Both the position numbers and the translations under genes were made by a program. The notes below the pieces were generated by a model, which saw only the letters and a list, made by a program, of their open reading frames with translations, was not told the DNA's origin and did not search any database. Of a stretch of DNA of 55,105 nucleotides, positions 1-55,105 are shown piece by piece (the stretch's first letter is position 1; each line of letters opens with the position of its first letter). The DNA comes from Chloroflexota bacterium (GTDB taxonomy: Bacteria > Chloroflexota > UBA11872), in NCBI GenBank assembly GCA_022824865.1, contig JAJDZD010000039.1, positions 1 to 55,105 on the forward strand, written 5' to 3'.

Positions 1-1
1 C

Positions 2-106
2 GGCAAGCCGGCCAAGGTGGCCCTCGTCGCCTGCATGCGCAAGCTCCTCGTCCTCTGCAACGCCCTCTGCCGAGACCGCACCCTCTGGGATCCCACCGTG
101 GCCTAA
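2..106 (+). CDS. IS110-family transposase, C-terminal fragment (cut by window edge)
   Basis: The first 34 codons of the window read as the end of a protein, GKPAKVALVACMRKLLVLCN onward, and stop at TAA 104-106. The GKP-K-VALVACMRKLL pattern is the usual end of the C-terminal (Transposase_20, helix-hairpin-helix) domain of IS110/IS1111 transposases. These are DEDD-type recombinases that insert without conventional inverted repeats. The rest of the gene lies left of the window, so I cannot tell whether the element is intact. No terminal inverted repeat is expected, so its right end is not defined here. Confidence 0.75.
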   Translation, partial: GKPAKVALVACMRKLLVLCNALCRDRTLWDPTVA

Positions 107-148
107 CCCTTGACGCCCCAACACAGGTGCTCTCCCCTTCCCCAATGG

Positions 149-239
149 ACACCTCCCCCGCCAAAGTGGACACATTCGGCCGGAAAGTTGACACATCACG
201 CCAAAAACCGGACACATTGGCCTGACAGAGTGGACACAT
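149..239 (+). repeat. Array 1 of 21-bp direct repeats, five units
   Basis: The core ACACAT (first copy ACACCT) recurs at 149, 170, 191, 212 and 234, so the spacing is 21, 21, 21 and 22 bp. It is usually preceded by TGG/TTG and an A-tract and followed by a C/G-rich segment. The units are degenerate between cores and there are no unique spacers, which excludes CRISPR. Head-to-tail, helically phased copies of this kind are known as multiple transposase-binding sites at the ends of IS21-like elements. That assignment is inference; no istA or istB is visible. Confidence 0.6.
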
Positions 240-378
240 CCCCGCGTCCCCGGAAACCTGCCCTGAGCCTGCCGAACCACATACCCGTCCCCGTTTCCTT
301 CTCACTTCATCTCCCCTCCCCCCTCTGCCCTTCCCCTACTCACTTCTCTGCGCTCTCCCCTCTCCACTTCCTCGCTGA

Positions 379-490
379 ACACATTGGCCGCCAAACTGAA
401 CACATCACCCCAAAAAGTGAACACATCACCCCAAAAGCTGAACACATTTCCCGAAAAAGTGAACACCTGAGTCTGACCGCCTGAACACAT
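379..490 (+). repeat. Array 2 of 21-bp direct repeats, six units
   Basis: The core ACACAT occurs at 379, 400, 421, 442, 463 (ACACCT) and 485, so the spacing is 21, 21, 21, 21 and 22 bp. Here the core is preceded by TGA, where array 1 has mostly TGG, and units are joined by CCAAAA-type A-tracts. Both arrays have the same orientation, so they are not the two inverted ends of a single element. They more likely represent ends of two related elements or a duplicated end. Confidence 0.6.
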
Positions 491-596
491 CCGAGGTTCC
501 AGCAACCCACCGCCTCCACCGTCGCCTCTTCGTCCCGCTCCCTGTGGATACCTTTGCAACACGCCTGTCGACCTCGAATGTGCCTCCGCTCTTAAT

Positions 597-616
597 CCCT
601 CTCCTGGGGGAGAGGG
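597..616. repeat. Short dispersed palindrome (CCCTCTCC...GGAGAGGG)
   Basis: An 8-bp perfect stem, CCCTCTCC and GGAGAGGG, encloses TGGG and is followed by CAGGGTGAGGG. A related but degenerate sequence, CCTCTCCCCTCGGAGAAGGG, occurs near 43607-43626. This looks like a REP-type dispersed intergenic repeat rather than a terminator, since there is no adjacent gene end and no T-run. Confidence 0.45.
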
Positions 617-1063
617 CAGGGTGAGGGGTCTTCCGCGCAACCAAGCCTCGGTTACGCAATGGTCTCCATCGAGAAAGAGCGGGGTGAGGGTGGCTGCCAC
701 CCACCAGCACCTTCGCCAGGTCAACAGCAACCACCCGCCCACGCACCGCCGCCAAACCGAACGCCCACTGGACCTCTGTAATCGAGTAGTGTACAATTGA
801 CCGTGCCGCTGACCCAACCTCACTGAGAAACCCCAGGTGCCCCCGCCTTTCCCCCACCCGCCACCTTGGACGTCCCGCCTCTGGCGTCCTCCCTGGTCAC
901 GTTTTCTCCGCGCCTCCCTCGCCGTCCTCCTGCGCCTCCGGCCCCTCCGTCCCGAACCCGGCCGCCTGCCCCCCACCACCTCCGGCCATAGCCCTCGTCG
1001 CGTCCCGGCTCCCAGGCCCCCCGTGCCCTCAACCGCGTCGCTCCACCCCAAAAAATCGCCTAA

Positions 1064-1118
1064 AACCCTCCCTCGCCAGCGCGACCCCCAGAGGGGGTCG
1101 CGCTGGCGAGGGAGGGTT
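1064..1118. repeat. Perfect 26-bp inverted repeat with 3-nt loop
   Basis: The left arm 1064-1089 and right arm 1093-1118 are exact reverse complements, separated only by AGA. The arms begin AACCCTCCCTCGCC and end GGCGAGGGAGGGTT. The perfect pairing in an otherwise decayed region, and the absence of a T-run, point to a recently copied palindromic repeat or MITE-like unit rather than a transcription terminator. Confidence 0.6.
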
Positions 1119-1290
1119 CCCCCTTTCATCCCCCACGCGCATCTCGGCACCCGTCGTCCGTTCCGGCGCCCCGGAAACCCGCCACGGTTCACGCACCCGG
1201 TCGATTGGGCGCAGAAAGCGCCGGCGGCGCCACACCCACGCCTTCGCCGTTACCATGACCCCCGACGAGATTCACTGAACCCCCTCCGCC

Positions 1291-2619
1291 ATGCTCGACA
1301 CCCTGATGTCCGTCGACGAGGCGATCTTTACGCGCCGGACCTGCCGCAAGTTTCGGAAGGACCCGGTGTCGCCGGAGACCCTCACCAAGATCATCGACGC
1401 CGCGCGCTACGCGCCCAGTTCCTGCAACTTGCAGCTCTGGGACTTCGTGCTCGTCAACGACCCCGAGACCAAGGCCGAAGTCGCCGAAGAAACCCGCTAC
1501 GTGCACCTGGCCCCGGTTTCGCTCTTCGTCTCCTACGGCAACAACTACACCCGCGAAAACTACGCCTGGGTCCAGAGCGCCGCCGCCGCCATCCAGAACA
1601 TGATGCTCATGGCCCACAGCCTCGGCGTGGCCAGTTGCTGGGTCGACACGTTGGGCGACGTCGACCGCATTCGCCGCATTCTCGGGCTGCCGGCCGAGCG
1701 CGAAATCCTGGCCCTGGTGCTCTTCGGCTACCCCGAACTCATCCCCAAGGCCCCCCGCCGCCGCGCCATCGACATCCTCCTGCACTACGACAAGTACAAG
1801 GGCCGCCTCAACTGGCCCAGCAGCGACGATCCCGAGGAATGGACGCTCGAACAGATCCGCGACTTCCAGATGGCCAAGATCCGCAACGGCGCCCGCTACA
1901 ACAAACCCGTGCCCTCCGAACGCGACGCCGTGCTGGAAGCGCTGGAGGACTTCGTCGACGTGCAAGAGGCCCGCTGGCTGGACGTCCTACCCCTCACCGG
2001 CCTCTACACCGAAGAGATCGCCTCCCGCTACCCCAAGGTCGACCTCACCTTCGCCGAGATGACCGACCAGGTCTTCGAATTCGTCCAGGACCGCGCCCCG
2101 CGCACCCTCCGCCACGAGCTCTATCCCGACGCCTTCCACGAGGGCCCCGAGGGCTACGACGTCATGTCCCTGATCTTCCGCCTGGAGGGCTACCCGCGCG
2201 ACGAGCGGCGCCAGTACCTCACCACCATGCGCCGGCGCATCAACGACGACGGCCAGCTCTTCCTGGCCTTTATCAACCGGCGCTCCTACCACCGCCCCTT
2301 GCGCTGGATGCGCGGACGCATCGGCCACTCCGGCGTCGAATACGCCCTGGCGCCGGACCCCAGCCTCGGCCCGTTCAAAGCCGCCACGCCCGGCGAGATC
2401 CGCGCCGATCTCCACGCCACCGGCTGGCGCATACGCGACCGCCGCCACTTCTTCGCCATTCCCCCGGGCGACGAAATCGAATTCCGCGCCGGCCGCAAGG
2501 GCCGCAAAGTCAAACTCGCCGGCCAGACCCTCACCCGCCTCAGCCGCCTGCTCCAGCCGGTCGACCCGGTCCTCGGCCCCGTCGCCCGCGTCCACGCCTG
2601 GGACGTCGTTCCGGCCTGA
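1291..2619 (+). CDS. Nitroreductase-family protein fused to a degenerate methyltransferase-like domain
   Basis: The 442-residue protein has two parts. Residues 1-170 are a nitroreductase (FMN-dependent NAD(P)H oxidoreductase) domain, with RRTCRKF at 15-21, PSSCNLQLWDF at 42-52, an SAAAAIQNMMLMAHSLG helix at 96-112 and LVLFGYP at 142-148. From about 228 the sequence follows the class I methyltransferase pattern, but the SAM-binding glycine loop is LDVLPLTGLY rather than LDVGCGTG-like. Later strands (YDVMSLIF at 289, DGQLFLAFIN at 320) and an ATGWRI-FFAI ending remain. I infer an FMN domain plus a methyltransferase fold that has probably lost SAM binding. Single nitroreductases are about 200 residues, so this is a long fusion. 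The substrate is unknown. M6 is an alternative start. Confidence 0.8.
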   Translation: MLDTLMSVDEAIFTRRTCRKFRKDPVSPETLTKIIDAARYAPSSCNLQLWDFVLVNDPETKAEVAEETRYVHLAPVSLFVSYGNNYTRENYAWVQSAAAAIQNMMLMAHSLGVASCWVDTLGDVDRIRRILGLPAEREILALVLFGYPELIPKAPRRRAIDILLHYDKYKGRLNWPSSDDPEEWTLEQIRDFQMAKIRNGARYNKPVPSERDAVLEALEDFVDVQEARWLDVLPLTGLYTEEIASRYPKVDLTFAEMTDQVFEFVQDRAPRTLRHELYPDAFHEGPEGYDVMSLIFRLEGYPRDERRQYLTTMRRRINDDGQLFLAFINRRSYHRPLRWMRGRIGHSGVEYALAPDPSLGPFKAATPGEIRADLHATGWRIRDRRHFFAIPPGDEIEFRAGRKGRKVKLAGQTLTRLSRLLQPVDPVLGPVARVHAWDVVPA

Positions 2620-2660
2620 GTCCCGGCGTTTCAGTGAGGTCCGCCAGATGCCTCGATGAG

Positions 2661-3401
2661 CTAAGGCTTGACCGCCACAATCACGATCGACGATCCGAAT
2701 GGAAGCCCGAGGACCCGGGCCAGTGTGGCTTCGGCGCTGCCAACCTTGTACAGCACCGCGTTAAGAAGCCCTGAGCGCATCAGGGCGGCGTTGTTGGCCT
2801 GGTTTGGCGGGATTGCCCCAATGCCCTCGAGCAGGCGCAGGCCCAGCAACCCGAACATCGACGGAATCGCGAAGAATGTGGAGTACCGGATCCGAAAGCC
2901 GGCAGCCTGCACCAGGTGTTCGAGATCGCGACGGGCATAGCGCCGCAAGTGTCCGAGATAGGCGTCGCGGCTTGTTCGCAGCCGCTCGTGCGCTGGTACA
3001 GCCAGCACGAGCACGCCGCCGGGGACGAGAACGCGCGACGCCTCGTCTAGCGCAACGGTGTGCTCCTCGATGTGTTCCAGCACGTCGACGCTCAGCACGG
3101 CGTCCAGGCTCTCCGTGGAAAACGGCAGCAGGCAAGCCGACGCCTTGGTGAAGTGCCCCCTGTCGAGCAGCGCATCGGCCGTGCGGGCGTGCCCGGCGAT
3201 CTGATAATCCACCCCGAGTCGAACGCTTGCGGTGCTGAACCGAGCCAGCAAGGCGCCGTCCAGAGTGCCCACGTCCAGCACGCGACGGGGCGGCTCACCG
3301 AGGGCGTCGACCGTTAGGCGATGCACAAGGTCGTGCCGCGAGCGCACCCACCAGTTGGAGGCGGTGATTTGGGCGTAGTGGGCGACGTACTCAGGCTTCA
3401 C
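2661..3401 (-). CDS. Class I SAM-dependent methyltransferase
   Basis: A 246-residue protein with the class I order: motif I RVLDVGTLDGALL near 40-52, acidic GVD after strand 2, SVDVLEHIEEH near 103-113 and PGGVLVLAVPAHERL near 128-142. YLGHLRRYARRDLEHLV follows, as in Methyltransf_11-type proteins that act on cell-surface or glycan substrates. The C-terminus is hydrophobic. The frame stays open to 3647, but the upstream part is arginine-rich shadow of the neighbouring membrane-protein gene. GTG at 3401 lies 29 bp after that gene's stop and begins the recognisable domain. It probably forms an operon with the membrane protein upstream. The acceptor is unknown. Confidence 0.8.
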   Translation of the reverse strand: MKPEYVAHYAQITASNWWVRSRHDLVHRLTVDALGEPPRRVLDVGTLDGALLARFSTASVRLGVDYQIAGHARTADALLDRGHFTKASACLLPFSTESLDAVLSVDVLEHIEEHTVALDEASRVLVPGGVLVLAVPAHERLRTSRDAYLGHLRRYARRDLEHLVQAAGFRIRYSTFFAIPSMFGLLGLRLLEGIGAIPPNQANNAALMRSGLLNAVLYKVGSAEATLARVLGLPFGSSIVIVAVKP

Positions 3402-3430
3402 ATGGCTTCGGCCGGATAGGGCGGCGCAGC

Positions 3431-5449
3431 CTAACGCAGCCGCTCGCGTTCTTGGCTTTGGGGCTGCACCTCGTAGATCACCGCGGCGCCGGCCGGATCG
3501 TGAAATACCTTGACGAAACGTCCATCGGCCAGCTTGCCCTCGATTGCGGCAGCCTGAATGGCCGTCAGCTGCGCTGGATCCACAAGCACGTAGCGGATGC
3601 CGAGCCGCCGCAAGGCTACGTCTGCAAGCTCCTGCTGCGCGCGCCAATACGGCTGGCGATACTGCTCGACGTACGAGAGCACGTGGTACCCGTAGGGGAT
3701 GAACTGACCGGTCGCCGCGGAGACATCCAGGGTGACGCCTGGCCCTTGGGTGTTATAGAGATTGATGGTGCTCTGCGCCCCATGGACCGCTAGCAGACGA
3801 TCCTGCACGGCTGTCTGTCGAAGGAGGAAGTCGCGCGCGCCGGGCGGAAGGCTTCCGGCGGTGATGGGCACTTGCGCCACCATGCGAGGCCACGCAAGAG
3901 CCGACAGCACAAACGACCCCGATAACACCAAAGCGGCGGTCGCTGTGCCGGCGATGGCCAGCCGTCGCGGCAGACCTGCGCGCGGCAGCGCTTCGGAGGC
4001 TACGATCGCCAAAGCGGGTACGGCCAGAGTTAACCCCGCATGGGCTACTCGGTTCAGGTTTGGCGCGGATACATCGGCCCTCAAGACCAGGACAACGGCT
4101 ACGTTTGCCGCCGCTGTCAACGCCCAGGGTGTAGCCCCGCTCGCGCCGCGACGGTAGATCACCCAGCCCAGGGCCAGCGGCAGCAGCCAGAACAGCAATC
4201 CCCCGTCCACCAGAAACTCCGCGCTCAGTATCGGGACGTCGCGCGTTCCCGGCTCGGCCCACTCGATCCAAGGCCTGGATCTGTCGAATCCCCAACTCGA
4301 CAGTTGTCCTGGGTGCGTGAAGTTCGGGGCTAGTTGCAGGCGACCCAGGTCCGGGTCGGCACGGAATGTTCCAGCCAGTACCCCGCTGGTGGTCTGCGCG
4401 AGGAGCAGAGCCAATCCAGTCGCCCCCGCCAGCCCCAGAGAGCAGGCCAGAGACTGTCGGGCGAGCGGCGGCCACTGCACCCAGAACCAGAGCCCCAGGC
4501 ATACCGGCACGGTGAATACAAGGAATTCATTGCTGGGAGCTAGGTACACCAGCGCGGCTGCAGCTACCGCCCACGCTGGTAATGAAGGTGACTGCACCAC
4601 GCGAGTCACGGCTGCAATCGTGACCACGGCCGGAATCAGCCCGTGCAGCGCGGTCGGATTGTGGGTCGGCATTGTGAAAGGACCGCCTAGCAGCATCCCG
4701 CTCCATGCGATGGTGTCGGGCGCAGCTACGATCACGCCCAGCACGTCCCCCAGTCCGCGCTCCCTGATCGCCGTCGGGGTGAGCATCCAGTAGAGCGGCC
4801 CCCAGGCGTAGGCGACGGCCGCGCAGCCCAGCGCCCAACCCGAACCTAGGCGGGTGTACAGAGTTCCGTAGAGCGTCAGCACCAGCACGACCGCCACCGA
4901 CGCAACCAGGTGTGGCATGACCGCCGGTGCCAACACGTCCAGCACGTCCACCGCGCCAGCGCCAAGGGTGTGCAGGGTGACTCGGTATTGGAGATCGAAA
5001 TCCGGCTCGAACGGGTTGACCACCGGGAAATTGCCGCGAGCAATCCCGGCTACCAGCCCGCTGTGCATATACAGCGTGCCCACGTCCGCCCGCCCCACAG
5101 TGCCCTCGGCCCAGAACGCCAGTGCCGAGACGTAGACCAGCAGGCACACGACCGTCAGGCCGACAACCGCCAGGCGGCCGTCCTGGCGCGGTTCGCACGC
5201 CGGCAGTCGCCGCAGGGCAAGCGCGCCAAGCGCGCACACGACACCTGCCGTCAGCAGCGAACTGCCAACGGGCATCACCTGCGGCAGCCACAGTAGCGGC
5301 AGACCCAGCGCCACCAGCCCGATCCCACTGCCTAGGGCGGCGCGGCTCAGCCAAGTGGGTGCTGCCAGCACACTGGCGGCCACGCGGTATCCCAGCGCGG
5401 CGGCGGCACCCAGACACAAGATCAATGCGGGCAGGCTGAGCCAAATCAT
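3431..5449 (-). CDS. Large polytopic membrane protein, GT-C glycosyltransferase-like
   Basis: About 672 residues with around a dozen hydrophobic segments spread through the first 500, then a soluble C-terminal part with RLGIRYVLVDPAQL and a nucleotide-free alpha/beta look. The loop after the early helices (YMHSGLVAGIARGNFPVVNP, near 127-146) resembles the first extracytoplasmic loop of GT-C and DUF2298-like integral membrane transferases, which use lipid-linked sugars. That resemblance is weak. The frame extends to 5500, but ATG 5449 opens directly into a signal-anchor-like helix (MIWLSLPALIL) and is preferred. It sits between a methyltransferase and a divergent dolichol-phosphate-sugar-type glycosyltransferase, so envelope glycoconjugate synthesis is likely. 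Confidence 0.7.
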   Translation of the reverse strand: MIWLSLPALILCLGAAAALGYRVAASVLAAPTWLSRAALGSGIGLVALGLPLLWLPQVMPVGSSLLTAGVVCALGALALRRLPACEPRQDGRLAVVGLTVVCLLVYVSALAFWAEGTVGRADVGTLYMHSGLVAGIARGNFPVVNPFEPDFDLQYRVTLHTLGAGAVDVLDVLAPAVMPHLVASVAVVLVLTLYGTLYTRLGSGWALGCAAVAYAWGPLYWMLTPTAIRERGLGDVLGVIVAAPDTIAWSGMLLGGPFTMPTHNPTALHGLIPAVVTIAAVTRVVQSPSLPAWAVAAAALVYLAPSNEFLVFTVPVCLGLWFWVQWPPLARQSLACSLGLAGATGLALLLAQTTSGVLAGTFRADPDLGRLQLAPNFTHPGQLSSWGFDRSRPWIEWAEPGTRDVPILSAEFLVDGGLLFWLLPLALGWVIYRRGASGATPWALTAAANVAVVLVLRADVSAPNLNRVAHAGLTLAVPALAIVASEALPRAGLPRRLAIAGTATAALVLSGSFVLSALAWPRMVAQVPITAGSLPPGARDFLLRQTAVQDRLLAVHGAQSTINLYNTQGPGVTLDVSAATGQFIPYGYHVLSYVEQYRQPYWRAQQELADVALRRLGIRYVLVDPAQLTAIQAAAIEGKLADGRFVKVFHDPAGAAVIYEVQPQSQERERLR

Positions 5450-5612
5450 CAACCCGGAGTGTGGCGAGGACGCCTGTCGTTCGCAATGGCGGGCGGGCAC
5501 TCGCCTAAACTGCGCGAGTTCGTGGCGCTGACGGTGCGGCGTGGCAGGTGATTGGCAATGCTTCGCCGTCGTGGACCCGGCAAGGGTCGAACTGCGCCGT
5601 CACCCAATCGAA

Positions 5613-6362
5613 ATGGCCTCCATGCTTCTAACCATCGTGGTGCCTGCCTTCAACGAGGCCGAGCGCCTTGGGCGCACCCTGCCAAAAATCTTCGCCTGGC
5701 TGGCGACATTCTCCGGCGGCGGGCGACTCCTGGTGGTCGATGACGGCAGCACCGACGCCACGGGCGATGCCGTGCGCGCGCAAATGCCAGCTCACCCAAA
5801 CCTCGACCTCATCACCCTGTCGCAACAGAGCGGCAAGGGCGCCGCGGTGCGGGCAGGATTGCTAGCGGCCTCGACGGAGATCGTCGGCTTCATGGACGCC
5901 GATCTGTCAACCGACCTTCAGCACGTGCCGGAGGCAGTGGCTGCCATCCAAAACGGCGCCGATCTCGTCATTGGTTCAAGGGCGCTAGGCCGTAGCCAGA
6001 CCGTCCTGCGTCAGCCCGCCTATCGACGGGTCGGCGCACGGGTTTTCCGCGAGTTGGCTCGCCGGGTTGGGGGCCTCCCGAATACACCTGATTCGCAGTG
6101 CGGGTTCAAGTTCTATCGGGGACCCGTGGCGCACGACCTCTTTGGGGCAACCGTGATCGATCGCTGGATGTTCGACCTGGAGATTCTCCGGCTGGCGCGG
6201 CACCGGGATTACACAGTCCAGCAATTACCTGTTGAATGGACAAATGACCCTGACTCACGTCTGCGTCTGACCGTTGACACCCTGCGCATGGTGCGCGACC
6301 TGGCTCGGATCCGCTGGCGCTTCCTGACCGGTCGCTACGGCCCGCCAGGCCGACTCGCCTAG
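5613..6362 (+). CDS. Family 2 glycosyltransferase, dolichyl-phosphate glucosyl/mannosyltransferase type
   Basis: A 249-residue GT-A fold enzyme. It shows IVVPAFNEAERL at the N-terminus, VVDDGSTDATGD for nucleotide binding, GKGAAVRAGL, the metal-binding MDADLSTD, GSRALGRSQ, and SQCGFKFYRGPVA followed by DLEILRLARH. This series is characteristic of the ALG5/DPM1-like branch that transfers a sugar from UDP or GDP to polyprenyl phosphate. ATG 5613 (or 5622) is chosen because the domain starts at once; the frame is open from GTG 5541. It is divergent from the polytopic membrane protein across a 163-bp gap, and its lipid-linked sugar product could be that protein's donor. Confidence 0.85.
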   Translation: MASMLLTIVVPAFNEAERLGRTLPKIFAWLATFSGGGRLLVVDDGSTDATGDAVRAQMPAHPNLDLITLSQQSGKGAAVRAGLLAASTEIVGFMDADLSTDLQHVPEAVAAIQNGADLVIGSRALGRSQTVLRQPAYRRVGARVFRELARRVGGLPNTPDSQCGFKFYRGPVAHDLFGATVIDRWMFDLEILRLARHRDYTVQQLPVEWTNDPDSRLRLTVDTLRMVRDLARIRWRFLTGRYGPPGRLA

Positions 6363-6430
6363 AGCCAGCCGATGCGCGCCTCCCGCGACCGAACCCTCGC
6401 CCCGACCACCGGCGGCACGGGTTAGCTGCC

Positions 6431-7105
6431 GTGGGCGACCTGATCGCCGCCACGCGCGAGTTCCTGCTGGAGTTCCTGGAAGCCAACCAGTACTTGGCGC
6501 TGGCCATCTATGTCGGTGTGGAAGAGGCCGGCGTTCCGTTTCCCGTGCCCGCCGACACTGCCATCGTGCTGATGGGGTATCAGGTGTACCGAGGCGTGGC
6601 CAATCCGGTCGCCGTCGTGGCCACGGTCGTTGTATCGGCTACCGCCGGGGCGTCCGTGCTCTATTGGCTGGCCCGCCTGATCGGTCCGCGTCTTATCACT
6701 CGGTTCGGTCGGGCGCTGCACATCACCCCCGAGCGGCGTGAGCGCGCGGAGCGTTGGATCCATCGCTACGAGGTTCCCGCGATCGTGATCGGTCGGCTGA
6801 TTCCCGGCTTTCGCATCGTCATCACCATCGTGGCCGGCGCCGCCCGCGCCAGCTTCTGGAAGTTTCTGCCGTCCGCCGCGCTCTCGGCGCTGATCTGGGC
6901 GGTCATTTACATGGGCATCGGCTGGGGCCTGGGCGATCAGTACCAGCGCGTGGCGTCGGCGGTCGAAGCCGATCCGCGCGTCGGGTTTGGGATCGTGCTG
7001 GCCGCCGTGGTGGTGGTTGGCGCCCTGGTTGCGTTCAGGCTGCGTCGGCGTCTGTTCCGGCAGGTCAGGCTACGCAAGCCTTGGGATAGCGGGGAGCCGC
7101 CTTAG
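6431..7105 (+). CDS. DedA-family membrane protein
   Basis: A 224-residue integral membrane protein of the DedA/SNARE-associated (VTT domain) family. Seen in the sequence: an N-terminal re-entrant-type segment with EEAGVPFPVPADTAIVLMGY, a helix around 65-85, a conserved RLIPGFRIVITIVAGAAR, SFWKFLPSAALSALIWAVIY, and a final helix before a basic tail RLRRRLFRQVRLRK. The G-x-PVPAD and R-IPG-R motifs are diagnostic. Family members act in lipid scrambling or undecaprenyl-phosphate recycling and membrane homeostasis; the substrate here is not shown. The start is GTG 6431. It follows the glycosyltransferase by 68 bp on the same strand. Confidence 0.88.
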   Translation: MGDLIAATREFLLEFLEANQYLALAIYVGVEEAGVPFPVPADTAIVLMGYQVYRGVANPVAVVATVVVSATAGASVLYWLARLIGPRLITRFGRALHITPERRERAERWIHRYEVPAIVIGRLIPGFRIVITIVAGAARASFWKFLPSAALSALIWAVIYMGIGWGLGDQYQRVASAVEADPRVGFGIVLAAVVVVGALVAFRLRRRLFRQVRLRKPWDSGEPP

Positions 7106-7512
7106 GTCGCCGTTCGCTCGGCCTCGCTCAGGCGTCCGTTGCGCCCCACGACCCGCTTGATGAGCGTCAGCCAACTGGACGTACCCTGGCCGCGCCAGTC
7201 CAGGTCGTCCTGCAGCTTCATCAGCCGGTCCATGCGGCCCAGCCGCTCGGCCCGCTCGTAGATGCGCAGCCAGACGCAGGGCAACGTGGGATCGGTCTCG
7301 CACATGCCGTACACGTCGGTCCCGCCGCATGGCCCGTCGCGCAGCCCCTTGGGACAGGCCATCGGGCAGATGAACGCCGTGTCCTGCAGGATGCAGTGGC
7401 CGCACATCTGGCAGCCGAACAGCGGCCGCTTGACCAGGCGCTCCACCAGCGTGAACGCCTGGACGGGGGCGTCGCGCACCGCTCGTTGTGCGGTGACCTG
7501 CGTAATGTTCAC
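7102..7512 (-). CDS. Stand-alone methylenetetrahydrofolate reductase C-terminal (MetV-like) protein
   Basis: A 136-residue, cysteine-rich soluble protein. CQMCGHCILQDTAFICPMAC near 34-53, then CPKGLRDGPCGGTD, MCETDPTLPCVW and IYERAERLGRMDRL, match the MTHFR_C family (PF12225). In acetogens this domain (MetV) is a zinc- or iron-sulfur-type partner of the MetF flavoprotein; in other bacteria it is fused to MetF. No metF is in the window, so its partner must be elsewhere. The stop overlaps the stop of the convergent DedA gene by 4 bp. Confidence 0.82.
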   Translation of the reverse strand: MNITQVTAQRAVRDAPVQAFTLVERLVKRPLFGCQMCGHCILQDTAFICPMACPKGLRDGPCGGTDVYGMCETDPTLPCVWLRIYERAERLGRMDRLMKLQDDLDWRGQGTSSWLTLIKRVVGRNGRLSEAERTAT

Positions 7513-7588
7513 GGCGTCGTGGTGCTCGGTTGGCTGCTCAAACCATCAAGTATATGGCCGAACGCACGCGACTCAGGTGCTCTTGGCC

Positions 7589-8200
7589 TTACGCGCCGCT
7601 CTGGCCGGCTGCCTGATCGGGACGCACCGTCGGCGGCGTGACTCGGCGCTCTGGAACAAGCAGGCGGCGTCCAACAAAGAGTTGGGAGGGATCGGTGATC
7701 TCGTTGATCTCAGCTAGGTCCTCCACCGTTACATCCAATTCCTGCGAGATCGCGTACAGCGTGTCCCCGGCCTTGACCACGTAGACGTCGTCCGCAGATC
7801 CGCCGCCAGCCACCGGCGTTTCCGCCTGCACGCGCTCGCCGGGCTGCGGCAACTCGAGCTTCTGCCCAACGAAAATGTTGTTGGGATCGGGCAGGTCGTT
7901 CTTCGCCTGCAGGTCCTCTACCGTGATTCCGAAGCGCTCGGCAATTCCGAGCAACGTATCGCCCGCTTGAACCGTGTACGTCTGCGGCGCCGGCGTGGGC
8001 GTGGGAGTCGCCGCCGGCGTGGGCGTTGGACTTGGCGTTGGAGACGTCGTGCTGTCGGGAGTGGCCGTGGGCGTCACGGTCTGAAGACCGATGCCGCCGT
8101 CCTCCGTCGCCTGGGTGTACAGGACGTACGCCACAACGCCCAGGGTCAGCAGCCCGAGCACTCCCAGGACCAACTCGCGGCGCGAACTGTCCAGCCCCAC
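7589..8200 (-). CDS. Membrane-anchored protein with two LysM domains
   Basis: A 203-residue protein: a short cytoplasmic start, a transmembrane helix at about 10-27 (LVLGVLGLLTLGVVAYVLY), a Thr/Pro-rich linker at about 40-75, then two LysM modules. The first is TYTVQAGDTLLGIAERFGIT and onward near 74-117; the second is VYVVKAGDTLYAISQELDVT near 138-182. LysM modules bind N-acetylglucosamine polymers such as peptidoglycan, so this is likely a cell-wall-binding surface protein without its own catalytic domain. Its start lies 98 bp from the divergent nucleotidyltransferase start. Confidence 0.88.
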   Translation of the reverse strand: MGLDSSRRELVLGVLGLLTLGVVAYVLYTQATEDGGIGLQTVTPTATPDSTTSPTPSPTPTPAATPTPTPAPQTYTVQAGDTLLGIAERFGITVEDLQAKNDLPDPNNIFVGQKLELPQPGERVQAETPVAGGGSADDVYVVKAGDTLYAISQELDVTVEDLAEINEITDPSQLFVGRRLLVPERRVTPPTVRPDQAAGQSGA

Positions 8201-8298
8201 TCACCTCCGGCGCTTCCGGGTGTAAAACCCTTCACACGGCTGGCCGACACAGGGCGAGTATAGGCACGCTACGGCGGACTCGGACGTACCATGCGTGG

Positions 8299-9027
8299 AT
8301 GCACGCGCTTGTATTGGCGGCGGGCTGGGCCACGCGGCTGGGATCCATTACCGGCGGCGGGCCGAAGCACTTGCTGCCCATTGGCTCACGCACGGTCATT
8401 GACTTCGTGGTGGACCGCCTCGGCGCGATCCCCGATGTCGAGCGGGTGACGGTCATAACCCACGACGTGTTCTTCCCGCTCTTCCTGGAGTGGGCCGCCG
8501 CGCGGCAGGGGCAACCGCCTGTGACCGTCATGAGCGACGGCACAAACTCGCTGGACACACGGCTCGGGGCCGTTGGGGACATGGCCTACTTCATACGCGA
8601 GTCGGGAATCGACGACGACCTGCTGGCCATCGCGGGTGACAACTTGTTCGACTTCGACCTTGCGCCGTTGGCACGGGCTGCACATAAGGACCTCGTCGTC
8701 GGGCTGTACGACGTAGGGTCGCTGGACCTCGCCACTCGCTACGGCGTGGTCGAAACTGATGACGAGGGCGTGGTGACCAACTTCGTCGAAAAGCCCGAGC
8801 GCCCCCGCAGCACGCTGGCGTCTGCCGCCATCTACGGCATCCCCCGCGCGCACCTCGGCACCGTACAAGCCTTCATGGACGGCGGCGGCGACCCGGACAA
8901 GTCCGGCGAACTGATCGCCTGGCTGCACACGCACGAACGGGTCTTGGGGCAGGTGTTCTCAGGACGCTGGATCGACATCGGCAGCCCTGACGAGTACGCG
9001 CGCGCCCAGGCCGAATTCGGCGGGTGA
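8299..9027 (+). CDS. Sugar-phosphate nucleotidyltransferase (NTP_transferase family)
   Basis: A 242-residue GT-A-like nucleotidyltransferase. MHALVLAAGWATRLGSITGG carries the nucleotide-binding loop, slightly off the usual G-G-x-G-T-R-L. PKHLLPIGSRTVIDF is the K-L-P motif, AGDNLFDFDL the metal-binding aspartate, and NFVEKPERPRS and WIDIGSPDEYARA close the fold. Relatives convert a sugar 1-phosphate and NTP to an NDP-sugar and pyrophosphate. ATG 8299 starts the domain exactly; another ATG 8 bp upstream (8291) is out of frame. A second family member lies at 49986-50720. The sugar is not determined. Confidence 0.82.
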   Translation: MHALVLAAGWATRLGSITGGGPKHLLPIGSRTVIDFVVDRLGAIPDVERVTVITHDVFFPLFLEWAAARQGQPPVTVMSDGTNSLDTRLGAVGDMAYFIRESGIDDDLLAIAGDNLFDFDLAPLARAAHKDLVVGLYDVGSLDLATRYGVVETDDEGVVTNFVEKPERPRSTLASAAIYGIPRAHLGTVQAFMDGGGDPDKSGELIAWLHTHERVLGQVFSGRWIDIGSPDEYARAQAEFGG

Positions 9028-9064
9028 CGCCAGCCCTGCCCGCAGCTAGAGGCTCCTCGGAATC

Positions 9065-9613
9065 ATGAGCGTCGTCCTGGCTCTTGCGCTCGGCATCTCC
9101 AGCGGGCTCAACCCCTACGTGACCGTGGCAATTACCTCCGTGGTCGCCGCCCGCTCCGACCTGCTCGCGCCGGCTCCCGCGTTCGCCTTCGTGGCCTCGA
9201 CCGGGATGTTTGTTGGCGCGCTGCTGCTGCTGCCCATCGACATTTTCGCGGACAAGTTCCCGGGCAGCGGCGGCCTCATGGACCGCGTGGGCTGGGTGCT
9301 GCGCCCCGTGGCCGGCGGGATGGTTGGCGGCGCGGCCATGGCCACGGGCGGCCCCGGCTTGATCCTGGGGGTTGCGCTGGGCGCCCTCGCGGCACTGGCC
9401 ACCCACGCCCTGCGACTGCGCACCCGCCGCCGCGTGCAGTGGCGCATGCTTGGCTTCGGCCGCATCGTCTTCGGCGCCTACGGCGACTTCGGCAGCGGCA
9501 TCGTCGCCATGATCGCGTTGCTCGTACCCCCGCTCGGTCTCGCCATCGCCGCCAGCGCGCTGATCGCCGCGCTGCTCGTGGACCGCCGCTGGGGCGGCGA
9601 CGAACCGGCCTAA
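9065..9613 (+). CDS. DUF4126 membrane protein
   Basis: 182 residues with about five hydrophobic helices. The opening ALALGISSGLNPYVTVAITS, the DKFPGSGGLMD loop, and glycine-rich VAGGMVGGAAM-type helices match the DUF4126 family of inner-membrane proteins of unknown function. ATG 9065 follows the nucleotidyltransferase by 37 bp, so the two are probably co-transcribed. The stop overlaps the end of the convergent pabB by 4 bp (9610-9613). No function is assigned. Confidence 0.75.
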   Translation: MSVVLALALGISSGLNPYVTVAITSVVAARSDLLAPAPAFAFVASTGMFVGALLLLPIDIFADKFPGSGGLMDRVGWVLRPVAGGMVGGAAMATGGPGLILGVALGALAALATHALRLRTRRRVQWRMLGFGRIVFGAYGDFGSGIVAMIALLVPPLGLAIAASALIAALLVDRRWGGDEPA

Positions 9614-11094
9614 GCGGTCGAGCCCTCCGAGACACCCAGCGCCCGCAGGACCCCGCGCGCCTTGTGCTGGGTTTCGGCGTACTCCAGGCCGGCTTCCGAC
9701 TCGGCAACGATCCCGGCACCGACGTGCAAGTGAGCAACGCCGTCCCGGAGTTGCACGGTGCGGATGGCCAAGTTAGCGGTCAGCCCGCCGTCGAAGCCCA
9801 GCGCGAAGACACTCCCACAGTAGGCGCCGCGACGCACCGGCTCGAGTTCGTCGATGATCTCGGAGGCGCGGATCTTCGGCGCGCCCGTAATCGAACCTCC
9901 CGGCCAACAGGCCTCGAGCAGCCTGGCGGCTGACTCGCCGGATCCCAGTTCGCCGCGCACTTCGGAGACCAACTGCCATACCGTCGGCAGCGCCTCGGTC
10001 TGCCAGAGTCCGGGCACGCTGATCGAGCCCGGGCGGCACACCCGACCGAAGTCGTTACGCAGTACGTCCACGATCATTACGTTCTCCGCCCGGTCCTTGG
10101 GACTGGCCCGCAACCGGGCCTCGGCGGCGGCGTCCAGGGCCGGAGTTCGGCCGCGCGGAGCGGTGCCCTTGATCGGTCGCGTTCGCGCCCGGCCACTCGG
10201 GTCCACACGCAGGAATAACTCCGGCGACGCGCTGGCCAGTTCGACGCCATCAGCTTCCAGGTAGGCGCCGAAGGGCGCGGGATGCGCTGCTGCCAGGTGC
10301 TGGAATAGCTCCAGCCCCGGCTCCGGCGCGTCGAACTCGATCCGCCGAGCCAGGTTCACCTGGTAGCAATCGCCGGCGGCGATATAGTCCTTCACCGCCG
10401 TCACCCAGCGCCCGAACCGGCGGCGGTCCGCGTTCGTGCGGGCGGTTCGCGGCGCGGGTGGTGGGGTCGACGTTTCGCGCACGCGCAGGCGTGACTGCAC
10501 CTGAGCGCAAAGGTCGTCAGGATCGCGACCGCCGAGCGACGTCGCGATGATCCAGCCGTCGCTGCTTTGGGCGTCGCGCGCCAGCACCCAGTCGTACACG
10601 CCAAACCACATCAGGTCGGTGGGCGGCGGTCCCGGGCAGCGGCCAGGCAGGTCTTCAAGCTCGTAAGCGGCGTCGTAGGCGATGTAACCAATCGCCCCGC
10701 CACGGAATGGCGGGAGCGAGCCGCCTGCGGTTGACGCATCGTGTGGCACAACCTGGCCTAGCGCGGAGAATCCACTGCACGGCATCGGGCCCCGGACCTG
10801 CGAAGCCACGCCTTTGGCCGTCCAGCGCACGGTGTCGACCGGGTCGGCCGCCAGGTAGGACCAGCGGCCTTCGCCCGACGTGTCCGATCCGCCCTCAAGC
10901 ACAGCCAGGCCCGGGAGGTCTCGGAATCCGTCAGTCAACAAGCGCAGCGGCGGCAACTCGGCAAGTCGCAGCACGCGGCCTGCCCGTCCGTTCGTATGAA
11001 TACTGGGCACGATGTCACTGTCGCGTGCAGCGGGCAGAGAAACTTGTGACATGAACGGACGCCGCGAAACCGGGCGCGGAATGGGGCCGCTCAT
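9610..11094 (-). CDS. pabB: Aminodeoxychorismate synthase component I (PabB)
   Basis: A 494-residue chorismate-utilising enzyme that makes 4-amino-4-deoxychorismate for folate synthesis. The C-terminal half carries GDCYQVNLARRI, SASPELFLRV, RPIKGTAPRG, SPKDRAENVMIVDVLRNDFG, PTVWQLVSEVRGELG, GGSITGAPKIRASEIIDELE and HVGAGIVAESEAGLEYAETQ. The lysine in PIKGT is typical of PabB; anthranilate synthase (TrpE) has alanine there. No glutamine amidotransferase (PabA) is adjacent, so it must use a distant one or ammonia. The frame continues up to a parS palindrome at 11131-11148 whose ATGTTTCACGTG would encode MFHVKH. That is a DNA site, so ATG 11094 (or 11052) is preferred. Confidence 0.88.
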   Translation of the reverse strand: MSGPIPRPVSRRPFMSQVSLPAARDSDIVPSIHTNGRAGRVLRLAELPPLRLLTDGFRDLPGLAVLEGGSDTSGEGRWSYLAADPVDTVRWTAKGVASQVRGPMPCSGFSALGQVVPHDASTAGGSLPPFRGGAIGYIAYDAAYELEDLPGRCPGPPPTDLMWFGVYDWVLARDAQSSDGWIIATSLGGRDPDDLCAQVQSRLRVRETSTPPPAPRTARTNADRRRFGRWVTAVKDYIAAGDCYQVNLARRIEFDAPEPGLELFQHLAAAHPAPFGAYLEADGVELASASPELFLRVDPSGRARTRPIKGTAPRGRTPALDAAAEARLRASPKDRAENVMIVDVLRNDFGRVCRPGSISVPGLWQTEALPTVWQLVSEVRGELGSGESAARLLEACWPGGSITGAPKIRASEIIDELEPVRRGAYCGSVFALGFDGGLTANLAIRTVQLRDGVAHLHVGAGIVAESEAGLEYAETQHKARGVLRALGVSEGSTA

Positions 11095-11130
11095 CCTAGC
11101 GCCGCCCTGCGGACGCCGCCGATTCACCGA

Positions 11131-11148
11131 ATGTTTCACGTGAAACAT
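11131..11148. promoter_or_regulatory. parS: parS centromere site 1
   Basis: ATGTTTCACGTGAAACAT is an 18-bp perfect palindrome containing the canonical 16-bp parS sequence TGTTTCACGTGAAACA (11132-11147) bound by ParB/Spo0J in chromosome segregation. It sits between the divergent pabB and AIR-synthase-like genes, 18 bp before ATG 11166. An identical site is at 15527-15544. parS sites usually cluster near oriC. No parA, parB or dnaA is in the window. Confidence 0.93.
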
Positions 11149-11165
11149 CGGGCCGGGACAGCCCC

Positions 11166-12182
11166 ATGAGTCTGCCGACCGGCAAGCTGCCGCTGCCGCT
11201 GTTGCGCCGGGCGCTGCGTCGAGTCCCGTGCCACGACCCGGCGGTGCTGGTCGGCGCGGAACCCGGCGAGGACGCCGCCGTGATTGACGTTGGCGGTCCT
11301 GAACTCCTGGTCGCCGCCGCCGACCCGATCACCTTCGCGGCCGCCGACATCGGAACCTATCTGCTGGCGGTCAATGGCAACGACCTGGCCGTGATGGGCG
11401 CCGAACCACGCTGGCTGCTGGCTACCGTTTTGGCCCCGGCGGGGACCACGGCCGGTCAGATCCAGGCCTTGCTGGCTGATGTGGCCGAGGCCTGTTCCGC
11501 GGCCGGCGTGGCCCTGGTGGGTGGGCACACCGAGATCACCGACAGCGTGACCTCGCCGATTGTCGCGGGAACACTGCTCGGCACCGTCGAGCGCGACACA
11601 CTCATCCGCACCTCCGGCGCGCGCCCGGGCGACGCCCTGTTGCTGGTCGGCGACATCGCAATCGAGGGAACCGCCATCCTCGCCGGCGACCACGCGAATG
11701 CGCTGCGGCGTGACGGCGTCAGCGAGGCCGACATCCGGACCGGCGCCGCACGGCTCGAGACGCCGGGCATCTCCGTACGTCCGGCGGCCGCCGTACTGCG
11801 GGGCGTAGCTGACGTCCATGCCATGCACGACCCCACGGAGGGAGGGCTGACCAGCGCGCTGCACGAAGTGGCCGAGGCGGCCGAGGTCGGTCTCGTGGTC
11901 AATCGGGACGCGGTGCCTATGCTGCCGGAGTGCCGGCGAATCTGTGCGGCGCTGGGGCTCGATCCCTACGCGCTGCTGGCCTCCGGCGCCCTGCTGGCCA
12001 GCATGCCGGCCAGTCAGGCGTCCGCGGCGCTGACGGCCCTTCGAACAGCCGGCTCGACGGCCGCCGTCATCGGCGAAGTCACCGCAGCAGCCGAAGGCAG
12101 GCGCTGGACGGCCGGCGGCCGCGTAGTCCCCATCCCCGCGGTCGAGCGCGACGAATTGGCGCGATACCTGGAATCGGCCTGA
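11166..12182 (+). CDS. AIR synthase-related (HypE/ThiL-like) ATP-dependent protein
   Basis: A 338-residue protein of the PurM/AIR synthase superfamily. GEDAAVIDVGG near 36-46, NGNDLAVMGAEPRWLLATVL near 74-93, VGGHTEITDSV near 119-129, GDALLLVGDIAIEGTAILAG near 154-173 and HDPTEGGLTSALHEVAEAAE near 221-240 are the conserved ATP and metal-binding elements, in the order seen in HypE. HypE needs a C-terminal PRxC cysteine for cyanide-ligand synthesis. This protein ends RYLESA with no such tail, and no hydrogenase genes are present. I therefore call it HypE-like, substrate unknown. Confidence 0.75.
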   Translation: MSLPTGKLPLPLLRRALRRVPCHDPAVLVGAEPGEDAAVIDVGGPELLVAAADPITFAAADIGTYLLAVNGNDLAVMGAEPRWLLATVLAPAGTTAGQIQALLADVAEACSAAGVALVGGHTEITDSVTSPIVAGTLLGTVERDTLIRTSGARPGDALLLVGDIAIEGTAILAGDHANALRRDGVSEADIRTGAARLETPGISVRPAAAVLRGVADVHAMHDPTEGGLTSALHEVAEAAEVGLVVNRDAVPMLPECRRICAALGLDPYALLASGALLASMPASQASAALTALRTAGSTAAVIGEVTAAAEGRRWTAGGRVVPIPAVERDELARYLESA

Positions 12183-12226
12183 CGCGCCGGTACCATTCAC
12201 CAGTCCGACACCGCGCTGGCGCCGCT

Positions 12227-13276
12227 TTGCCCAACTTAGAGATCGACTTACGTAGCGACACGTTGACCACTCCTACGCCAGCGATGCGCCGAGCCATGGC
12301 GGAGGCGGAGGTCGGCGACGACGTCTTTGGCGAGGACCCCACCGTGCGCTCGCTCGAAGAGCGCAGCGCCGAGATGTGCGGCATGGACGCCGGACTGCTC
12401 GTAGCCAGCGGCACCCAGGGCAACCTTTGTTCGCTTCTGACCCACTGCCGTCCGCGGCAGGAAGTCATCGCGGAACGTGGCTGCCACGTGGTCACCTGGG
12501 AGGTCGGCGGCTGGGCCTCTTTGGTCGGGGTCACCATGGCCGCGGTCGATGCGCCCAACGGCATCCTGACGTCCGATCTGATTCGCGGCGCGGTCAAGGC
12601 CCCGAACGTCCACCTGGTGGACACGCACCTGGTCTGGATTGAGAACACCCACAACACGGCGGGCGGCACCTGCACGCCGCCGGAGCGCATGGCTGAACTG
12701 GTTCAGACGGCCCATGAGCTTGGTCTGCGGGTGCATGTGGACGGGGCCCGCATCTTCAACGCGGCGGCCGCGCTGGAGTGCTCGGTGGCCGACCTGATGC
12801 AAGGCGCCGACAGCGTGCAGTTCTGCCTGTCCAAGGGCCTGGGCGCGCCGGTTGGATCCTTGCTATTGGGATCGCATGACTACATCCACGAAGCGCGGCG
12901 CGTCCGCAAGATGGTTGGCGGCGGGATGCGGCAGGCCGGCGTCCTGGCCGCGGCCGGGCACGTGGCGCTGGACGAGATTCCCCAGCGACTCCCGCAGGAT
13001 CACGCCAACGCGCGCCTGCTGGCCGAGCTGTTGAGCGACACCCCCGGCCTGACGGTGGACCCCGACGCCGTGGCGACCAACCTGGTCTTCTTCGACATCG
13101 CACCCGAGCTGGGCCTTCCGACAGAGTTCGAGGCCCGGCTGGACGCGGCGGGCGTGCGAGTCGTCGGGTTCAACGAAACCGGCCGCTGCCGCGCGGTGAC
13201 GTATCACCAGGTTTCCACGGACGACATCCAGCGGGCGGCCGAGATCATTCACGACTGCGCCGCCGCCGGCGGCTGA
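12227..13276 (+). CDS. Low-specificity L-threonine aldolase (beta-eliminating lyase family)
   Basis: A 349-residue fold-type I PLP enzyme that cleaves L-threonine or allo-threonine to glycine and acetaldehyde. LEIDLRSDTLTTPTPAMRRA near the start, GDDVFGEDPTVRSLE, VASGTQGNLCSLL, WIENTHNTAGGTC, VHVDGARIFNAAAAL and the PLP-lysine segment CLSKGLGAPVGSLL are all present. No ATG or GTG precedes the domain at a sensible distance. TTG 12227 gives the family-typical N-terminus. The larger open frame from 11930 is shadow of the previous gene. It lies 44 bp after the AIR-synthase-like gene and 1 bp before the next gene. Confidence 0.85.
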   Translation: MPNLEIDLRSDTLTTPTPAMRRAMAEAEVGDDVFGEDPTVRSLEERSAEMCGMDAGLLVASGTQGNLCSLLTHCRPRQEVIAERGCHVVTWEVGGWASLVGVTMAAVDAPNGILTSDLIRGAVKAPNVHLVDTHLVWIENTHNTAGGTCTPPERMAELVQTAHELGLRVHVDGARIFNAAAALECSVADLMQGADSVQFCLSKGLGAPVGSLLLGSHDYIHEARRVRKMVGGGMRQAGVLAAAGHVALDEIPQRLPQDHANARLLAELLSDTPGLTVDPDAVATNLVFFDIAPELGLPTEFEARLDAAGVRVVGFNETGRCRAVTYHQVSTDDIQRAAEIIHDCAAAGG

Positions 13277-13277
13277 C

Positions 13278-14315
13278 ATGCGCGTCCTGGTCACCGGCGC
13301 GACCGGGAATCTCGGGCCCTTTGTGATCCAGGCGCTGCGCCACGACGGCCACCAGGTTCGCGCCCTGGTCCGCGAGTCCAGCGACCGCTCTTGGCTCAAC
13401 GCCAACCGGGTGGAGACCGCCGAAGGCGACATCCTGAAGCCGGAAACGTTGGGCGCGGCGGTGGACGGCATGGCCGCCGTGATCCACCTGGCCGGCCTGC
13501 ACGACTCCTGGGCCCCACGCGCGCAGGACTTCTTCGAGGCCAACGTGGACGGCGCCTGCAACGTGCGGGACGCCGCCCGAGCGGCCGGAACCCATCGCCT
13601 GGTATTCGTCAGCAGCGGATCCACCATCGGCGAAGAGGAAGGCGAGGTTGGGACCGAGACCACCGAGCGGCGGGACTACGCGCTCAGCGATTACGAACGC
13701 TCCAAGGTCGAGGCCGAGGCCGCGCTGCTTGAGGACGGGTCGCCGCTTGATGTCGTGGTCGTCAACCCGGGGACCGTCTATGGTCCCGGCGACGCCTCGG
13801 GTACGGGCCAGGCGCTGATTGGCGCGTTGAGCGGCCGCCTGGGCGTTTCGGTGGACGAGCCCGTGGCCTGGGTGTACGTCAAGGACGTGGCGCGCGGAAT
13901 CGCACTGGCCCTGGTGCGTGGGCGGCCCGGCGAGCGCTACATCCTGGCCAGCCACAACCTGTCGCGACTCGCCTTTCTGCAGCGGGCTGTGGAACTGGCC
14001 GATCTCGACTACCAGATCAAACCGGCCTCGCCCCTGGCCTGGCAAGCCTTCGGCCTGATCTACAGCCTGCCGGCCTGGATCAAGCGCCAGCGCCCGGTAA
14101 TCTCGCGCGCCGCCGTGCAAATTGCGCTACATGGCAGCCAGCTCGATGGGTCGAAAGCCGAGCGCGAACTCGGCCTCACGTACACCGCGCTTGACGATGG
14201 CCTCAACACCACCCTCGACTGGCTGCACGAGGCCGAACTGGTGGACCTCCCCGAGGAAGACGACGACGAACCGACTCAAAAGGAGCCGTCCGATGGCGAT
14301 ACCCAGCGAGGCTGA
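13278..14315 (+). CDS. NAD(P)-dependent epimerase/dehydratase, extended SDR
   Basis: A 345-residue extended short-chain dehydrogenase. It has VTGATGNLGPFVIQAL (Gly-x2-Gly-x2-Gly dinucleotide site at the N-terminus), VIHLAGLHD, FVSSGSTIGEE, the catalytic YERSK, and NPGTVYGPGDASGTGQAL. The pattern is close to dihydroflavonol 4-reductase-like SDRs acting on hydroxy-ketones or terpenoid-like substrates; the substrate is not shown. The acidic C-terminal tail (EEDDDEPTQKEPSDGD) is unusual. ATG 13278 is 1 bp after the aldolase stop. Its last 23 bp overlap the methyltransferase start, so the genes are translationally coupled. Confidence 0.82.
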   Translation: MRVLVTGATGNLGPFVIQALRHDGHQVRALVRESSDRSWLNANRVETAEGDILKPETLGAAVDGMAAVIHLAGLHDSWAPRAQDFFEANVDGACNVRDAARAAGTHRLVFVSSGSTIGEEEGEVGTETTERRDYALSDYERSKVEAEAALLEDGSPLDVVVVNPGTVYGPGDASGTGQALIGALSGRLGVSVDEPVAWVYVKDVARGIALALVRGRPGERYILASHNLSRLAFLQRAVELADLDYQIKPASPLAWQAFGLIYSLPAWIKRQRPVISRAAVQIALHGSQLDGSKAERELGLTYTALDDGLNTTLDWLHEAELVDLPEEDDDEPTQKEPSDGDTQRG

Positions 14316-15012
14316 GGTCGAAGCCGACACCAGGGACTACTACCGGGCGCGCGCGCCGGAGTTCGAGCAGTGGATCCTGCGCGAGGGCCGCTACGCGCAC
14401 GGTCCCGAGGCCGACGCTTCGTGGCATCGGGAAATGGCCAAGTTGCAACAGTTCGTCGGGTCGCTGACCGACGCCAGCGTCTTCGAAGTGGCGTCAGGCA
14501 CCGGCTGGTGGACGCGCCTCCTGGCCGTGCGCAATCGCGTGATCGCCTCCGACTACGCACCTGAGATGCTCGACGAGGCACGGCAGCGAGACGAGGATCA
14601 TCTGCCGCTTGGCCGCTGCCGGGCCGACGCCTACCGGTTGCCCGCCGGCGATGACTCCGTGGATGCCTGCATGTTCGGGTTCTGGCTAAGCCACGTGCCC
14701 ATCGCGCGCTCCGCGGAGTTCATCCGCGAGGCGGCGCGCATCGTACGGCCGGGTGGGCAGATCGTGCTGGTGGACTCGAAGCAGGCGGAACACTCCGGCG
14801 CGTCCGACCAGTTTGTGAAGGGCGACCGCGTGCAACGGCAGCACCGGCGCCTGAACGACGGCCGAGAATTCACGATCTGGAAGATTTACTGGTCGTCCGA
14901 CGAGCTGCACTCCCTGCTGGGCCTCGTCTGCACCGAGGTCGAAGTCATCCAGACCGACCACTTCTTCATCGGCGCCCGTGGCCGGGTCAAGGCTCCGGCC
15001 TCGGAGGACTGA
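14293..15012 (+). CDS. Class I SAM-dependent methyltransferase
   Basis: A 239-residue protein with DYYRARAPEFEQWI at the N-terminus, motif I VFEVASGTGWWTRLLA, strand 2 ASDYAPEMLDEAR, DSVDACMFGFWLSHVP and RPGGQIVLVDSK. This arrangement is usual for Methyltransf_11/25 enzymes. The frame is open further upstream, but AGGAG at 14281-14285 precedes ATG 14293 at a good distance, which fixes the start inside the end of the SDR gene. The methyl acceptor is unknown. Confidence 0.82.
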   Translation: MAIPSEAEVEADTRDYYRARAPEFEQWILREGRYAHGPEADASWHREMAKLQQFVGSLTDASVFEVASGTGWWTRLLAVRNRVIASDYAPEMLDEARQRDEDHLPLGRCRADAYRLPAGDDSVDACMFGFWLSHVPIARSAEFIREAARIVRPGGQIVLVDSKQAEHSGASDQFVKGDRVQRQHRRLNDGREFTIWKIYWSSDELHSLLGLVCTEVEVIQTDHFFIGARGRVKAPASED

Positions 15013-15044
15013 GCCTTCAAGGCGTATCCAGCCGACGAGGGGGC

Positions 15045-15248
15045 TTAGACGGAGCTCGAGTTTGGTCCGCCGAGCCGCCTCTCGATGCGAGCCAGGCGCT
15101 CGCAGAGTGCGTCCATTCGGCTCGAAAGCGAGCGGATCTCCGCTCGCACATCGCGCCACAGCACCACGTTCAATCCCCCGAGCCCCAGCAACACGACAAG
15201 CGCCGCCCCGATGACGGCGGCCAGAATCAGGACCGCATCCCCGCTCAC
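15045..15248 (-). CDS. Small membrane protein with coiled-coil tail
   Basis: 67 residues: a transmembrane helix at about 4-30 (VLILAAVIGAALVVLLGLGG) and then a heptad-like amphipathic stretch (IRSLSSRMDALCERLARIER). It is not a recognised enzyme. It resembles the 70-residue protein at 48117-48329 in size, helix and tail, and is next to the similar-sized 15299-15466 protein. Such anchored coiled coils often oligomerise. Real coding status rests on this shared architecture. Confidence 0.5.
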   Translation of the reverse strand: MSGDAVLILAAVIGAALVVLLGLGGLNVVLWRDVRAEIRSLSSRMDALCERLARIERRLGGPNSSSV

Positions 15249-15298
15249 TGTGGCTCTCGCTTAATCCTTGAGCGCATGGTGATTCCGGACTCCCCCGG

Positions 15299-15466
15299 CT
15301 AAGAAAGCAGCTGAATCATCAGATTCGCGGCGGAGAGGAATACCGAGACCACGACGGTCAGAAGCAGCCCCATGATCCAGACTTTGAGGTTCGCGACATC
15401 GGCCTTGGTTGCCAGATGCTCGAATCCGCCCTCGAGCCGGCTCACACGCTCTTCAATCGTGGCCAT
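15299..15466 (-). CDS. 55-residue protein with N-terminal coiled coil and C-terminal membrane helix
   Basis: Reading the minus strand from ATG 15466 gives MATIEERVSRLEGGFEHLAT, then KADVANLKVWIMGLLLTVVV and a hydrophobic end, with a stop at 15299-15301. AAGGAGG lies 5 bp before the ATG, the clearest ribosome site in this neighbourhood. ERV-RLEG-EHLATKAD is typical of small XhlA/CCDC90-like tail-anchored coiled-coil proteins. The reversed order (coil then helix) differs from the 15045-15248 protein just downstream. It lies 60 bp from a parS site. Confidence 0.7.
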   Translation of the reverse strand: MATIEERVSRLEGGFEHLATKADVANLKVWIMGLLLTVVVSVFLSAANLMIQLLS

Positions 15467-15526
15467 GGTCCCTCCTTCCCACGGGTCATGTCCGTGGGCG
15501 CCTGCACCCAGTCAGGAGACAGGCAG

Positions 15527-15544
15527 ATGTTTCACGTGAAACAT
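15527..15544. promoter_or_regulatory. parS: parS centromere site 2
   Basis: A second exact ATGTTTCACGTGAAACAT palindrome, identical over 18 bp to site 1 at 11131-11148, in the 121-bp gap between the 55-residue membrane protein and the pterin dehydratase. Two exact copies within 4.4 kb cannot be chance for a 16-bp sequence and make ParB loading here very likely. Confidence 0.93.
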
Positions 15545-15587
15545 TGGGCTCTGACCGCCCGCAGAGGCACCTGTATCTCGCTTCAGC

Positions 15588-15872
15588 TTACGACCCCGCC
15601 AGCCGTTCGATTTCGTCCAGCAGGGCGAAGTCCTTTTCGGTTACGCCGCCTTCGCTGTGGGTGGAGAGCGTGAAGGTGATGCGCCGGTAGTTGATGAACA
15701 TGTCGGGGTGGTGGTCGGCGGCCTCGGCTTCGGGCGCCACGGCGTTGACCAGGCTCACCACGGCCATGAAATCTTCCAGCTCGAACTTTTTGACCAGGGC
15801 GCCGCCCTCGCAGGTCCAGCCGGATCGCTCGGCCAATCGCGCCTGGATGTCGTCGTCCGCCAGTAGTGCCAT
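15588..15872 (-). CDS. 4a-hydroxytetrahydrobiopterin dehydratase (pterin carbinolamine dehydratase)
   Basis: A 94-residue protein of the PCD/DCoH family. The C-terminal half carries the family's histidine motif, EAADHHPDMFINYRRITFTL, followed by THSEGGVTEKDFALLDEIER. The fold dehydrates 4a-hydroxytetrahydropterins and can stabilise other proteins. The frame is open to 15968, but ATG 15872 gives the normal length and has GGGAG upstream. No aromatic amino-acid hydroxylase is visible nearby, so the source of its substrate is unclear. Confidence 0.9.
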   Translation of the reverse strand: MALLADDDIQARLAERSGWTCEGGALVKKFELEDFMAVVSLVNAVAPEAEAADHHPDMFINYRRITFTLSTHSEGGVTEKDFALLDEIERLAGS

Positions 15873-15970
15873 GAGAATCTCCCTATAGAGCGCCCCTATA
15901 ATCTGCGCCTCGTAGGCCCAACTTTCCACTCCCCGGCCCCGCGAGCCACCCACGACCGAGACGGACATTC

Positions 15971-16930
15971 ATGCGTGCATTGATCACGGGCGCCGCGGGC
16001 ATGTATGGATTCAACCTGACCCGACGGCTGCTGCGCGACGATTCAGGGGCCTCGGTGGTGGCCGTGGACGACTTCTCGCGCCACTTCCCGGGCGGCGAAC
16101 CGCTGACGCCGGAGGCCAAAGCGGGCAAAGCAATCGAGATCGTGCGCCGTGACTACGCCGACCTGACAACGGAAGAATTGAATCACTGGGCGCCGGACGT
16201 GATCGTGCACTTTGCTGCCCGCATTTCGGTGCCCGAGTCCATGGAGCGGCCTCACGCCTATTTCGCCAACAACGAGGCGGGGACGTTTCGATTCGCCCAC
16301 GCCATCGCCGATATGACGCGGCCGCCGCTGTTGGTCTACGCCTCGTCGCCGGAGGTGTACGGTGCGCCGATCCGCGTGCCCATGGATGAGGACCACCCCT
16401 TGCGTCCCGTCACGGTCTACGCGGTCAGCAAAGCCGCATGCGAGATGCACTGCCTGGCCCTGAACCGCTGGTGGGGCCACCCGGTGGTGGTGATTCGGAA
16501 CTTCAACACGTTCGGCCCGCACCAGAACATCGTGGGCTATCCGGCGGTGACGGTGGCCTTTGCGCGCCGCGCGCTGCGGGGCGAGCCGCTGCCGCTCGAG
16601 AACGGCGGCCGGCAGACGCGGGATTTCATGTACATCGACGACGCCGTGGACGCCTACGCACGGGTCATTGACAAGGGCGCGGCGCTGGCCGGCTCCGTGT
16701 TCAACATCGGTACCGGACGTGAGACAGCGATCCGCGAGGTTGCCCAGACCGTGCTGGCAGTGTCCGGCTCCGACAGCGAGATCGTGGAAACGCCGGGCCG
16801 GCGCACCGATCTGCCGGCCTTGCGCGCCGACGCCTCGCGCATTCGGCAGGCGACCGGCTGGAACCCGGTGACGCCGTTCGAGGAGGGCATGCGGCGCACT
16901 GTGGACTGGCTGCGCGCCGTAGACGCATGA
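15971..16930 (+). CDS. NAD-dependent nucleotide-sugar epimerase/dehydratase (GalE/GMD-like)
   Basis: A 319-residue extended SDR: ITGAAGMYGFNLTRRL at the N-terminus, VIVHFAARISVPESMERPHA, YASSPEVYGAP, catalytic YAVSK, NTFGPHQNIVGYPAVTVAFA, and QTRDFMYIDDAVDAY followed by GSVFNIGTGRETAIREVAQ. The RDF-x-Y-x-D-D and N-IGTG motifs indicate an NDP-sugar substrate, probably UDP- or GDP-hexose; specificity cannot be read. ATG 16927 of the next epimerase overlaps its stop (ATGA), so the two are coupled and probably work in one sugar pathway. Confidence 0.85.
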   Translation: MRALITGAAGMYGFNLTRRLLRDDSGASVVAVDDFSRHFPGGEPLTPEAKAGKAIEIVRRDYADLTTEELNHWAPDVIVHFAARISVPESMERPHAYFANNEAGTFRFAHAIADMTRPPLLVYASSPEVYGAPIRVPMDEDHPLRPVTVYAVSKAACEMHCLALNRWWGHPVVVIRNFNTFGPHQNIVGYPAVTVAFARRALRGEPLPLENGGRQTRDFMYIDDAVDAYARVIDKGAALAGSVFNIGTGRETAIREVAQTVLAVSGSDSEIVETPGRRTDLPALRADASRIRQATGWNPVTPFEEGMRRTVDWLRAVDA

Positions 16931-17859
16931 GCGCACTGGTTACGGGCGGCGCGGGGTTTATTGGCCGGCACGTGGTGGGCGAACTGCTGCACCGCGGCGT
17001 GGCGGTCCGCGTGCTGGACGACCTTTCGCGCGCGCGGCCGGGATCGTTGGACGCGTTCAGCGGGCGACCCGGCTACCTGGGGCTGACGCAGGGGGACGTG
17101 GCCGATCCGGCGGCGCTGCGCGACGGACTCATGGGGGTGGATACCGTGTTCCACCTGGCGGCCGCGGTGGATGTGGGCGCCAGCGTGCACGGTCCCGCCC
17201 AGGTGATTCGCGCCAACGTGCTGGGCACGCTGAATGTGCTGGAAGCCGCGCGGACCATGGGTCTGCGCCTGGTGCTGGTGAGCACCTGTCACGTCTACGC
17301 TTCGGCCAGTCGGCCGCTGGACGAACAGGCGGCCACCGCACCGGCCTCGCCCTACGCGGCGTCCAAGCTGGCCGCCGACGACCTGGCCGCCGGTTACCGG
17401 CGGGCCTTCGGGCTGCGCCAGACCATCGTGCGGCCATTCAACGTCTACGGCCCCTGGCAGCGCGGCGATCTGGAAGGCGGCGTGGTGGCGCGTTTTCTTC
17501 AGTCGGCGCTGGCGGAGCGGACCCTGGAGGTGCACGGCGACGGCGCGCAGACGCGCGACTTCCTGTTCGTGGACGACGCCGCCCGCGGCGTTGTGGACGC
17601 AGCGGCGGAGACGGCCGTCGGGCGCACGCTCAACCTGGCGACCGGACGCGAAACCAGCATTCGCGAGCTGGCGGCGCTGATCAACGATGGCGCGGGGCGC
17701 GTTCGCCAGGTGCCACATCCGCACCCGCAGGCGGAAGTGGAGCGCTACTGTGGCAATGCGGCCCGTGTCGGCGAGTTGCTCGACTGGCGTCCACGCGTGG
17801 CTCTAGCCGAGGGCCTGGCGCGCACGCGCGCCTGGTTTGCTGAACTGGCCGAACGCTGA
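16927..17859 (+). CDS. NAD-dependent nucleotide-sugar epimerase
   Basis: A 310-residue extended SDR with VTGGAGFIGRHVVGEL, VLDDLSRARPGSLDAF, FHLAAAVDVGASVHGP, STCHVYASAS, catalytic YAASK, RPFNVYGPWQ, QTRDFLFVDDAARGV, NLATGRETSIRELA and RYCGNAARVGELLDWRPR. This matches UDP-glucose or UDP-GlcNAc 4-epimerase-like enzymes. Its start codon overlaps the previous epimerase by 4 bp. The consecutive paralogues share the T-RDF-VDDA segment but are clearly different in sequence, so this is an old pair rather than a recent duplication. Confidence 0.86.
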   Translation: MSALVTGGAGFIGRHVVGELLHRGVAVRVLDDLSRARPGSLDAFSGRPGYLGLTQGDVADPAALRDGLMGVDTVFHLAAAVDVGASVHGPAQVIRANVLGTLNVLEAARTMGLRLVLVSTCHVYASASRPLDEQAATAPASPYAASKLAADDLAAGYRRAFGLRQTIVRPFNVYGPWQRGDLEGGVVARFLQSALAERTLEVHGDGAQTRDFLFVDDAARGVVDAAAETAVGRTLNLATGRETSIRELAALINDGAGRVRQVPHPHPQAEVERYCGNAARVGELLDWRPRVALAEGLARTRAWFAELAER

Positions 17860-17940
17860 CTAGCAGCGGCCCGCCGCCGCGCCGCTCCGTAACAGACCTA
17901 CACCCACCGGCGTTCAGAGAGCGCCAGGACCACCGTTGCC

Positions 17941-18504
17941 GTGCTGTTGGACGCTGAACCAAGCGAAGAGCAACTGAATGACGTCATCCGACGCGCCGCC
18001 ACGCTGGACCGCGAGGCCTACGGGGAACTCTATCGACTGTATGTCGACCGGATTCACCGCTACATCGCGTACCAGGTGAGTGACCGTGTGTTGGCCGAAG
18101 ACCTGACCAACCAAGTCTTCCTGCGCGCCATGCAGGCGATCGGGCGCTACGAGCACCGCTCCATCCCTGAGTTCAACGGCTGGATTTACCGCATTGCCAA
18201 GAATGTGGTGGTGGACAACTGGCGAGCCACGCGCAGCACGGTTCCGCTGGATGAGGCGCTGGTTGCCGAGCGGGGCGAAACGCTGGACGCGCACTTCGAG
18301 TCGCTGGCACGCCGCGAGGAGCTGCGCGAGGCGATGCAGTCGCTGACCGAAGACCAGCGGCAGGTCCTGAGCTACCGGTTTGCCCTGGACATGAGCCACC
18401 GCGAGATCGCCCAGCTCATGAACCGTAACGAACCAGCCATCCGCGCGTTGCAATTCAGGGCGGTTGCCGCCCTTCGCAAGGTCATGGCCGAGGACGCCAG
18501 GTGA
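17941..18504 (+). CDS. ECF-type RNA polymerase sigma factor
   Basis: 187 residues. Region 2 runs from YGELYRLYVDRIHRYIAYQV through LAEDLTNQVFLRAMQAIGRY to FNGWIYRIAKNVVVDNWR. Region 4 is LTEDQRQVLSYRFALDMSHR then EIAQLMNRNEPAIRALQFRA. There are no regions 1 or 3, as in group 4 sigma factors. The start is GTG 17941 and the stop overlaps the start of the downstream membrane protein by 4 bp. Sigma factors of this kind are typically held by a membrane partner encoded next to them, and the coupled DUF5667-type protein is the obvious candidate regulator. Its regulon is unknown. Confidence 0.88.
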   Translation: MLLDAEPSEEQLNDVIRRAATLDREAYGELYRLYVDRIHRYIAYQVSDRVLAEDLTNQVFLRAMQAIGRYEHRSIPEFNGWIYRIAKNVVVDNWRATRSTVPLDEALVAERGETLDAHFESLARREELREAMQSLTEDQRQVLSYRFALDMSHREIAQLMNRNEPAIRALQFRAVAALRKVMAEDAR

Positions 18505-20867
18505 GCACTGACATCGAGACGGCATTCCATACGTCGCTCGACCGCCTGCTGCGCGGCGAGGCGACCCTGGATGCGTGCGTCGCGGCCTACCCCGAACACG
18601 AAGAGCGGCTGCGCGACATGTTGGTCGTCGCGCTCGATCTGCAGGCCCTTGCGCCGTTGCCGATGGACCGGCAGTCGGTGGACCGCGGGGCGCAACTGAT
18701 CGACGAGGAGCTGCAACGCCTGCGCGCACGGCAGGACCGGCAGCCTGAACCCGTCAGCGCCTGGGAGCTTTTCAGCTGGTGGTTCCCGCGCTTCATGCCG
18801 GTACGGATGGCGGGTCTGGCCGCGGCGTTCGCCATCGCGCTGATCGCCTACGGCGGTGTGACCCTGGCCGCCGTGAACAGCGGCCCCGATAGCGCCCTCT
18901 ACGGCTATCGGCTCACGCTGGAAGAACTGCGAATCGGGTTCGCTCCCAATGAGGAGAAGGCGTACCTCTACCTGGATACCGCCGAACAGCGCTTGCGCGA
19001 GATTGAATCGGCGGCAGGGACCGGGGACACCGTGGCCGTGGCCCGCGCCAGCACGGCCTACCAGGAAGTCGTGCGCAAGGGCGTGGACGTGTTGGGCGCC
19101 GTGGCCCGCGATGCCCAACCCGGCGCCGAGCGCACCGGGGACGTCGCCGAGGACTACCGCCGGCGCCTGGCCGAGCACGACACGAGGTTCAACTCGCTCA
19201 CGCACGCGGCCGCAGAGGCGCAGCGTGTCCCCATTACGCGGGCGCGTTCGCAGGCGAAGGCCGGTCTGCAGGATGTCCACAGCGGGCCGATTCTCCTGGC
19301 CGCGCCCACTGCGACGCCGGATCCTGGCCTCACGCCAACCGCGGTCGCGTCGGCGCCGGCGTCCAGTCCCAGCCCGACGCCGGCCGCCCTTACCGCGCCC
19401 ACCGCGTCGCCCACACCTGCCGCACCCACCGCCACACCGACCACGGTGCCAACGCCGCACGCCACGCCAGAACCAACCCCAACGGCTCCACCCGTCCCGG
19501 CAATTGATGTGACCGGCACTGCCGTGGTCGTTACCGGTGAACTGCTCGCCGTGACCGACGAAACACTCGTGGTGGCCGGTATCCCGATCGCCCGCGGTGA
19601 AGTGGCGGCAGTAGATGCCGTGCCCATCACGGCGCGCGTGCGGGCCGAGGCCATGGTCGACGCCGACGGCAGCCTGAAGCTGGTTGGACTGTCGGTGATC
19701 GAGCCGGCCGCCGTTGTCTCCGAGCCCTCAGCGGACGGCCAGCCCACCGTGGCGCCCGAGCCATCGCCCAGCCCGGAACCGACGCCAGCGGGCGGCACAC
19801 CGCCGCCCACCGAGGAGCCGACGCCGGAGGCCACGGCGACCGCAACTCCGGCCGAGGGCGAGGCGACCGCAACCCCCGAGGCATCGCCCACACCCGAGCC
19901 CACGGCGAGCGAAAGCACGCCGGCCCCGGACATCTCGCCGACGCCGACGGCGGCCGAGAGCGAACCCACGGCCACGCCCGAGGCGGCCTCCACCCAGGCA
20001 ACGACGCCTGGGGAAGGCGAGCCGACGCCAACCGCCGCGGAAGGCGAGCCGACCGCAACCCCGGAGGCCACACCTCCCGCGGAGCCCTCGCCGACCGAAG
20101 CGCCGGAGGCTCAATCCGATGTCTCACCGACGCCAACCGTCGCGGACGGCACGCCGAGTCCGACCCCCGAGGCGACGCCCAGCCCCGAGACGACCCCGGT
20201 GGACGCCACGCCCACTCCAACGCCGGCCGAGAGCGCGCCAACCGCGACGCCTGAAGCGACGCCCAGCCCTGAGCCAACCCCCGCGGAGACCGCACCGCCA
20301 GCAGAGGCCACGCCGCCGGCGGATGTCTCACCGACCCCAACCCCGGAAACCACCGAGACACCAACGCCCACGGCGGAAACCGAGCCGCCGGGCGTTCCGG
20401 AGCCTCCCACCCTGCAAGGAATACTGGTGTCCATCGATTCCTTCAGCGTGCGCGCCGGCGGCATCGTCTTCAGCCGGCCGTTGGACACCCCGCTCGTGCT
20501 GCACGGGCCGATGGCGCCCGGCGAGGTCGTGCTGGTGACCTTCGAGGCGCTACGCGCAGCCTCGTCCTACGTGCTGGTGGCGCGCGAGGTCGCGCCCGTC
20601 GACCCGCCCGACGGCCCGGTCGTGACGCGCTGGCAGGGTTTCGTGGACGAACGGGCGGAGGACGCGCTTACGCTCAACGGCGTTCGCGTACAGATCCCGC
20701 CGGAGGCCCGCGAGGACGACGTGTGGACCAGTCTGGAGGCAGGCGCCCTGGTTGAAGTCGAACTCAGGGATGGCGCGGCCGCCGAGCCCGTAGCGGCCGT
20801 TCTGCGCGTGCTGGGGTCGAGCGCCGCGCAGTCGTTCAGCAACCTGGCGGGACCGCCACAGGGCTAG
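18501..20867 (+). CDS. DUF5667-type membrane protein with very long Pro/Thr-rich extracellular region
   Basis: 788 residues. 1-100 are cytoplasmic (an anti-sigma-like acidic helix region, with YPEHEERLRDMLVVALDL), a single transmembrane helix lies at 103-125, and then comes SGPDSALYGYRLTLEELRIG, the DUF5667 hallmark, followed by helices. Residues about 268-334 and 406-636 are a low-complexity tract of P-T-A-E repeats (TPEATPSPEPTPAE types). Two beta-rich, DUF5666-like domains lie at 335-405 and 638-788. The tract is likely an extended cell-wall-spanning linker. Coupling to the sigma gene by GTGA suggests signal transmission from outside to the sigma factor. That role is inferred. Confidence 0.78.
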   Translation: MSTDIETAFHTSLDRLLRGEATLDACVAAYPEHEERLRDMLVVALDLQALAPLPMDRQSVDRGAQLIDEELQRLRARQDRQPEPVSAWELFSWWFPRFMPVRMAGLAAAFAIALIAYGGVTLAAVNSGPDSALYGYRLTLEELRIGFAPNEEKAYLYLDTAEQRLREIESAAGTGDTVAVARASTAYQEVVRKGVDVLGAVARDAQPGAERTGDVAEDYRRRLAEHDTRFNSLTHAAAEAQRVPITRARSQAKAGLQDVHSGPILLAAPTATPDPGLTPTAVASAPASSPSPTPAALTAPTASPTPAAPTATPTTVPTPHATPEPTPTAPPVPAIDVTGTAVVVTGELLAVTDETLVVAGIPIARGEVAAVDAVPITARVRAEAMVDADGSLKLVGLSVIEPAAVVSEPSADGQPTVAPEPSPSPEPTPAGGTPPPTEEPTPEATATATPAEGEATATPEASPTPEPTASESTPAPDISPTPTAAESEPTATPEAASTQATTPGEGEPTPTAAEGEPTATPEATPPAEPSPTEAPEAQSDVSPTPTVADGTPSPTPEATPSPETTPVDATPTPTPAESAPTATPEATPSPEPTPAETAPPAEATPPADVSPTPTPETTETPTPTAETEPPGVPEPPTLQGILVSIDSFSVRAGGIVFSRPLDTPLVLHGPMAPGEVVLVTFEALRAASSYVLVAREVAPVDPPDGPVVTRWQGFVDERAEDALTLNGVRVQIPPEAREDDVWTSLEAGALVEVELRDGAAAEPVAAVLRVLGSSAAQSFSNLAGPPQG
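19302..20410 (+). repeat. Low-complexity coding repeat (Pro/Thr/Ala/Glu)
   Basis: Within the DUF5667-type gene, short GC-rich motifs such as CCGACGCCAACC and GAGGCGACGCCCAGCCC recur irregularly. They encode TPT, TPEATP and SPEPTPAE units, interrupted at 19503-19715 by a folded domain. The repeats have no fixed period and stay in frame. Length variation between strains is likely here, and sequence assembly may be unreliable. Confidence 0.7.
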
Positions 20868-20882
20868 CGGCGTCGAGGACGG

Positions 20883-21998
20883 TCAGGCCAGAACGATCAG
20901 GTGCGGCGGCGCCCACATGCGCCAGCCGGCCCGTGTGGAGTCAAGCCCAAACAGCTGACGCGGGGTCAGCACCGGCGAGTCCGAGAAGCGCGGCGCGTAC
21001 TTGTTGTGCTGGAAGATCTTGATGCCCCGCCACTGCAGGTGCGGATAGGCCTCGGGATTGGTGATGGCGTTGTACTTGAGAATCTTGGCGTCGGGACTGC
21101 CGAAGCCGTCGGCATCCAGCACCAGGTCGACTTCCGGGAAGACTTCCAGGTTCCGCTTGCCATAGACCATTGACCACGAGTCCGACACCTCGTCCACGAA
21201 CTGGTGGATGATCATGATCTTCTTGTGCGACAGGTTCTCGCTGCGCACGTAATCGGCCAGGATGCGCTGCGCCTCGTTGATGGCATTGGCCGACAGCCAT
21301 CCAATGGGATGCCCGGGCATGTTCTGCCCCGGCTTCGTGGCGAACTCCGGATCGAGCGCGATGTGCACGTTGGGGTAGGCCATGTACCCCATGTCGATCA
21401 TGCGGCGCACGAAGAATGACGGCGAGAGACGCCCCATCTGGGCGTCCAGCACGACCCCCATGCCGCGCTCCTGGGCCGGCAAGATGTAGTCGTTGACCAA
21501 GTCAACCCCCGAGCCGTCCAGGAAGATCAGGCACGAGTCGTCCGCGCCCTGACAGGGACGCGCCAGCGCATAGATCAGGTGCGGCGCGACGGTTACCGGG
21601 GCCTGGGCCAACTCCTCGGTGGCCTGGACCCAGGGCGCGATGCTGCGTTCGAGTTCGTCAAACGAATTGAGGTCGCCCAGCAGCCCCAGGATCGGGGCCA
21701 CGCCGAAGCTGCGGCCATAGACCGTGATGACCGGGGACGACTTGACGATCGATTGGGGCGGGCCCTCGCCCGTGTACGGCGTGACGGGAAGGTCCAGCTC
21801 GTCCAGGGTCGGTGCGGTTGGGACCGGGAAGGGCGGCTGCGCGTCGGCGATATCCGGTTGACCGGTGGGGAATTCAGTCGGCTTCGGAGCCGACTCGGCG
21901 GCGTGCACAGCGGTGGCCAGCCCCCCTAGTGCTGTGCCTGCCGTGCCTCCCGCCAGCAGCCTCAGGCTGTGCCTGAGGAAACTTCGACGCCCACGCAT
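20883..21998 (-). CDS. Conserved exported protein of unknown function
   Basis: 371 residues. The N-terminus MRGRRSFLRHSLRLLAGGTA with a hydrophobic stretch ending VHAAES looks like an export signal, with GRRSFLRH close to a twin-arginine motif. A proline-rich spacer (about 40-85) leads to a globular domain with VITVYGRSFGVAPILGLLGD, GVVLDAQMGRLSPSFFVRRM, VHIALDPEFATKPGQNMPGH, KKIMIIHQFVDEV and LVLDADGFGS. The buried acidic residues (LDAQ, LDPEF, HQF) suggest a TIM-barrel hydrolase-like fold. I recognise a conserved actinobacterial/chloroflexal pattern but no named family. Transcription probably starts just before the ATG (see the promoter at 22013-22040). Confidence 0.65.
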   Translation of the reverse strand: MRGRRSFLRHSLRLLAGGTAGTALGGLATAVHAAESAPKPTEFPTGQPDIADAQPPFPVPTAPTLDELDLPVTPYTGEGPPQSIVKSSPVITVYGRSFGVAPILGLLGDLNSFDELERSIAPWVQATEELAQAPVTVAPHLIYALARPCQGADDSCLIFLDGSGVDLVNDYILPAQERGMGVVLDAQMGRLSPSFFVRRMIDMGYMAYPNVHIALDPEFATKPGQNMPGHPIGWLSANAINEAQRILADYVRSENLSHKKIMIIHQFVDEVSDSWSMVYGKRNLEVFPEVDLVLDADGFGSPDAKILKYNAITNPEAYPHLQWRGIKIFQHNKYAPRFSDSPVLTPRQLFGLDSTRAGWRMWAPPHLIVLA

Positions 21999-22012
21999 GG
22001 CTCAGGGCAGTC

Positions 22013-22040
22013 ATAGTACCCCATGCTTTACACAAGTCAA
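22013..22040 (-). promoter_or_regulatory. Sigma-70-type promoter for the exported protein, nearly leaderless
   Basis: On the minus strand, TTGACT (22040-22035) and TACTAT (22018-22013) are separated by 16 bp, with an A-tract upstream (AAAAAAAC, UP-element-like). Only 14 bp lie between the -10 box and ATG 21998, so the transcript would have a leader of about 7 nt and no ribosome site. None is visible. Confidence 0.5.
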
Positions 22041-22118
22041 CTGAAAGTTTTTTTGTAACGGCGCCGCGGCGCGAAACTCGGATCCTGCCTCAGTGACGAG
22101 CGCCCCGGCTTGCCGCCG

Positions 22119-23213
22119 TCAGTCGTAGCTGGTGCTGGTTTCGCGCCGGTCGGCGTGGCGTTCCAGGGCCAACGCGATCAGCCGGTCCAGCAACTCGCCT
22201 GAATCGACACCGCTGGCCCTCCAGAGCTTTGGGAACTGGCTGATCTCGGTGAATCCCGGGATCGTGTTGATCTCAAGGAGCACGACGTCGAAAGTCTCGC
22301 CATTGACGAGGAAGTCCACGCGGGCGAAGCCGGCACAGTCGATGGCGCGGTACGCCTCCACGGCCATGCGCCGGATGCGCGCGGCCAACTCGTCCGGAAT
22401 GTCAGCCGGAATGCACTCCTGTGACGTGTCGTCCAGGTACTTGGCGTCGTAGTCGTAGAACTCGTTGCCGGGGATGATCTCGCCGCAGACGGAAGCCTCA
22501 GGCTCGTCGTTGCCGAGCACGCTGACCTCGATTTCGCGGGCGTTGGGAATGCCGGCCTCCACGATCAGCCGACGGTCGTATTTGGCCGCGAAGTCCATTG
22601 CCGGGCCCAGCTCGTCCGCGCTATGCGCCTTGCTGATGCCGACGCTGCTGCCCAGGTTGCAGGGCTTGGTGAAGACCGGATAGCCCAGCTCGGACTCGAT
22701 CTCTGTCCGGATCGAGTCCGGGTCGGCGCGCCACGCACGCCGGGTATAGACGCGCGACGGCGCCACTGGAATCCCGTGGGCGTGGAGCACGCGTTTTTGG
22801 ATGGCCTTGTCCATGCCGACGGCGGAGCCGGTCACGCCGGCGCCTACGTAGGCCACGTCGGCGAGATCCAGCAGCCCCTGGATTGTCCCGTCCTCACCGT
22901 AGGTGCCGTGCAGCACCGGGAACACCACGTCCAGCGGTGCGTCCAGGGTTCCGGCGGGGCGTTCCGGCATGCGCGTAGGCAGGCTGACGGGCGCCTGGGC
23001 GGGCTGCGTGTCGGGTTTGACCGCTCCTTCCAGCAGCGGCATTGGATCGTCGTCCAGCAGCCACTCGCCGGTCTTGGTGATGCCGATCGGCCGGACGTCG
23101 TACTTCTCGGGGTCCAGCGAGTCCAGCACGAACCGCGCCGAACGCAGGGAAACTTCGTGCTCGCCGGAGCGGCCGCCAAAGAGCACGCCGACCCGCAGTT
23201 TTCGCCTTGCCAT
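22119..23213 (-). CDS. ddl: D-alanine--D-alanine ligase
   Basis: A 364-residue ATP-grasp enzyme that joins two D-alanines for peptidoglycan precursor synthesis. GVLFGGRSGEHEVSLRSAR is the N-terminal signature. HGTYGEDGTIQGLLDLADV, KPCNLGSSVGISKAHSADEL, NAREIEVSVLGNDE, ARVDFLVNGETFDVVLLEIN and TIPGFTEISQFPKLW carry the ATP and D-Ala sites. ATG 23213 overlaps the pyrE stop (TGATG), with GTG 23216 as an alternative. Its presence implies a peptidoglycan wall in this organism, consistent with the LysM and SH3b proteins in the window. Confidence 0.95.
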   Translation of the reverse strand: MARRKLRVGVLFGGRSGEHEVSLRSARFVLDSLDPEKYDVRPIGITKTGEWLLDDDPMPLLEGAVKPDTQPAQAPVSLPTRMPERPAGTLDAPLDVVFPVLHGTYGEDGTIQGLLDLADVAYVGAGVTGSAVGMDKAIQKRVLHAHGIPVAPSRVYTRRAWRADPDSIRTEIESELGYPVFTKPCNLGSSVGISKAHSADELGPAMDFAAKYDRRLIVEAGIPNAREIEVSVLGNDEPEASVCGEIIPGNEFYDYDAKYLDDTSQECIPADIPDELAARIRRMAVEAYRAIDCAGFARVDFLVNGETFDVVLLEINTIPGFTEISQFPKLWRASGVDSGELLDRLIALALERHADRRETSTSYD

Positions 23214-23761
23214 CACGTCTTAAGTCCCAGGCTAGTGCTGGTAAACAGCGCCTCGAAGCGGAAGCCGGCCTCGGCCATGGCCTCAGCGGCGCCTTCCTCG
23301 CGGTCCACCACCACCAGCACCAGCGGCACGTTCGCGCCGCTGTCACGCAGGGCGATCGCCGACTCGATGGCCTGGCCGCCGGTGGTAACCACGTCCTCGA
23401 TCAAGACCACGTTATCGCCGGGGTGCAGGATGCCCTCGAACCGGCGCTCGGTTCCATAGGACTTCGATTCGCCCCGTACCAGCACGCTGGGGAGCCCTGT
23501 CTCAAGCGAGACCGCCGTGGCGAGCGGCACCGCGCCGAGTTCAGGTCCGGCCACGCGCTGGGTGTCGGCCGGCAACCGCGCGGCCAGGGCCTGACCGATG
23601 TCGCGCAAAAGGGAGGGCTCGGTCGTGAAGCGGTACTTGTCCAGGTAGTAGCGGCTGCGCCGGCCGGAACGAAGGACGAAATCGCCTTCCAGGTACGCCG
23701 CGTCAACGATGCGTGAAGCCAGCGAGGCCCTGTCAATGCTGGCTAGAGTTTCGGCGCCCAC
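23213..23761 (-). CDS. pyrE: Orotate phosphoribosyltransferase
   Basis: 182 residues. The enzyme converts orotate and PRPP to orotidine monophosphate in pyrimidine synthesis. FVLRSGRRSRYYLDKYRFTT at the substrate side, VAGPELGAVPLATAVSLETG, VRGESKSYGTERRFEG and the PRPP-binding loop VVLIEDVVTTGGQAIESAIA are all present, which separates OPRTases from other phosphoribosyltransferases. The length is normal for a single-domain PyrE. It is coupled to ddl by a 1-bp overlap. No other pyr genes are adjacent. Confidence 0.92.
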   Translation of the reverse strand: MGAETLASIDRASLASRIVDAAYLEGDFVLRSGRRSRYYLDKYRFTTEPSLLRDIGQALAARLPADTQRVAGPELGAVPLATAVSLETGLPSVLVRGESKSYGTERRFEGILHPGDNVVLIEDVVTTGGQAIESAIALRDSGANVPLVLVVVDREEGAAEAMAEAGFRFEALFTSTSLGLKT

Positions 23762-23854
23762 GTATTCAGCCTAGCAGTCCGCGCAGTCTCGGCTTGCGGC
23801 GGCTGCCCGAACCCGTTCACCATGGCGCGGCAACGGCCGGTGGGTTGGCGGCGA

Positions 23855-24808
23855 ATGCCACAGGCATTGATATTTGGAATCACGGGCTACGCCGGCAGCG
23901 CGCTGGCCCGGCATCTCGTCAATCATGGCTGGTCAGTGCGCGGGATCGGGCGCAGCGAGTCGGCGGCTGACGACCTGGAATCGCTCGGCGTCGAGGTCGA
24001 AATCGCCGATGTCGGCGAGCCCGAGGAGCTCGAGGGCCTGGGACGGCCCGACGACCACGTCTTCTACCTGGTGGGGAGCATCAGCGGCCACCCGGACTGG
24101 ACGGAACGGGTTGGGCTGGACGGCGTCGTGAACGCCGAGGCCGCGCTGGCCGACGTTGGCATTGCCTCGTTCGTGCTGGTGCAGACGCTGGCCGCCTACG
24201 GTAGGGGCTCGGACGAGGCAATCACGGAAGACACGCCCACGCAGCCGAACTCCCAGCTTGGTCGGATCAGCCTGCTGGCCGAGCAACATCTGCGCGACGC
24301 CCTGCGCAAGCGAGGGTTTCCGGCCCGCTTTGTGCGCGCCGGAACGATTTACGGTCCGGGCCGGCGAACGGTCGACGCCCTGCGCAACAAGCGTCTGCGC
24401 ATGCTGGGTGGAGGGGAGAACCAGTCCAGCCGCATCCACGTGGACGACCTGGCGACGGTCCTGGCGGCAGTGGCCGAGCGCGGCCGCTCGGGCGAGGTTT
24501 ACCTGGCGGTGGACAACCATCCGATCAGCATGGCGGAGTACTTCGACCACCTGGCCGACCGGGCCCACGTGCCGGCGCCGGGATCGACGCCGAAGTGGCT
24601 GGCGCGGGCCATGATTAGCGGGTTCGGGCTGACGTCAAAGCTAACCAAGGGCCACGCCCCCCTGGGCCACAACCTCTACGCGCTGGTGACCGGCAACTAC
24701 GCCTGCTCCAACCACAAGATTCGCAACGAGCTTGGGGTCGAGCTGGCCTACCCGACCTTTGTGGAAGGCGTGGAGAGTCTCCTCGCCGACGAGGACGAGG
24801 ATGCGTAG
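23855..24808 (+). CDS. Atypical NAD(P)-binding SDR lacking the usual catalytic Tyr-Lys
   Basis: A 317-residue Rossmann protein. It has ALIFGITGYAGSALARHLVN at the N-terminus, VFYLVGSISGHPDW, VLVQTLAAYGRG, RAGTIYGPGRRTVDALR, SSRIHVDDLATVLAAV and GEVYLAVDNHPISMAEYF. Where relatives have YxxxK-x-x-AE, this sequence has LGRISLLAEQHL, so tyrosine and lysine are leucine and serine. I infer loss of classical SDR catalysis, with a possible role in binding, sensing or scaffolding, or an altered chemistry. ATG 23855 starts 10 residues before the glycine motif. It is divergent from pyrE. Confidence 0.78.
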   Translation: MPQALIFGITGYAGSALARHLVNHGWSVRGIGRSESAADDLESLGVEVEIADVGEPEELEGLGRPDDHVFYLVGSISGHPDWTERVGLDGVVNAEAALADVGIASFVLVQTLAAYGRGSDEAITEDTPTQPNSQLGRISLLAEQHLRDALRKRGFPARFVRAGTIYGPGRRTVDALRNKRLRMLGGGENQSSRIHVDDLATVLAAVAERGRSGEVYLAVDNHPISMAEYFDHLADRAHVPAPGSTPKWLARAMISGFGLTSKLTKGHAPLGHNLYALVTGNYACSNHKIRNELGVELAYPTFVEGVESLLADEDEDA

Positions 24809-24829
24809 CTCCCGCCGACGGAGCCGCCC

Positions 24830-26626
24830 GTGACGTTTGAAATCGCCTTCGTCCTCGTCGTCGCGCTGCTGGCCCTGTTGCTGCTGGCGTTGGGGCGCAT
24901 TCCGCCGGACCTGATTGCCTTCGGTGTGCTGCTCACCCTCTTCTTTGGACGGGTCATTACGGTCGAGCAGGCGCTGAGCGGGTTCTCCAACCAGGCCGTC
25001 ATTGCCGTCGGCGCCATCCTCGTCATCAGCGCCGGCCTCACCTCCACCGGCGTGGCCGCGCACCTGGGCGCCTGGATTCGCCGTGTGGCCGCTCACAGCG
25101 AAGTCCGGCTGATTGCCCTCACCATGGCCAGCGTGGCCGTGCTCTCGGCCTTCATGAACTCCGTCGGCGCCTGCGCCGTCTTGCTGCCGGCCGTCGTGGC
25201 CGCCGCCCGCGAGATGAACACGCCCGTATCGCGCGTGCTGATGCCCTTGGCTTTCGGGTCCCTGCTCGGCGCCATGCTCACCCTCGTCGGCACTCCCTCC
25301 AACATCCTCGCCAGCGGCGTCCTGGAACAGTCTGGCTACGAGCCGTTTGGCCTGTTCGAATTCACTCCCTTCGGCGCGTTGGCCCTGCTCCTTGGCATCG
25401 GCCTCATTCTGCTCACCCGCAGCCGCTTGCTCCCCGTGCGCAGCGGCGGCGCCCAGGCCGCTCCGCCCGGCGTTGAGCACCAGGCCTACCGGCTGGACGA
25501 GCGCCTCTTCGAGGCCGTCGTCCCCGCCGATAGCCAGCTCGCCGGTCAGAGCCTGCTGGCCGCCGGCATTGGCGAAGCCTTCGGCATCGCCGTCCTCGCC
25601 ATTGAGCGCGAGGGCAACATTGCCGCCGCTCCCGCGCCCAGTGAAGTGCTGCTGGCCGGCGACTACCTGCTGCTGGGCGCTCGCGAGGCCGACATCGACC
25701 GCCTCCGCCAGGTGCACGCCCTGCAGGTGCAGGACAGCGTGCGCCTGGGCGCCGACGCGTTACGGGCGGGCTCGCTGAGCATGACCGAACTCGTCCTCCG
25801 CCCGCGCTCGGAACTGGTCGGGCAGACCCTGGAGGACGTTGACTTCCGTGACCGCTTCGGTTCCACCGTTCTCGGCATCTGGCGCGACGGCGCCCCGCGT
25901 CGGACCCGCCTGGCCAAGCTGGCCCTGGAGGGCGGCGACGCCCTGCTCGTCCATGGGCCGCCCCTGGCCCTGCGGCAGCTGCGTGACTCGCCCGACTTCG
26001 TCGTCCTCACGGAGGATGCCGAGACCGCGCCGCGCGCCCGCCGCGCGCCCCTGGCGGTCGCGATCCTGGTGCTCTTCGTCGTGGGCCTCATGCTGAACGT
26101 GGCGCCGGTGGCGATCATGGGCGTGGCCGCCGCGGCCGTGATGGTCCTAACCGGCTGCGTGACCATGGACGACGCGCGCAGCGCCGTCGAGTGGCGCGCC
26201 ATCCTGCTGATCGCCGCCATGCTCCCCCTGGCGGAAGCCATGCAAACCACCGGCACCGCCGCTTTCCTGGCCGAGCGTTCCACCGAGAGCCTGGGCGCCT
26301 TCGGTGCGCTGCCCGTCCTGGCCGGCGTGCTGCTGCTGACCTTCTTCTTCACCCACATCATGGGCAACCACGTCACCGCCGTGCTCATGGCCCCCCTGGC
26401 CATCGACGCCGCCGTACGCATGGGCGCCGATCCGCGCATGTTCGCGTTGGGCGTCGCCCTGGCCGCCACCTCCGGCTTCGCCACCCCCTACGCCCACCCC
26501 GGCAACCTGCTCGTCATGGGCCCCGCCAACTACCGCTTCGGCGACTTCGTCCGCATGGGCCTCCCCCTCGGCCTCCTCACCCTCGCCGGCAGCTTCTTCC
26601 TCCTGTCGCTGATCTTCGGCGTCTGA
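24830..26626 (+). CDS. SLC13-family permease with two TrkA-C domains
   Basis: 598 residues. An N-terminal half-transporter with about five helices includes NQAVIAVGAILVISAGLTST, MNSVGACAVLLPAVVAAARE and LTLVGTPSNILASGVLEQ. Two RCK_C/TrkA-C domains follow at about 222-294 and 315-393 (each with S-L-GQ-L and a GD-LLLxG ending). A second membrane half ends with HIMGNHVTAVLMAPLAIDAA and SGFATPYAHPGNLLVMGPAN. This is the architecture of the large SLC13/DASS-type anion permeases (sulfate, dicarboxylate, phosphate); the ion cannot be read. GTG 24830 lies 21 bp after the SDR stop, so co-transcription is likely. Confidence 0.87.
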   Translation: MTFEIAFVLVVALLALLLLALGRIPPDLIAFGVLLTLFFGRVITVEQALSGFSNQAVIAVGAILVISAGLTSTGVAAHLGAWIRRVAAHSEVRLIALTMASVAVLSAFMNSVGACAVLLPAVVAAAREMNTPVSRVLMPLAFGSLLGAMLTLVGTPSNILASGVLEQSGYEPFGLFEFTPFGALALLLGIGLILLTRSRLLPVRSGGAQAAPPGVEHQAYRLDERLFEAVVPADSQLAGQSLLAAGIGEAFGIAVLAIEREGNIAAAPAPSEVLLAGDYLLLGAREADIDRLRQVHALQVQDSVRLGADALRAGSLSMTELVLRPRSELVGQTLEDVDFRDRFGSTVLGIWRDGAPRRTRLAKLALEGGDALLVHGPPLALRQLRDSPDFVVLTEDAETAPRARRAPLAVAILVLFVVGLMLNVAPVAIMGVAAAAVMVLTGCVTMDDARSAVEWRAILLIAAMLPLAEAMQTTGTAAFLAERSTESLGAFGALPVLAGVLLLTFFFTHIMGNHVTAVLMAPLAIDAAVRMGADPRMFALGVALAATSGFATPYAHPGNLLVMGPANYRFGDFVRMGLPLGLLTLAGSFFLLSLIFGV

Positions 26627-26693
26627 CCAAGCCTCGGTTCGGTAGCCTTCCCCAAACACCCGCGACTAACCGATCCAGGAAAGGCCGGTTCCG

Positions 26694-27740
26694 GTGGTTC
26701 GAATAGCAATGCTCGGCAGCGGCTTCGTCTGCGACTTCTACATGAACGCCCTGCGCTACGTGCCCGATCAGCGCGTGGTGGTCAATTTCTCGAAGACCGA
26801 GGCCAAGGCCCAGGACTTTGCCCAGCGCTGGAAGGTGCCCGAGTCCACCACCGACATGGAGGCCGCCATCGAGCGCGACGACGTGGACCTGGTGGTGGTG
26901 GGGCTGCCCAATTTCGTCCACCGCGACGCCTGCATCGCCGCCGCCGAGGCCGGCAAGGCCGTCGTCTGCACCAAGCCCCTCGGCCGCAACGCCCCCGAGG
27001 CCGCCGAGATCCTGCAGGCCGTCCGCCAGCACGGCGTCTTCAACGGCTACCTGGAAACCGAAGCCTTCATGCCCGACGTGCTGCGTGCCAAGCAGGCCGT
27101 TGACGACGGCGCTATCGGCAAAGTGCTGATCGTGCGCGCCCGCGAGGCCCACACCGGCTCCCACGCCAGCTACGCCTGGGACGCCTCCACCAGCGGCGGC
27201 GGACCCTTGCTGGGCATGGGCGTGCATGCGGTGGCCGCCTGCCGCCTCTTCATAGGCAAGGACGTAATGCCGCAGGAGGTCATGTGCTGGGCCGACACCC
27301 TGGAACACGACGTGCCGTTCGAGGACAACGCCGTGGCGCTGGTTCGGTTTGAGAACCGCTCCCTCGGGCAGATCGAAGCCGGCTGGAGCAATCACGGCGG
27401 CATGGACGTTCGCACCGAAATCTACGGCGAGGACGGCCTGATCCACATCGACGCCACCCACGGCGTCCCCATCAAGGCCTTCAGCCTGCACTCCATGGGT
27501 TACGTGCAGGAAAAGGCCGACTCCGACACCGGCTGGACCTATCCCCAGTCCGACGAAGCCTGGCAATACGGCTACCACGGCCAGATGTACCACTTCGTCC
27601 GCTGCCTGGAAGACGGCACGCCAGCGGCGGAGGACTTTGAGGACGGCTATATCTCGAATGCCGTTATCGACGCCGCGTACCGCAGCGCCGAATCGAGGCA
27701 GTGGGAGGCGGTGGATCTTTCGGGGCTGGAATCGGCATAG
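26694..27740 (+). CDS. Gfo/Idh/MocA-family oxidoreductase
   Basis: A 348-residue NAD(P)-dependent sugar or inositol-type dehydrogenase. VRIAMLGSGFVCDFYMNALR is the Rossmann start, DVDLVVVGLPNFVHRDACIA the next strand and helix, and VVCTKPLGRNAPEAAEIL replaces the canonical EKP motif with TKP but keeps the lysine. REAHTGSHASYAWD and GGGPLLGMGVHAVAACRLF follow, with the catalytic histidine in the latter. AGGAAAGG at 26677-26684 sits 9 bp before GTG 26694. Such enzymes oxidise or epimerise sugars; the substrate is not determined. It stands alone between the permease and the toxin-antitoxin pair. Confidence 0.87.
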   Translation: MVRIAMLGSGFVCDFYMNALRYVPDQRVVVNFSKTEAKAQDFAQRWKVPESTTDMEAAIERDDVDLVVVGLPNFVHRDACIAAAEAGKAVVCTKPLGRNAPEAAEILQAVRQHGVFNGYLETEAFMPDVLRAKQAVDDGAIGKVLIVRAREAHTGSHASYAWDASTSGGGPLLGMGVHAVAACRLFIGKDVMPQEVMCWADTLEHDVPFEDNAVALVRFENRSLGQIEAGWSNHGGMDVRTEIYGEDGLIHIDATHGVPIKAFSLHSMGYVQEKADSDTGWTYPQSDEAWQYGYHGQMYHFVRCLEDGTPAAEDFEDGYISNAVIDAAYRSAESRQWEAVDLSGLESA

Positions 27741-27776
27741 CCGTATCCCCGGAGGTTGTTGCTGGCAGCTAGTGGT

Positions 27777-27817
27777 GGTCGGCCTCTGTAGGATTGAGGT
27801 ACCCGCACTGGCCGACC
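27777..27817. promoter_or_regulatory. Candidate toxin-antitoxin operator (8-bp inverted repeat)
   Basis: GGTCGGCC (27777-27784) and GGCCGACC (27810-27817) are exact reverse complements 25 bp apart, 40 bp upstream of the antitoxin ATG. An overlapping GACCGGTC palindrome is at 27814-27821. VapBC-like operons usually autoregulate through such repeats. This is a position-based suggestion only. Confidence 0.35.
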
Positions 27818-27857
27818 GGTCAGGGCTGCAGTTGGGCGGTTGAAGGGACGGGAGACC

Positions 27858-28091
27858 ATGCACACCGTGCGAGCCAGATTCGCCAATGGCGTGCTCGAAC
27901 CATTGGAAACGCTCGACCTCGACGAAGGTCAAGAGGTCACGGTGTCGATCGACGAGCGGACGACCAGCCGCCCCGGACGAGGCATGCGAGCCGCAGCTGG
28001 CGCGTGGAAAGGCACTCACGATCCGGCTCGGCTGAAGCGCGAGATCTACGCCGCCCGCCGCCTGACCTCTCGCCCGCGACCCGACCTGTAG
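27858..28091 (+). CDS. DUF104 (AF2212-like) antitoxin
   Basis: 77 residues. MHTVRARFANGVLEPLETLD followed by LDEGQEVTVSIDE is the DUF104 antitoxin signature: a short beta-hairpin domain with the x-NGVL-PLE-L-L-EG-EV pattern. A basic tail follows, which would contact the toxin. GGGAG at 27850-27854 supports ATG 27858 over the in-frame upstream start at 27840. It lies 4 bp before a PIN-domain toxin gene, the standard order for this class. Confidence 0.83.
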   Translation: MHTVRARFANGVLEPLETLDLDEGQEVTVSIDERTTSRPGRGMRAAAGAWKGTHDPARLKREIYAARRLTSRPRPDL

Positions 28092-28095
28092 GTCG

Positions 28096-28488
28096 GTGCG
28101 CTATCTGGTCGATACCGACTGGGTCATCGACTACTTCCACGGGGTCGAGCGAGCGGTGCGGCGTCTAAACGAACTGTCTCCTGAGGGTGTCGGCCTTAGC
28201 GTCATTGCGTTGGCCGAGCTCTACGAGGGCGTGTTCTTCTCCTCGAATCCGGAGGGGAACGAGCAAGCGATGCGGGACTTTCTCGTGGACGTTGAAGTCG
28301 TCGACGTTGATGACGGCGTCTGCCGGACATTCGCACGTGAGAGGGGCCGACTGCGGTCAGCCGGCGCACTCATCGACGATTTTGACCTGCTGATCGGGTC
28401 CACCGCCCTGCATCACGATCTGACCCTTCTCACCAACAACAGGCGGCATTTCGAGCGCATGGACGGCCTGCGTATCGTCTCGCTCTGA
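28096..28488 (+). CDS. vapC: PIN-domain ribonuclease toxin (VapC-like)
   Basis: 130 residues. The PIN fold's acidic quartet is visible: D6 in MRYLVDTDWVIDYF, E in SVIALAELYEGVFF, and two aspartates in GALIDDFDLLIGSTALHHD, followed by TLLTNNRRHFERMDGLRIV. PIN toxins are Mg-dependent ribonucleases, often against tRNA or rRNA. GTG 28096 is 4 bp after the antitoxin stop. With the DUF104 gene it forms a complete type II toxin-antitoxin module. Confidence 0.9.
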   Translation: MRYLVDTDWVIDYFHGVERAVRRLNELSPEGVGLSVIALAELYEGVFFSSNPEGNEQAMRDFLVDVEVVDVDDGVCRTFARERGRLRSAGALIDDFDLLIGSTALHHDLTLLTNNRRHFERMDGLRIVSL

Positions 28489-28575
28489 AGTGCTGAGCGG
28501 CAGGCACAGGCACTTGCTCAGGTCCCAAAGGGGTTCCGATGTACGAGGGGCCCGAGGATCGCTGGACTGGCGCCG

Positions 28576-29769
28576 CTACGGTGCCCTCGGGGGTACTTCG
28601 GCTGATTCAATTCGGTCCAGCATCCCGCGCAGGCCTTGCAGCGGCACGGCCTTGGCGTCGGAGCGGGATTGGGGGGTGGCGCCGCCGTAGATGACGGTTT
28701 TGGTGGAGATGTTGGGGATCAGGGCGGCGACGCGGTGCAGGGAAGTGAAGTAGTCGCTGGCGATGGTGGCGCCGGACTTAATCTCGATGGCACCGATGCC
28801 GCGGCCGGTCTCGTATAGGAGATCGCACTCCAGGCCGCGGGAGTCCCGGAAGAAGGAGAGGTTGGGCTGGAGGCCTCGGTTGAAGCGGTACTTGAGGGTC
28901 TCGGCCACGACCAGGTTTTCGAACAGGGGGCCGCGCAGGGGATGGGTGACGACTTGGTCCGCGTGCTCGATGCCGATAAGGAAGCTGGCCAGGCCGACGT
29001 CGTAGAAGTAGAGCTTGGGCGACTTGACCAAGCGCTTGCGGATGTTGGCGTGATAGGGCGGCAGCTGAAAGACGATGTAGCTGGCTTCCAACACCGTGAG
29101 CCACTCGCGCGCGGTGGTGTGCGAGACGCCGGCATCCGAACCCAGGGCGCTGAGGTTGAGCAGCTGGCCCACACGTCCCGCGCAGAGGCGCACGAAGCGC
29201 CGGAAGCTGGAGAGGTTGCGAATCCCGCCCATCCGCCGAACGTCCCGCTCGACGTAGGTCTCGAAGTAGTCGCCCAGGGCCTGCCGCGGCTCAAGTCGTT
29301 GATCCAGGATCCGCGGGTAGAAGCCTGAGAAGAGCATCTCGTCGATTGCGAGGCTGGCGCCAATGCGCTCGCGCTCCGCCAGCGAGAACGGCAGCAGGCG
29401 CAGCAGCGCCGTTCGTCCGGCCAGCGACTGGCTGATGGCGTTGGAGAGCTGAAACTGCTCACTGCCGGTCAGCACAAACATGCTGTTGCGCCGCCGCTCA
29501 TCCGCCAGCACCTGCAAGTAGGACAGCAGGTCAGGAACGTGCTGGATCTCGTCGATGATGGCGCCCTCGCCGAGTTGCGCGAGAAATCCGCGCGGGTCCG
29601 ATTCGGCGAACTGGCGCTGATCTGGCACCTCCAGGTTGGCGTAGGCCAGATCGGGAAACGCCGCCCGGCAGAGGGTGGTCTTGCCGGACTGTCGCGGTCC
29701 CGTGACGGTGACGAAGGGGTACTGCTGGAACAGCCGCGTAAGGCGACCGGCGATTTCGCGTTCGATCAT
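28576..29769 (-). CDS. DUF4143/AAA_14 ATPase
   Basis: 397 residues. An N-terminal P-loop ATPase has Walker A TVTGPRQSGKTTLCRAAFP, Walker B EGAIIDEIQHVPDLL and sensor FVLTGSEQFQLSNAISQSLA. A linker (FSGFYPRILDQRL) leads to the C-terminal DUF4143 domain: FETYVERDVRRMGGIRNLSS, a winged-helix-like GVSHTTAREWLTVLEASYIV, and a restriction-endonuclease-like FFRDSRGLECDLL with AIEIKSG. These are common, patchily distributed ATPases of unknown cellular role. ATG 29769 begins the conserved part; GTG 29796 is possible. A near-perfect inverted repeat (29791-29827) sits just upstream. Confidence 0.88.
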   Translation of the reverse strand: MIEREIAGRLTRLFQQYPFVTVTGPRQSGKTTLCRAAFPDLAYANLEVPDQRQFAESDPRGFLAQLGEGAIIDEIQHVPDLLSYLQVLADERRRNSMFVLTGSEQFQLSNAISQSLAGRTALLRLLPFSLAERERIGASLAIDEMLFSGFYPRILDQRLEPRQALGDYFETYVERDVRRMGGIRNLSSFRRFVRLCAGRVGQLLNLSALGSDAGVSHTTAREWLTVLEASYIVFQLPPYHANIRKRLVKSPKLYFYDVGLASFLIGIEHADQVVTHPLRGPLFENLVVAETLKYRFNRGLQPNLSFFRDSRGLECDLLYETGRGIGAIEIKSGATIASDYFTSLHRVAALIPNISTKTVIYGGATPQSRSDAKAVPLQGLRGMLDRIESAEVPPRAP

Positions 29770-29790
29770 GTTCGTCACGCTACGGCTGGT

Positions 29791-29827
29791 TTGCACAAAT
29801 TGCGAGTAGTACTTTCAAATTGTGCAA
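29791..29827. promoter_or_regulatory. Candidate operator upstream of the DUF4143 ATPase
   Basis: TTGCACAAATT (29791-29801) and AAATTGTGCAA (29817-29827) pair as an inverted repeat with one mismatch in 11. An AGTACT palindrome is at 29808-29813 between them. The stretch is AT-rich compared with its surroundings and lies about 22 bp upstream of ATG 29769, where a repressor could block the promoter or ribosome site. Confidence 0.4.
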
Positions 29828-29894
29828 GAAGGGGGTGCCCGGCCAAGCCGTCGTGGCGCTCCGGCGTCTGGCGGTGCCTGGCCTAGGACGCCCC

Positions 29895-31298
29895 CTAGCT
29901 CAGATCCCGCGCCTCGTTCCCAAAGCGATACGCAAACACCTGCCCGTAGCTGAACTCGATGTGGACCCGCACCCGTTCCCCCTTGGCCGCGCCCAGGTCG
30001 GGCGAGCCGTTCCAGGTCACCGCATGCTCCACCGAGTCGCCGCGGATCTCGTCGCACTCGTCCAGCGTCAGGCCGGGGATGGGCGTGCCGTTGCTGGTGC
30101 GGACCTCGACTTTGGCCCAGCCGTTACGCACATTGGCGTTGAGGAACAGGCGGCTGCCGCCCGCCTCCACGCGGTCCGTGACGATCCAGCCCGATTCGCG
30201 TCCGGCCGACAGCCCGGCGAAGCGGTCCAGGCCCAGCACAAACGTTCCGATGCCGCCCGTTCGGTAGTTCACCGCGTGCGCCTCTTCGCGGCCGTGGAAC
30301 CAGAACCGCATGCGGTCGCCTTCGCGCACCGGCGGGCTGTCCGACATGTTGACCCACGAGTCGTCCCAGCCGCCCTCGGCGCCCAGGTCCACGAACCGCT
30401 CCCGCCGGAACGGCCGTTGCCAGTGCAGACCGTCCAGGCTGCTGGCCAGCGTCACCCACATGCGCTCCACATCCGTGTCGTACAGGTTCACGAAGGCCAG
30501 GTAGCGGTTGCCGTAGACGATCGGCGCGATGTTGTAGAACTCCGTCCCGCGCGTGTCGAACGCGTCATTCCGCAGCACGATCGTGTAGTCCGACCAGTTC
30601 GCAAAGTCCTGGCTGGTCGCCCTGGCGACGACCCGCTTGTACGGCAGCGCCCCTGATCCCGGCGGCGCGCCGTTGCCCATGCGGGAGTGGTAACGCGGCG
30701 GCCGCAGGAACAGCCAGTAGGCTCCGCTGACCGGGTCCTTGATCGCCGAATGCCGGTCGCCGGCCTGCGCGTAGATCGGCTCCGGGTGCTGGGTCCAGCT
30801 AGTCCCGTCCGGACTGAACAGCGCGTACAACCCGTTGCCCTGGTCGCCATGAAACGAGTGATACACGGGAATCTTGTAACGCCGTTGCGGCCCGCCAACG
30901 TCGTCCACGATCAACCCGTGCGACTCCATGGCCCGGCAGCCCGGAATAAGCGAGGGCCGGTGGAAAATATTGTTGTTGGTGTTGCCGCCAAATTCGATCT
31001 GACCCAGATCGGGCTTGTTCCAGTTGATGCCGTCGTCCGACTCGGCATAGTTCAGGAGCACCTGGTCGCCTGTCGGGCTGTCGTAATCGAAGCTCCGGTA
31101 CCACATGCGAAAGCCGCCCGTGGTCTCATCCTTCAGGATGGACAGATCCATCCCCACGCCGCGGCCTTCCCAGGGCCGGTCGGCCGTCATGATCGGATCG
31201 TGCGAGCGCCGTTCCGGGCGCCCGATCGTCGGCGTCACGTTCCACGAGGCATCCACCTCGAGGTCGTCCACAAACAGATGCAGGTGCGGGTCGTACAT
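29895..31298 (-). CDS. Five-bladed propeller glycosidase-like protein (GH32/43/68 superfamily type)
   Basis: 467 residues, no signal peptide. The sequence has repeated D/S-DG-x-W blades: YAESDDGINWNKPDLGQIEF, ALFSPDGTSWTQHPEPIYAQ, ARATSQDFANWSD and LASSLDGLHWQRPF. There are acidic motifs (VDDLEVDASWNVT, KDPVSGAYWLFLRP) and a C-terminal beta-sandwich with GWAKVEVRTSNGTPIPGLTL. This matches the uncharacterised 'glycosyl hydrolase family 32-like' group, which often lies near sugar catabolism genes. A catalytic triad cannot be assigned with confidence. It is isolated, with 98 bp to the ATPase upstream region and 147 bp to the divergent lipoprotein. Confidence 0.72.
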   Translation of the reverse strand: MYDPHLHLFVDDLEVDASWNVTPTIGRPERRSHDPIMTADRPWEGRGVGMDLSILKDETTGGFRMWYRSFDYDSPTGDQVLLNYAESDDGINWNKPDLGQIEFGGNTNNNIFHRPSLIPGCRAMESHGLIVDDVGGPQRRYKIPVYHSFHGDQGNGLYALFSPDGTSWTQHPEPIYAQAGDRHSAIKDPVSGAYWLFLRPPRYHSRMGNGAPPGSGALPYKRVVARATSQDFANWSDYTIVLRNDAFDTRGTEFYNIAPIVYGNRYLAFVNLYDTDVERMWVTLASSLDGLHWQRPFRRERFVDLGAEGGWDDSWVNMSDSPPVREGDRMRFWFHGREEAHAVNYRTGGIGTFVLGLDRFAGLSAGRESGWIVTDRVEAGGSRLFLNANVRNGWAKVEVRTSNGTPIPGLTLDECDEIRGDSVEHAVTWNGSPDLGAAKGERVRVHIEFSYGQVFAYRFGNEARDLS

Positions 31299-31445
31299 GG
31301 CTGGCTTCTCTGTCCCGCGGATGCGCCGAGTCTATGCCGCGAATCGAACGACCGCTCCTCGGCCCCCACCGGTTCGCCCTACAATGTGGTCCGAACGCTA
31401 ACTGTCCCGTCCTCGCCCCGAGGTTGGAGAGAGAGGGCCATCCCC

Positions 31446-31634
31446 ATGTCCATCCGTCGATGGCGAACCGTCGCCGCGCTCCTGGTCGCCAGTGCCGTCG
31501 CGGCCACGCTATTTGCCGGCTGCGGCGGCGAGTTCGAGTTCAAGCCCAGCGGCAGCGGCCGCGGCCAGGGCGTCAACTACCAGCAGGCGCCCGGCTCGCT
31601 GTACGAAAGCACGACCCCCACGCCGTCGTCCTGA
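31446..31634 (+). CDS. Small lipoprotein
   Basis: 62 residues: basic start MSIRRWR, a hydrophobic stretch, lipobox LFAGC at 22-26 (lipidation at C26), then a short flexible Gly/Ser/Thr/Pro tail with no domain. GAGAGAG lies about 10 bp before ATG 31446. It would be an outer-leaflet anchored peptide of about 36 residues; no function is visible. Confidence 0.65.
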   Translation: MSIRRWRTVAALLVASAVAATLFAGCGGEFEFKPSGSGRGQGVNYQQAPGSLYESTTPTPSS

Positions 31635-31651
31635 CGGCGTGCCAGCCCTGC

Positions 31652-31681
31652 GGAGCCGGCGGGCGCTAGGTCGCCGGCTCC
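31652..31681. terminator. Hairpin between convergent genes
   Basis: GGAGCCGGCG (31652-31661) pairs perfectly with CGCCGGCTCC (31672-31681) across a 10-nt loop. It lies between the lipoprotein stop and the convergent phosphatase stop, with the right arm inside the last codons of the phosphatase. There is no T-run, so it may be a bidirectional but weak terminator. Confidence 0.45.
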
Positions 31682-32136
31682 TCCTGCTCGGACTCTTCCT
31701 GGAGAAACGCTTCGGCCGACTCCAGGTACACCTGCGGGAACCCGGCCACCGGCCGCTTGCCGGTAATGGCTCGCTTTGCCTCGGTTGGTGAGAGCCCGCG
31801 CAGCGCCCGCAGGATCACATAGGTCATCAGCGGCCCGCGGTGCACGCCCTCGCGGCAGTGCACGTAGAGCTGGCACGAAGGGTCCGCCAGCGCGCGCCGC
31901 GCGAACGACAGCCCCCGACGGAACCACGAGGCCGGCTTCGGCTCCAGGTCGTCCACCACCGGAACCCAGGTTGCCCTGAAGTCCCGCCGCACCTGAGCGC
32001 CATGCGGGTCCGTGCTCACGTTCAGCACGTGCGTGACCCCTGCCGCCTGTAGCGCGCCCAGCGACGCCGGGCTGGGCCGTCCTCCGACCCAGACACCGTC
32101 CGCCACCTCTGACGGTGGATACGGCTCATAGAACAT
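31666..32136 (-). CDS. Dual-specificity protein phosphatase
   Basis: A 156-residue cysteine phosphatase. GVTHVLNVSTDPHGAQVR is the entry strand, WVPVVDDLEP places the general acid aspartate region, and YVHCREGVHRGPLMTYVILR contains the signature HC-x5-R loop (HCREGVHR). Such enzymes dephosphorylate Ser/Thr/Tyr residues or other phosphoesters. The acidic tail EEESEQEEPAT-type is unusual but short. No kinase is adjacent. It converges on the lipoprotein gene. Confidence 0.85.
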   Translation of the reverse strand: MFYEPYPPSEVADGVWVGGRPSPASLGALQAAGVTHVLNVSTDPHGAQVRRDFRATWVPVVDDLEPKPASWFRRGLSFARRALADPSCQLYVHCREGVHRGPLMTYVILRALRGLSPTEAKRAITGKRPVAGFPQVYLESAEAFLQEESEQEEPAT

Positions 32137-32430
32137 TACAGATCCCCCAGTGGCAGCGCTTCGCCATCATCCCATCGCCGCGGCGCCGGCCCGCCAACGC
32201 CGCCGCGTTCGTCCAAACGGCACACATGCTGGACACGCGTTCGGAGACATGGTGTACACATCCGGGCCCAATCCCGCGGGTCCAGGCTGCGCCAGACGCC
32301 CGGAAGCCCGGAAACCTCGTCCTCCGCCTCCTTCCGTCGGCTAGGGCAATCACTGCCGCCGGCACCAGCGGCCGCTGCCTCTCACTCGTATCATGGCCGT
32401 CCCTGAAAGCCAAGTTGCATCGGGCCGCCC

Positions 32431-33327
32431 ATGTGGCCTTCGCCGGATCCTGCGCAAACCGCCGCGGTTGACGTGGCCGACGCCGTGTTTCCGTACGACT
32501 ACCGCGGCGTCCGGCCCGCGCTGGCCCGTGTGCCCGCCGATTCGTACGCCCGCGCCGCCCACGAGCTGCTGGACCGCCGCCCCGGCGTGGCCCTGCTGAT
32601 CACCGGATTTCCTATCAAGGGCATCGCCGAGACTGACGGCCCGCCAGGCGCCGCCGCCGTGGGGCGGGCGTTGCAGGCTCTGAGTTGGCACGTCATCACG
32701 GTCGTTGACCCCATGACCCGCCCCGTCATCGAAGCCCTCGGCCGCGACCTTGGCGAAATCGAGGAAATCGACGCCGATGGTGTCCCGCAGGCCGAAGCGG
32801 CCACCGGGCGTCTGCTGGACCGGATTCGCCCGCACGCCGCAATCGCCATCGAGCGACCGGGACTGACCGCGGATGGCCGCTTGGCCAACATGCGCGGCGA
32901 GACCCTGGACCCCTCGCCCGTCCCCATGGACGGCCTGCTGCGCGTGCCGATCAGCATTGGCGTGGGCGATGGGGGCAACGAACTCGGCCTGGGGTCGCTG
33001 GCCAGTTTCATGCGCCGGCGCCGCATCTCGCCGGCCCCTTGCGTCACCCGTGCCCGGCACGTGCTGCTGGCCTCCGTCAGCAACTGGGGCGCCTACGGGT
33101 TCACCGCCATGCTGGAGATGCTGGCCGGCCGGCCGCTGATGCCCACCGAGAGCGACGACCGGCGCTGGATGCGCACTATCGTGAAAGCTGGCGCCGTGGA
33201 CGGCGTCACCGCCCGCTGCGAGCCCACCGTGGACACCTTCCACTACGACCGCACCGCCAGCGTCCTGCACCGCCTGGCCGATGTCTGCGAAGCCTACGCC
33301 CGGACCAACGGCCGAGTCCCGGCATGA
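32431..33327 (+). CDS. D-glutamate cyclase, DUF4392 half
   Basis: 298 residues matching the glutamate cyclase-like C-terminal domain (DUF4392). Seen are LLITGFPIKGIAETDGPPGA near 55-74, AIAIERPGLTADGRLANMRG near 131-150, SIGVGDGGNELGLGSLASFM near 173-192 and the closing VSNWGAYGFTAMLEMLAGRP. In vertebrates this domain is fused behind a DUF1445 domain in DGLUCY, which converts D-glutamate to 5-oxo-D-proline. Here the two are separate, with this half first and overlapping the DUF1445 gene by 4 bp. ATG 32431 is used. Confidence 0.83.
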   Translation: MWPSPDPAQTAAVDVADAVFPYDYRGVRPALARVPADSYARAAHELLDRRPGVALLITGFPIKGIAETDGPPGAAAVGRALQALSWHVITVVDPMTRPVIEALGRDLGEIEEIDADGVPQAEAATGRLLDRIRPHAAIAIERPGLTADGRLANMRGETLDPSPVPMDGLLRVPISIGVGDGGNELGLGSLASFMRRRRISPAPCVTRARHVLLASVSNWGAYGFTAMLEMLAGRPLMPTESDDRRWMRTIVKAGAVDGVTARCEPTVDTFHYDRTASVLHRLADVCEAYARTNGRVPA

Positions 33328-34118
33328 GCCAACCTTGGAACCAGGCCACCGGCGCCCAGGTCCGCGGAGCGTGCCGCTTAGGCGAGTGGGATCGCCCCAC
33401 CCACGGCATGGCCGACGGCTACGTCCAGGCCAACCTGGTCATGCTGCCGGCCGACGCCGCCGACGACTTCCAGGCCTTCTGCGAAGCCAACCCCATCCCC
33501 TGTCCGCTGCTTGAACGGACGGAACCCGGCGACTTCGAACCCACCCAATTCGCTCCCGGCGCAGACCTGCGCACCGACGCCCCCCGCTACCGCGTCTACC
33601 GCGAGGGCGTCCAGGACCCCGGCGAACCCACCGACGTGCTGGAGCAGGTCCAGGACGACATGGTCGGCTTCCTGCTCGGCTGCAGCTTTACCTTCGAGGG
33701 CGCGATGGCCCGCGCCGGCTTCGAGTTGCGTCACCAGACGCAGGACGTCAACGTCCCCATGTACCGGACCACCATGGCCTGCCGACCCGCCGGCGCGTTT
33801 GCCGGCCCCATGGTCGTCAGCATGCGCCCCGTGCAGGCCAACCGCGTGCCCGAGGTCTGCGAGATCACCGCCCGCTACCCCAGCGTCCACGGCGCCCCCG
33901 TTCACGCCGGCGACCCCCTCACCATCGGCATCCGGGACATCAACCGGCCCGACTGGGGCGAACCCGTGGACATCCGCCCCGGCGAAGTCCCCGTCTTCTG
34001 GGGCTGCGGCGTCACCCCCCAGGCCGTCGCCCAGGCCAGCCGCCCGGTACTGATGATCACGCACGCGCCGGGGCACATGTTTGTGACAGATCGATTGGAC
34101 TCCGAACTGGAGAAGTAG
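33324..34118 (+). CDS. D-glutamate cyclase/putative hydro-lyase, DUF1445 half
   Basis: A 264-residue member of the DUF1445 (YcsI-type) family. It shows GMADGYVQANLVMLPADAAD near 29-48, FCEANPIPCPLLERTEPGDF near 53-72, RYRVYREG, MVGFLLGCSFTFEGAMARAG near 113-132, NVPMYRTTMACRPAGAFAGP near 143-162, and ISHAPGHMF-like ITHAPGHMFVTD at the end. ATG 33324 overlaps the TGA of the DUF4392 gene, so the proteins are probably made in equal amounts and act together on D-glutamate. That would recycle a peptidoglycan-derived D-amino acid. Confidence 0.85.
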   Translation: MSQPWNQATGAQVRGACRLGEWDRPTHGMADGYVQANLVMLPADAADDFQAFCEANPIPCPLLERTEPGDFEPTQFAPGADLRTDAPRYRVYREGVQDPGEPTDVLEQVQDDMVGFLLGCSFTFEGAMARAGFELRHQTQDVNVPMYRTTMACRPAGAFAGPMVVSMRPVQANRVPEVCEITARYPSVHGAPVHAGDPLTIGIRDINRPDWGEPVDIRPGEVPVFWGCGVTPQAVAQASRPVLMITHAPGHMFVTDRLDSELEK

Positions 34119-34189
34119 TCCGGCCTCCAGGTCTACGCACTTGTGGACCTGAGGAATGCCCCTCCGCTTCTTGGAACCTTCCGATAGGG

Positions 34190-35344
34190 TTGCGAGAGTT
34201 CTCGGTCACGCTGAAACTGGCGGACCTTCAAACCTGCGCTACCGACCCGGCCGCCGTCCGGTCAGGGAAATTCCGACCCGTAATGCCGGACTCCCCGGGC
34301 GACCCCCAGGGCCGACGCCTCGCACGCCAGAAGGCGCGCTACCTGGAAGAAGCCCAGCGCATCGGATACCTGCTGGAGGCGATGCTACGGCGCGTGGGCG
34401 TGCATGAGGACGCCTGCAAACAGCTCCTCGACGAAATCCAGCGCAGCGCAAGGCGTGCCCGGCGTCAAGCGGCGGATCCCATCGCTCGACGCAAGCGATA
34501 TCGGCTCGGATCGGGCCATCCGCTTACGGCCGGTCGTCTGGAAAACATCTTGCATCTCGACGAGTCAGGCTCATCTGGATCACAGCCGAATGAGTCGGAA
34601 TCGTGGTTCGCCATTGGCGGCGTGGCCATCGACCCGGCTGACATTCCCGCCTACGAGACCCGAGCTGATGAAATCAAGCAGGAGTTCCTTGGCACGATCG
34701 ATATCACCTTTCACGAGCCCCTGATGCGCCAGCGCAAGGAACGTTATTACTTCGGTCGCGATCGCGAGAAAGAAGCTCGCTTCGACGAGGCCATCAGGTC
34801 GCTAATCGACCAGACGCCCGCAACCTACTTCGGTGCGGGTATCCGGAAAGCCAACCTGACCGCCGATACGCTCGACCCGTATCTTCCGACCAGCGCCTAC
34901 CCGCTCGCCATTACGCTCCTACTTGAACGATATATCGACTTTCTGGCCAACAGCTCCAACCGTCCGTTTGGACGGCTGATGTTCGAGAGCATTGGTCCAC
35001 GCGAGGATGCCGAGCGGCAGGCTGTTGTGGTCGACCTGCTCTTGCACGGGACGCAGTGGGTCTCCGATGGGGCGTTTCGTGGCCAACTGCATCCTGGGGT
35101 TCACTACGCTCCCAAGCGTGGGTCCGATGTCATGGAACTGGCCGACATCGTCGCTCGGGAGGTCTTCGAGTGGACCCGCAGCGGTTGCCTGGTAGAGCCG
35201 AAGTTCTGGGACGTGGTCAGCCCGCGCTTCTACGCGCGCGGGGACTTCGCAATGGGCAAATATGGCCTGAAGATCTTTCCCGACCGCGACATACGTGATG
35301 TGGTCGAGACTCATCGGAAGCGCTTCGGGCCCATTAAATACTGA
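34190..35344 (+). CDS. DUF3800 domain protein
   Basis: 384 residues from TTG 34190, or 353 from ATG 34283; the start is uncertain and neither has a clear ribosome site. The first 100 residues are basic and helical (RLARQKARYLEEAQRIGYLL). The DUF3800 domain then begins with ILHLDESGSSG, continues with WFAIGGVAIDPADIPAYETR, ITFHEPLMRQRKERYYFGRD and SIGPREDAERQAVVV, and ends with SDVMELADIVAREVFEW. DUF3800 has an RNase H-like arrangement of acidic residues and is frequent on mobile elements; its function is unknown. A stem-loop follows 2 bp after the stop. Confidence 0.75.
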   Translation: MREFSVTLKLADLQTCATDPAAVRSGKFRPVMPDSPGDPQGRRLARQKARYLEEAQRIGYLLEAMLRRVGVHEDACKQLLDEIQRSARRARRQAADPIARRKRYRLGSGHPLTAGRLENILHLDESGSSGSQPNESESWFAIGGVAIDPADIPAYETRADEIKQEFLGTIDITFHEPLMRQRKERYYFGRDREKEARFDEAIRSLIDQTPATYFGAGIRKANLTADTLDPYLPTSAYPLAITLLLERYIDFLANSSNRPFGRLMFESIGPREDAERQAVVVDLLLHGTQWVSDGAFRGQLHPGVHYAPKRGSDVMELADIVAREVFEWTRSGCLVEPKFWDVVSPRFYARGDFAMGKYGLKIFPDRDIRDVVETHRKRFGPIKY

Positions 35345-35680
35345 AAGCGCCCTCGCAGAGCGAGGGCGCCGATAGCGCTCTCCGCTACCCATTACGACGA
35401 TTGTAATCTCCTCCAGCCACCAACGGCGACCCCATTTCATCCGCACCTGGGCTCAATCTCGTCGTAATGGCAAGCGTGAGACCCACCCTCGTTCGCCAGA
35501 GGCCCAAGACCGTTCGTGTTGAGCCGGCCCGTAGCCATTCGGAGCGCGTGCCCTGAGCTTGCCGAAGAGCCTGCCCTGAGCCTGTCGAAGGGGGGCGAGT
35601 CGAACCGCATCCCTCAATTGCTTCGCAACCCAGGCCCCCTACCCCCCGCCACCGTCGACCCTGCGTATCCTGAGCGCCCT
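35345..35680. other. 336-bp gap with a long inverted repeat and dispersed repeats
   Basis: No gene is seen. The gap has the stem-loop above, then an exact 12-bp inverted repeat CCATTACGACGA (35389-35400) and TCGTCGTAATGG (35459-35470). It also has two tandem copies of CCCTGAGCYTGYCGAA (35551-35566, 35574-35589; 23-bp spacing), whose relative is at 261-276. It is rich in repeat debris. Confidence 0.5.
35347..35369 (+). terminator. Stem-loop after the DUF3800 gene
   Basis: GCGCCCTCG and CGAGGGCGC form a perfect 9-bp stem around CAGAG, starting 2 bp after the stop codon. No T-run follows, so termination by this alone is uncertain. Confidence 0.5.
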
Positions 35681-36169
35681 ATGTGCATCCGAGTCCGCCG
35701 CGCCGAATCCGCCGACTACTCCGCGGCCTGCCGCCTTTACGCCGAGGCCGACGCCCTCCACGCCCGGAAGCGGCCTGACCGCTTTCGACCCACAGACCGG
35801 CCGGCCCGCTCGCGGAGCTTGTTTGACGCGCACCTTGCCGACCCAGATCAGGTGCTCTTCGTGGCTGAAATGGATGGTGCCGTTGCAGGGCTGGTGCGGG
35901 TTCAGGCCTTTGAGCGGCCTGAAATAGCCGACGTGCCCGCGCTCACACCGCGCCGCTACGCCGTGGTGCAGGAACTCGTCGTCGCCCAGGCCCATCAACG
36001 ACGCGGCATCGGCACGCGCCTGATGACCGAAGCCCACCGCTGGGCCCGCGACTGCGGCCTCACCGAGATCGGGCTCACCGTCTACGACTTCAACCAGCCC
36101 GCGCTACAGCTCTACAGCAAGCTCGGCTACGCCCCCGATAGTCGCCGCCTCTCCCGCAAGCTCGACTAA
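35681..36169 (+). CDS. GNAT-family N-acetyltransferase
   Basis: 162 residues. It opens IRVRRAESADYSAACRLYAE, followed by VLFVAEMDGAVAGLVRVQ. The acetyl-CoA-binding region is VVQELVVAQAHQRRGIGTRL (motif A, Q-x2-R-G-I-G) with MTEAHRWARDCGLTEIGLTV, and the end NQPALQLYSKLGYAPDSRRL is the usual motif B. It acetylates an unknown amine. The frame is open from 35516, but that part is repeat DNA (see 35551-35589). ATG 35681 gives the normal GNAT length. Confidence 0.87.
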   Translation: MCIRVRRAESADYSAACRLYAEADALHARKRPDRFRPTDRPARSRSLFDAHLADPDQVLFVAEMDGAVAGLVRVQAFERPEIADVPALTPRRYAVVQELVVAQAHQRRGIGTRLMTEAHRWARDCGLTEIGLTVYDFNQPALQLYSKLGYAPDSRRLSRKLD

Positions 36170-36548
36170 CGGGCGACCAAGGCCCATGTTTGGCCGCGCG
36201 CCGCCCCTGGAGTTGTCACCGCTCCGGTGGCCGTCCGGGGCACAGTCGCATAACAGGGTTGCTCACTGCGGCAGCGTCTTCCGGTCCAGCCCTGTATCAA
36301 CAGGTGGTGCTAACGTAATAGTGGCTACGTACCGTCAGGTGAACCGACGCATCAGGCTATGTGTATCGACCTCTCGGTAGTCCTGACGTCAGGAACGCCA
36401 CGACATTGGCCGCGCCCGACCAGCCAAAGGGATCGCTCCTGTGCCATCGGCCGGTTCCACCCAGGCTTGCTGACGTCGTCTGCTGTCTCTACGACCGGCA
36501 TCGGAACGGGAAGCCGGCTTGCAGGCTGAAGAGCGCCTGGCTCGCGGG
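36170..36548. other. 379-bp regulatory gap before the two-component system
   Basis: No gene seen. The notable element is TCCTGACGTCAGGA at 36381-36394, a perfect 14-bp palindrome about 155 bp upstream of the sensor kinase start and a candidate operator. The rest is less GC-rich than the surrounding genes, as is the start of the kinase gene. Confidence 0.4.
36381..36394. promoter_or_regulatory. Perfect 14-bp palindrome, possible operator
   Basis: TCCTGACGTCAGGA is fully self-complementary. Response regulators with LuxR-type domains bind short inverted repeats and often control their own operon, so this site could bind the regulator encoded at 37819-38481. Evidence is position and symmetry only. 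Confidence 0.35.
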
Positions 36549-37805
36549 ATGTCGGCGCACGACAACGCATCGTCCAGGAGCCGAGCGCAACGGCTGGCAG
36601 CCGCTGTGATTGAGGCTGCTGCAATTAAGAACTGGCAGCCGTACTCAATCGATCCCGAAGAGCTCCGATACCCGGCGAAGGTCTTTGTCTGGGTTCGTTG
36701 GTCCCTAAACTTGGCCAGCATTATTCTGATGGTATATCGGCCAACATTTACCGTGGCTACATATGCTTCCTACATTGGATTCCTCGTGCTGCTTGCGATA
36801 ATAAACGGCGTCGTCTACTACCGCGTTGTTGCCGGTCGTTCGGTCACGTTACGCTGGATGCTCGCGCTTAACCTGTTGGACGTGTTCATTATAACTGCCG
36901 GTACGGCAGTCAGCGGCGGTCTCAATAACAACCTGTTCTACCTGCTGTACTACCCGTCCCTGGCTTGGTTCGCAGTCTTCTTCGGCTCATTTCGAGTGAG
37001 TTTTGTATTGACTACCGCGGTGGCCATCGCATATGCGATCGTATGCCTCAGCGTTGGTACGGGTCTCGATTTTGAGGCGAAGGAAGAAAAGGAGCTGTTT
37101 GGCAGAATCGTCATTATGTATGCGGTCGTGGCATCGGTGAACTTACTCGCCAGGGCTGAGCGCATCCGCCGGCAAGGTGCGGTGAGGCGGGAACGGGAGT
37201 TACAGCGGGAGCGAATCGAGCTGTCGCAGACGATTCATGACACCACGGCGCAGTCCGTGTTCATGATTGGGATTGGCATCGACACGGCGCTTGAGTTGAT
37301 TGAGGAGTCAAGGCGCGAGATGGTAGCCAAACTTGAGGCGACGTCAGCGCTCTCCAAGACCGCGATGTGGGAGCTTCGGCATCCCATCGACGCGGGGCTC
37401 ATATTCGAAGGCCGGTCGTTGGGTCGTGTGCTGGAGCTACACGCCGCGTCCTTTGAGACCATCACGTCGATTCCCGCGTCCGTGATACAGACCGGTATGG
37501 AGCCGTCGCTCCCGTCAGCCACCCGCAGCCGGCTCTTTTCGATCGCGCACAATGCGCTGACGAACGCGTTGCGGCACGCCCGCGCCAGCAGGGTCTCGGT
37601 CGCGCTCGACTTCGGAGACAGTGGCCTGCGCATGTCCGTGTCCGACGATGGCATCGGCCTGCCCGACGATTACGCCGAGCGCGGGCACGGCTTCAAGTAC
37701 ATGCACGCCAATGCCGAAGAAATGAACGGCCGGATCTACGTCGAATCAGGAAGTCCCGGAAGAGGCACGATCGTTACCTGTGAAATCGAGTATGAGCCAA
37801 CTTAA
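36549..37805 (+). CDS. NarL-type membrane sensor histidine kinase
   Basis: 418 residues. About six transmembrane helices lie between 40 and 205 (for example LNLASIILMVYRPTFTVATY, NLLDVFIITAGTAVSGGL, FVLTTAVAIAYAIVCLSV). A short coiled coil follows, then the HisKA_3-like box ELSQTIHDTTAQSVFMIGIG with the phosphorylated histidine in IHDTTAQ. A GHKL ATPase domain has N box SIAHNALTNALRHARA, DDGIGLPDDYAERGHGFKYM and GRGTIVTCEIEY. The multi-helix sensor has no recognised ligand. ATG 36549 is used; TTG 36519 is also in frame. The membrane part is visibly less GC-rich than neighbouring genes. Confidence 0.85.
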   Translation: MSAHDNASSRSRAQRLAAAVIEAAAIKNWQPYSIDPEELRYPAKVFVWVRWSLNLASIILMVYRPTFTVATYASYIGFLVLLAIINGVVYYRVVAGRSVTLRWMLALNLLDVFIITAGTAVSGGLNNNLFYLLYYPSLAWFAVFFGSFRVSFVLTTAVAIAYAIVCLSVGTGLDFEAKEEKELFGRIVIMYAVVASVNLLARAERIRRQGAVRRERELQRERIELSQTIHDTTAQSVFMIGIGIDTALELIEESRREMVAKLEATSALSKTAMWELRHPIDAGLIFEGRSLGRVLELHAASFETITSIPASVIQTGMEPSLPSATRSRLFSIAHNALTNALRHARASRVSVALDFGDSGLRMSVSDDGIGLPDDYAERGHGFKYMHANAEEMNGRIYVESGSPGRGTIVTCEIEYEPT

Positions 37806-37818
37806 GGAGGGTGCCGAC

Positions 37819-38481
37819 GTGCCTTCTAGCGCACCTACCAGCGTCATGATCGTGGACGATCACTCCATCATGCGGGACGGCCTGCGGGAAATGTTGGAGC
37901 GGTCACAGGACTTTCAGGTCGTGGGCCAGGCCCGCGACGGCTGTGAGGCCGTGGATGTGGCGCGGCGCGTCAAGCCCGACGTCATCATCATGGACGTCAT
38001 CATGCCGGTAAAGAACGGCGTCGATGCCTGCCGCGATGTCATGGAAGCCGTGCCTGGAACCCGGGTGCTTATGTTGACGGCTTCAACCAACGATCACACC
38101 GTGATCGACGCGATTGCCGCGGGCGCCACGGGCTATCTGCAGAAGTTCACCGGCAAGGACGAACTGCTCGCCACGATCCGCGACGTTGTCGACGGCGAGT
38201 TTCGCGTGCCGGGCGATGTGGTCCGGCGAGCCTTCGCCGGCGTCCGCGACAGTTCCGGCGAGGACGACACGACCGAGCTGACACGGCTAACCGAGCGAGA
38301 GCAGGAGATCCTCAAGCTGTTTGCCGAGGGGATGTCGTATGCGGAAATCGCCGAGGCTCGAGGGAATCGTCCGCTGACCATCCGCAATGCCATATACGGC
38401 ATCCGCAACAAGCTCGGGGCCAGTTCGAGTCAGGAGATGGTGGTCTGGGCGGTACGGAACGGTTTGCTGGACAACGACTAG
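37819..38481 (+). CDS. NarL/FixJ-family response regulator
   Basis: 220 residues. The receiver domain has VMIVDDHSIMRDGLREML, the phospho-acceptor in KPDVIIMDVIMPVKNGVDA, MLTASTND and YLQKFTGKDELL. The C-terminal LuxR-type helix-turn-helix is LTEREQEILKLFAEGMSYAE followed by RPLTIRNAIYGIRNKLGA. AAGGAGG at 37804-37810 lies 8 bp before GTG 37819, which fixes this start over GTG 37780 inside the kinase gene. It forms a two-component pair with the kinase. The three exported-protein genes that follow on the same strand are plausible targets. Confidence 0.9.
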   Translation: MPSSAPTSVMIVDDHSIMRDGLREMLERSQDFQVVGQARDGCEAVDVARRVKPDVIIMDVIMPVKNGVDACRDVMEAVPGTRVLMLTASTNDHTVIDAIAAGATGYLQKFTGKDELLATIRDVVDGEFRVPGDVVRRAFAGVRDSSGEDDTTELTRLTEREQEILKLFAEGMSYAEIAEARGNRPLTIRNAIYGIRNKLGASSSQEMVVWAVRNGLLDND

Positions 38482-38618
38482 CCTGAACGACTGCCGTCCG
38501 GACGCCGGCCGCGTCTGGGTCGACCGCTGTCGCGGGCAACCCGCGGGATCGCATAGGCTTGGAACTCTGTCGGGGACACCGCAACGCTGGCACGGGTACG
38601 ATGGTATCTACCGATAGG

Positions 38619-38624
38619 TACAAT
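38619..38624 (+). promoter_or_regulatory. Candidate -10 box before the WPTTC/ankyrin gene
   Basis: TACAAT matches the -10 consensus at five of six positions and lies 43 bp upstream of ATG 38667. No good -35 box is seen at 16-18 bp, which would fit an activator-dependent promoter, possibly for the adjacent response regulator. Confidence 0.3.
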
Positions 38625-38666
38625 GAGACCTCTGAGCCAAGCGCGACTGTGAAAGGGCGGGTTGGA

Positions 38667-39725
38667 ATGCGACGGATACGAACCATCCTCATGGCGGCGG
38701 TGGTGGCGCTGGTCGCTGCCGCGGCCGTTGCTACGCCGGTCTTCGCCCAATGGCCCACGACCTGCGTGGACCTGAACGACATCGTGGAGAACCATCTGGG
38801 CCGCGACAACAACGTCGGCATCTACCAGCGCGTCTTTGGCGACCAGGCCGAGGCGGCCTGCCAGGGCGATCACCGCGAGGACGTGCGCGGCGTCTTCGCC
38901 TGGGCGTTCGATCTCGCGCCACCCGCTCCGCCGCCGGCCGTCGCGGGATCGTCCCTGCCCCTGGCCAACGATGCCCTCTACTCAGCCGTGTGGCGGGGTC
39001 AGACTGAGCGGGTGCGAACCCTGGTGGCCGGCGGTCTGAACGCCAACACGCGGACCTCTGACAACGATCCGCTGATTTACTCGGCGATCTGGCGCAACTA
39101 TGTGGAGATTGTCCGCATTCTCGCCGATGCGGGCGCCAACGTGAACGCCAGGGACTCCGATGGCGAGCCAGTGCTTCGTTCAGCAATCTGGCGGAATCAC
39201 ACGGATGTCGTGCAGGTTCTGGTGGACGCCGGGGCAAACGTCGACGCCAGGGACTCCGATGGCGACCCGCTGCTCCGCGAGGCGATTTGGCGGGATCACG
39301 CGAACGTCGCGCGCATCCTGGTAGACGCCGGGGCCGACGTGAATGCCAAGGACTCCGATGGGGATCCGCTGCTCTTCGAAGCGGTCTGGCGCGGACACAC
39401 CGAGATCGTGCGGATCCTCGTCGATGCCGGGGTTGACGTGAATGCACGCGACTCGGATGGCGACACCGCTCTGGGCGAAGCGCAGTTCCGCGGTCACACG
39501 GAAATCATCCGGATCCTGCTGGCGGCACCGGCGGCTCCGACGGCGGCAGCCGATCTCGGCTGGCCCACCACCTGCGTCGACCTCAACGACATCGTCGAGC
39601 GCCACCTCGGGAACAACCAGAACGTCGGCATCTACCAGCAGGTCTTCGGCGATCAGGCCGAGGCCGGCTGCCGCGGCGACCACCGTGAGGACGTGCGCGG
39701 CGTGTTCGCCTGGGCCTTCAACTGA
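38667..39725 (+). CDS. Secreted protein: two WPTTC domains flanking six ankyrin repeats
   Basis: 352 residues. Signal peptide 1-27 (MRRIRTILMAAVVALVAAAA, cut after VFA). The first copy of a 53-residue domain is at 29-81, beginning WPTTCVDLNDIVENHLG and ending VRGVFAWAF. A linker follows, then six 33-residue ankyrin repeats at 101-298 (D-PLL-EAIWR-H-x-V-RILVDAGA-VNARDSDG). The second domain copy is at 299-351, one residue before the stop. The domain has two conserved cysteines (WPTTC and GC/AC before DHREDVR), likely a disulfide outside the cell. I recognise no family for it. The frame is open from 38559, but ATG 38667 gives the signal peptide. A terminator-like hairpin follows. Confidence 0.8.
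   Translation: MRRIRTILMAAVVALVAAAAVATPVFAQWPTTCVDLNDIVENHLGRDNNVGIYQRVFGDQAEAACQGDHREDVRGVFAWAFDLAPPAPPPAVAGSSLPLANDALYSAVWRGQTERVRTLVAGGLNANTRTSDNDPLIYSAIWRNYVEIVRILADAGANVNARDSDGEPVLRSAIWRNHTDVVQVLVDAGANVDARDSDGDPLLREAIWRDHANVARILVDAGADVNAKDSDGDPLLFEAVWRGHTEIVRILVDAGVDVNARDSDGDTALGEAQFRGHTEIIRILLAAPAAPTAAADLGWPTTCVDLNDIVERHLGNNQNVGIYQQVFGDQAEAGCRGDHREDVRGVFAWAFN
38967..39560 (+). repeat. Six tandem 99-bp units encoding ankyrin repeats
   Basis: Exactly six units of 99 bp fit between codons 101 and 298. Units 2-5 are very alike at DNA level (for example GACTCCGATGGCGA, GTGGACGCCGGGGC), so they seem recently amplified or homogenised. The first and sixth are more divergent, as capping repeats usually are. 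Confidence 0.8.
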
Positions 39726-39761
39726 TGTGACCGGGGGCGCGATCAGGGGAGTAAGTGATCG

Positions 39762-39794
39762 AAGGGTGGTCCCGCTACCGGCGGGGTCACCCTT
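39762..39794 (+). terminator. Stem-loop after the WPTTC/ankyrin gene
   Basis: AAGGGTGGTCCCGC (39762-39775) pairs with GCGGGGTCACCCTT (39781-39794) over 14 bp including G-U pairs, with loop TACCG. It begins 37 bp after the stop codon and is followed by only a weak TAAG, not a T-run. Confidence 0.55.
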
Positions 39795-39866
39795 TAAGCG
39801 CCTGACGCCGGTGCATCGGGATCGGCTTCCAAACACAGCGAGCCTCGCTCAGCGCGCATTGGTGAG

Positions 39867-40637
39867 ATGGGTGCTATGACAGCCCGAGCTCGGACCGTCC
39901 TGTTCGCCGTCGTCACCCTGGTGCTTGCCGGGCCGGTGCTGGCGTTTTTCCTGGCGCGGCTGGTTCTCAGCAACGATGCGCTGCTGCTGGACCAGGTGGC
40001 CGGACGCCGCACGCCCCTCATCGAGCTCTCGCTCTGGGCCGGCGCCGATCCCAACTACCGCGACGACGACGGCCGCTCCGCTCTCCCGGTCGCCGTGGCC
40101 TATGGCGATTTGGAAGTCGTGCCGCTCCTCCTGGATGCCGGCGCCGACGTCAACGCCCGCAACGGCGCGGGCGAGCCGGTGGCCTCCGTGGCTGTCCTTG
40201 AAGGCGAACCCGAGATCCTGGCCATGCTGCTGGACGCCGGCGCTGACCCCAATGCCAGGGACGACGACGGCATCGCCGTCGTCGTACGGGCCGTGGCAGG
40301 CGGCGACGCTGGGATTGTGCGGATGCTCCTAGACGCCGGCGCCGATCCCAACACCCTGGCGGAGGAAGACCTCTCCGTCCTGGCCATTGCCGTCGATCGC
40401 GGCCACACCGAGGTCGCGCGGTTGCTGCTCGACGCCGGCGCCGACCCCAACGGCCCCGGGATCGCGGAGCTCGTCCAGCAATCCGGCAACGCCGACCTGC
40501 TCGCGCTGCTCGAAGCCGGCGCGCTCACCGCGGAAGCCCTGTTGACCCTGGCCGAACTCGGCTTGAACGCCCTCGCCAACATCGACAAGTTCATCGAAGG
40601 CATGATCTGCATCTTCACCCTCGGCTTCGGCTGCTAG
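39867..40637 (+). CDS. Membrane-anchored ankyrin-repeat protein
   Basis: 256 residues (ATG 39867; ATG 39876 also possible). A membrane anchor or signal at about 9-34 (VLFAVVTLVLAGPVLAFFLA) is followed by about five ankyrin repeats from 45 to 215, with units such as LPVAVAYGDLEVVPLLLDAG then ADVNARNGAGEP. The end is an unusual hydrophobic tail, LLTLAELGLNALANIDKFIE followed by GMICIFTLGFGC, with cysteines near and at the terminus. It lacks the WPTTC domain of its neighbours but shares the ankyrin style. Location outside the membrane is inferred from the N-terminus; the partner is unknown. Confidence 0.78.
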   Translation: MGAMTARARTVLFAVVTLVLAGPVLAFFLARLVLSNDALLLDQVAGRRTPLIELSLWAGADPNYRDDDGRSALPVAVAYGDLEVVPLLLDAGADVNARNGAGEPVASVAVLEGEPEILAMLLDAGADPNARDDDGIAVVVRAVAGGDAGIVRMLLDAGADPNTLAEEDLSVLAIAVDRGHTEVARLLLDAGADPNGPGIAELVQQSGNADLLALLEAGALTAEALLTLAELGLNALANIDKFIEGMICIFTLGFGC

Positions 40638-40836
40638 GCCCCCAGACAGCAGGCGCCCTTCACGGCAGCTCGGCGAACGCGTCCTCTCCATTCAGAGCAG
40701 ACACGGCGGCTCGCCGTCCAGCTGCTCCGCACGGACAGTCAACGAATCTCGGTACGCTCGCCAACCCGTGCGCTCAGGAACTTCAGCCCATCTGCGAAAC
40801 GGCCCTGACCTACAGGTTGTGTCTCCCGTGACCCTG

Positions 40837-42408
40837 ATGCGGGCCATGCTGGTCGCCGTGGCAGGGGTTCTGGTGTTTGCAACGCCCGTTTTCGGCCAGT
40901 GGCCCACGACCTGTGTCGACCTGAACGACATCGTGGAGCGGCACCTGGGCAACGACCAAAACGTCGGGATCTACCAGCAGGTCTTCGGCGACGGTGCCGA
41001 ACAGGGCTGCCGGACCGACCACGTCGACGACGTACGCCGCGCGTTTGCCTGGGCGTTCGACGAAACGTCCGCATCTGGCGATCCGAATCTGCCGGAACTC
41101 GCTTGGCCGACCAGCTGCGTTGAACTCAATGACATCGTCGAGGCTCATCTGGGTAATCACCACAACGTCGGGATCTACCAGCGCGTCTTTGGCCCGGCGG
41201 CCGAGGACGGTTGCCGGCGCGATCACCGTGACGAAGTGCGTGAGGTGTTCGCATGGGCGTTTGGGGCTAATGCCTTGCCAGGACAAGCGCCGCCGCCTTG
41301 GGACGCCACGACAGGAGTCCTCAGGGACGTGGAGTATGCGATCGGCCTTCCGAACGACTGGCGTCAGACAGCCCGCCACCAGTTCCAACGAAGCGAGCCT
41401 TGGGCCATCCTTCAACTGAGGCCAACAGGGCTGTCTGATCACACGCTCAAACAGCGGGCGGAGTCGGTCCGGGACGGTCTGGAACAGGAGCTTCGCGAGC
41501 TTTGGCCAAATTACGCGCTGTTTGAACTGACGTCCTTTCGGGAGGTGACCGGCGGACCGCAGCACGCCTACGAGATCACCTACCGCATTCAGAAATCTTC
41601 GCGCTACTGCGTGGTCGTCGTCACCGAGCGAATCGGGGCCGCAACAACCTGGTACGGCCTGGACCGTGGAGTTCGCGCCATCAACTGGATGTGTGAGGCG
41701 GACGTGCCGCTTCATGGCGACTCGACCAGGGCTCTATTGGACTCCCTGCGCGTTACGGGCAAGCCCGACGACTACTACACGCAGTCGCTGATCTCCAACG
41801 GCGTGCTGATCAAGGCCGCCGCCAAGGTAAGACCGGAAGCCCTGGAAGCGGCCGCGACTGTCGTGAATTGGATGCTGGAGTCGGCTCGAAATGATGTCGC
41901 CGCGTGCATGGCCGAGGTTGAGGCCGGCCTGGCCATCATTCCAAGGGACGACTTCGTGACGGCGCTCCCTGAGTTTGCCTGGCTGAGCGGCCAGGCCGAC
42001 TTCACGGGCAGGACCTACGACTCGTTCGAGCTACGCGGACTGGGCGCCGTGCGCGGCCAGCCCGTTGCGGCAACGTCCGAAGAGTCGCTGCTTGGAATTG
42101 GCGTTCCCAAGGACCTGAGCGTGAGCGTTTACGTATTCGCGACCGCAATCCAGAACCTGTGCTTCACACCTGAAGACGCCAGGAAGTGGAGCGGCTTCTA
42201 TTCCAGGGCCTTACAGGCTGACCTCAGATCAGGATCATTCTTTATGCATGATGTGAACGCGTTCTTCGCCACGTTCACCAGCGCCCACTTCGGCGTCACG
42301 AACCAACTGGGCGACCGCTCGACCAGTCGGGACATGCTTCGCAACGACTTTCCCGACATCTTCGAATCCCTTAGCCGGATTTTCGGTTCGCCCCGCCCTC
42401 TTGCGTAA
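40837..42408 (+). CDS. Secreted protein: two tandem WPTTC domains plus unknown C-terminal domain
   Basis: 523 residues. Signal peptide 1-20 (MRAMLVAVAGVLVFATPVFG). WPTTC copies at 22-74 and 90-142, the second WPTSCVELNDIVEAHLG. From about 165 comes a larger globular region with VEYAIGLPNDWRQTARHQFQ and WAILQLRPTGLSDHTLKQR, loosely like PsbP/DcrB-type domains, although the match is weak. A helical region (about 315-520) has SQFL-free, unassigned sequence. The mature N-terminus is nearly identical to that of the 38667 protein (FxQWPTTCVDLNDIVE). ATG 40837 is used; GTG 40828 is possible. No ankyrin repeats. Confidence 0.78.
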   Translation: MRAMLVAVAGVLVFATPVFGQWPTTCVDLNDIVERHLGNDQNVGIYQQVFGDGAEQGCRTDHVDDVRRAFAWAFDETSASGDPNLPELAWPTSCVELNDIVEAHLGNHHNVGIYQRVFGPAAEDGCRRDHRDEVREVFAWAFGANALPGQAPPPWDATTGVLRDVEYAIGLPNDWRQTARHQFQRSEPWAILQLRPTGLSDHTLKQRAESVRDGLEQELRELWPNYALFELTSFREVTGGPQHAYEITYRIQKSSRYCVVVVTERIGAATTWYGLDRGVRAINWMCEADVPLHGDSTRALLDSLRVTGKPDDYYTQSLISNGVLIKAAAKVRPEALEAAATVVNWMLESARNDVAACMAEVEAGLAIIPRDDFVTALPEFAWLSGQADFTGRTYDSFELRGLGAVRGQPVAATSEESLLGIGVPKDLSVSVYVFATAIQNLCFTPEDARKWSGFYSRALQADLRSGSFFMHDVNAFFATFTSAHFGVTNQLGDRSTSRDMLRNDFPDIFESLSRIFGSPRPLA

Positions 42409-42912
42409 CCCTCGGCGACGCGTGGAGACGTGTCCGACCTGCTGAATCCGCGGCGGGCCACGTCCGATGTGGCGCCGCCCAGGTTGCACCCGGCCTGGGC
42501 TGGCGCCTCTCGCAAGGTGGCCAGCGCGCTGTCGATGGTCACCGCGATCCGCAAAGCTCCAACGTCACTTCAGATCATCCGTTCGCCTGCCGATCGTCGG
42601 ACATTTGCGTCCCTGCGCATGCTCTGATCCCTTGCCACTCGTCCTCGGACAGTATACACTATCCGGGTAAGCCACGCAACCCTCTCCGCGAATGCCCATC
42701 GCCCCGCTTCTGCAGCCACTGTTCGCACGCCTCCGGCGGCTCGTCCCCGCTCCGCGCATCTCGCCACGCGCCCCCCTCACCTCGCGCCTCAAATCCGGCC
42801 GGAAATGCACCCCGCGCCGCCTCAAGAGTTTTTTGGAAAAAACTCTTATTGCGCGCGAGACCCCCGATTTCGTCCGCTCCAGCCGGCGCCATCAGCAAGC
42901 AGTCGGCGGCCC
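42409..42912. other. 504-bp gap between convergent genes
   Basis: No gene seen. It contains a GTATAC-centred AT-rich spot (42652-42657) and, at 42824-42847, the AT-rich palindrome AAGAGTTTTTT-GG-AAAAAACTCTT, striking in this GC background. The remainder is C-rich with no coding signal. Confidence 0.45.
42824..42847. terminator. AT-rich perfect palindrome, possible bidirectional terminator
   Basis: AAGAGTTTTTT and AAAAAACTCTT are exact reverse complements around GG. It lies between the convergent 40837 and 42913 genes, where a terminator acting both ways is expected, but it is 416 bp past the first stop and 66 bp past the second. A dispersed repeat is an equally good reading. Confidence 0.4.
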
Positions 42913-43401
42913 TCACCGCCGGTCCAGGTACCGCTCCTGCACCCAGCCGCCGGCTTCCAGTTCCACCCAGGTCAGCCCTTCCGACTGGCGCGAGCGCCCG
43001 GTGAGGTCCACCCGGGCCTGGAAGGGCAGGATGCGCAGGACGCGGCCCTGGGTGGTGGGTTCGGTGCGCACGTTCAGGCCGTCGGTGGCGTTCACCTCGC
43101 CGGTCCGCGAGGGCGTGGGAGTGGGGGTTGGCACCGGAGTGGGCGTTGCCGCGGGGACGTCGGGCGCTGGTGTTTGCGGCGGGGCGGGCGCCAGCACGGT
43201 GGGCACGGGCCCGGGGTTGGCCACGCCGACTTCAGCGGCCGGGCGCGGCGGCGGCCGCTGGCTGGCCACCGCCTCGACTTCGGGTCCAGACAGCAGGAAG
43301 CGCAGGATCACGATGCCCACCACCGGCACCGCCAGCGTCCCCAGCAGGCCAATGGCCAGGGCCAGGCGACTTTCGCGAGCCCAGCGGTCCCAGAAACTCA
43401 C
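42913..43401 (-). CDS. Membrane-anchored SH3b-domain protein
   Basis: 162 residues: cytoplasmic start MSFWDRWARESR, transmembrane helix at about 13-37, a Pro/Thr-rich linker at about 48-98 (TPTPVPTPTPTPSR), then a bacterial SH3 domain with NATDGLNVRTEPTTQGRVLR, LPFQARVDLTGRS and GLTWVELEAGGWVQERYL. SH3b domains bind peptidoglycan or peptide ligands at the cell surface. Anchor, linker and module echo the LysM protein at 7589-8200, suggesting a family of wall-binding surface proteins. Confidence 0.85.
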   Translation of the reverse strand: MSFWDRWARESRLALAIGLLGTLAVPVVGIVILRFLLSGPEVEAVASQRPPPRPAAEVGVANPGPVPTVLAPAPPQTPAPDVPAATPTPVPTPTPTPSRTGEVNATDGLNVRTEPTTQGRVLRILPFQARVDLTGRSRQSEGLTWVELEAGGWVQERYLDRR

Positions 43402-43896
43402 GGCTCGTCCCGCGGGTGCAACCTTGTCTGGTCACGGTATCGCACGGCGGGGGGCACGGTCGGATTACGGAGACGGTCGTGGGTCATTTGAGCTATGAGC
43501 AGCGAAGCCTTCTCCGACCGGACGGGAGGTACGGGAAACCGCGTTGGTGCCTGAAGTCTCGACCCGAAGCCGCCCGCATCCCACGGCGGGCTCGGGACAG
43601 GTTCTGCCTCTCCCCTCGGAGAAGGGACGATCGGCGCCCCCGCCGATCAGTCTTCAACGCCGACCGTTGCTCTTCTAGCGAGAGGCAGTGAGACGACGGA
43701 TCACTCCAGGGACCGGAGTCCGATCAACGTGACCCATCACCCGTTTGCCCACAGGCGGGCGCCATGTGCGAGAATCCTGGACACCTAATCTGGTCGGGCT
43801 GGCGCTCTTGACCATTCCCACGGCTCGGGCCGTAGGCTCGCTCACCCTCTACAGTTTTTCGTGGATGGTCGCTGCGACGCGCCAGCGGTTGTTGTC
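43402..43896. other. 495-bp gap upstream of nadA
   Basis: No gene or RNA recognised. It includes a related but degenerate version of the CCTCTCC-GGAGAGGG-type repeat near 43607-43626 and a perfect 8-bp hairpin, GATCGGCG-CCCC-CGCCGATC (43629-43648). A TTGACC at 43809 could be a -35 box for nadA, without a good -10 partner. Confidence 0.4.
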
Positions 43897-44964
43897 ATGA
43901 CTCTTGATACAGCCACCCTGGAATCCACCCGGGCCGCGCTGCGCGCCAAGCTGCACGGCATCGTGCCCGACTTCGAAGTGGACCTGAAGGCCGAACTGGC
44001 CTACCGCATCAACCGGCTGAAGACCGAGCGTGGAGCCGTGATCCTGGGTCACAACTACATGGAGCCGGCGCTCTTTCACTCGGTCTGTGACTACACGGGC
44101 GATTCCCTGGAGCTCAGCCGCGTGGCAGCCACGACCAAGGCGGACCCGATTGTCTTCTGCGGCGTTCGCTTCATGGCCGAGACGGCCAAGATCCTGAATC
44201 CCGAGCGCACCGTGCTGCTGCCGGCGCTGCGGGCCGGCTGCTCGCTGGCCGAGTCCATCACCGCGGAGGACGTGCGCGGGTTGCGGGCCCGCTACCCCGA
44301 CGCGCCGATCGTGGCCTACATCAACACGTACGCGGACGTGAAGGCCGAGGTTGACGTGTGCTGCACGTCGAGCAACGCGGCCAAAGTCGTGGAGTCGCTG
44401 GATTCCGACGTGGTGATTTTTCTGCCCGACGAGTACCTGGCGAAGAACGTGGCGCGGGAGACGGGCAAAACCATCGTGCTGCCCAGCACCACCCCGATAT
44501 CGGCGGACGCGCGCGCCGAGGCCGCCGGCAACGGCGTGCACTACGACATCGTGGGCTGGACCGGCCGCTGCGAGGTGCATGAAAAGTTCACGGTGGAGGA
44601 CGTCGAGGCGGTGCGCGCGCAATTTCCCGACGTGGTGGTGCTGGCCCACCCGGAATGCAGCCCCGAGGTTGTGGACGCGTCGGACTTTTCAGGCTCGACG
44701 GCCGCGATGACCCGCTATGTCCGCGAGGTTGAAGCGCCGCGCTATCTGCTGCTGACCGAGTGCAGCATGGGCGACAACATCGCCGCTGAGGCGCCCGAGA
44801 AGGACATGGTGCGGCTCTGCTCGGTGCGCTGCCCGCACATGAACGAGATCACGCTGGAACACGTCCTGGCGTCGTTGCGGGAGAACCGCGAGCAGATCGA
44901 GGTGCCGGAGGACATTCGCGTGCGGGCCCGGCGATCGATCGACCGGATGCTGGAGATCGGCTAG
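43897..44964 (+). CDS. nadA: Quinolinate synthase
   Basis: A 355-residue [4Fe-4S] enzyme that condenses iminoaspartate with dihydroxyacetone phosphate to quinolinate for NAD synthesis. AVILGHNYMEPALFHSVCDY, GDSLELSRVA, FCGVRFMAETAKILNPERTV, LLPALRAGCSLAESITAEDV, YINTYADVKAEVDVCCTSSN, VVLAHPECSPEVVDASDFSG and RLCSVRCPHMNEITLEHVL cover the three cluster cysteines (AGCS, PECS, CPHM) and the substrate sites. ATG 43897 is preferred to GTG 43861. nadB and nadC are not nearby. It lies just upstream of the Fe-S assembly group, on which it would depend. Confidence 0.95.
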   Translation: MTLDTATLESTRAALRAKLHGIVPDFEVDLKAELAYRINRLKTERGAVILGHNYMEPALFHSVCDYTGDSLELSRVAATTKADPIVFCGVRFMAETAKILNPERTVLLPALRAGCSLAESITAEDVRGLRARYPDAPIVAYINTYADVKAEVDVCCTSSNAAKVVESLDSDVVIFLPDEYLAKNVARETGKTIVLPSTTPISADARAEAAGNGVHYDIVGWTGRCEVHEKFTVEDVEAVRAQFPDVVVLAHPECSPEVVDASDFSGSTAAMTRYVREVEAPRYLLLTECSMGDNIAAEAPEKDMVRLCSVRCPHMNEITLEHVLASLRENREQIEVPEDIRVRARRSIDRMLEIG

Positions 44965-44988
44965 CTCGAATCCTCAGATTCAGGCTGG

Positions 44989-45978
44989 CTAGTTGAGGCC
45001 AACTCCCGGCACGCTCAGGTAGTCGCGCAGATCTCGGGAGACGCTCGAGCGCTTGAGCTTACGCAGAGCCTCGACCTGCAACTGCCGGATGCGCTCGCGG
45101 GTCACGCCGAAATGCGCGCCAATCTGGTCCAGGGTCCAGGGTTCGTGACCGTCCAAACCGAAGCGGCGCACCAGGATGGTTTGCTGCCGGTCCGGAAGGA
45201 TGGCCAGGGCGCGGTGCAGGTCTTCACGCAGGGTTCCCGCCAGCAGGGCGCGGTCGGCCGTGTCGGGATCTGGATCTTCCACGAAGTCCGCCAGCGACTC
45301 ATCGCCGTCTTCGCCGACGGGCTGTTCCAGCGACATGGGCGCGCGGCTGGCGCGAACGATCTCAACGACGCGCTCCGGCGCCATGCCCAGGACTTCACCC
45401 AACTCGGCGGGGGTCGGCTCGCGTTCCATCTCCGCAGCCAGCTCAGGCGTGACCCTGCGAATCTTGCGTAGCGCTTCTACCACGTGGACCGGGAGCCGGA
45501 CCGTGCGCGAGTCGTTGGAGAGCGAGCGGGTGATGGCTTGTCGGATCCACCAGGTGGCGTAGGTGCTGAACTTGAATCCGCGGCGCCAATCGAAGCGCTC
45601 CACGGCTTGCATCAACCCCAAGTTGCCTTCCTGGATCAGGTCCAGCAGCGGCAACCCGCCGGCGGCGTAGCGCTTGGCGACATTGACGACCAGCCGAAGG
45701 TTGGCGTCCACAAGGTGCTGGCGGGCGGCGGCGTCGCCAGCCTCCACGCGCTTGGCCAACGCGATTTCCTGAGCGGCCGTGAGCAAGGGAACTCGGTTTA
45801 TTTCGTTGAGGTAGAGCCGCATCGTGTCCTCGATCGACTCGTCGCCGGTAGCGCGCGCGGTATTCGGCGCCTCGGTCTCCTGTGTCGTGGCTTCCTGGCG
45901 GCGATCGACTGACGCCAGGTCGTTTGCCCAATGGCCCAGCGCAGGCGATGGTTCGTAGGCCACATCTGTCGCGTGCAT
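44989..45978 (-). CDS. Primary-type (RpoD/SigA-like) sigma factor
   Basis: 329 residues. Region 1.2 (DTMRLYLNEINRVPLLTAAQ), region 2 (NLRLVVNVAKRYAAGGLPLL, QEGNLGLMQAVERFDWRRGF, FSTYATWWIRQAITRSL), region 3 (LPVHVVEALRKIRRVTPELA) and region 4 (LPDRQQTILVRRFGLDGHEP, GVTRERIRQLQVEALRKLKR) are complete. There is no acidic region 1.1. The length and full set of regions fit a group 1 or 2 sigma factor; I cannot tell the housekeeping factor from a close paralogue. It is divergent from the SufR-like regulator across 196 bp. Confidence 0.92.
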   Translation of the reverse strand: MHATDVAYEPSPALGHWANDLASVDRRQEATTQETEAPNTARATGDESIEDTMRLYLNEINRVPLLTAAQEIALAKRVEAGDAAARQHLVDANLRLVVNVAKRYAAGGLPLLDLIQEGNLGLMQAVERFDWRRGFKFSTYATWWIRQAITRSLSNDSRTVRLPVHVVEALRKIRRVTPELAAEMEREPTPAELGEVLGMAPERVVEIVRASRAPMSLEQPVGEDGDESLADFVEDPDPDTADRALLAGTLREDLHRALAILPDRQQTILVRRFGLDGHEPWTLDQIGAHFGVTRERIRQLQVEALRKLKRSSVSRDLRDYLSVPGVGLN

Positions 45979-46039
45979 TCATGCCTCGTCGGAGAGCGTG
46001 ACGACGATCAACGTTGATCGCCCGTCATTCGACGTGGTG

Positions 46040-46045
46040 AGTATA
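46040..46045 (-). promoter_or_regulatory. Candidate -10 box of the sigma factor gene
   Basis: TATACT on the minus strand, about 62 bp upstream of ATG 45978, within an AT-rich island (46040-46100) unlike the GC-rich surroundings. No good -35 box is found at 17 bp. The palindrome CGTTTAAACG (46075-46084) and a perfect TTGACA on the + strand (46093-46098) also lie in this divergent promoter region. Confidence 0.35.
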
Positions 46046-46074
46046 CATGTTTTTCCAGAAAAATCCGTCTAAAT

Positions 46075-46084
46075 CGTTTAAACG
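46075..46084. promoter_or_regulatory. Palindrome in divergent promoter region, possible operator
   Basis: CGTTTAAACG is a perfect 10-bp palindrome in the AT-rich island between the sigma factor and the SufR-like regulator, immediately upstream of a TTGACA box (46093-46098) pointing at the regulator. An autoregulatory site for the regulator is plausible. No -10 box at normal spacing is clear. Confidence 0.3.
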
Positions 46085-46174
46085 TCTTCAGATTGACATC
46101 TCGCACCCTGTAACCAGTTGGTAGGGGCTATGCGGCGGTGGTAGGTTCGATTAACGACCCGGCGCTGGCGGCGC

Positions 46175-46831
46175 ATGTCCGAGCAACCCGCAAATCCCCG
46201 CGAACAGATCCTGCACGCCCTCAAGATGCAAGGGGCGCTTCAGTGTCGGGCGATTGCCGAAACCATCGGCAGCAGCCTGTCAGCCGTCCGACCGCATCTT
46301 GACCGTCTGGTGGCCGAGCGACTCGTCCGGGTGCAGGTGGTGCGCGGCGGGCCCGGACGCCCACGCCACCAATTTGAACTGACCAGCGCCGGTCACGCGA
46401 GGTTCCCGCAGGGCTACGGGGAATTCGCGAAGGACTTCGTGGAAGCCGTGCTGGCCCTCGGCGGGCACGACCTGTTGAATCGAATCCTGACGCACCACGA
46501 GGACAAGCAGTATCAGCGGTTCGCGCCGCGGCTTTCGGGTCTGGATTTTCATGCGCGTGTGCAGGAACTGCGGCGCATCATGGACGAGTGCGGCTTTATG
46601 CCGCAGATCGACCGAACCGAGACCGGGTATGTGCTATCGGCGCATCACTGCCCGATTTGGGACGTGGCTTCAACCTGCCGGGCGGGGTGCGACTCCGAAT
46701 TGCGGCTGATCCGGCGACTCGTCGAAGCAGAAGTCGTTCCGCTGGAGGTAGGACCCCGCGAGGGCTGCGCCTGTACATACGCAATCCGAGAACGGTCGGT
46801 GCTGCCGCAGTCCTTGCCCGCCACGACCTGA
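46175..46831 (+). CDS. SufR-like winged-helix regulator with iron-sulfur cysteines
   Basis: 218 residues. The N-terminal winged helix has REQILHALKMQGALQCRAIA, SSLSAVRPHLDRLVAERLVR and GPGRPRHQFELTSAG. The C-terminal part carries LSAHHCPIWDVASTCRAGCD, SELRLIRRLVEAEVVPLEVG and REGCACTYAIRER: cysteines spaced as in SufR, the cluster-sensing repressor of Fe-S assembly genes. The cysteine desulfurase gene starts 25 bp downstream, which strongly supports that role. Cluster loss would be expected to relieve repression. Which residues bind the cluster is inferred by similarity of spacing. Confidence 0.83.
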   Translation: MSEQPANPREQILHALKMQGALQCRAIAETIGSSLSAVRPHLDRLVAERLVRVQVVRGGPGRPRHQFELTSAGHARFPQGYGEFAKDFVEAVLALGGHDLLNRILTHHEDKQYQRFAPRLSGLDFHARVQELRRIMDECGFMPQIDRTETGYVLSAHHCPIWDVASTCRAGCDSELRLIRRLVEAEVVPLEVGPREGCACTYAIRERSVLPQSLPATT

Positions 46832-46856
46832 GCGCGGCGCGCGCCGGCGCGTCCCA

Positions 46857-48035
46857 ATGCCAGTGGCAGCCCAACGCATCTACCTGGATCACGCGGCGAC
46901 CACGCCCCTCGACCCCGTGGTGCGCGACGCCATCGTCTCCGCGTTGGAGACGTTGCCGGGGAATCCCAGTTCGCTGTACGCGGAGGGTCGAGCGGCGCGG
47001 GACGCGCTGGATGCGGCCCGCTTGCAGGTCGCCGAGGTGCTGGCGGCTGACCCCGGCGAGATTGTGTTCACGAGTGGGGGCAGCGAGGGTGCGGCCCTGG
47101 CTATCCGGGGCACGGCGTTTGCCGCGGCCCGTGAAGGACGGCGTCACCTGGTGACTACGGCCGTGGAGCATCACGCGGTGCTGCACACGGTGCAGCTGCT
47201 GACGCAGCGGCACGGATTCGAGGCCACGGTGATTCCCGTCGATGCGGAGGGACTCGTTGATACGGAAGCGGTGACGAACGCCGTTCGCGCGGACACCGCC
47301 CTCGTGAGCGTGATGTATGCCAACAATGAGATGGGCGCCATTCAGCCAGTGGCCGACGTCGCCGAGGCGCTGCGCGACCATCCGGCGTTGGTCCACACGG
47401 ACGCCGTGCAGGCGCCCGGGCAACTGCCGATCGACATTCCCACGCTGGGCGTGGACCTGCTGAGCATCGCGGCGCACAAGTTCTATGGGCCGAAGGGCGT
47501 GGGTGCACTCTTCGTGAGGCGAGGCGTGCGGCTCAGTCCGCAGATTGTCGGTGGATCGCAGGAGCGGAATCGACGCGCGGGGACCGAGAACGTGGCCTTT
47601 GCGGTTGGCCTGGGTACCGCGCTGCAACACGCCGAGAGCGAGCGTCCCGCCTCGGCAGCGTACAACGCGCGCCTTCGTGACCTACTCATCGAGGGCATTG
47701 CGGCCATCCCCGGGAGCCGCCTGAATGGGCCCAGCCGGATGCGACTCGCGAACAACGTGAACATCTGCTTTGCAGGCGTTGAAAGCGAGTCGTTGCTGCT
47801 GGGGCTGGATGCCGCCGGGATCGCAGCGTCCAGCGGCTCAGCCTGCACCTCGGCCTCTCTGGAGCCTTCGCACGTGTTGCTGGCGATGGGAATCGAGCCG
47901 GATCTGGCCGCGGGCAGCCTGCGGTTGACGACCGGCCGTGGGAATACGAAAGCGGAGATTGAGCGGACGCTGGAGGTGCTGCACGAGTTGGTCCCGCGAG
48001 CGCGTGGCGCGGCTACCCGCACGGCAGCGATTTAG
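46857..48035 (+). CDS. Cysteine desulfurase (IscS/NifS family)
   Basis: A 392-residue PLP enzyme that takes sulfur from cysteine as a persulfide for Fe-S clusters or tRNA thiolation. RIYLDHAATTPLDPVVRDAI opens the protein, then GNPSSLYAEGRAARDALDAA, EIVFTSGGSEGAALAIRG, VEHHAVLH, NNEMGAIQPV, HTDAVQAPGQ, the PLP lysine in SIAAHKFYGPKGVGALF, GSQERNRRAGTENVAFAVGL and catalytic cysteine in SSGSACTSASLEPSHVLLAM. The short loop form matches group I (IscS/NifS) enzymes. No iscU is adjacent. It lies downstream of the SufR-like regulator. Confidence 0.94.
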   Translation: MPVAAQRIYLDHAATTPLDPVVRDAIVSALETLPGNPSSLYAEGRAARDALDAARLQVAEVLAADPGEIVFTSGGSEGAALAIRGTAFAAAREGRRHLVTTAVEHHAVLHTVQLLTQRHGFEATVIPVDAEGLVDTEAVTNAVRADTALVSVMYANNEMGAIQPVADVAEALRDHPALVHTDAVQAPGQLPIDIPTLGVDLLSIAAHKFYGPKGVGALFVRRGVRLSPQIVGGSQERNRRAGTENVAFAVGLGTALQHAESERPASAAYNARLRDLLIEGIAAIPGSRLNGPSRMRLANNVNICFAGVESESLLLGLDAAGIAASSGSACTSASLEPSHVLLAMGIEPDLAAGSLRLTTGRGNTKAEIERTLEVLHELVPRARGAATRTAAI

Positions 48036-48116
48036 GCTGCTTCGACGACGCCGTCCACGGTGCCTGGTCCGAATCGTAGAATTGGAAAACTTTCAGCGGG
48101 CGGTAGAAGGGTCGTC

Positions 48117-48329
48117 GTGTCGGCAGAACTGATTGGGATCCTGAGCGTGGGCGCGACGCTGCTCATCGGGCTTGGCGGGCTGATTATTGGAGTGAGCTTT
48201 AGGCTCCACAGCGAACTTCGCGGCGACTTGCGCCAGTTTCGCGAGGAGAACAGCCGCCAACACGGCGAGCTTGCCGCACGGATTGACGGTCTCAACGCAC
48301 GGGTCGACGGCCTTTCCGCACAGCCCTAG
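48117..48329 (+). CDS. Small membrane protein with coiled-coil tail
   Basis: 70 residues from GTG 48117 (AGAAGG at 48105-48110 precedes it; the frame is open from GTG 48060). A transmembrane helix of about 4-28 (LIGILSVGATLLIGLGGLII) is followed by a charged coil (LRGDLRQFREENSRQHGELA) ending in ARIDGLNARVDGLSAQP. The layout matches the 67-residue protein at 15045-15248. It sits between the desulfurase and the HesB/IscA gene, but no Fe-S role is evident. Confidence 0.6.
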   Translation: MSAELIGILSVGATLLIGLGGLIIGVSFRLHSELRGDLRQFREENSRQHGELAARIDGLNARVDGLSAQP

Positions 48330-48440
48330 CTCAGCGCGCCGCACGCGACTGAACATGTGGCGAGCCCCGGCCGGGTTGCGTAGGCTCAAGGTGCGGCGCG
48401 GGACTTCCTGCGGCGCGTCTCTGAGCTAAGGAACGCCAAC

Positions 48441-48872
48441 GTGGCCACGAGCGACGTGCTGGATTTGATGGATCTGCCAATGGCCGACGCGCCGATCCTT
48501 GTCGTGCAACCTTCGGCCGCCGCCGAGTTTGACCGGATGCGGACCAAGCGCAACCGGCCGGACGCCGTGCTGCGCGTGCGCGTGATCGTGGATTCCGGCT
48601 GCGGGGACTTTCGCTACGCCATGGGCATCGAACCGGGACCACGCGAAGGGGATCAGAGCATCCCGGCCCACGGTGTGACCGTGGTGGTCGACCCAGAGAG
48701 TTCCGAGTTGCTTCGCGGTTCCACTCTCGAATACAGCGACTCGCTGATGGACGGCGGGTTCAAGGTGCTCAATCCACGCGCCCAGTCCGTGTGCGGTTGT
48801 GGCCAGTCGTTCAGCCTGACCGGCCGGGAGATCACGAGCGAGCACGTTCGGGGTGGGCTGGGCGGACCCTGA
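48441..48872 (+). CDS. HesB/IscA-type iron-sulfur carrier
   Basis: 143 residues. The A-type carrier cysteines are present: VIVDSGCGDFRYAMGIEPGP has the first, in place of GGCSGMxY, and SVCGCGQSFSLTG the C-terminal C-x-C. VTVVVDPESSELLRGSTLEY lies between them. There is an N-terminal extension of about 20 residues. Such proteins pass Fe-S clusters or iron to target enzymes. The GTG 48441 start follows the small membrane protein by 111 bp. With the desulfurase and the SufR-like regulator it makes a minimal Fe-S assembly group; NadA and the MetV-like protein are potential clients. Confidence 0.85.
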   Translation: MATSDVLDLMDLPMADAPILVVQPSAAAEFDRMRTKRNRPDAVLRVRVIVDSGCGDFRYAMGIEPGPREGDQSIPAHGVTVVVDPESSELLRGSTLEYSDSLMDGGFKVLNPRAQSVCGCGQSFSLTGREITSEHVRGGLGGP

Positions 48873-49002
48873 CGATCCAGGCTGGACCAGCACGGTCCTG
48901 AAGCTGGCAGGCTGCCGGAGTGGTCTATCGACAACGCGCCCGCGCCGTGTGGCTTGGCAGGATGGACGCCGCTCACGCTGAACTGCTGAATCGGAAACTG
49001 TC

Positions 49003-49989
49003 GTGCTGTTGAAGCGTCTGCGGCGGGCTCAGCGCACGGAGCCCCCCGAAGCGGAAGCCGAAGAGGCCCGGGCGCCAGCCGCGCAGCCGACCCGGCGTCG
49101 GTTTGCCACGGTACGGCAATGGCTAGGGCGCTCGAAGCTGACTGAGGCGGACTGGGACGAACTGGAAGAGGTGCTAATCGCCGCCGACCTGGGTCCCCTG
49201 CTGGCCATGGAGTTGCTGGACGAGTTGCGCGAAACGGTGAGAGCGGACGGCACGTCTGATCCGGAGGCGGCTCGGGCGCTGCTGGCATCCCGTCTGTGCC
49301 AGGCGTTAGGTGGGCATGAGGCCCAGTTCGCCAGCGGTCCGCCGCCCCAAGTCGTGTTCGTGGTAGGAGTTAACGGCGCGGGGAAAACGACATCAATCGC
49401 CAAACTGGCGCATCTGCTGCAGACGAACGGGAGCGACGTCTTGCTGGCGGCTGGCGACACCTTCCGCGCAGGCGCCATTGACCAATTGCAAATCTGGGGC
49501 GATCGGGCCGGCGTGCCGGTGATCGCGCACCAGCCGAGTGGGGATCCGGGCGCGGTGATCTACGACGCGTTGGACGCCGCGCAGGCGCGGGGCGCGGACT
49601 ACGTGATTGCCGACTCGGCCGGTCGGCAACACACCAACGTGAATCTCATGAACGAACTGGCCAAGATGCGGAGAGTCGCTTCGCGCAAAGCCCCGGGAGC
49701 GCCGCACGAGGTGCTGCTCGTTCTGGACGCACTGACGGGACAGAACGGCCTGCACCAGGCCCAGGGATTCCTGGAAACGTCGGAGGTGACCGGCATTGTG
49801 CTGACGAAGCTGGACAGTTCCGCTAAGGGCGGCGTCGCGTTCGCCGTCACGCGGGCTACGGGGATTCCGATCAAGTTTGTCGGCCTAGGCGAACGGCTGA
49901 CGGACTTTGAGCCGTTCGACCCCGACCGGTTCGTTCAGGCGTTACTTGCGCCGCAGTTGGATGAAGTCGACGACGAGGAGGAAACGTGA
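49003..49989 (+). CDS. ftsY: Signal recognition particle receptor FtsY
   Basis: A 328-residue SRP GTPase that docks ribosome-SRP complexes at the membrane. There is a short acidic N-terminal A domain (about 12-34), the N domain [20 protein letters not shown], then the NG GTPase: [18 protein letters not shown] (G1), [40 protein letters not shown] (G3; DSAGR where most have DTAGR), [20 protein letters not shown] (G4) and [20 protein letters not shown]. It is shorter than E. coli FtsY because the A domain is small. The start is GTG 49003. The stop overlaps the nucleotidyltransferase GTG by 4 bp. Confidence 0.94.
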
Positions 49990-50720
49990 AAGGTGTGATT
50001 CTGGCGGGCGGTATCGCGTCCCGTCTGGACCCGATAACGCGGGTGACCAACAAGCAATTGCTGCCCGTCTATAACAAACCGATGGTCTTTTACCCCATCG
50101 AAACGTTGGTGAATGCTGGAGTAACGGAAATCCTGATCGTCACCAGCGGATTCAGCGCTGGCGACTTCCTTCGCCTGCTGGGCAATGGCGAAGCGCTGGG
50201 TGTTGAGCACCTGAGCTTCACCTACCAGGACGGCGCCGGCGGAATCGCTGAAGCGATCTCGCTGGCGCGGCCGTTCGTGGGCGACGACCGGATGGTGGTG
50301 ATTCTGGGCGACAACGTCATTGGCGGGAACATCGTGGAGGCGACGCGACGGTTCGAGTCGCAATCGCGCGGGGCCAAGGTTCTGCTAAAGGAGGTCGAAA
50401 ACCCCAGGGCCTACGGCGTTGCGGAACTCGAGGGCGACCGTGTCGTGCGCTTCATCGAGAAGCCCCAGGATCCACCGTCCAATTTGGCCGTGACCGGCAT
50501 CTATTTCTACGACGCGCAGGCGTTCAGCCTGATTGAGCAGCTGGAGCGGTCGGATCGCGGCGAACTCGAGGTGACGGACTTGAACAACGCCTACCTGGAA
50601 CGCGGCGAAATGACCCACGACGTGCTGGAGGGCTACTGGGCGGACTGCGGGGAGTCCATCGATCACTACCTGCAGGCGTGCAATCTGGTAGCGAAGCACG
50701 GGGCGAATCGTATCGCGTAG
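49986..50720 (+). CDS. Glucose-1-phosphate thymidylyltransferase-like nucleotidyltransferase
   Basis: 244 residues. [20 protein letters not shown] then TNKQLLPVYNKPMVFYPIET is the RmlA-type N-terminus, followed by YQDGAGGIAEAISLARPFVG, VILGDNVIGGN, ENPRAYGVAELEGDRVVRFI and EKPQDPPSNLAVTGIYFYDA. It is close to RmlA (dTTP plus glucose 1-phosphate) but lacks the last 40-50 residues of typical RmlA, as in short archaeal or bacterial relatives. AGGAGG at 49976-49981 lies 4 bp before GTG 49986, inside ftsY, so it is coupled to ftsY translation. No rmlB, rmlC or rmlD is adjacent. Confidence 0.86.
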   Translation: MKGVILAGGIASRLDPITRVTNKQLLPVYNKPMVFYPIETLVNAGVTEILIVTSGFSAGDFLRLLGNGEALGVEHLSFTYQDGAGGIAEAISLARPFVGDDRMVVILGDNVIGGNIVEATRRFESQSRGAKVLLKEVENPRAYGVAELEGDRVVRFIEKPQDPPSNLAVTGIYFYDAQAFSLIEQLERSDRGELEVTDLNNAYLERGEMTHDVLEGYWADCGESIDHYLQACNLVAKHGANRIA

Positions 50721-50808
50721 CGTCCACAGCTCTTGTGGCGACACGTCGGGCACCGACACATTTCCATCCCGATACAATGCTCGGGCGGCTGTAGCTGAGG
50801 ACTGATCG

Positions 50809-51003
50809 ATGCCCGACGACGACGATGAAATCAGAGTCAGTGTCAGATCCAGCGAACGGCGTGAATGCGCCCTGTGCCGCCAGGAAACCACCTGGAACTA
50901 CTACGAATACCGCCGGTGGTTTGGACTGCTGAAGACGCAGTACTGGGCGTGCGGGCGCTGCGGTAAGAGCGAAAGTCTGGCGGCGCCCGCCACCGAAGAC
51001 TGA
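50809..51003 (+). CDS. Zinc-ribbon microprotein
   Basis: 64 residues with two C-x2-C knuckles: ERRECALCRQETTWNYYEYR and YWACGRCGKSESLAAPA, joined by an aromatic stretch (YYEYRRWFGLLKTQYW). An acidic start (MPDDDDEIRV) precedes them. The arrangement fits a rubredoxin-like or ribbon-type zinc fold. No known family is assigned. It lies between the nucleotidyltransferase and the MFS gene. Confidence 0.62.
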   Translation: MPDDDDEIRVSVRSSERRECALCRQETTWNYYEYRRWFGLLKTQYWACGRCGKSESLAAPATED

Positions 51004-51046
51004 CGGCCACCGCCCGGAGTAAGCACATCTTCACGGGAGGCCGGTA

Positions 51047-52243
51047 ATCGCCCGGCTGCGCGCGCGGCTGGGCGCGGTCCCTTCCGCCCTGGTCACGATC
51101 GTCTCGATCCTATTTCTGAACAACGTCGCCGTGGCCGCGGCGCGGGCGCTGCTGCCGATCTATGTCGAGCGCGACCTGGGCATGTCGCCCGCGTTTACCA
51201 GCCTGTTGGTGTCCCTGGAAACGGTGATGGGCGGGCTGATATCGGTGACAGCGGGCGCGCTGGCCGACCGGCTGGGACACCGGCTGGTGCTGGTGATCGG
51301 GATTCTGGGGTTTTCAGCAGGGCTGCTGCAGTACCTGACCGGCGTGCCGTGGTTGCTGGTGGCGCTGGCGGTCGTTCTGGGGTTGGCCCACGGCATGCGC
51401 TCGACCTCCGGTCAGAGCTATCTGTTGACGGCTTCCAGCCGGCAGTCGGTCGGCGTGGCCACGGCCGCGTACTTTCTCGGCGGGACGATTGGGATGTCGG
51501 CGAGTTCCGCCGTGGCCGGGCCGGTGGTCGAACGCTTTGGCTTCGCCGCGTACGCCCTCGTGGGGCTGGGACTGAATCTGCTACCTGCCGCAATTACCCT
51601 GCGCTACCTGCGGGATGTTCGCCCAAATCGACCGGCTAGTGGCACCGATAGGCGGACGTGGGATGTCCTGATGCGGCGCGAGGTGTGGCTGATGGGCGGA
51701 CTTCGCTTCTTCTCCACCGCCTTCTGGGGCGTTTGGAGCCTGGCGATTCCGCTGCTGATGTTCCGCGCCACGGCCAGCGTGCTGCCGCCGGCCCTTCTGT
51801 ACGGGACCGTAGCCATGAGCCTGGCCGCGGTCAGCCAGTTTCTGATCGGCCACTGGTCCGACCGTAGCGGTCGCACGGCGCCGGTATACGTCGTGCTCGG
51901 CGCGCAGCTCGTGCTGGCCATCATGGCAGCGCTGGCCTGGCAGTCGACACCGGTACTGATGGTGACCGGGATCGCCGGCGTAGTGACCGGCTGGACGATG
52001 TCGGTGCTGGTGCTGGGCGTCGTGCGCGACCGCACGGCGCCGCTGGAACGCGGGCGCGTTGTCGGCTTCGTGCATGCCCTGTGGAGCTTCGGAATCCTGG
52101 CTGGCACGGTTGTCGCGGGAACACTGATCGATATCGATCCGGGGCTGCCGCTGGCCATTGGAGCCCTGGCCAACCTCGTCTCGCTGGCTATCGCGGCTCT
52201 CTTGTTCCACGGACGGCACATGCCGGCGCCGGAGGCGAGCTGA
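51047..52243 (+). CDS. Major facilitator superfamily transporter (apparently non-canonical ATC start)
   Basis: About 398 residues and 12 helices. The first helix is SALVTIVSILFLNNVAVAAA and the A-loop motif is GALADRLGHRLVLV. Later helices include GLRFFSTAFWGVWSLAIPLL and a second-half motif GHWSDRSGRTAPVYVVLGAQ. The only GTG start (51131) would cut off most of helix 1. The frame is open back to a TAA at about 51019 and contains no ATG, GTG or TTG. GGGAGG at 51035-51040 lies 6 bp before ATC 51047, so initiation at ATC, or a sequence error there, is likely. The substrate is unknown. Confidence 0.75.
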   Translation: MARLRARLGAVPSALVTIVSILFLNNVAVAAARALLPIYVERDLGMSPAFTSLLVSLETVMGGLISVTAGALADRLGHRLVLVIGILGFSAGLLQYLTGVPWLLVALAVVLGLAHGMRSTSGQSYLLTASSRQSVGVATAAYFLGGTIGMSASSAVAGPVVERFGFAAYALVGLGLNLLPAAITLRYLRDVRPNRPASGTDRRTWDVLMRREVWLMGGLRFFSTAFWGVWSLAIPLLMFRATASVLPPALLYGTVAMSLAAVSQFLIGHWSDRSGRTAPVYVVLGAQLVLAIMAALAWQSTPVLMVTGIAGVVTGWTMSVLVLGVVRDRTAPLERGRVVGFVHALWSFGILAGTVVAGTLIDIDPGLPLAIGALANLVSLAIAALLFHGRHMPAPEAS

Positions 52244-52286
52244 TCGCAACTAAACTGGCGTGCCTCCGAACTCCGAGTCTCCTGGC

Positions 52287-53057
52287 ATGACCTCGCCACA
52301 AGCCCGACGGCCCATCGTGGCCGCGAACTGGAAGATGAACACAGGGCCGGACGACGGCGCCCAACTAGCTCGAGCCGTTTCGGCCGAAGACCTGCCGTTG
52401 GCGCAGGTCGAGGTTGTCTTGTGCCCACCCGCCACCGGGCTTACGTCCGTCGCCGAGGCCGTCGAGGACTCCCCGATCGCCGTTGGCGCCCAGCACGTGT
52501 ATTGGGAGTCGAGTGGGGCCTTCACCGGAGAGATCTCCGTCCCGATGCTGACGGGCCTCGCCGCCTACGCCATTACCGGCCACTCCGAGCGGCGGCAACT
52601 GTTCGGGGAATCTGACCTGGATGTCCGGCGCAAGACGTTGGCCATCCTGTCCGGCGGCCTGACACCCATCGTGGCGGTGGGTGAGTCATTGGATCAATGG
52701 GATGCCGGCGAGACGCTTGCCGTGCTGCGTTCGCAAGTCACCCAGGTGTTCGACGTGCTGTCGCCGGAACAAACCGCCGCCAGCGTGATTGCTTATGAGC
52801 CCGTGTGGGCCATCGGGACAGGGCGCAACGCCTCGCCCGAGCAGGCGCAGGAAGCCATCGGCTGGATTCGCGACACCGTGGCCGCGTGCCAGGGTCGTCC
52901 GGCCGCCGAGCGGGTGCGAATTCAATACGGCGGCAGCGTCTCGCCGGACAACTGCGACGAATTGCTCAGTCGCGATGGAATCGACGGGGCGCTGGTGGGC
53001 GGCGCCAGCCTGGACGCCGCCCAGTTCGCAGCTATCGTCCGAGCCGCGGTGCCCTAG
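52287..53057 (+). CDS. tpiA: Triosephosphate isomerase
   Basis: A 256-residue TIM-barrel enzyme interconverting dihydroxyacetone phosphate and glyceraldehyde 3-phosphate. The catalytic lysine is in IVAANWKMNTGPDD, the histidine in AYAITGHSERRQLFGES and the glutamate in VIAYEPVWAIGTGRNASPEQ. The phosphate-binding end is RIQYGGSVSPDNCDELL and DGALVGGASLDAAQFAAIV. Length is normal. ATG 52287 gives the standard N-terminus; GTG 52260 is also in frame. It is not in a glycolytic gene cluster here. Confidence 0.95.
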   Translation: MTSPQARRPIVAANWKMNTGPDDGAQLARAVSAEDLPLAQVEVVLCPPATGLTSVAEAVEDSPIAVGAQHVYWESSGAFTGEISVPMLTGLAAYAITGHSERRQLFGESDLDVRRKTLAILSGGLTPIVAVGESLDQWDAGETLAVLRSQVTQVFDVLSPEQTAASVIAYEPVWAIGTGRNASPEQAQEAIGWIRDTVAACQGRPAAERVRIQYGGSVSPDNCDELLSRDGIDGALVGGASLDAAQFAAIVRAAVP

Positions 53058-53101
53058 TCCCTTAGTCCTTTCGCCGGACGGCGCGGCTGCCAGCGCGGCA
53101 G

Positions 53102-53992
53102 TCAGATCAGGATTGGGTTGGACCAGGCGATCCGGCCAGCCTCGTCTTCCACTTCGACGCGAATGTAGACCTCGTCGCCGCGCCGCTCGTGAACGGCGGC
53201 CGTGAGAGGCTCGGCGCCAGCCAGGTGACTCGAACCGCGAGAACGCGCAGCGATAAAGCTGATACGCGAGGCAGGTGAGGTCTTCACCCGAACCTCAGCG
53301 TCGTCCACCTGAAAGTCGAGAATCTCCGGTCCCATCGACGAGTAGAAGTGCCCGCGACGCATGGCCTCAACCAGCCCTGCGGGCGTGAAGTCCTCGGTGC
53401 GGACCATCACCCAACCGCGGCCCTGCGCGCCGTGCTTCCAATGCGAGTCATCAGTGGCGAACCCCCACGTCAAGCCGGCCTGGAGCAGGTATTCGTCCCA
53501 GGTCTGGCCGGAATAGCCCTTGGCGCGGGTGACGTCGCAGACGGAGTTGAAGACTTCCATTCCAACAAAGCCCTCGATCTCCAGCATGTCGTGGGCGGAC
53601 TGGCCCAGCCAGTAGGGGTGAGCCATGACGGCAAAGCCGCCGCCGGCGTTGACCCGGTCAATGGCCTCCTGCGGGCCCCAGGATTCGCTTGAGCGCTCGA
53701 AGCCGCTGACGCCGGTCGCCAGGATGTGATAGCGCTCGCCGGTGTAAGGGTCGGGGCCATGCATCTCGATTCCCGGGATCGTGACGAAGCCCGGCTGGGC
53801 GTAGGCCGTCGTGTCGGAGACGACGTGGTGATCCGACAGCGCCACAAAGTCGTAGCCGGCGTCGCGGTACCAGGCCACCGCATCCTCGGGCGACTTGGCT
53901 CCGTCCGAGTTGGTGGAATGCATGTGCAGGTTGCCGCGATACCAGCGGCCCTGCGTTTGAAACGGGTTGCCATCGCCTGCATTCGCGGTCAT
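53102..53992 (-). CDS. PHP-domain metal-dependent hydrolase (CehA/McbA-like)
   Basis: 296 residues. Metal ligands of the PHP fold: WYRGNLHMHSTNSDGAKSPE near 17-36, YDFVALSDHHVVSDTTAYA near 47-65, TIPGIEMHG, GGGFAVMAHPYWLGQSAHDM near 117-136, GMEVFNSVCD and GLTWGFATDDSHWKHGAQGR near 174-193. The C-terminal 60 residues form a beta domain with DDAEVRVKTSPASRISFIAA. Relatives act as phosphoesterases or as carbaryl hydrolase-like esterases; the substrate cannot be read. It converges on tpiA. Confidence 0.87.
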   Translation of the reverse strand: MTANAGDGNPFQTQGRWYRGNLHMHSTNSDGAKSPEDAVAWYRDAGYDFVALSDHHVVSDTTAYAQPGFVTIPGIEMHGPDPYTGERYHILATGVSGFERSSESWGPQEAIDRVNAGGGFAVMAHPYWLGQSAHDMLEIEGFVGMEVFNSVCDVTRAKGYSGQTWDEYLLQAGLTWGFATDDSHWKHGAQGRGWVMVRTEDFTPAGLVEAMRRGHFYSSMGPEILDFQVDDAEVRVKTSPASRISFIAARSRGSSHLAGAEPLTAAVHERRGDEVYIRVEVEDEAGRIAWSNPILI

Positions 53993-54180
53993 CTCCGACT
54001 CCTCATCGCACGGCGCTTCGGGCAGTACGTGGGCATTATCCGGTGCGAAACAGATCTCGGGTCACCACCGGGCCCCGAAGTTAATTGACAAGACATTCCG
54101 CACTCGTCTGTGTTAAGGCTTTCAGCGCGGGGCCGACTATGATCAGCGCTTCGCGCGGCACAGCTGGGAGGTAGCACGAA

Positions 54181-54867
54181 ATGCCGATGAACGGCCGACG
54201 TGTGTCGGTGTGCATCCCGGCCAAAGACGAAGCCGAGACGATCGAGGAGATCATTGCCGGCTGCCGGCCGCACGCCGACCACCTGTTTGTGGTGGACGGA
54301 CACTCCGGCGACGCCACGCGGGATCTGGCCGAGTCGCTTGAGGTTCCGGTGTATCTCGATGCCGGACGGGGTAAGGGCTGTGCCGTGCGGGAGGCAATTG
54401 CGCGCGCGACGGGCGACATCCTGGTGACCATCGACGCCGACATGTCGTTCGATCCAGACGATATACCTGCCCTGGTGGCGCCCGTGGCGAACGGCGAAAC
54501 CGACTACTCCACGGGATCGCGGATGCGCGGCGGCAGCGACGAACTGCACGGCGATTTCGACAAGTTCCTGCGCATGATGGGACAGGACATCATCACCCTG
54601 GGCATCAACTACCGCTTCGGGGTTCGGCTGACCGATTCGCAGAGCGGCTTTCGCGCTTTTGACCTGGCGGCCGCCAGGTCAATCACGCTCCAGGAAGACA
54701 TCACCACCACCGAGCAGGAAATGATCATCAAGTTCCTGCGCAAGGGATACCGCGTCGCCGAGGTCCCCACGCACGAATACGCCAGCCGGCGCGAGCGCTC
54801 CCACATTTCCCTGCGGCGACATGGCGCACGCTACGTCTATAGCTGGCTGCGCTACATGTTCTTCTAG
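54181..54867 (+). CDS. Family 2 glycosyltransferase
   Basis: 228 residues. RRVSVCIPAKDEAETIEEII, LFVVDGHSGDATRDLAES, GRGKGCAVREAIARATGDIL, the metal site VTIDADMSFDPDDIPALV, GSRMRGGSDELHGDFDKFLR, SQSGFRAFDLAAARSITLQE and TTTEQEMIIKFLRKGYRVAE are present. This is the pattern of polyprenyl-phosphate sugar transferases of the DPM/GtrB kind, but without the C-terminal membrane helices. VDGHSGD replaces the usual DDGSTD. It is divergent from the PHP gene across 188 bp. Confidence 0.85.
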   Translation: MPMNGRRVSVCIPAKDEAETIEEIIAGCRPHADHLFVVDGHSGDATRDLAESLEVPVYLDAGRGKGCAVREAIARATGDILVTIDADMSFDPDDIPALVAPVANGETDYSTGSRMRGGSDELHGDFDKFLRMMGQDIITLGINYRFGVRLTDSQSGFRAFDLAAARSITLQEDITTTEQEMIIKFLRKGYRVAEVPTHEYASRRERSHISLRRHGARYVYSWLRYMFF

Positions 54868-54908
54868 CCGAGCGATTCGAGCGGCCCCGGAAGATTCGGC
54901 TGGCGGCG

Positions 54909-55105
54909 CTATCCGCCCCACATGCGGCGTGGCGGCCCTTGGGGCATCGTCTGGCTGACTTCGACCTGATCCTTGCCGGGGAATCCGGTGGTGTAGAGCC
55001 TGTAGTACAACTCGCGCCGGGCCAGCAGTTCTTCGTGTGCCCCGCGCTCCACGATCTCACCGTCCTGGAAAACAAGAATCAGGTCCGCACCGCGCACGGT
55101 CGCCA
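54909..55105 (-). CDS. ABC transporter ATP-binding protein, C-terminal end (cut by window edge)
   Basis: The last 64 residues of an exporter-type ABC protein: [20 protein letters not shown] then [20 protein letters not shown] and a tail [10 protein letters not shown]. The first part is the H-loop-to-end segment of MsbA/LmrA-like proteins (usually SHRLSTV-x-AD-I-V-x-G-I-E-G-H-EL). The rest, including Walker A and the membrane domain, lies beyond 55105. Substrate unknown. Confidence 0.87.

Follow-up and report, generated by a model that had tools for sequence, protein, structure and literature searches.

The window analysed here is the whole stretch of 55,105 nucleotides from a Chloroflexota bacterium (contig JAJDZD010000039.1, assembly GCA_022824865.1). 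We found that two neighbouring genes encode proteins, P0001 and P0002, which both open with signal-peptide-like sequences and together carry four copies of a short module (Table 1). A preliminary description, made from the sequence alone, had placed these copies, with their WPTTC motif, at positions 38751-38909, 39561-39719, 40900-41058 and 41104-41262, and the translations agree with it. The copies are 53-54 residues long and share 35 invariant alignment columns, including those of two cysteines, C5 and C37. Copies 2, 3 and 4 are 85, 76 and 70% identical to copy 1, a likeness that exceeds chance by far.

The bracketed layout of P0001 is kept in six named loci (L052-L057), and an orthologue of the adjoining ankyrin gene (67-79% identical) lies downstream in four of the six, with a distance of about 2.6 kb in L055. 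P0001 and the adjoining ankyrin protein score above the cut-off of the ankyrin profile; the module does not. The PADLOC matches of these two proteins include PDC-M72A (1.1e-40 and 8.4e-29, respectively), but were not accepted as evidence of defence, the PDC-M72A matches falling on the ankyrin repeats. In turn, the P0002 cargo was found in two of the 13 genomes of the genus; the HEXXH zinc-peptidase motif is present in its relatives L128 and L158 and absent from P0002 itself.

Table 1. Genes and module copies at the locus
Feature	Position	Strand	Basis
Histidine kinase, linked to P0001	36519..37805	+	sequence read by eye; neighbourhood comparison
NarL-type response regulator, linked to P0001	37780..38481	+	sequence read by eye; neighbourhood comparison
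P0001, putatively secreted: signal peptide, module, ankyrin repeats, module; 352 aa	38667..39725	+	Pfam; signal-like start
Module copy 1 (in P0001)	38751..38912	+	alignment, profile
Module copy 2 (in P0001)	39561..39722	+	alignment, profile
Ankyrin protein with N-terminal hydrophobic segment, without module	39867..40637	+	ankyrin profile
P0002, putatively secreted: signal peptide, tandem module pair, 380-aa cargo without family match	40828..42408	+	Pfam/NCBIfam
Module copy 3, first of tandem pair (P0002)	40900..41061	+	alignment, profile, AlphaFold2
Module copy 4, second of tandem pair (P0002)	41104..41265	+	alignment, profile, AlphaFold2
P0002 cargo	41266..42405	+	comparison with relatives

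Distribution, cargo and placement

A search profile built from the four window copies recovers them with E-values of 4.4e-39 to 1.3e-37, as expected by construction, and detects 26 more in the same genome (E down to 9.3e-22), which brings the total to 30, spread over 18 proteins and 12 contigs. The earlier observation was true yet partial, since it had captured four of these 30. Within the genus, the module occurs in 12 of 13 genomes, with 10-33 copies in each carrier; carriers make up 16 of 24 genomes of the order and 16 of the 400 sampled across the phylum. The sole locus kept outside Chloroflexota, L124 of Rhodothermales, is 97% identical to L118, a Chloroflexi record, along its entire contig of 4865 bases, and is thus likelier a mis-binned contig than a case of transfer. 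Similarly, a viral or plasmid origin was rejected, as no confirmed module was detected among the viral contigs or plasmids searched.

The cargo of the 18 proteins comprises nine Pfam kinds and six cargos lacking a family, and ranges over RCC1 repeats, trypsin, nuclease, cytochrome c, ankyrin, fibronectin III and sensor domains. The SNase and cytochrome c cargo families were each found in 11 genomes. When cargo was grouped into 38 strict families, 17 had more than one member, the largest spanning 10-12 genomes, and 21 had a single member, which shows some variation in the cargo.

In 96 of 107 module proteins, a rule-of-thumb scan found the first module preceded, within 15 residues, by a strongly hydrophobic stretch, although in at least one of these, the fragment L063, it is part of the ankyrin sequence rather than a signal. 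The remaining 11 form one cytochrome c family, with the module C-terminal to the cytochrome. Furthermore, seven ankyrin proteins carry the module at both ends, and in G017 it lies mid-protein. Such flexible placement speaks against a leader or pro-region. Two copies are present in 76 of the 107 proteins, and close pairs, most commonly spaced by 14 residues, in 69; as 31 proteins (two fragments included) have a single module, the pair is not always required.

Export and surface anchors

Judged from these starts, module proteins are probably exported, and the preliminary view that the domain is not mainly a cytoplasmic one holds. We looked for the common means of fixing exported proteins to the cell. 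No LPXTG-like motif was found in the last 60 residues of any of the 107 proteins, and a sortase search of the own genome was negative (three of 14 controls were positive). SLH domains gave no match in the own genome, which is 91.9% complete, and matches in four of the 14 controls. A lipobox cysteine appeared by pattern in one protein of 107, a 78-residue fragment where it lies ahead of the hydrophobic stretch, and was judged spurious; likewise unconvincing were the three hydrophobic stretches detected after the first module.

Relatives from other genomes offer a comparison. Read by eye, L158 of the module-less G019, distantly related to the P0002 cargo, instead begins in a lipobox-like manner, as does L169 (G021), a more distant relative of trypsin type. 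Yet the trypsin-cargo homologues of the module-less G013, G014 and G016 possess other long N-terminal regions with no anchor seen, so module proteins are not peculiar in lacking one. These N-terminal regions are not LGFP repeats by Pfam (no match at E up to 0.5). Eight loci were read for this comparison, L162 and L166 (frame not that of the matched gene) and L163 (unclear start) being left out. The L037 cargo had no match in seven module-less genomes, a result that shows little given the lack of a positive control.

Conservation and predicted fold

Both cysteines are retained in all 180 full copies and belong to the 14 of 54 positions that are identical in every one; W1, Y25, H41, F49 and W51 are invariant aromatic or charged positions. 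Two of the own or named copies (L042, L110) are shorter by nature, the end that bears F49 and W51 being absent, and those of G017 fail to retain all of the 14 positions, with H41 missing in one, so some conserved residues are dispensable. For 125 of 152 copies from multi-protein families the nearest neighbour is the same-position orthologue (109 outright, 16 tied), and for 27 it is another copy. The likeness is therefore mostly old and kept, which, ties counted, argues against recent copying or gene conversion as its main cause. Orthologues are more similar in the module than in the cargo in 15 of 16 families, with one tie, and the module evolves more slowly than the cargo in all six families tested: pN/pS is lower in the module in 315 of 327 pairs, which are non-independent, with a slim margin in the trypsin family (7 of 10 pairs).

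Judged by sequence, the module belongs to no classified family, as the preliminary description had held: it falls outside all Pfam and NCBIfam families, and neither these nor PHROG (best E 0.14, weak and taken as chance) nor PDB gave a convincing match to a characterised family. The PDB profile search matched Arc-repressor-type chains alone, with a best whole-sequence E of 1.4e-4; we rejected this likeness, since the low value stems from two weak stretches of one chain (i-E 0.69 and 6.7). Literature searches also found no such module described, which is a weak negative, as word searches cannot find an unnamed sequence family.

AlphaFold2 modelled the tandem pair with a pLDDT of 91.3 and a pTM of 0.83, each copy forming a two-helix hairpin (predicted helices 6-17, 25-54, 74-85 and 93-122). 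Given this pTM across the halves and a weaker linker, the two halves appear confidently placed against each other. In the modelled hairpin, the beginning of helix 1 comes towards the central part of helix 2. Foldseek detected no fold match in PDB (best E 6.3). Of the earlier characterisation, an undescribed, exported and probably disulfide-clasped domain stands, whereas its membership of an ankyrin-plus-regulator trio is not supported.

Possible roles of the module

Given the number, placement and conservation of the copies, the variety of their cargo and the absence of the common anchors sought, we tentatively read the module as a lineage-specific docking tag that would hold varied exported proteins by a dockerin-like logic. 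After export, the module would fold into the short helical hairpin predicted here, probably clasped by one disulfide from C5 to C37. Two copies, mostly 14 residues apart, are predicted to pack as one four-helix unit, and this unit may attach to a single conserved partner, located at the cell surface or within the matrix around it, or else bind modules carried by further proteins. Enzymes, repeat proteins, a cytochrome and sensor-like domains that are otherwise unrelated would thereby be held at one place. The search for a docking partner covered SLH and sortase and found none.

Dockerin modules of cellulosomes are small, often duplicated, mostly helical and fused to many unrelated secreted proteins. 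The present module resembles them in these traits and is likewise one tag common to many unrelated secreted proteins, 18 in the own genome. Yet neither the module nor the own module proteins have a Pfam dockerin hit (all 30 copies against all of Pfam at E up to 5 gave two stray hits, each from a single member and to a family other than dockerin), and the module has two cysteines where dockerins have calcium loops and is mostly N-terminal. SLH domains, too, occur as repeats and attach unrelated proteins to the envelope; the likeness ends there, with no sequence match and none in the genome.

It seems unlikely, though conceivable, that the module instead binds a glycan or protein of a host (sponge) matrix and aims its cargo at that host and not at the own surface. 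The invariant W1, Y25, H41, F49 and W51 and the frequent close pairs would suit ligand binding, and three of the 13 Chloroflexota MAGs carry names from the sponge study PMC9531527, and the prefixes of six more appear to fit the sponges of PMC8163846. However, cytochrome c, Cache sensor domains and, by reading, the solute-binding-type L118 would be odd host-directed cargo.

The preliminary description had proposed an adhesion or host-contact system, in which an ankyrin trio is controlled by a NarL-type two-component system. The genes themselves are present: the ankyrin protein between P0001 and P0002, with repeats by Pfam, and, by sequence reading, the kinase and regulator upstream. The kinase-regulator pair also precedes the bracketed ankyrin gene in five of the six named loci where the latter is intact, and PMC8163846 describes sponge-derived genomes as enriched in ankyrin proteins, a cargo which P0001 likewise has. 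The module is, however, independent of ankyrin, which occurs in one of the 18 own module proteins (17 are without it) and in six of 88 proteins of named relatives. The pair was found in none of 71 other named loci (E up to 1e-8, 40% coverage), and, among these searches, all three genes of the trio occur together in this window only. The window's two-component system thus goes with the P0001 gene only. As most other copies lie outside ankyrin proteins and away from ankyrin or two-component neighbours, a reading centred on ankyrin and host contact is too narrow, and we consider it improbable as a general role.

Similarly improbable is an aid to export, folding or maturation, in the form of a pro-region with a disulfide, either removed or assisting the folding beyond the membrane: the first copies mostly lie close behind a signal-like stretch, as this would predict, but copies also occur C-terminally, at both ends and mid-protein, and most proteins carry two. 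Very improbable, finally, is a constant N-terminal delivery module with an exchangeable toxic C-terminal domain, on the pattern of polymorphic toxins, whose trafficking part is constant and whose C-terminal parts vary (PMC3482391): a constant N-part, varied C-parts and nucleases or peptidases among the cargo agree with it, yet the main cargo families are large and common to genomes (SNase and cytochrome c), recognised cargo is mostly not toxin-like, and the position of the module is not fixed, being also C-terminal.

Returning to the docking tag, a wider and rather doubtful extension is that one apparently sponge-associated Chloroflexota order evolved its own docking system, whose disulfide-clasped helical hairpins would pair with copies on other proteins or bind a dedicated receptor, knitting many unrelated secreted proteins (enzymes, electron carriers and repeat proteins) into one extracellular, host-facing coat. 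To our knowledge, the ways in which uncultured sponge-associated bacteria display proteins to the host, or retain them in the shared matrix, are largely unknown. One small module marking 18 proteins gives access to a large part of what this lineage exports, as a single profile lists the module proteins and one recombinant domain could fish for the partner. If docking is true, the module would represent an independent invention of a role of the dockerin or SLH type.

Module copies, their conservation and predicted fold

Translation of the window bore out the preliminary description, which had placed four copies of an exported 53-residue 'WPTTC' module in two neighbouring proteins, P0001 and P0002; all four lie where it put them and have the sequence it reported. 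Aligned over 54 residues, copies 2-4 are 85, 76 and 70% identical to copy 1, with 35 invariant columns.

Features of the window and module proteins of other genomes that carry the HPDY segment
Feature	Location	Organization or position	Remark
Histidine kinase and NarL-type regulator	36519-38481	5' of P0001	sequence read by eye
P0001	38667-39725	signal peptide, module, ankyrin repeats, module	
Ankyrin protein	39867-40637	between P0001 and P0002	without module
P0002	40828-42408	signal peptide, module, 14-residue linker, module, 380-residue cargo	
HPDY segment protein	L033:4864-5667		
HPDY segment protein	L040:3998-5566		
HPDY segment protein	L040:5687-7291		
HPDY segment protein	L091:5617-7095		
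HPDY segment protein	L126:5827-7419		

We collected 185 copies in 108 proteins and compared 180 of them, after excluding five that fell short of 51 residues (three truncated or disrupted; two, at loci L042 and L110, with both cysteines and without the end). W1, P2, C5, L8, N9, D10, E13, Y25, A33, E34, C37, H41, F49 and W51 (module positions) are invariant in all 180. Four diverged copies from genome G017, outside the 180, keep both cysteines and vary at other invariant sites, including H41. Of the 152 copies from multi-protein families, 125 have as their nearest neighbour the copy at the same position in another genome's orthologue (16 of these ties), 16 a copy from another family and another genome, 10 a same-genome paralogue and one the other copy of the same protein. 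Orthologues are more alike in the module than in the cargo, i.e., the non-module part, in 15 of 16 families, the last being a tie at 0.96. Module pN/pS falls below that of the cargo in 54/55 cytochrome, 50/55 SNase, 44/45 BNR, 19/21 ankyrin, 141/141 RCC1 and 7/10 trypsin pairs, the pairs being non-independent. We read these sequence comparisons as suggesting that the modules are under a common constraint, which the cargo would not set.

AlphaFold2 modelled the tandem pair (57 rows) with a pLDDT of 91.3 and a pTM of 0.83, placing helices at 6-17, 25-54, 74-85 and 93-122. Each module is thereby predicted to form a hairpin of one short and one long helix joined by a turn, in which the first cysteine, where helix 1 begins, would lie towards mid-helix 2, the site of the second. 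The model is less sure of the linker (block means 75 and 65), and since the pTM is high nonetheless, it appears to set the two modules against each other. Foldseek searches with the predicted fold came back empty for both the PDB (best E 6.3) and viral models (best E 3.5), which is weak evidence because a short helical hairpin offers little to compare.

Distribution and probable habitat of the carriers

A profile of the four window copies recovered 30 copies in the genome to which the window belongs (E 4.4e-39 to 9.3e-22), distributed over 18 proteins on 12 contigs. Counting this genome, 16 of the 61 genomes compared carry the module: 12/13 in the genus, 2/6 in the sister genus, 2/5 in another family of the order and 0/37 of the rest. 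The one genus genome with no match (G003) is 76% complete, and one of the two sister-genus carriers (G015) is counted on one poor match, lying in a frame of 92 residues that looks decayed. With a 30-row profile, carriers amount to 16/24 genomes in the order, 16/41 in the class and 16/400 in a phylum sample (at most 16 candidates per genome scored).

Two peptide patterns run against genomes of 84,980 species returned 112 relatives, the best 80 of which fall into 77 loci, 76 of them with Chloroflexi or Chloroflexota titles. The exception, L124 in a Rhodothermales MAG, lies on a contig 97% identical throughout to the Chloroflexi contig L118, and is probably a mis-binned contig. Viral contigs and plasmids yielded no module. 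Diverged forms would escape such patterns, so the true spread may be wider. We are almost certain that the module forms a new family that is exported, strongly conserved and centred on a single bacterial order.

Apart from the L124 record, the 77 loci of these best 80 relatives trace to 13 Chloroflexota MAGs. Of these MAGs, three have names of the jk18x series, which was used in a study of Caribbean Ircinia sponges (PMC9531527), and six have RHO or COS prefixes. The prefixes match two sponges of PMC8163846, Rhopaloeides odorabile and Coscinoderma matthewsi, and we infer that they denote these hosts; the same paper counts the Chloroflexota class UBA2235 among sponge lineages.

Cargo and gene neighbourhood

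In the 18 proteins of the window's genome, Pfam recognized cargo of the ankyrin (1), RCC1 (2), trypsin-like (1), fibronectin III (3), cytochrome c (1), nuclease with Excalibur (1), LRR with PD40 propeller (1) and Cache (1) types; one further cargo is Vps10/BNR-like, under the cut-offs, and six have no Pfam family. At the named loci, 88 of 90 module proteins were counted (one masked and one short omitted), and the matches listed, for the first 25 of 56 families, include RCC1 (18), cytochrome c, SNase and Excalibur (10 each), Vps10-like (9), trypsin (8), ankyrin (6) and PD40 (4). BLAST clustering sorted 104 cargo regions into 23 groups, merging RCC1 and trypsin proteins in one; a stricter rule gave 38 families, 17 with more than one member. 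A second recurrent segment of about 50 residues, starting HPDY, lies C-terminal to the module in five proteins (see table); with one exact pattern, no module-less frame matched. At L099:1412-12160, five consecutive module frames, the fifth cut by the locus end, are a local expansion of the family.

The P0002 cargo (41266-42405) has no Pfam family above cut-off, and its distant homologue L158 (29% identity), from the module-less genome G019, has one sub-threshold match. The cargo of the L128 orthologue is 76-77% identical to that of P0002. Both L128 and L158 possess an HEXXH zinc-peptidase motif that is missing from the aligned place in P0002, so that the latter may be an inactive peptidase-like domain. 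The motif also occurs in L031, L082, L108 and L041, in total in 5/108 module proteins.

The preliminary description had set P0001, the ankyrin protein and P0002 together as a trio behind a NarL two-component system. Kinase and regulator are found 5' of the intact bracketed ankyrin gene at five of six named loci, the exception being L056, which has the ankyrin gene without them, and were matched at 0/71 other named loci. A membrane-type ankyrin gene follows the bracketed gene at four of the six (about 2.6 kb away in L055; the L053 contig ends too early to judge), and L063 and L128 have it as well. Across the order (24 genomes), the P0002 cargo is limited to the window's genome and G001, with a third, weak match in G019. 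Judging from these distributions, P0001 seems to form a cassette with the kinase and the regulator; the trio as a whole is local.

Placement, anchors and a possible docking role

By a rule of thumb rather than a signal-peptide predictor, 94 of 107 proteins have a strongly hydrophobic stretch at most 14 residues ahead of the first module, and two more have one 15 residues ahead; in at least one of the 94, the fragment L063, that stretch is ankyrin sequence instead. The other 11 form the cytochrome c family, where a cytochrome and a Pro/Thr-rich linker precede the module pair, and in two G017 proteins the pair sits in the middle of the chain, starting near frame residue 290. This free position argues against a leader peptide. 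Close pairs occur in 69 of the 107 proteins, most often with a 14-residue linker (35/69), single copies in 31 (L063 and L071:7400-7633, both fragments, are among these) and bracketing copies in seven.

None of the 107 proteins has an LPXTG motif, and the one lipobox-like match was judged spurious. Hydrophobic stretches flagged C-terminal to the first module in L082, L094 and L125 were judged unconvincing, that of L082 because it overlaps a module end. Neither SLH domain nor sortase was detected in the window's genome, while the controls gave matches. Lipobox-like starts were seen by eye in L158 and in L169, a trypsin-type relative from G021; yet trypsin-cargo homologues of the module-less genomes G013, G014 and G016 have other N-terminal regions with no anchor seen, which weighs against this contrast. 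In L164, L165 and L167, trypsin-cargo homologues of module-less relatives, the N-terminal region is of another kind, some 290 residues long, with seemingly internal repeats and no Pfam match.

The main rival reading, that the module binds a host ligand, seems unlikely to us. In apparent role the module resembles dockerin and SLH domains, in sequence neither, and we assign it to neither family. Our best reading, put forward tentatively and at somewhat less than even chance, is that the module serves as an exported docking tag, with a dockerin-like logic.
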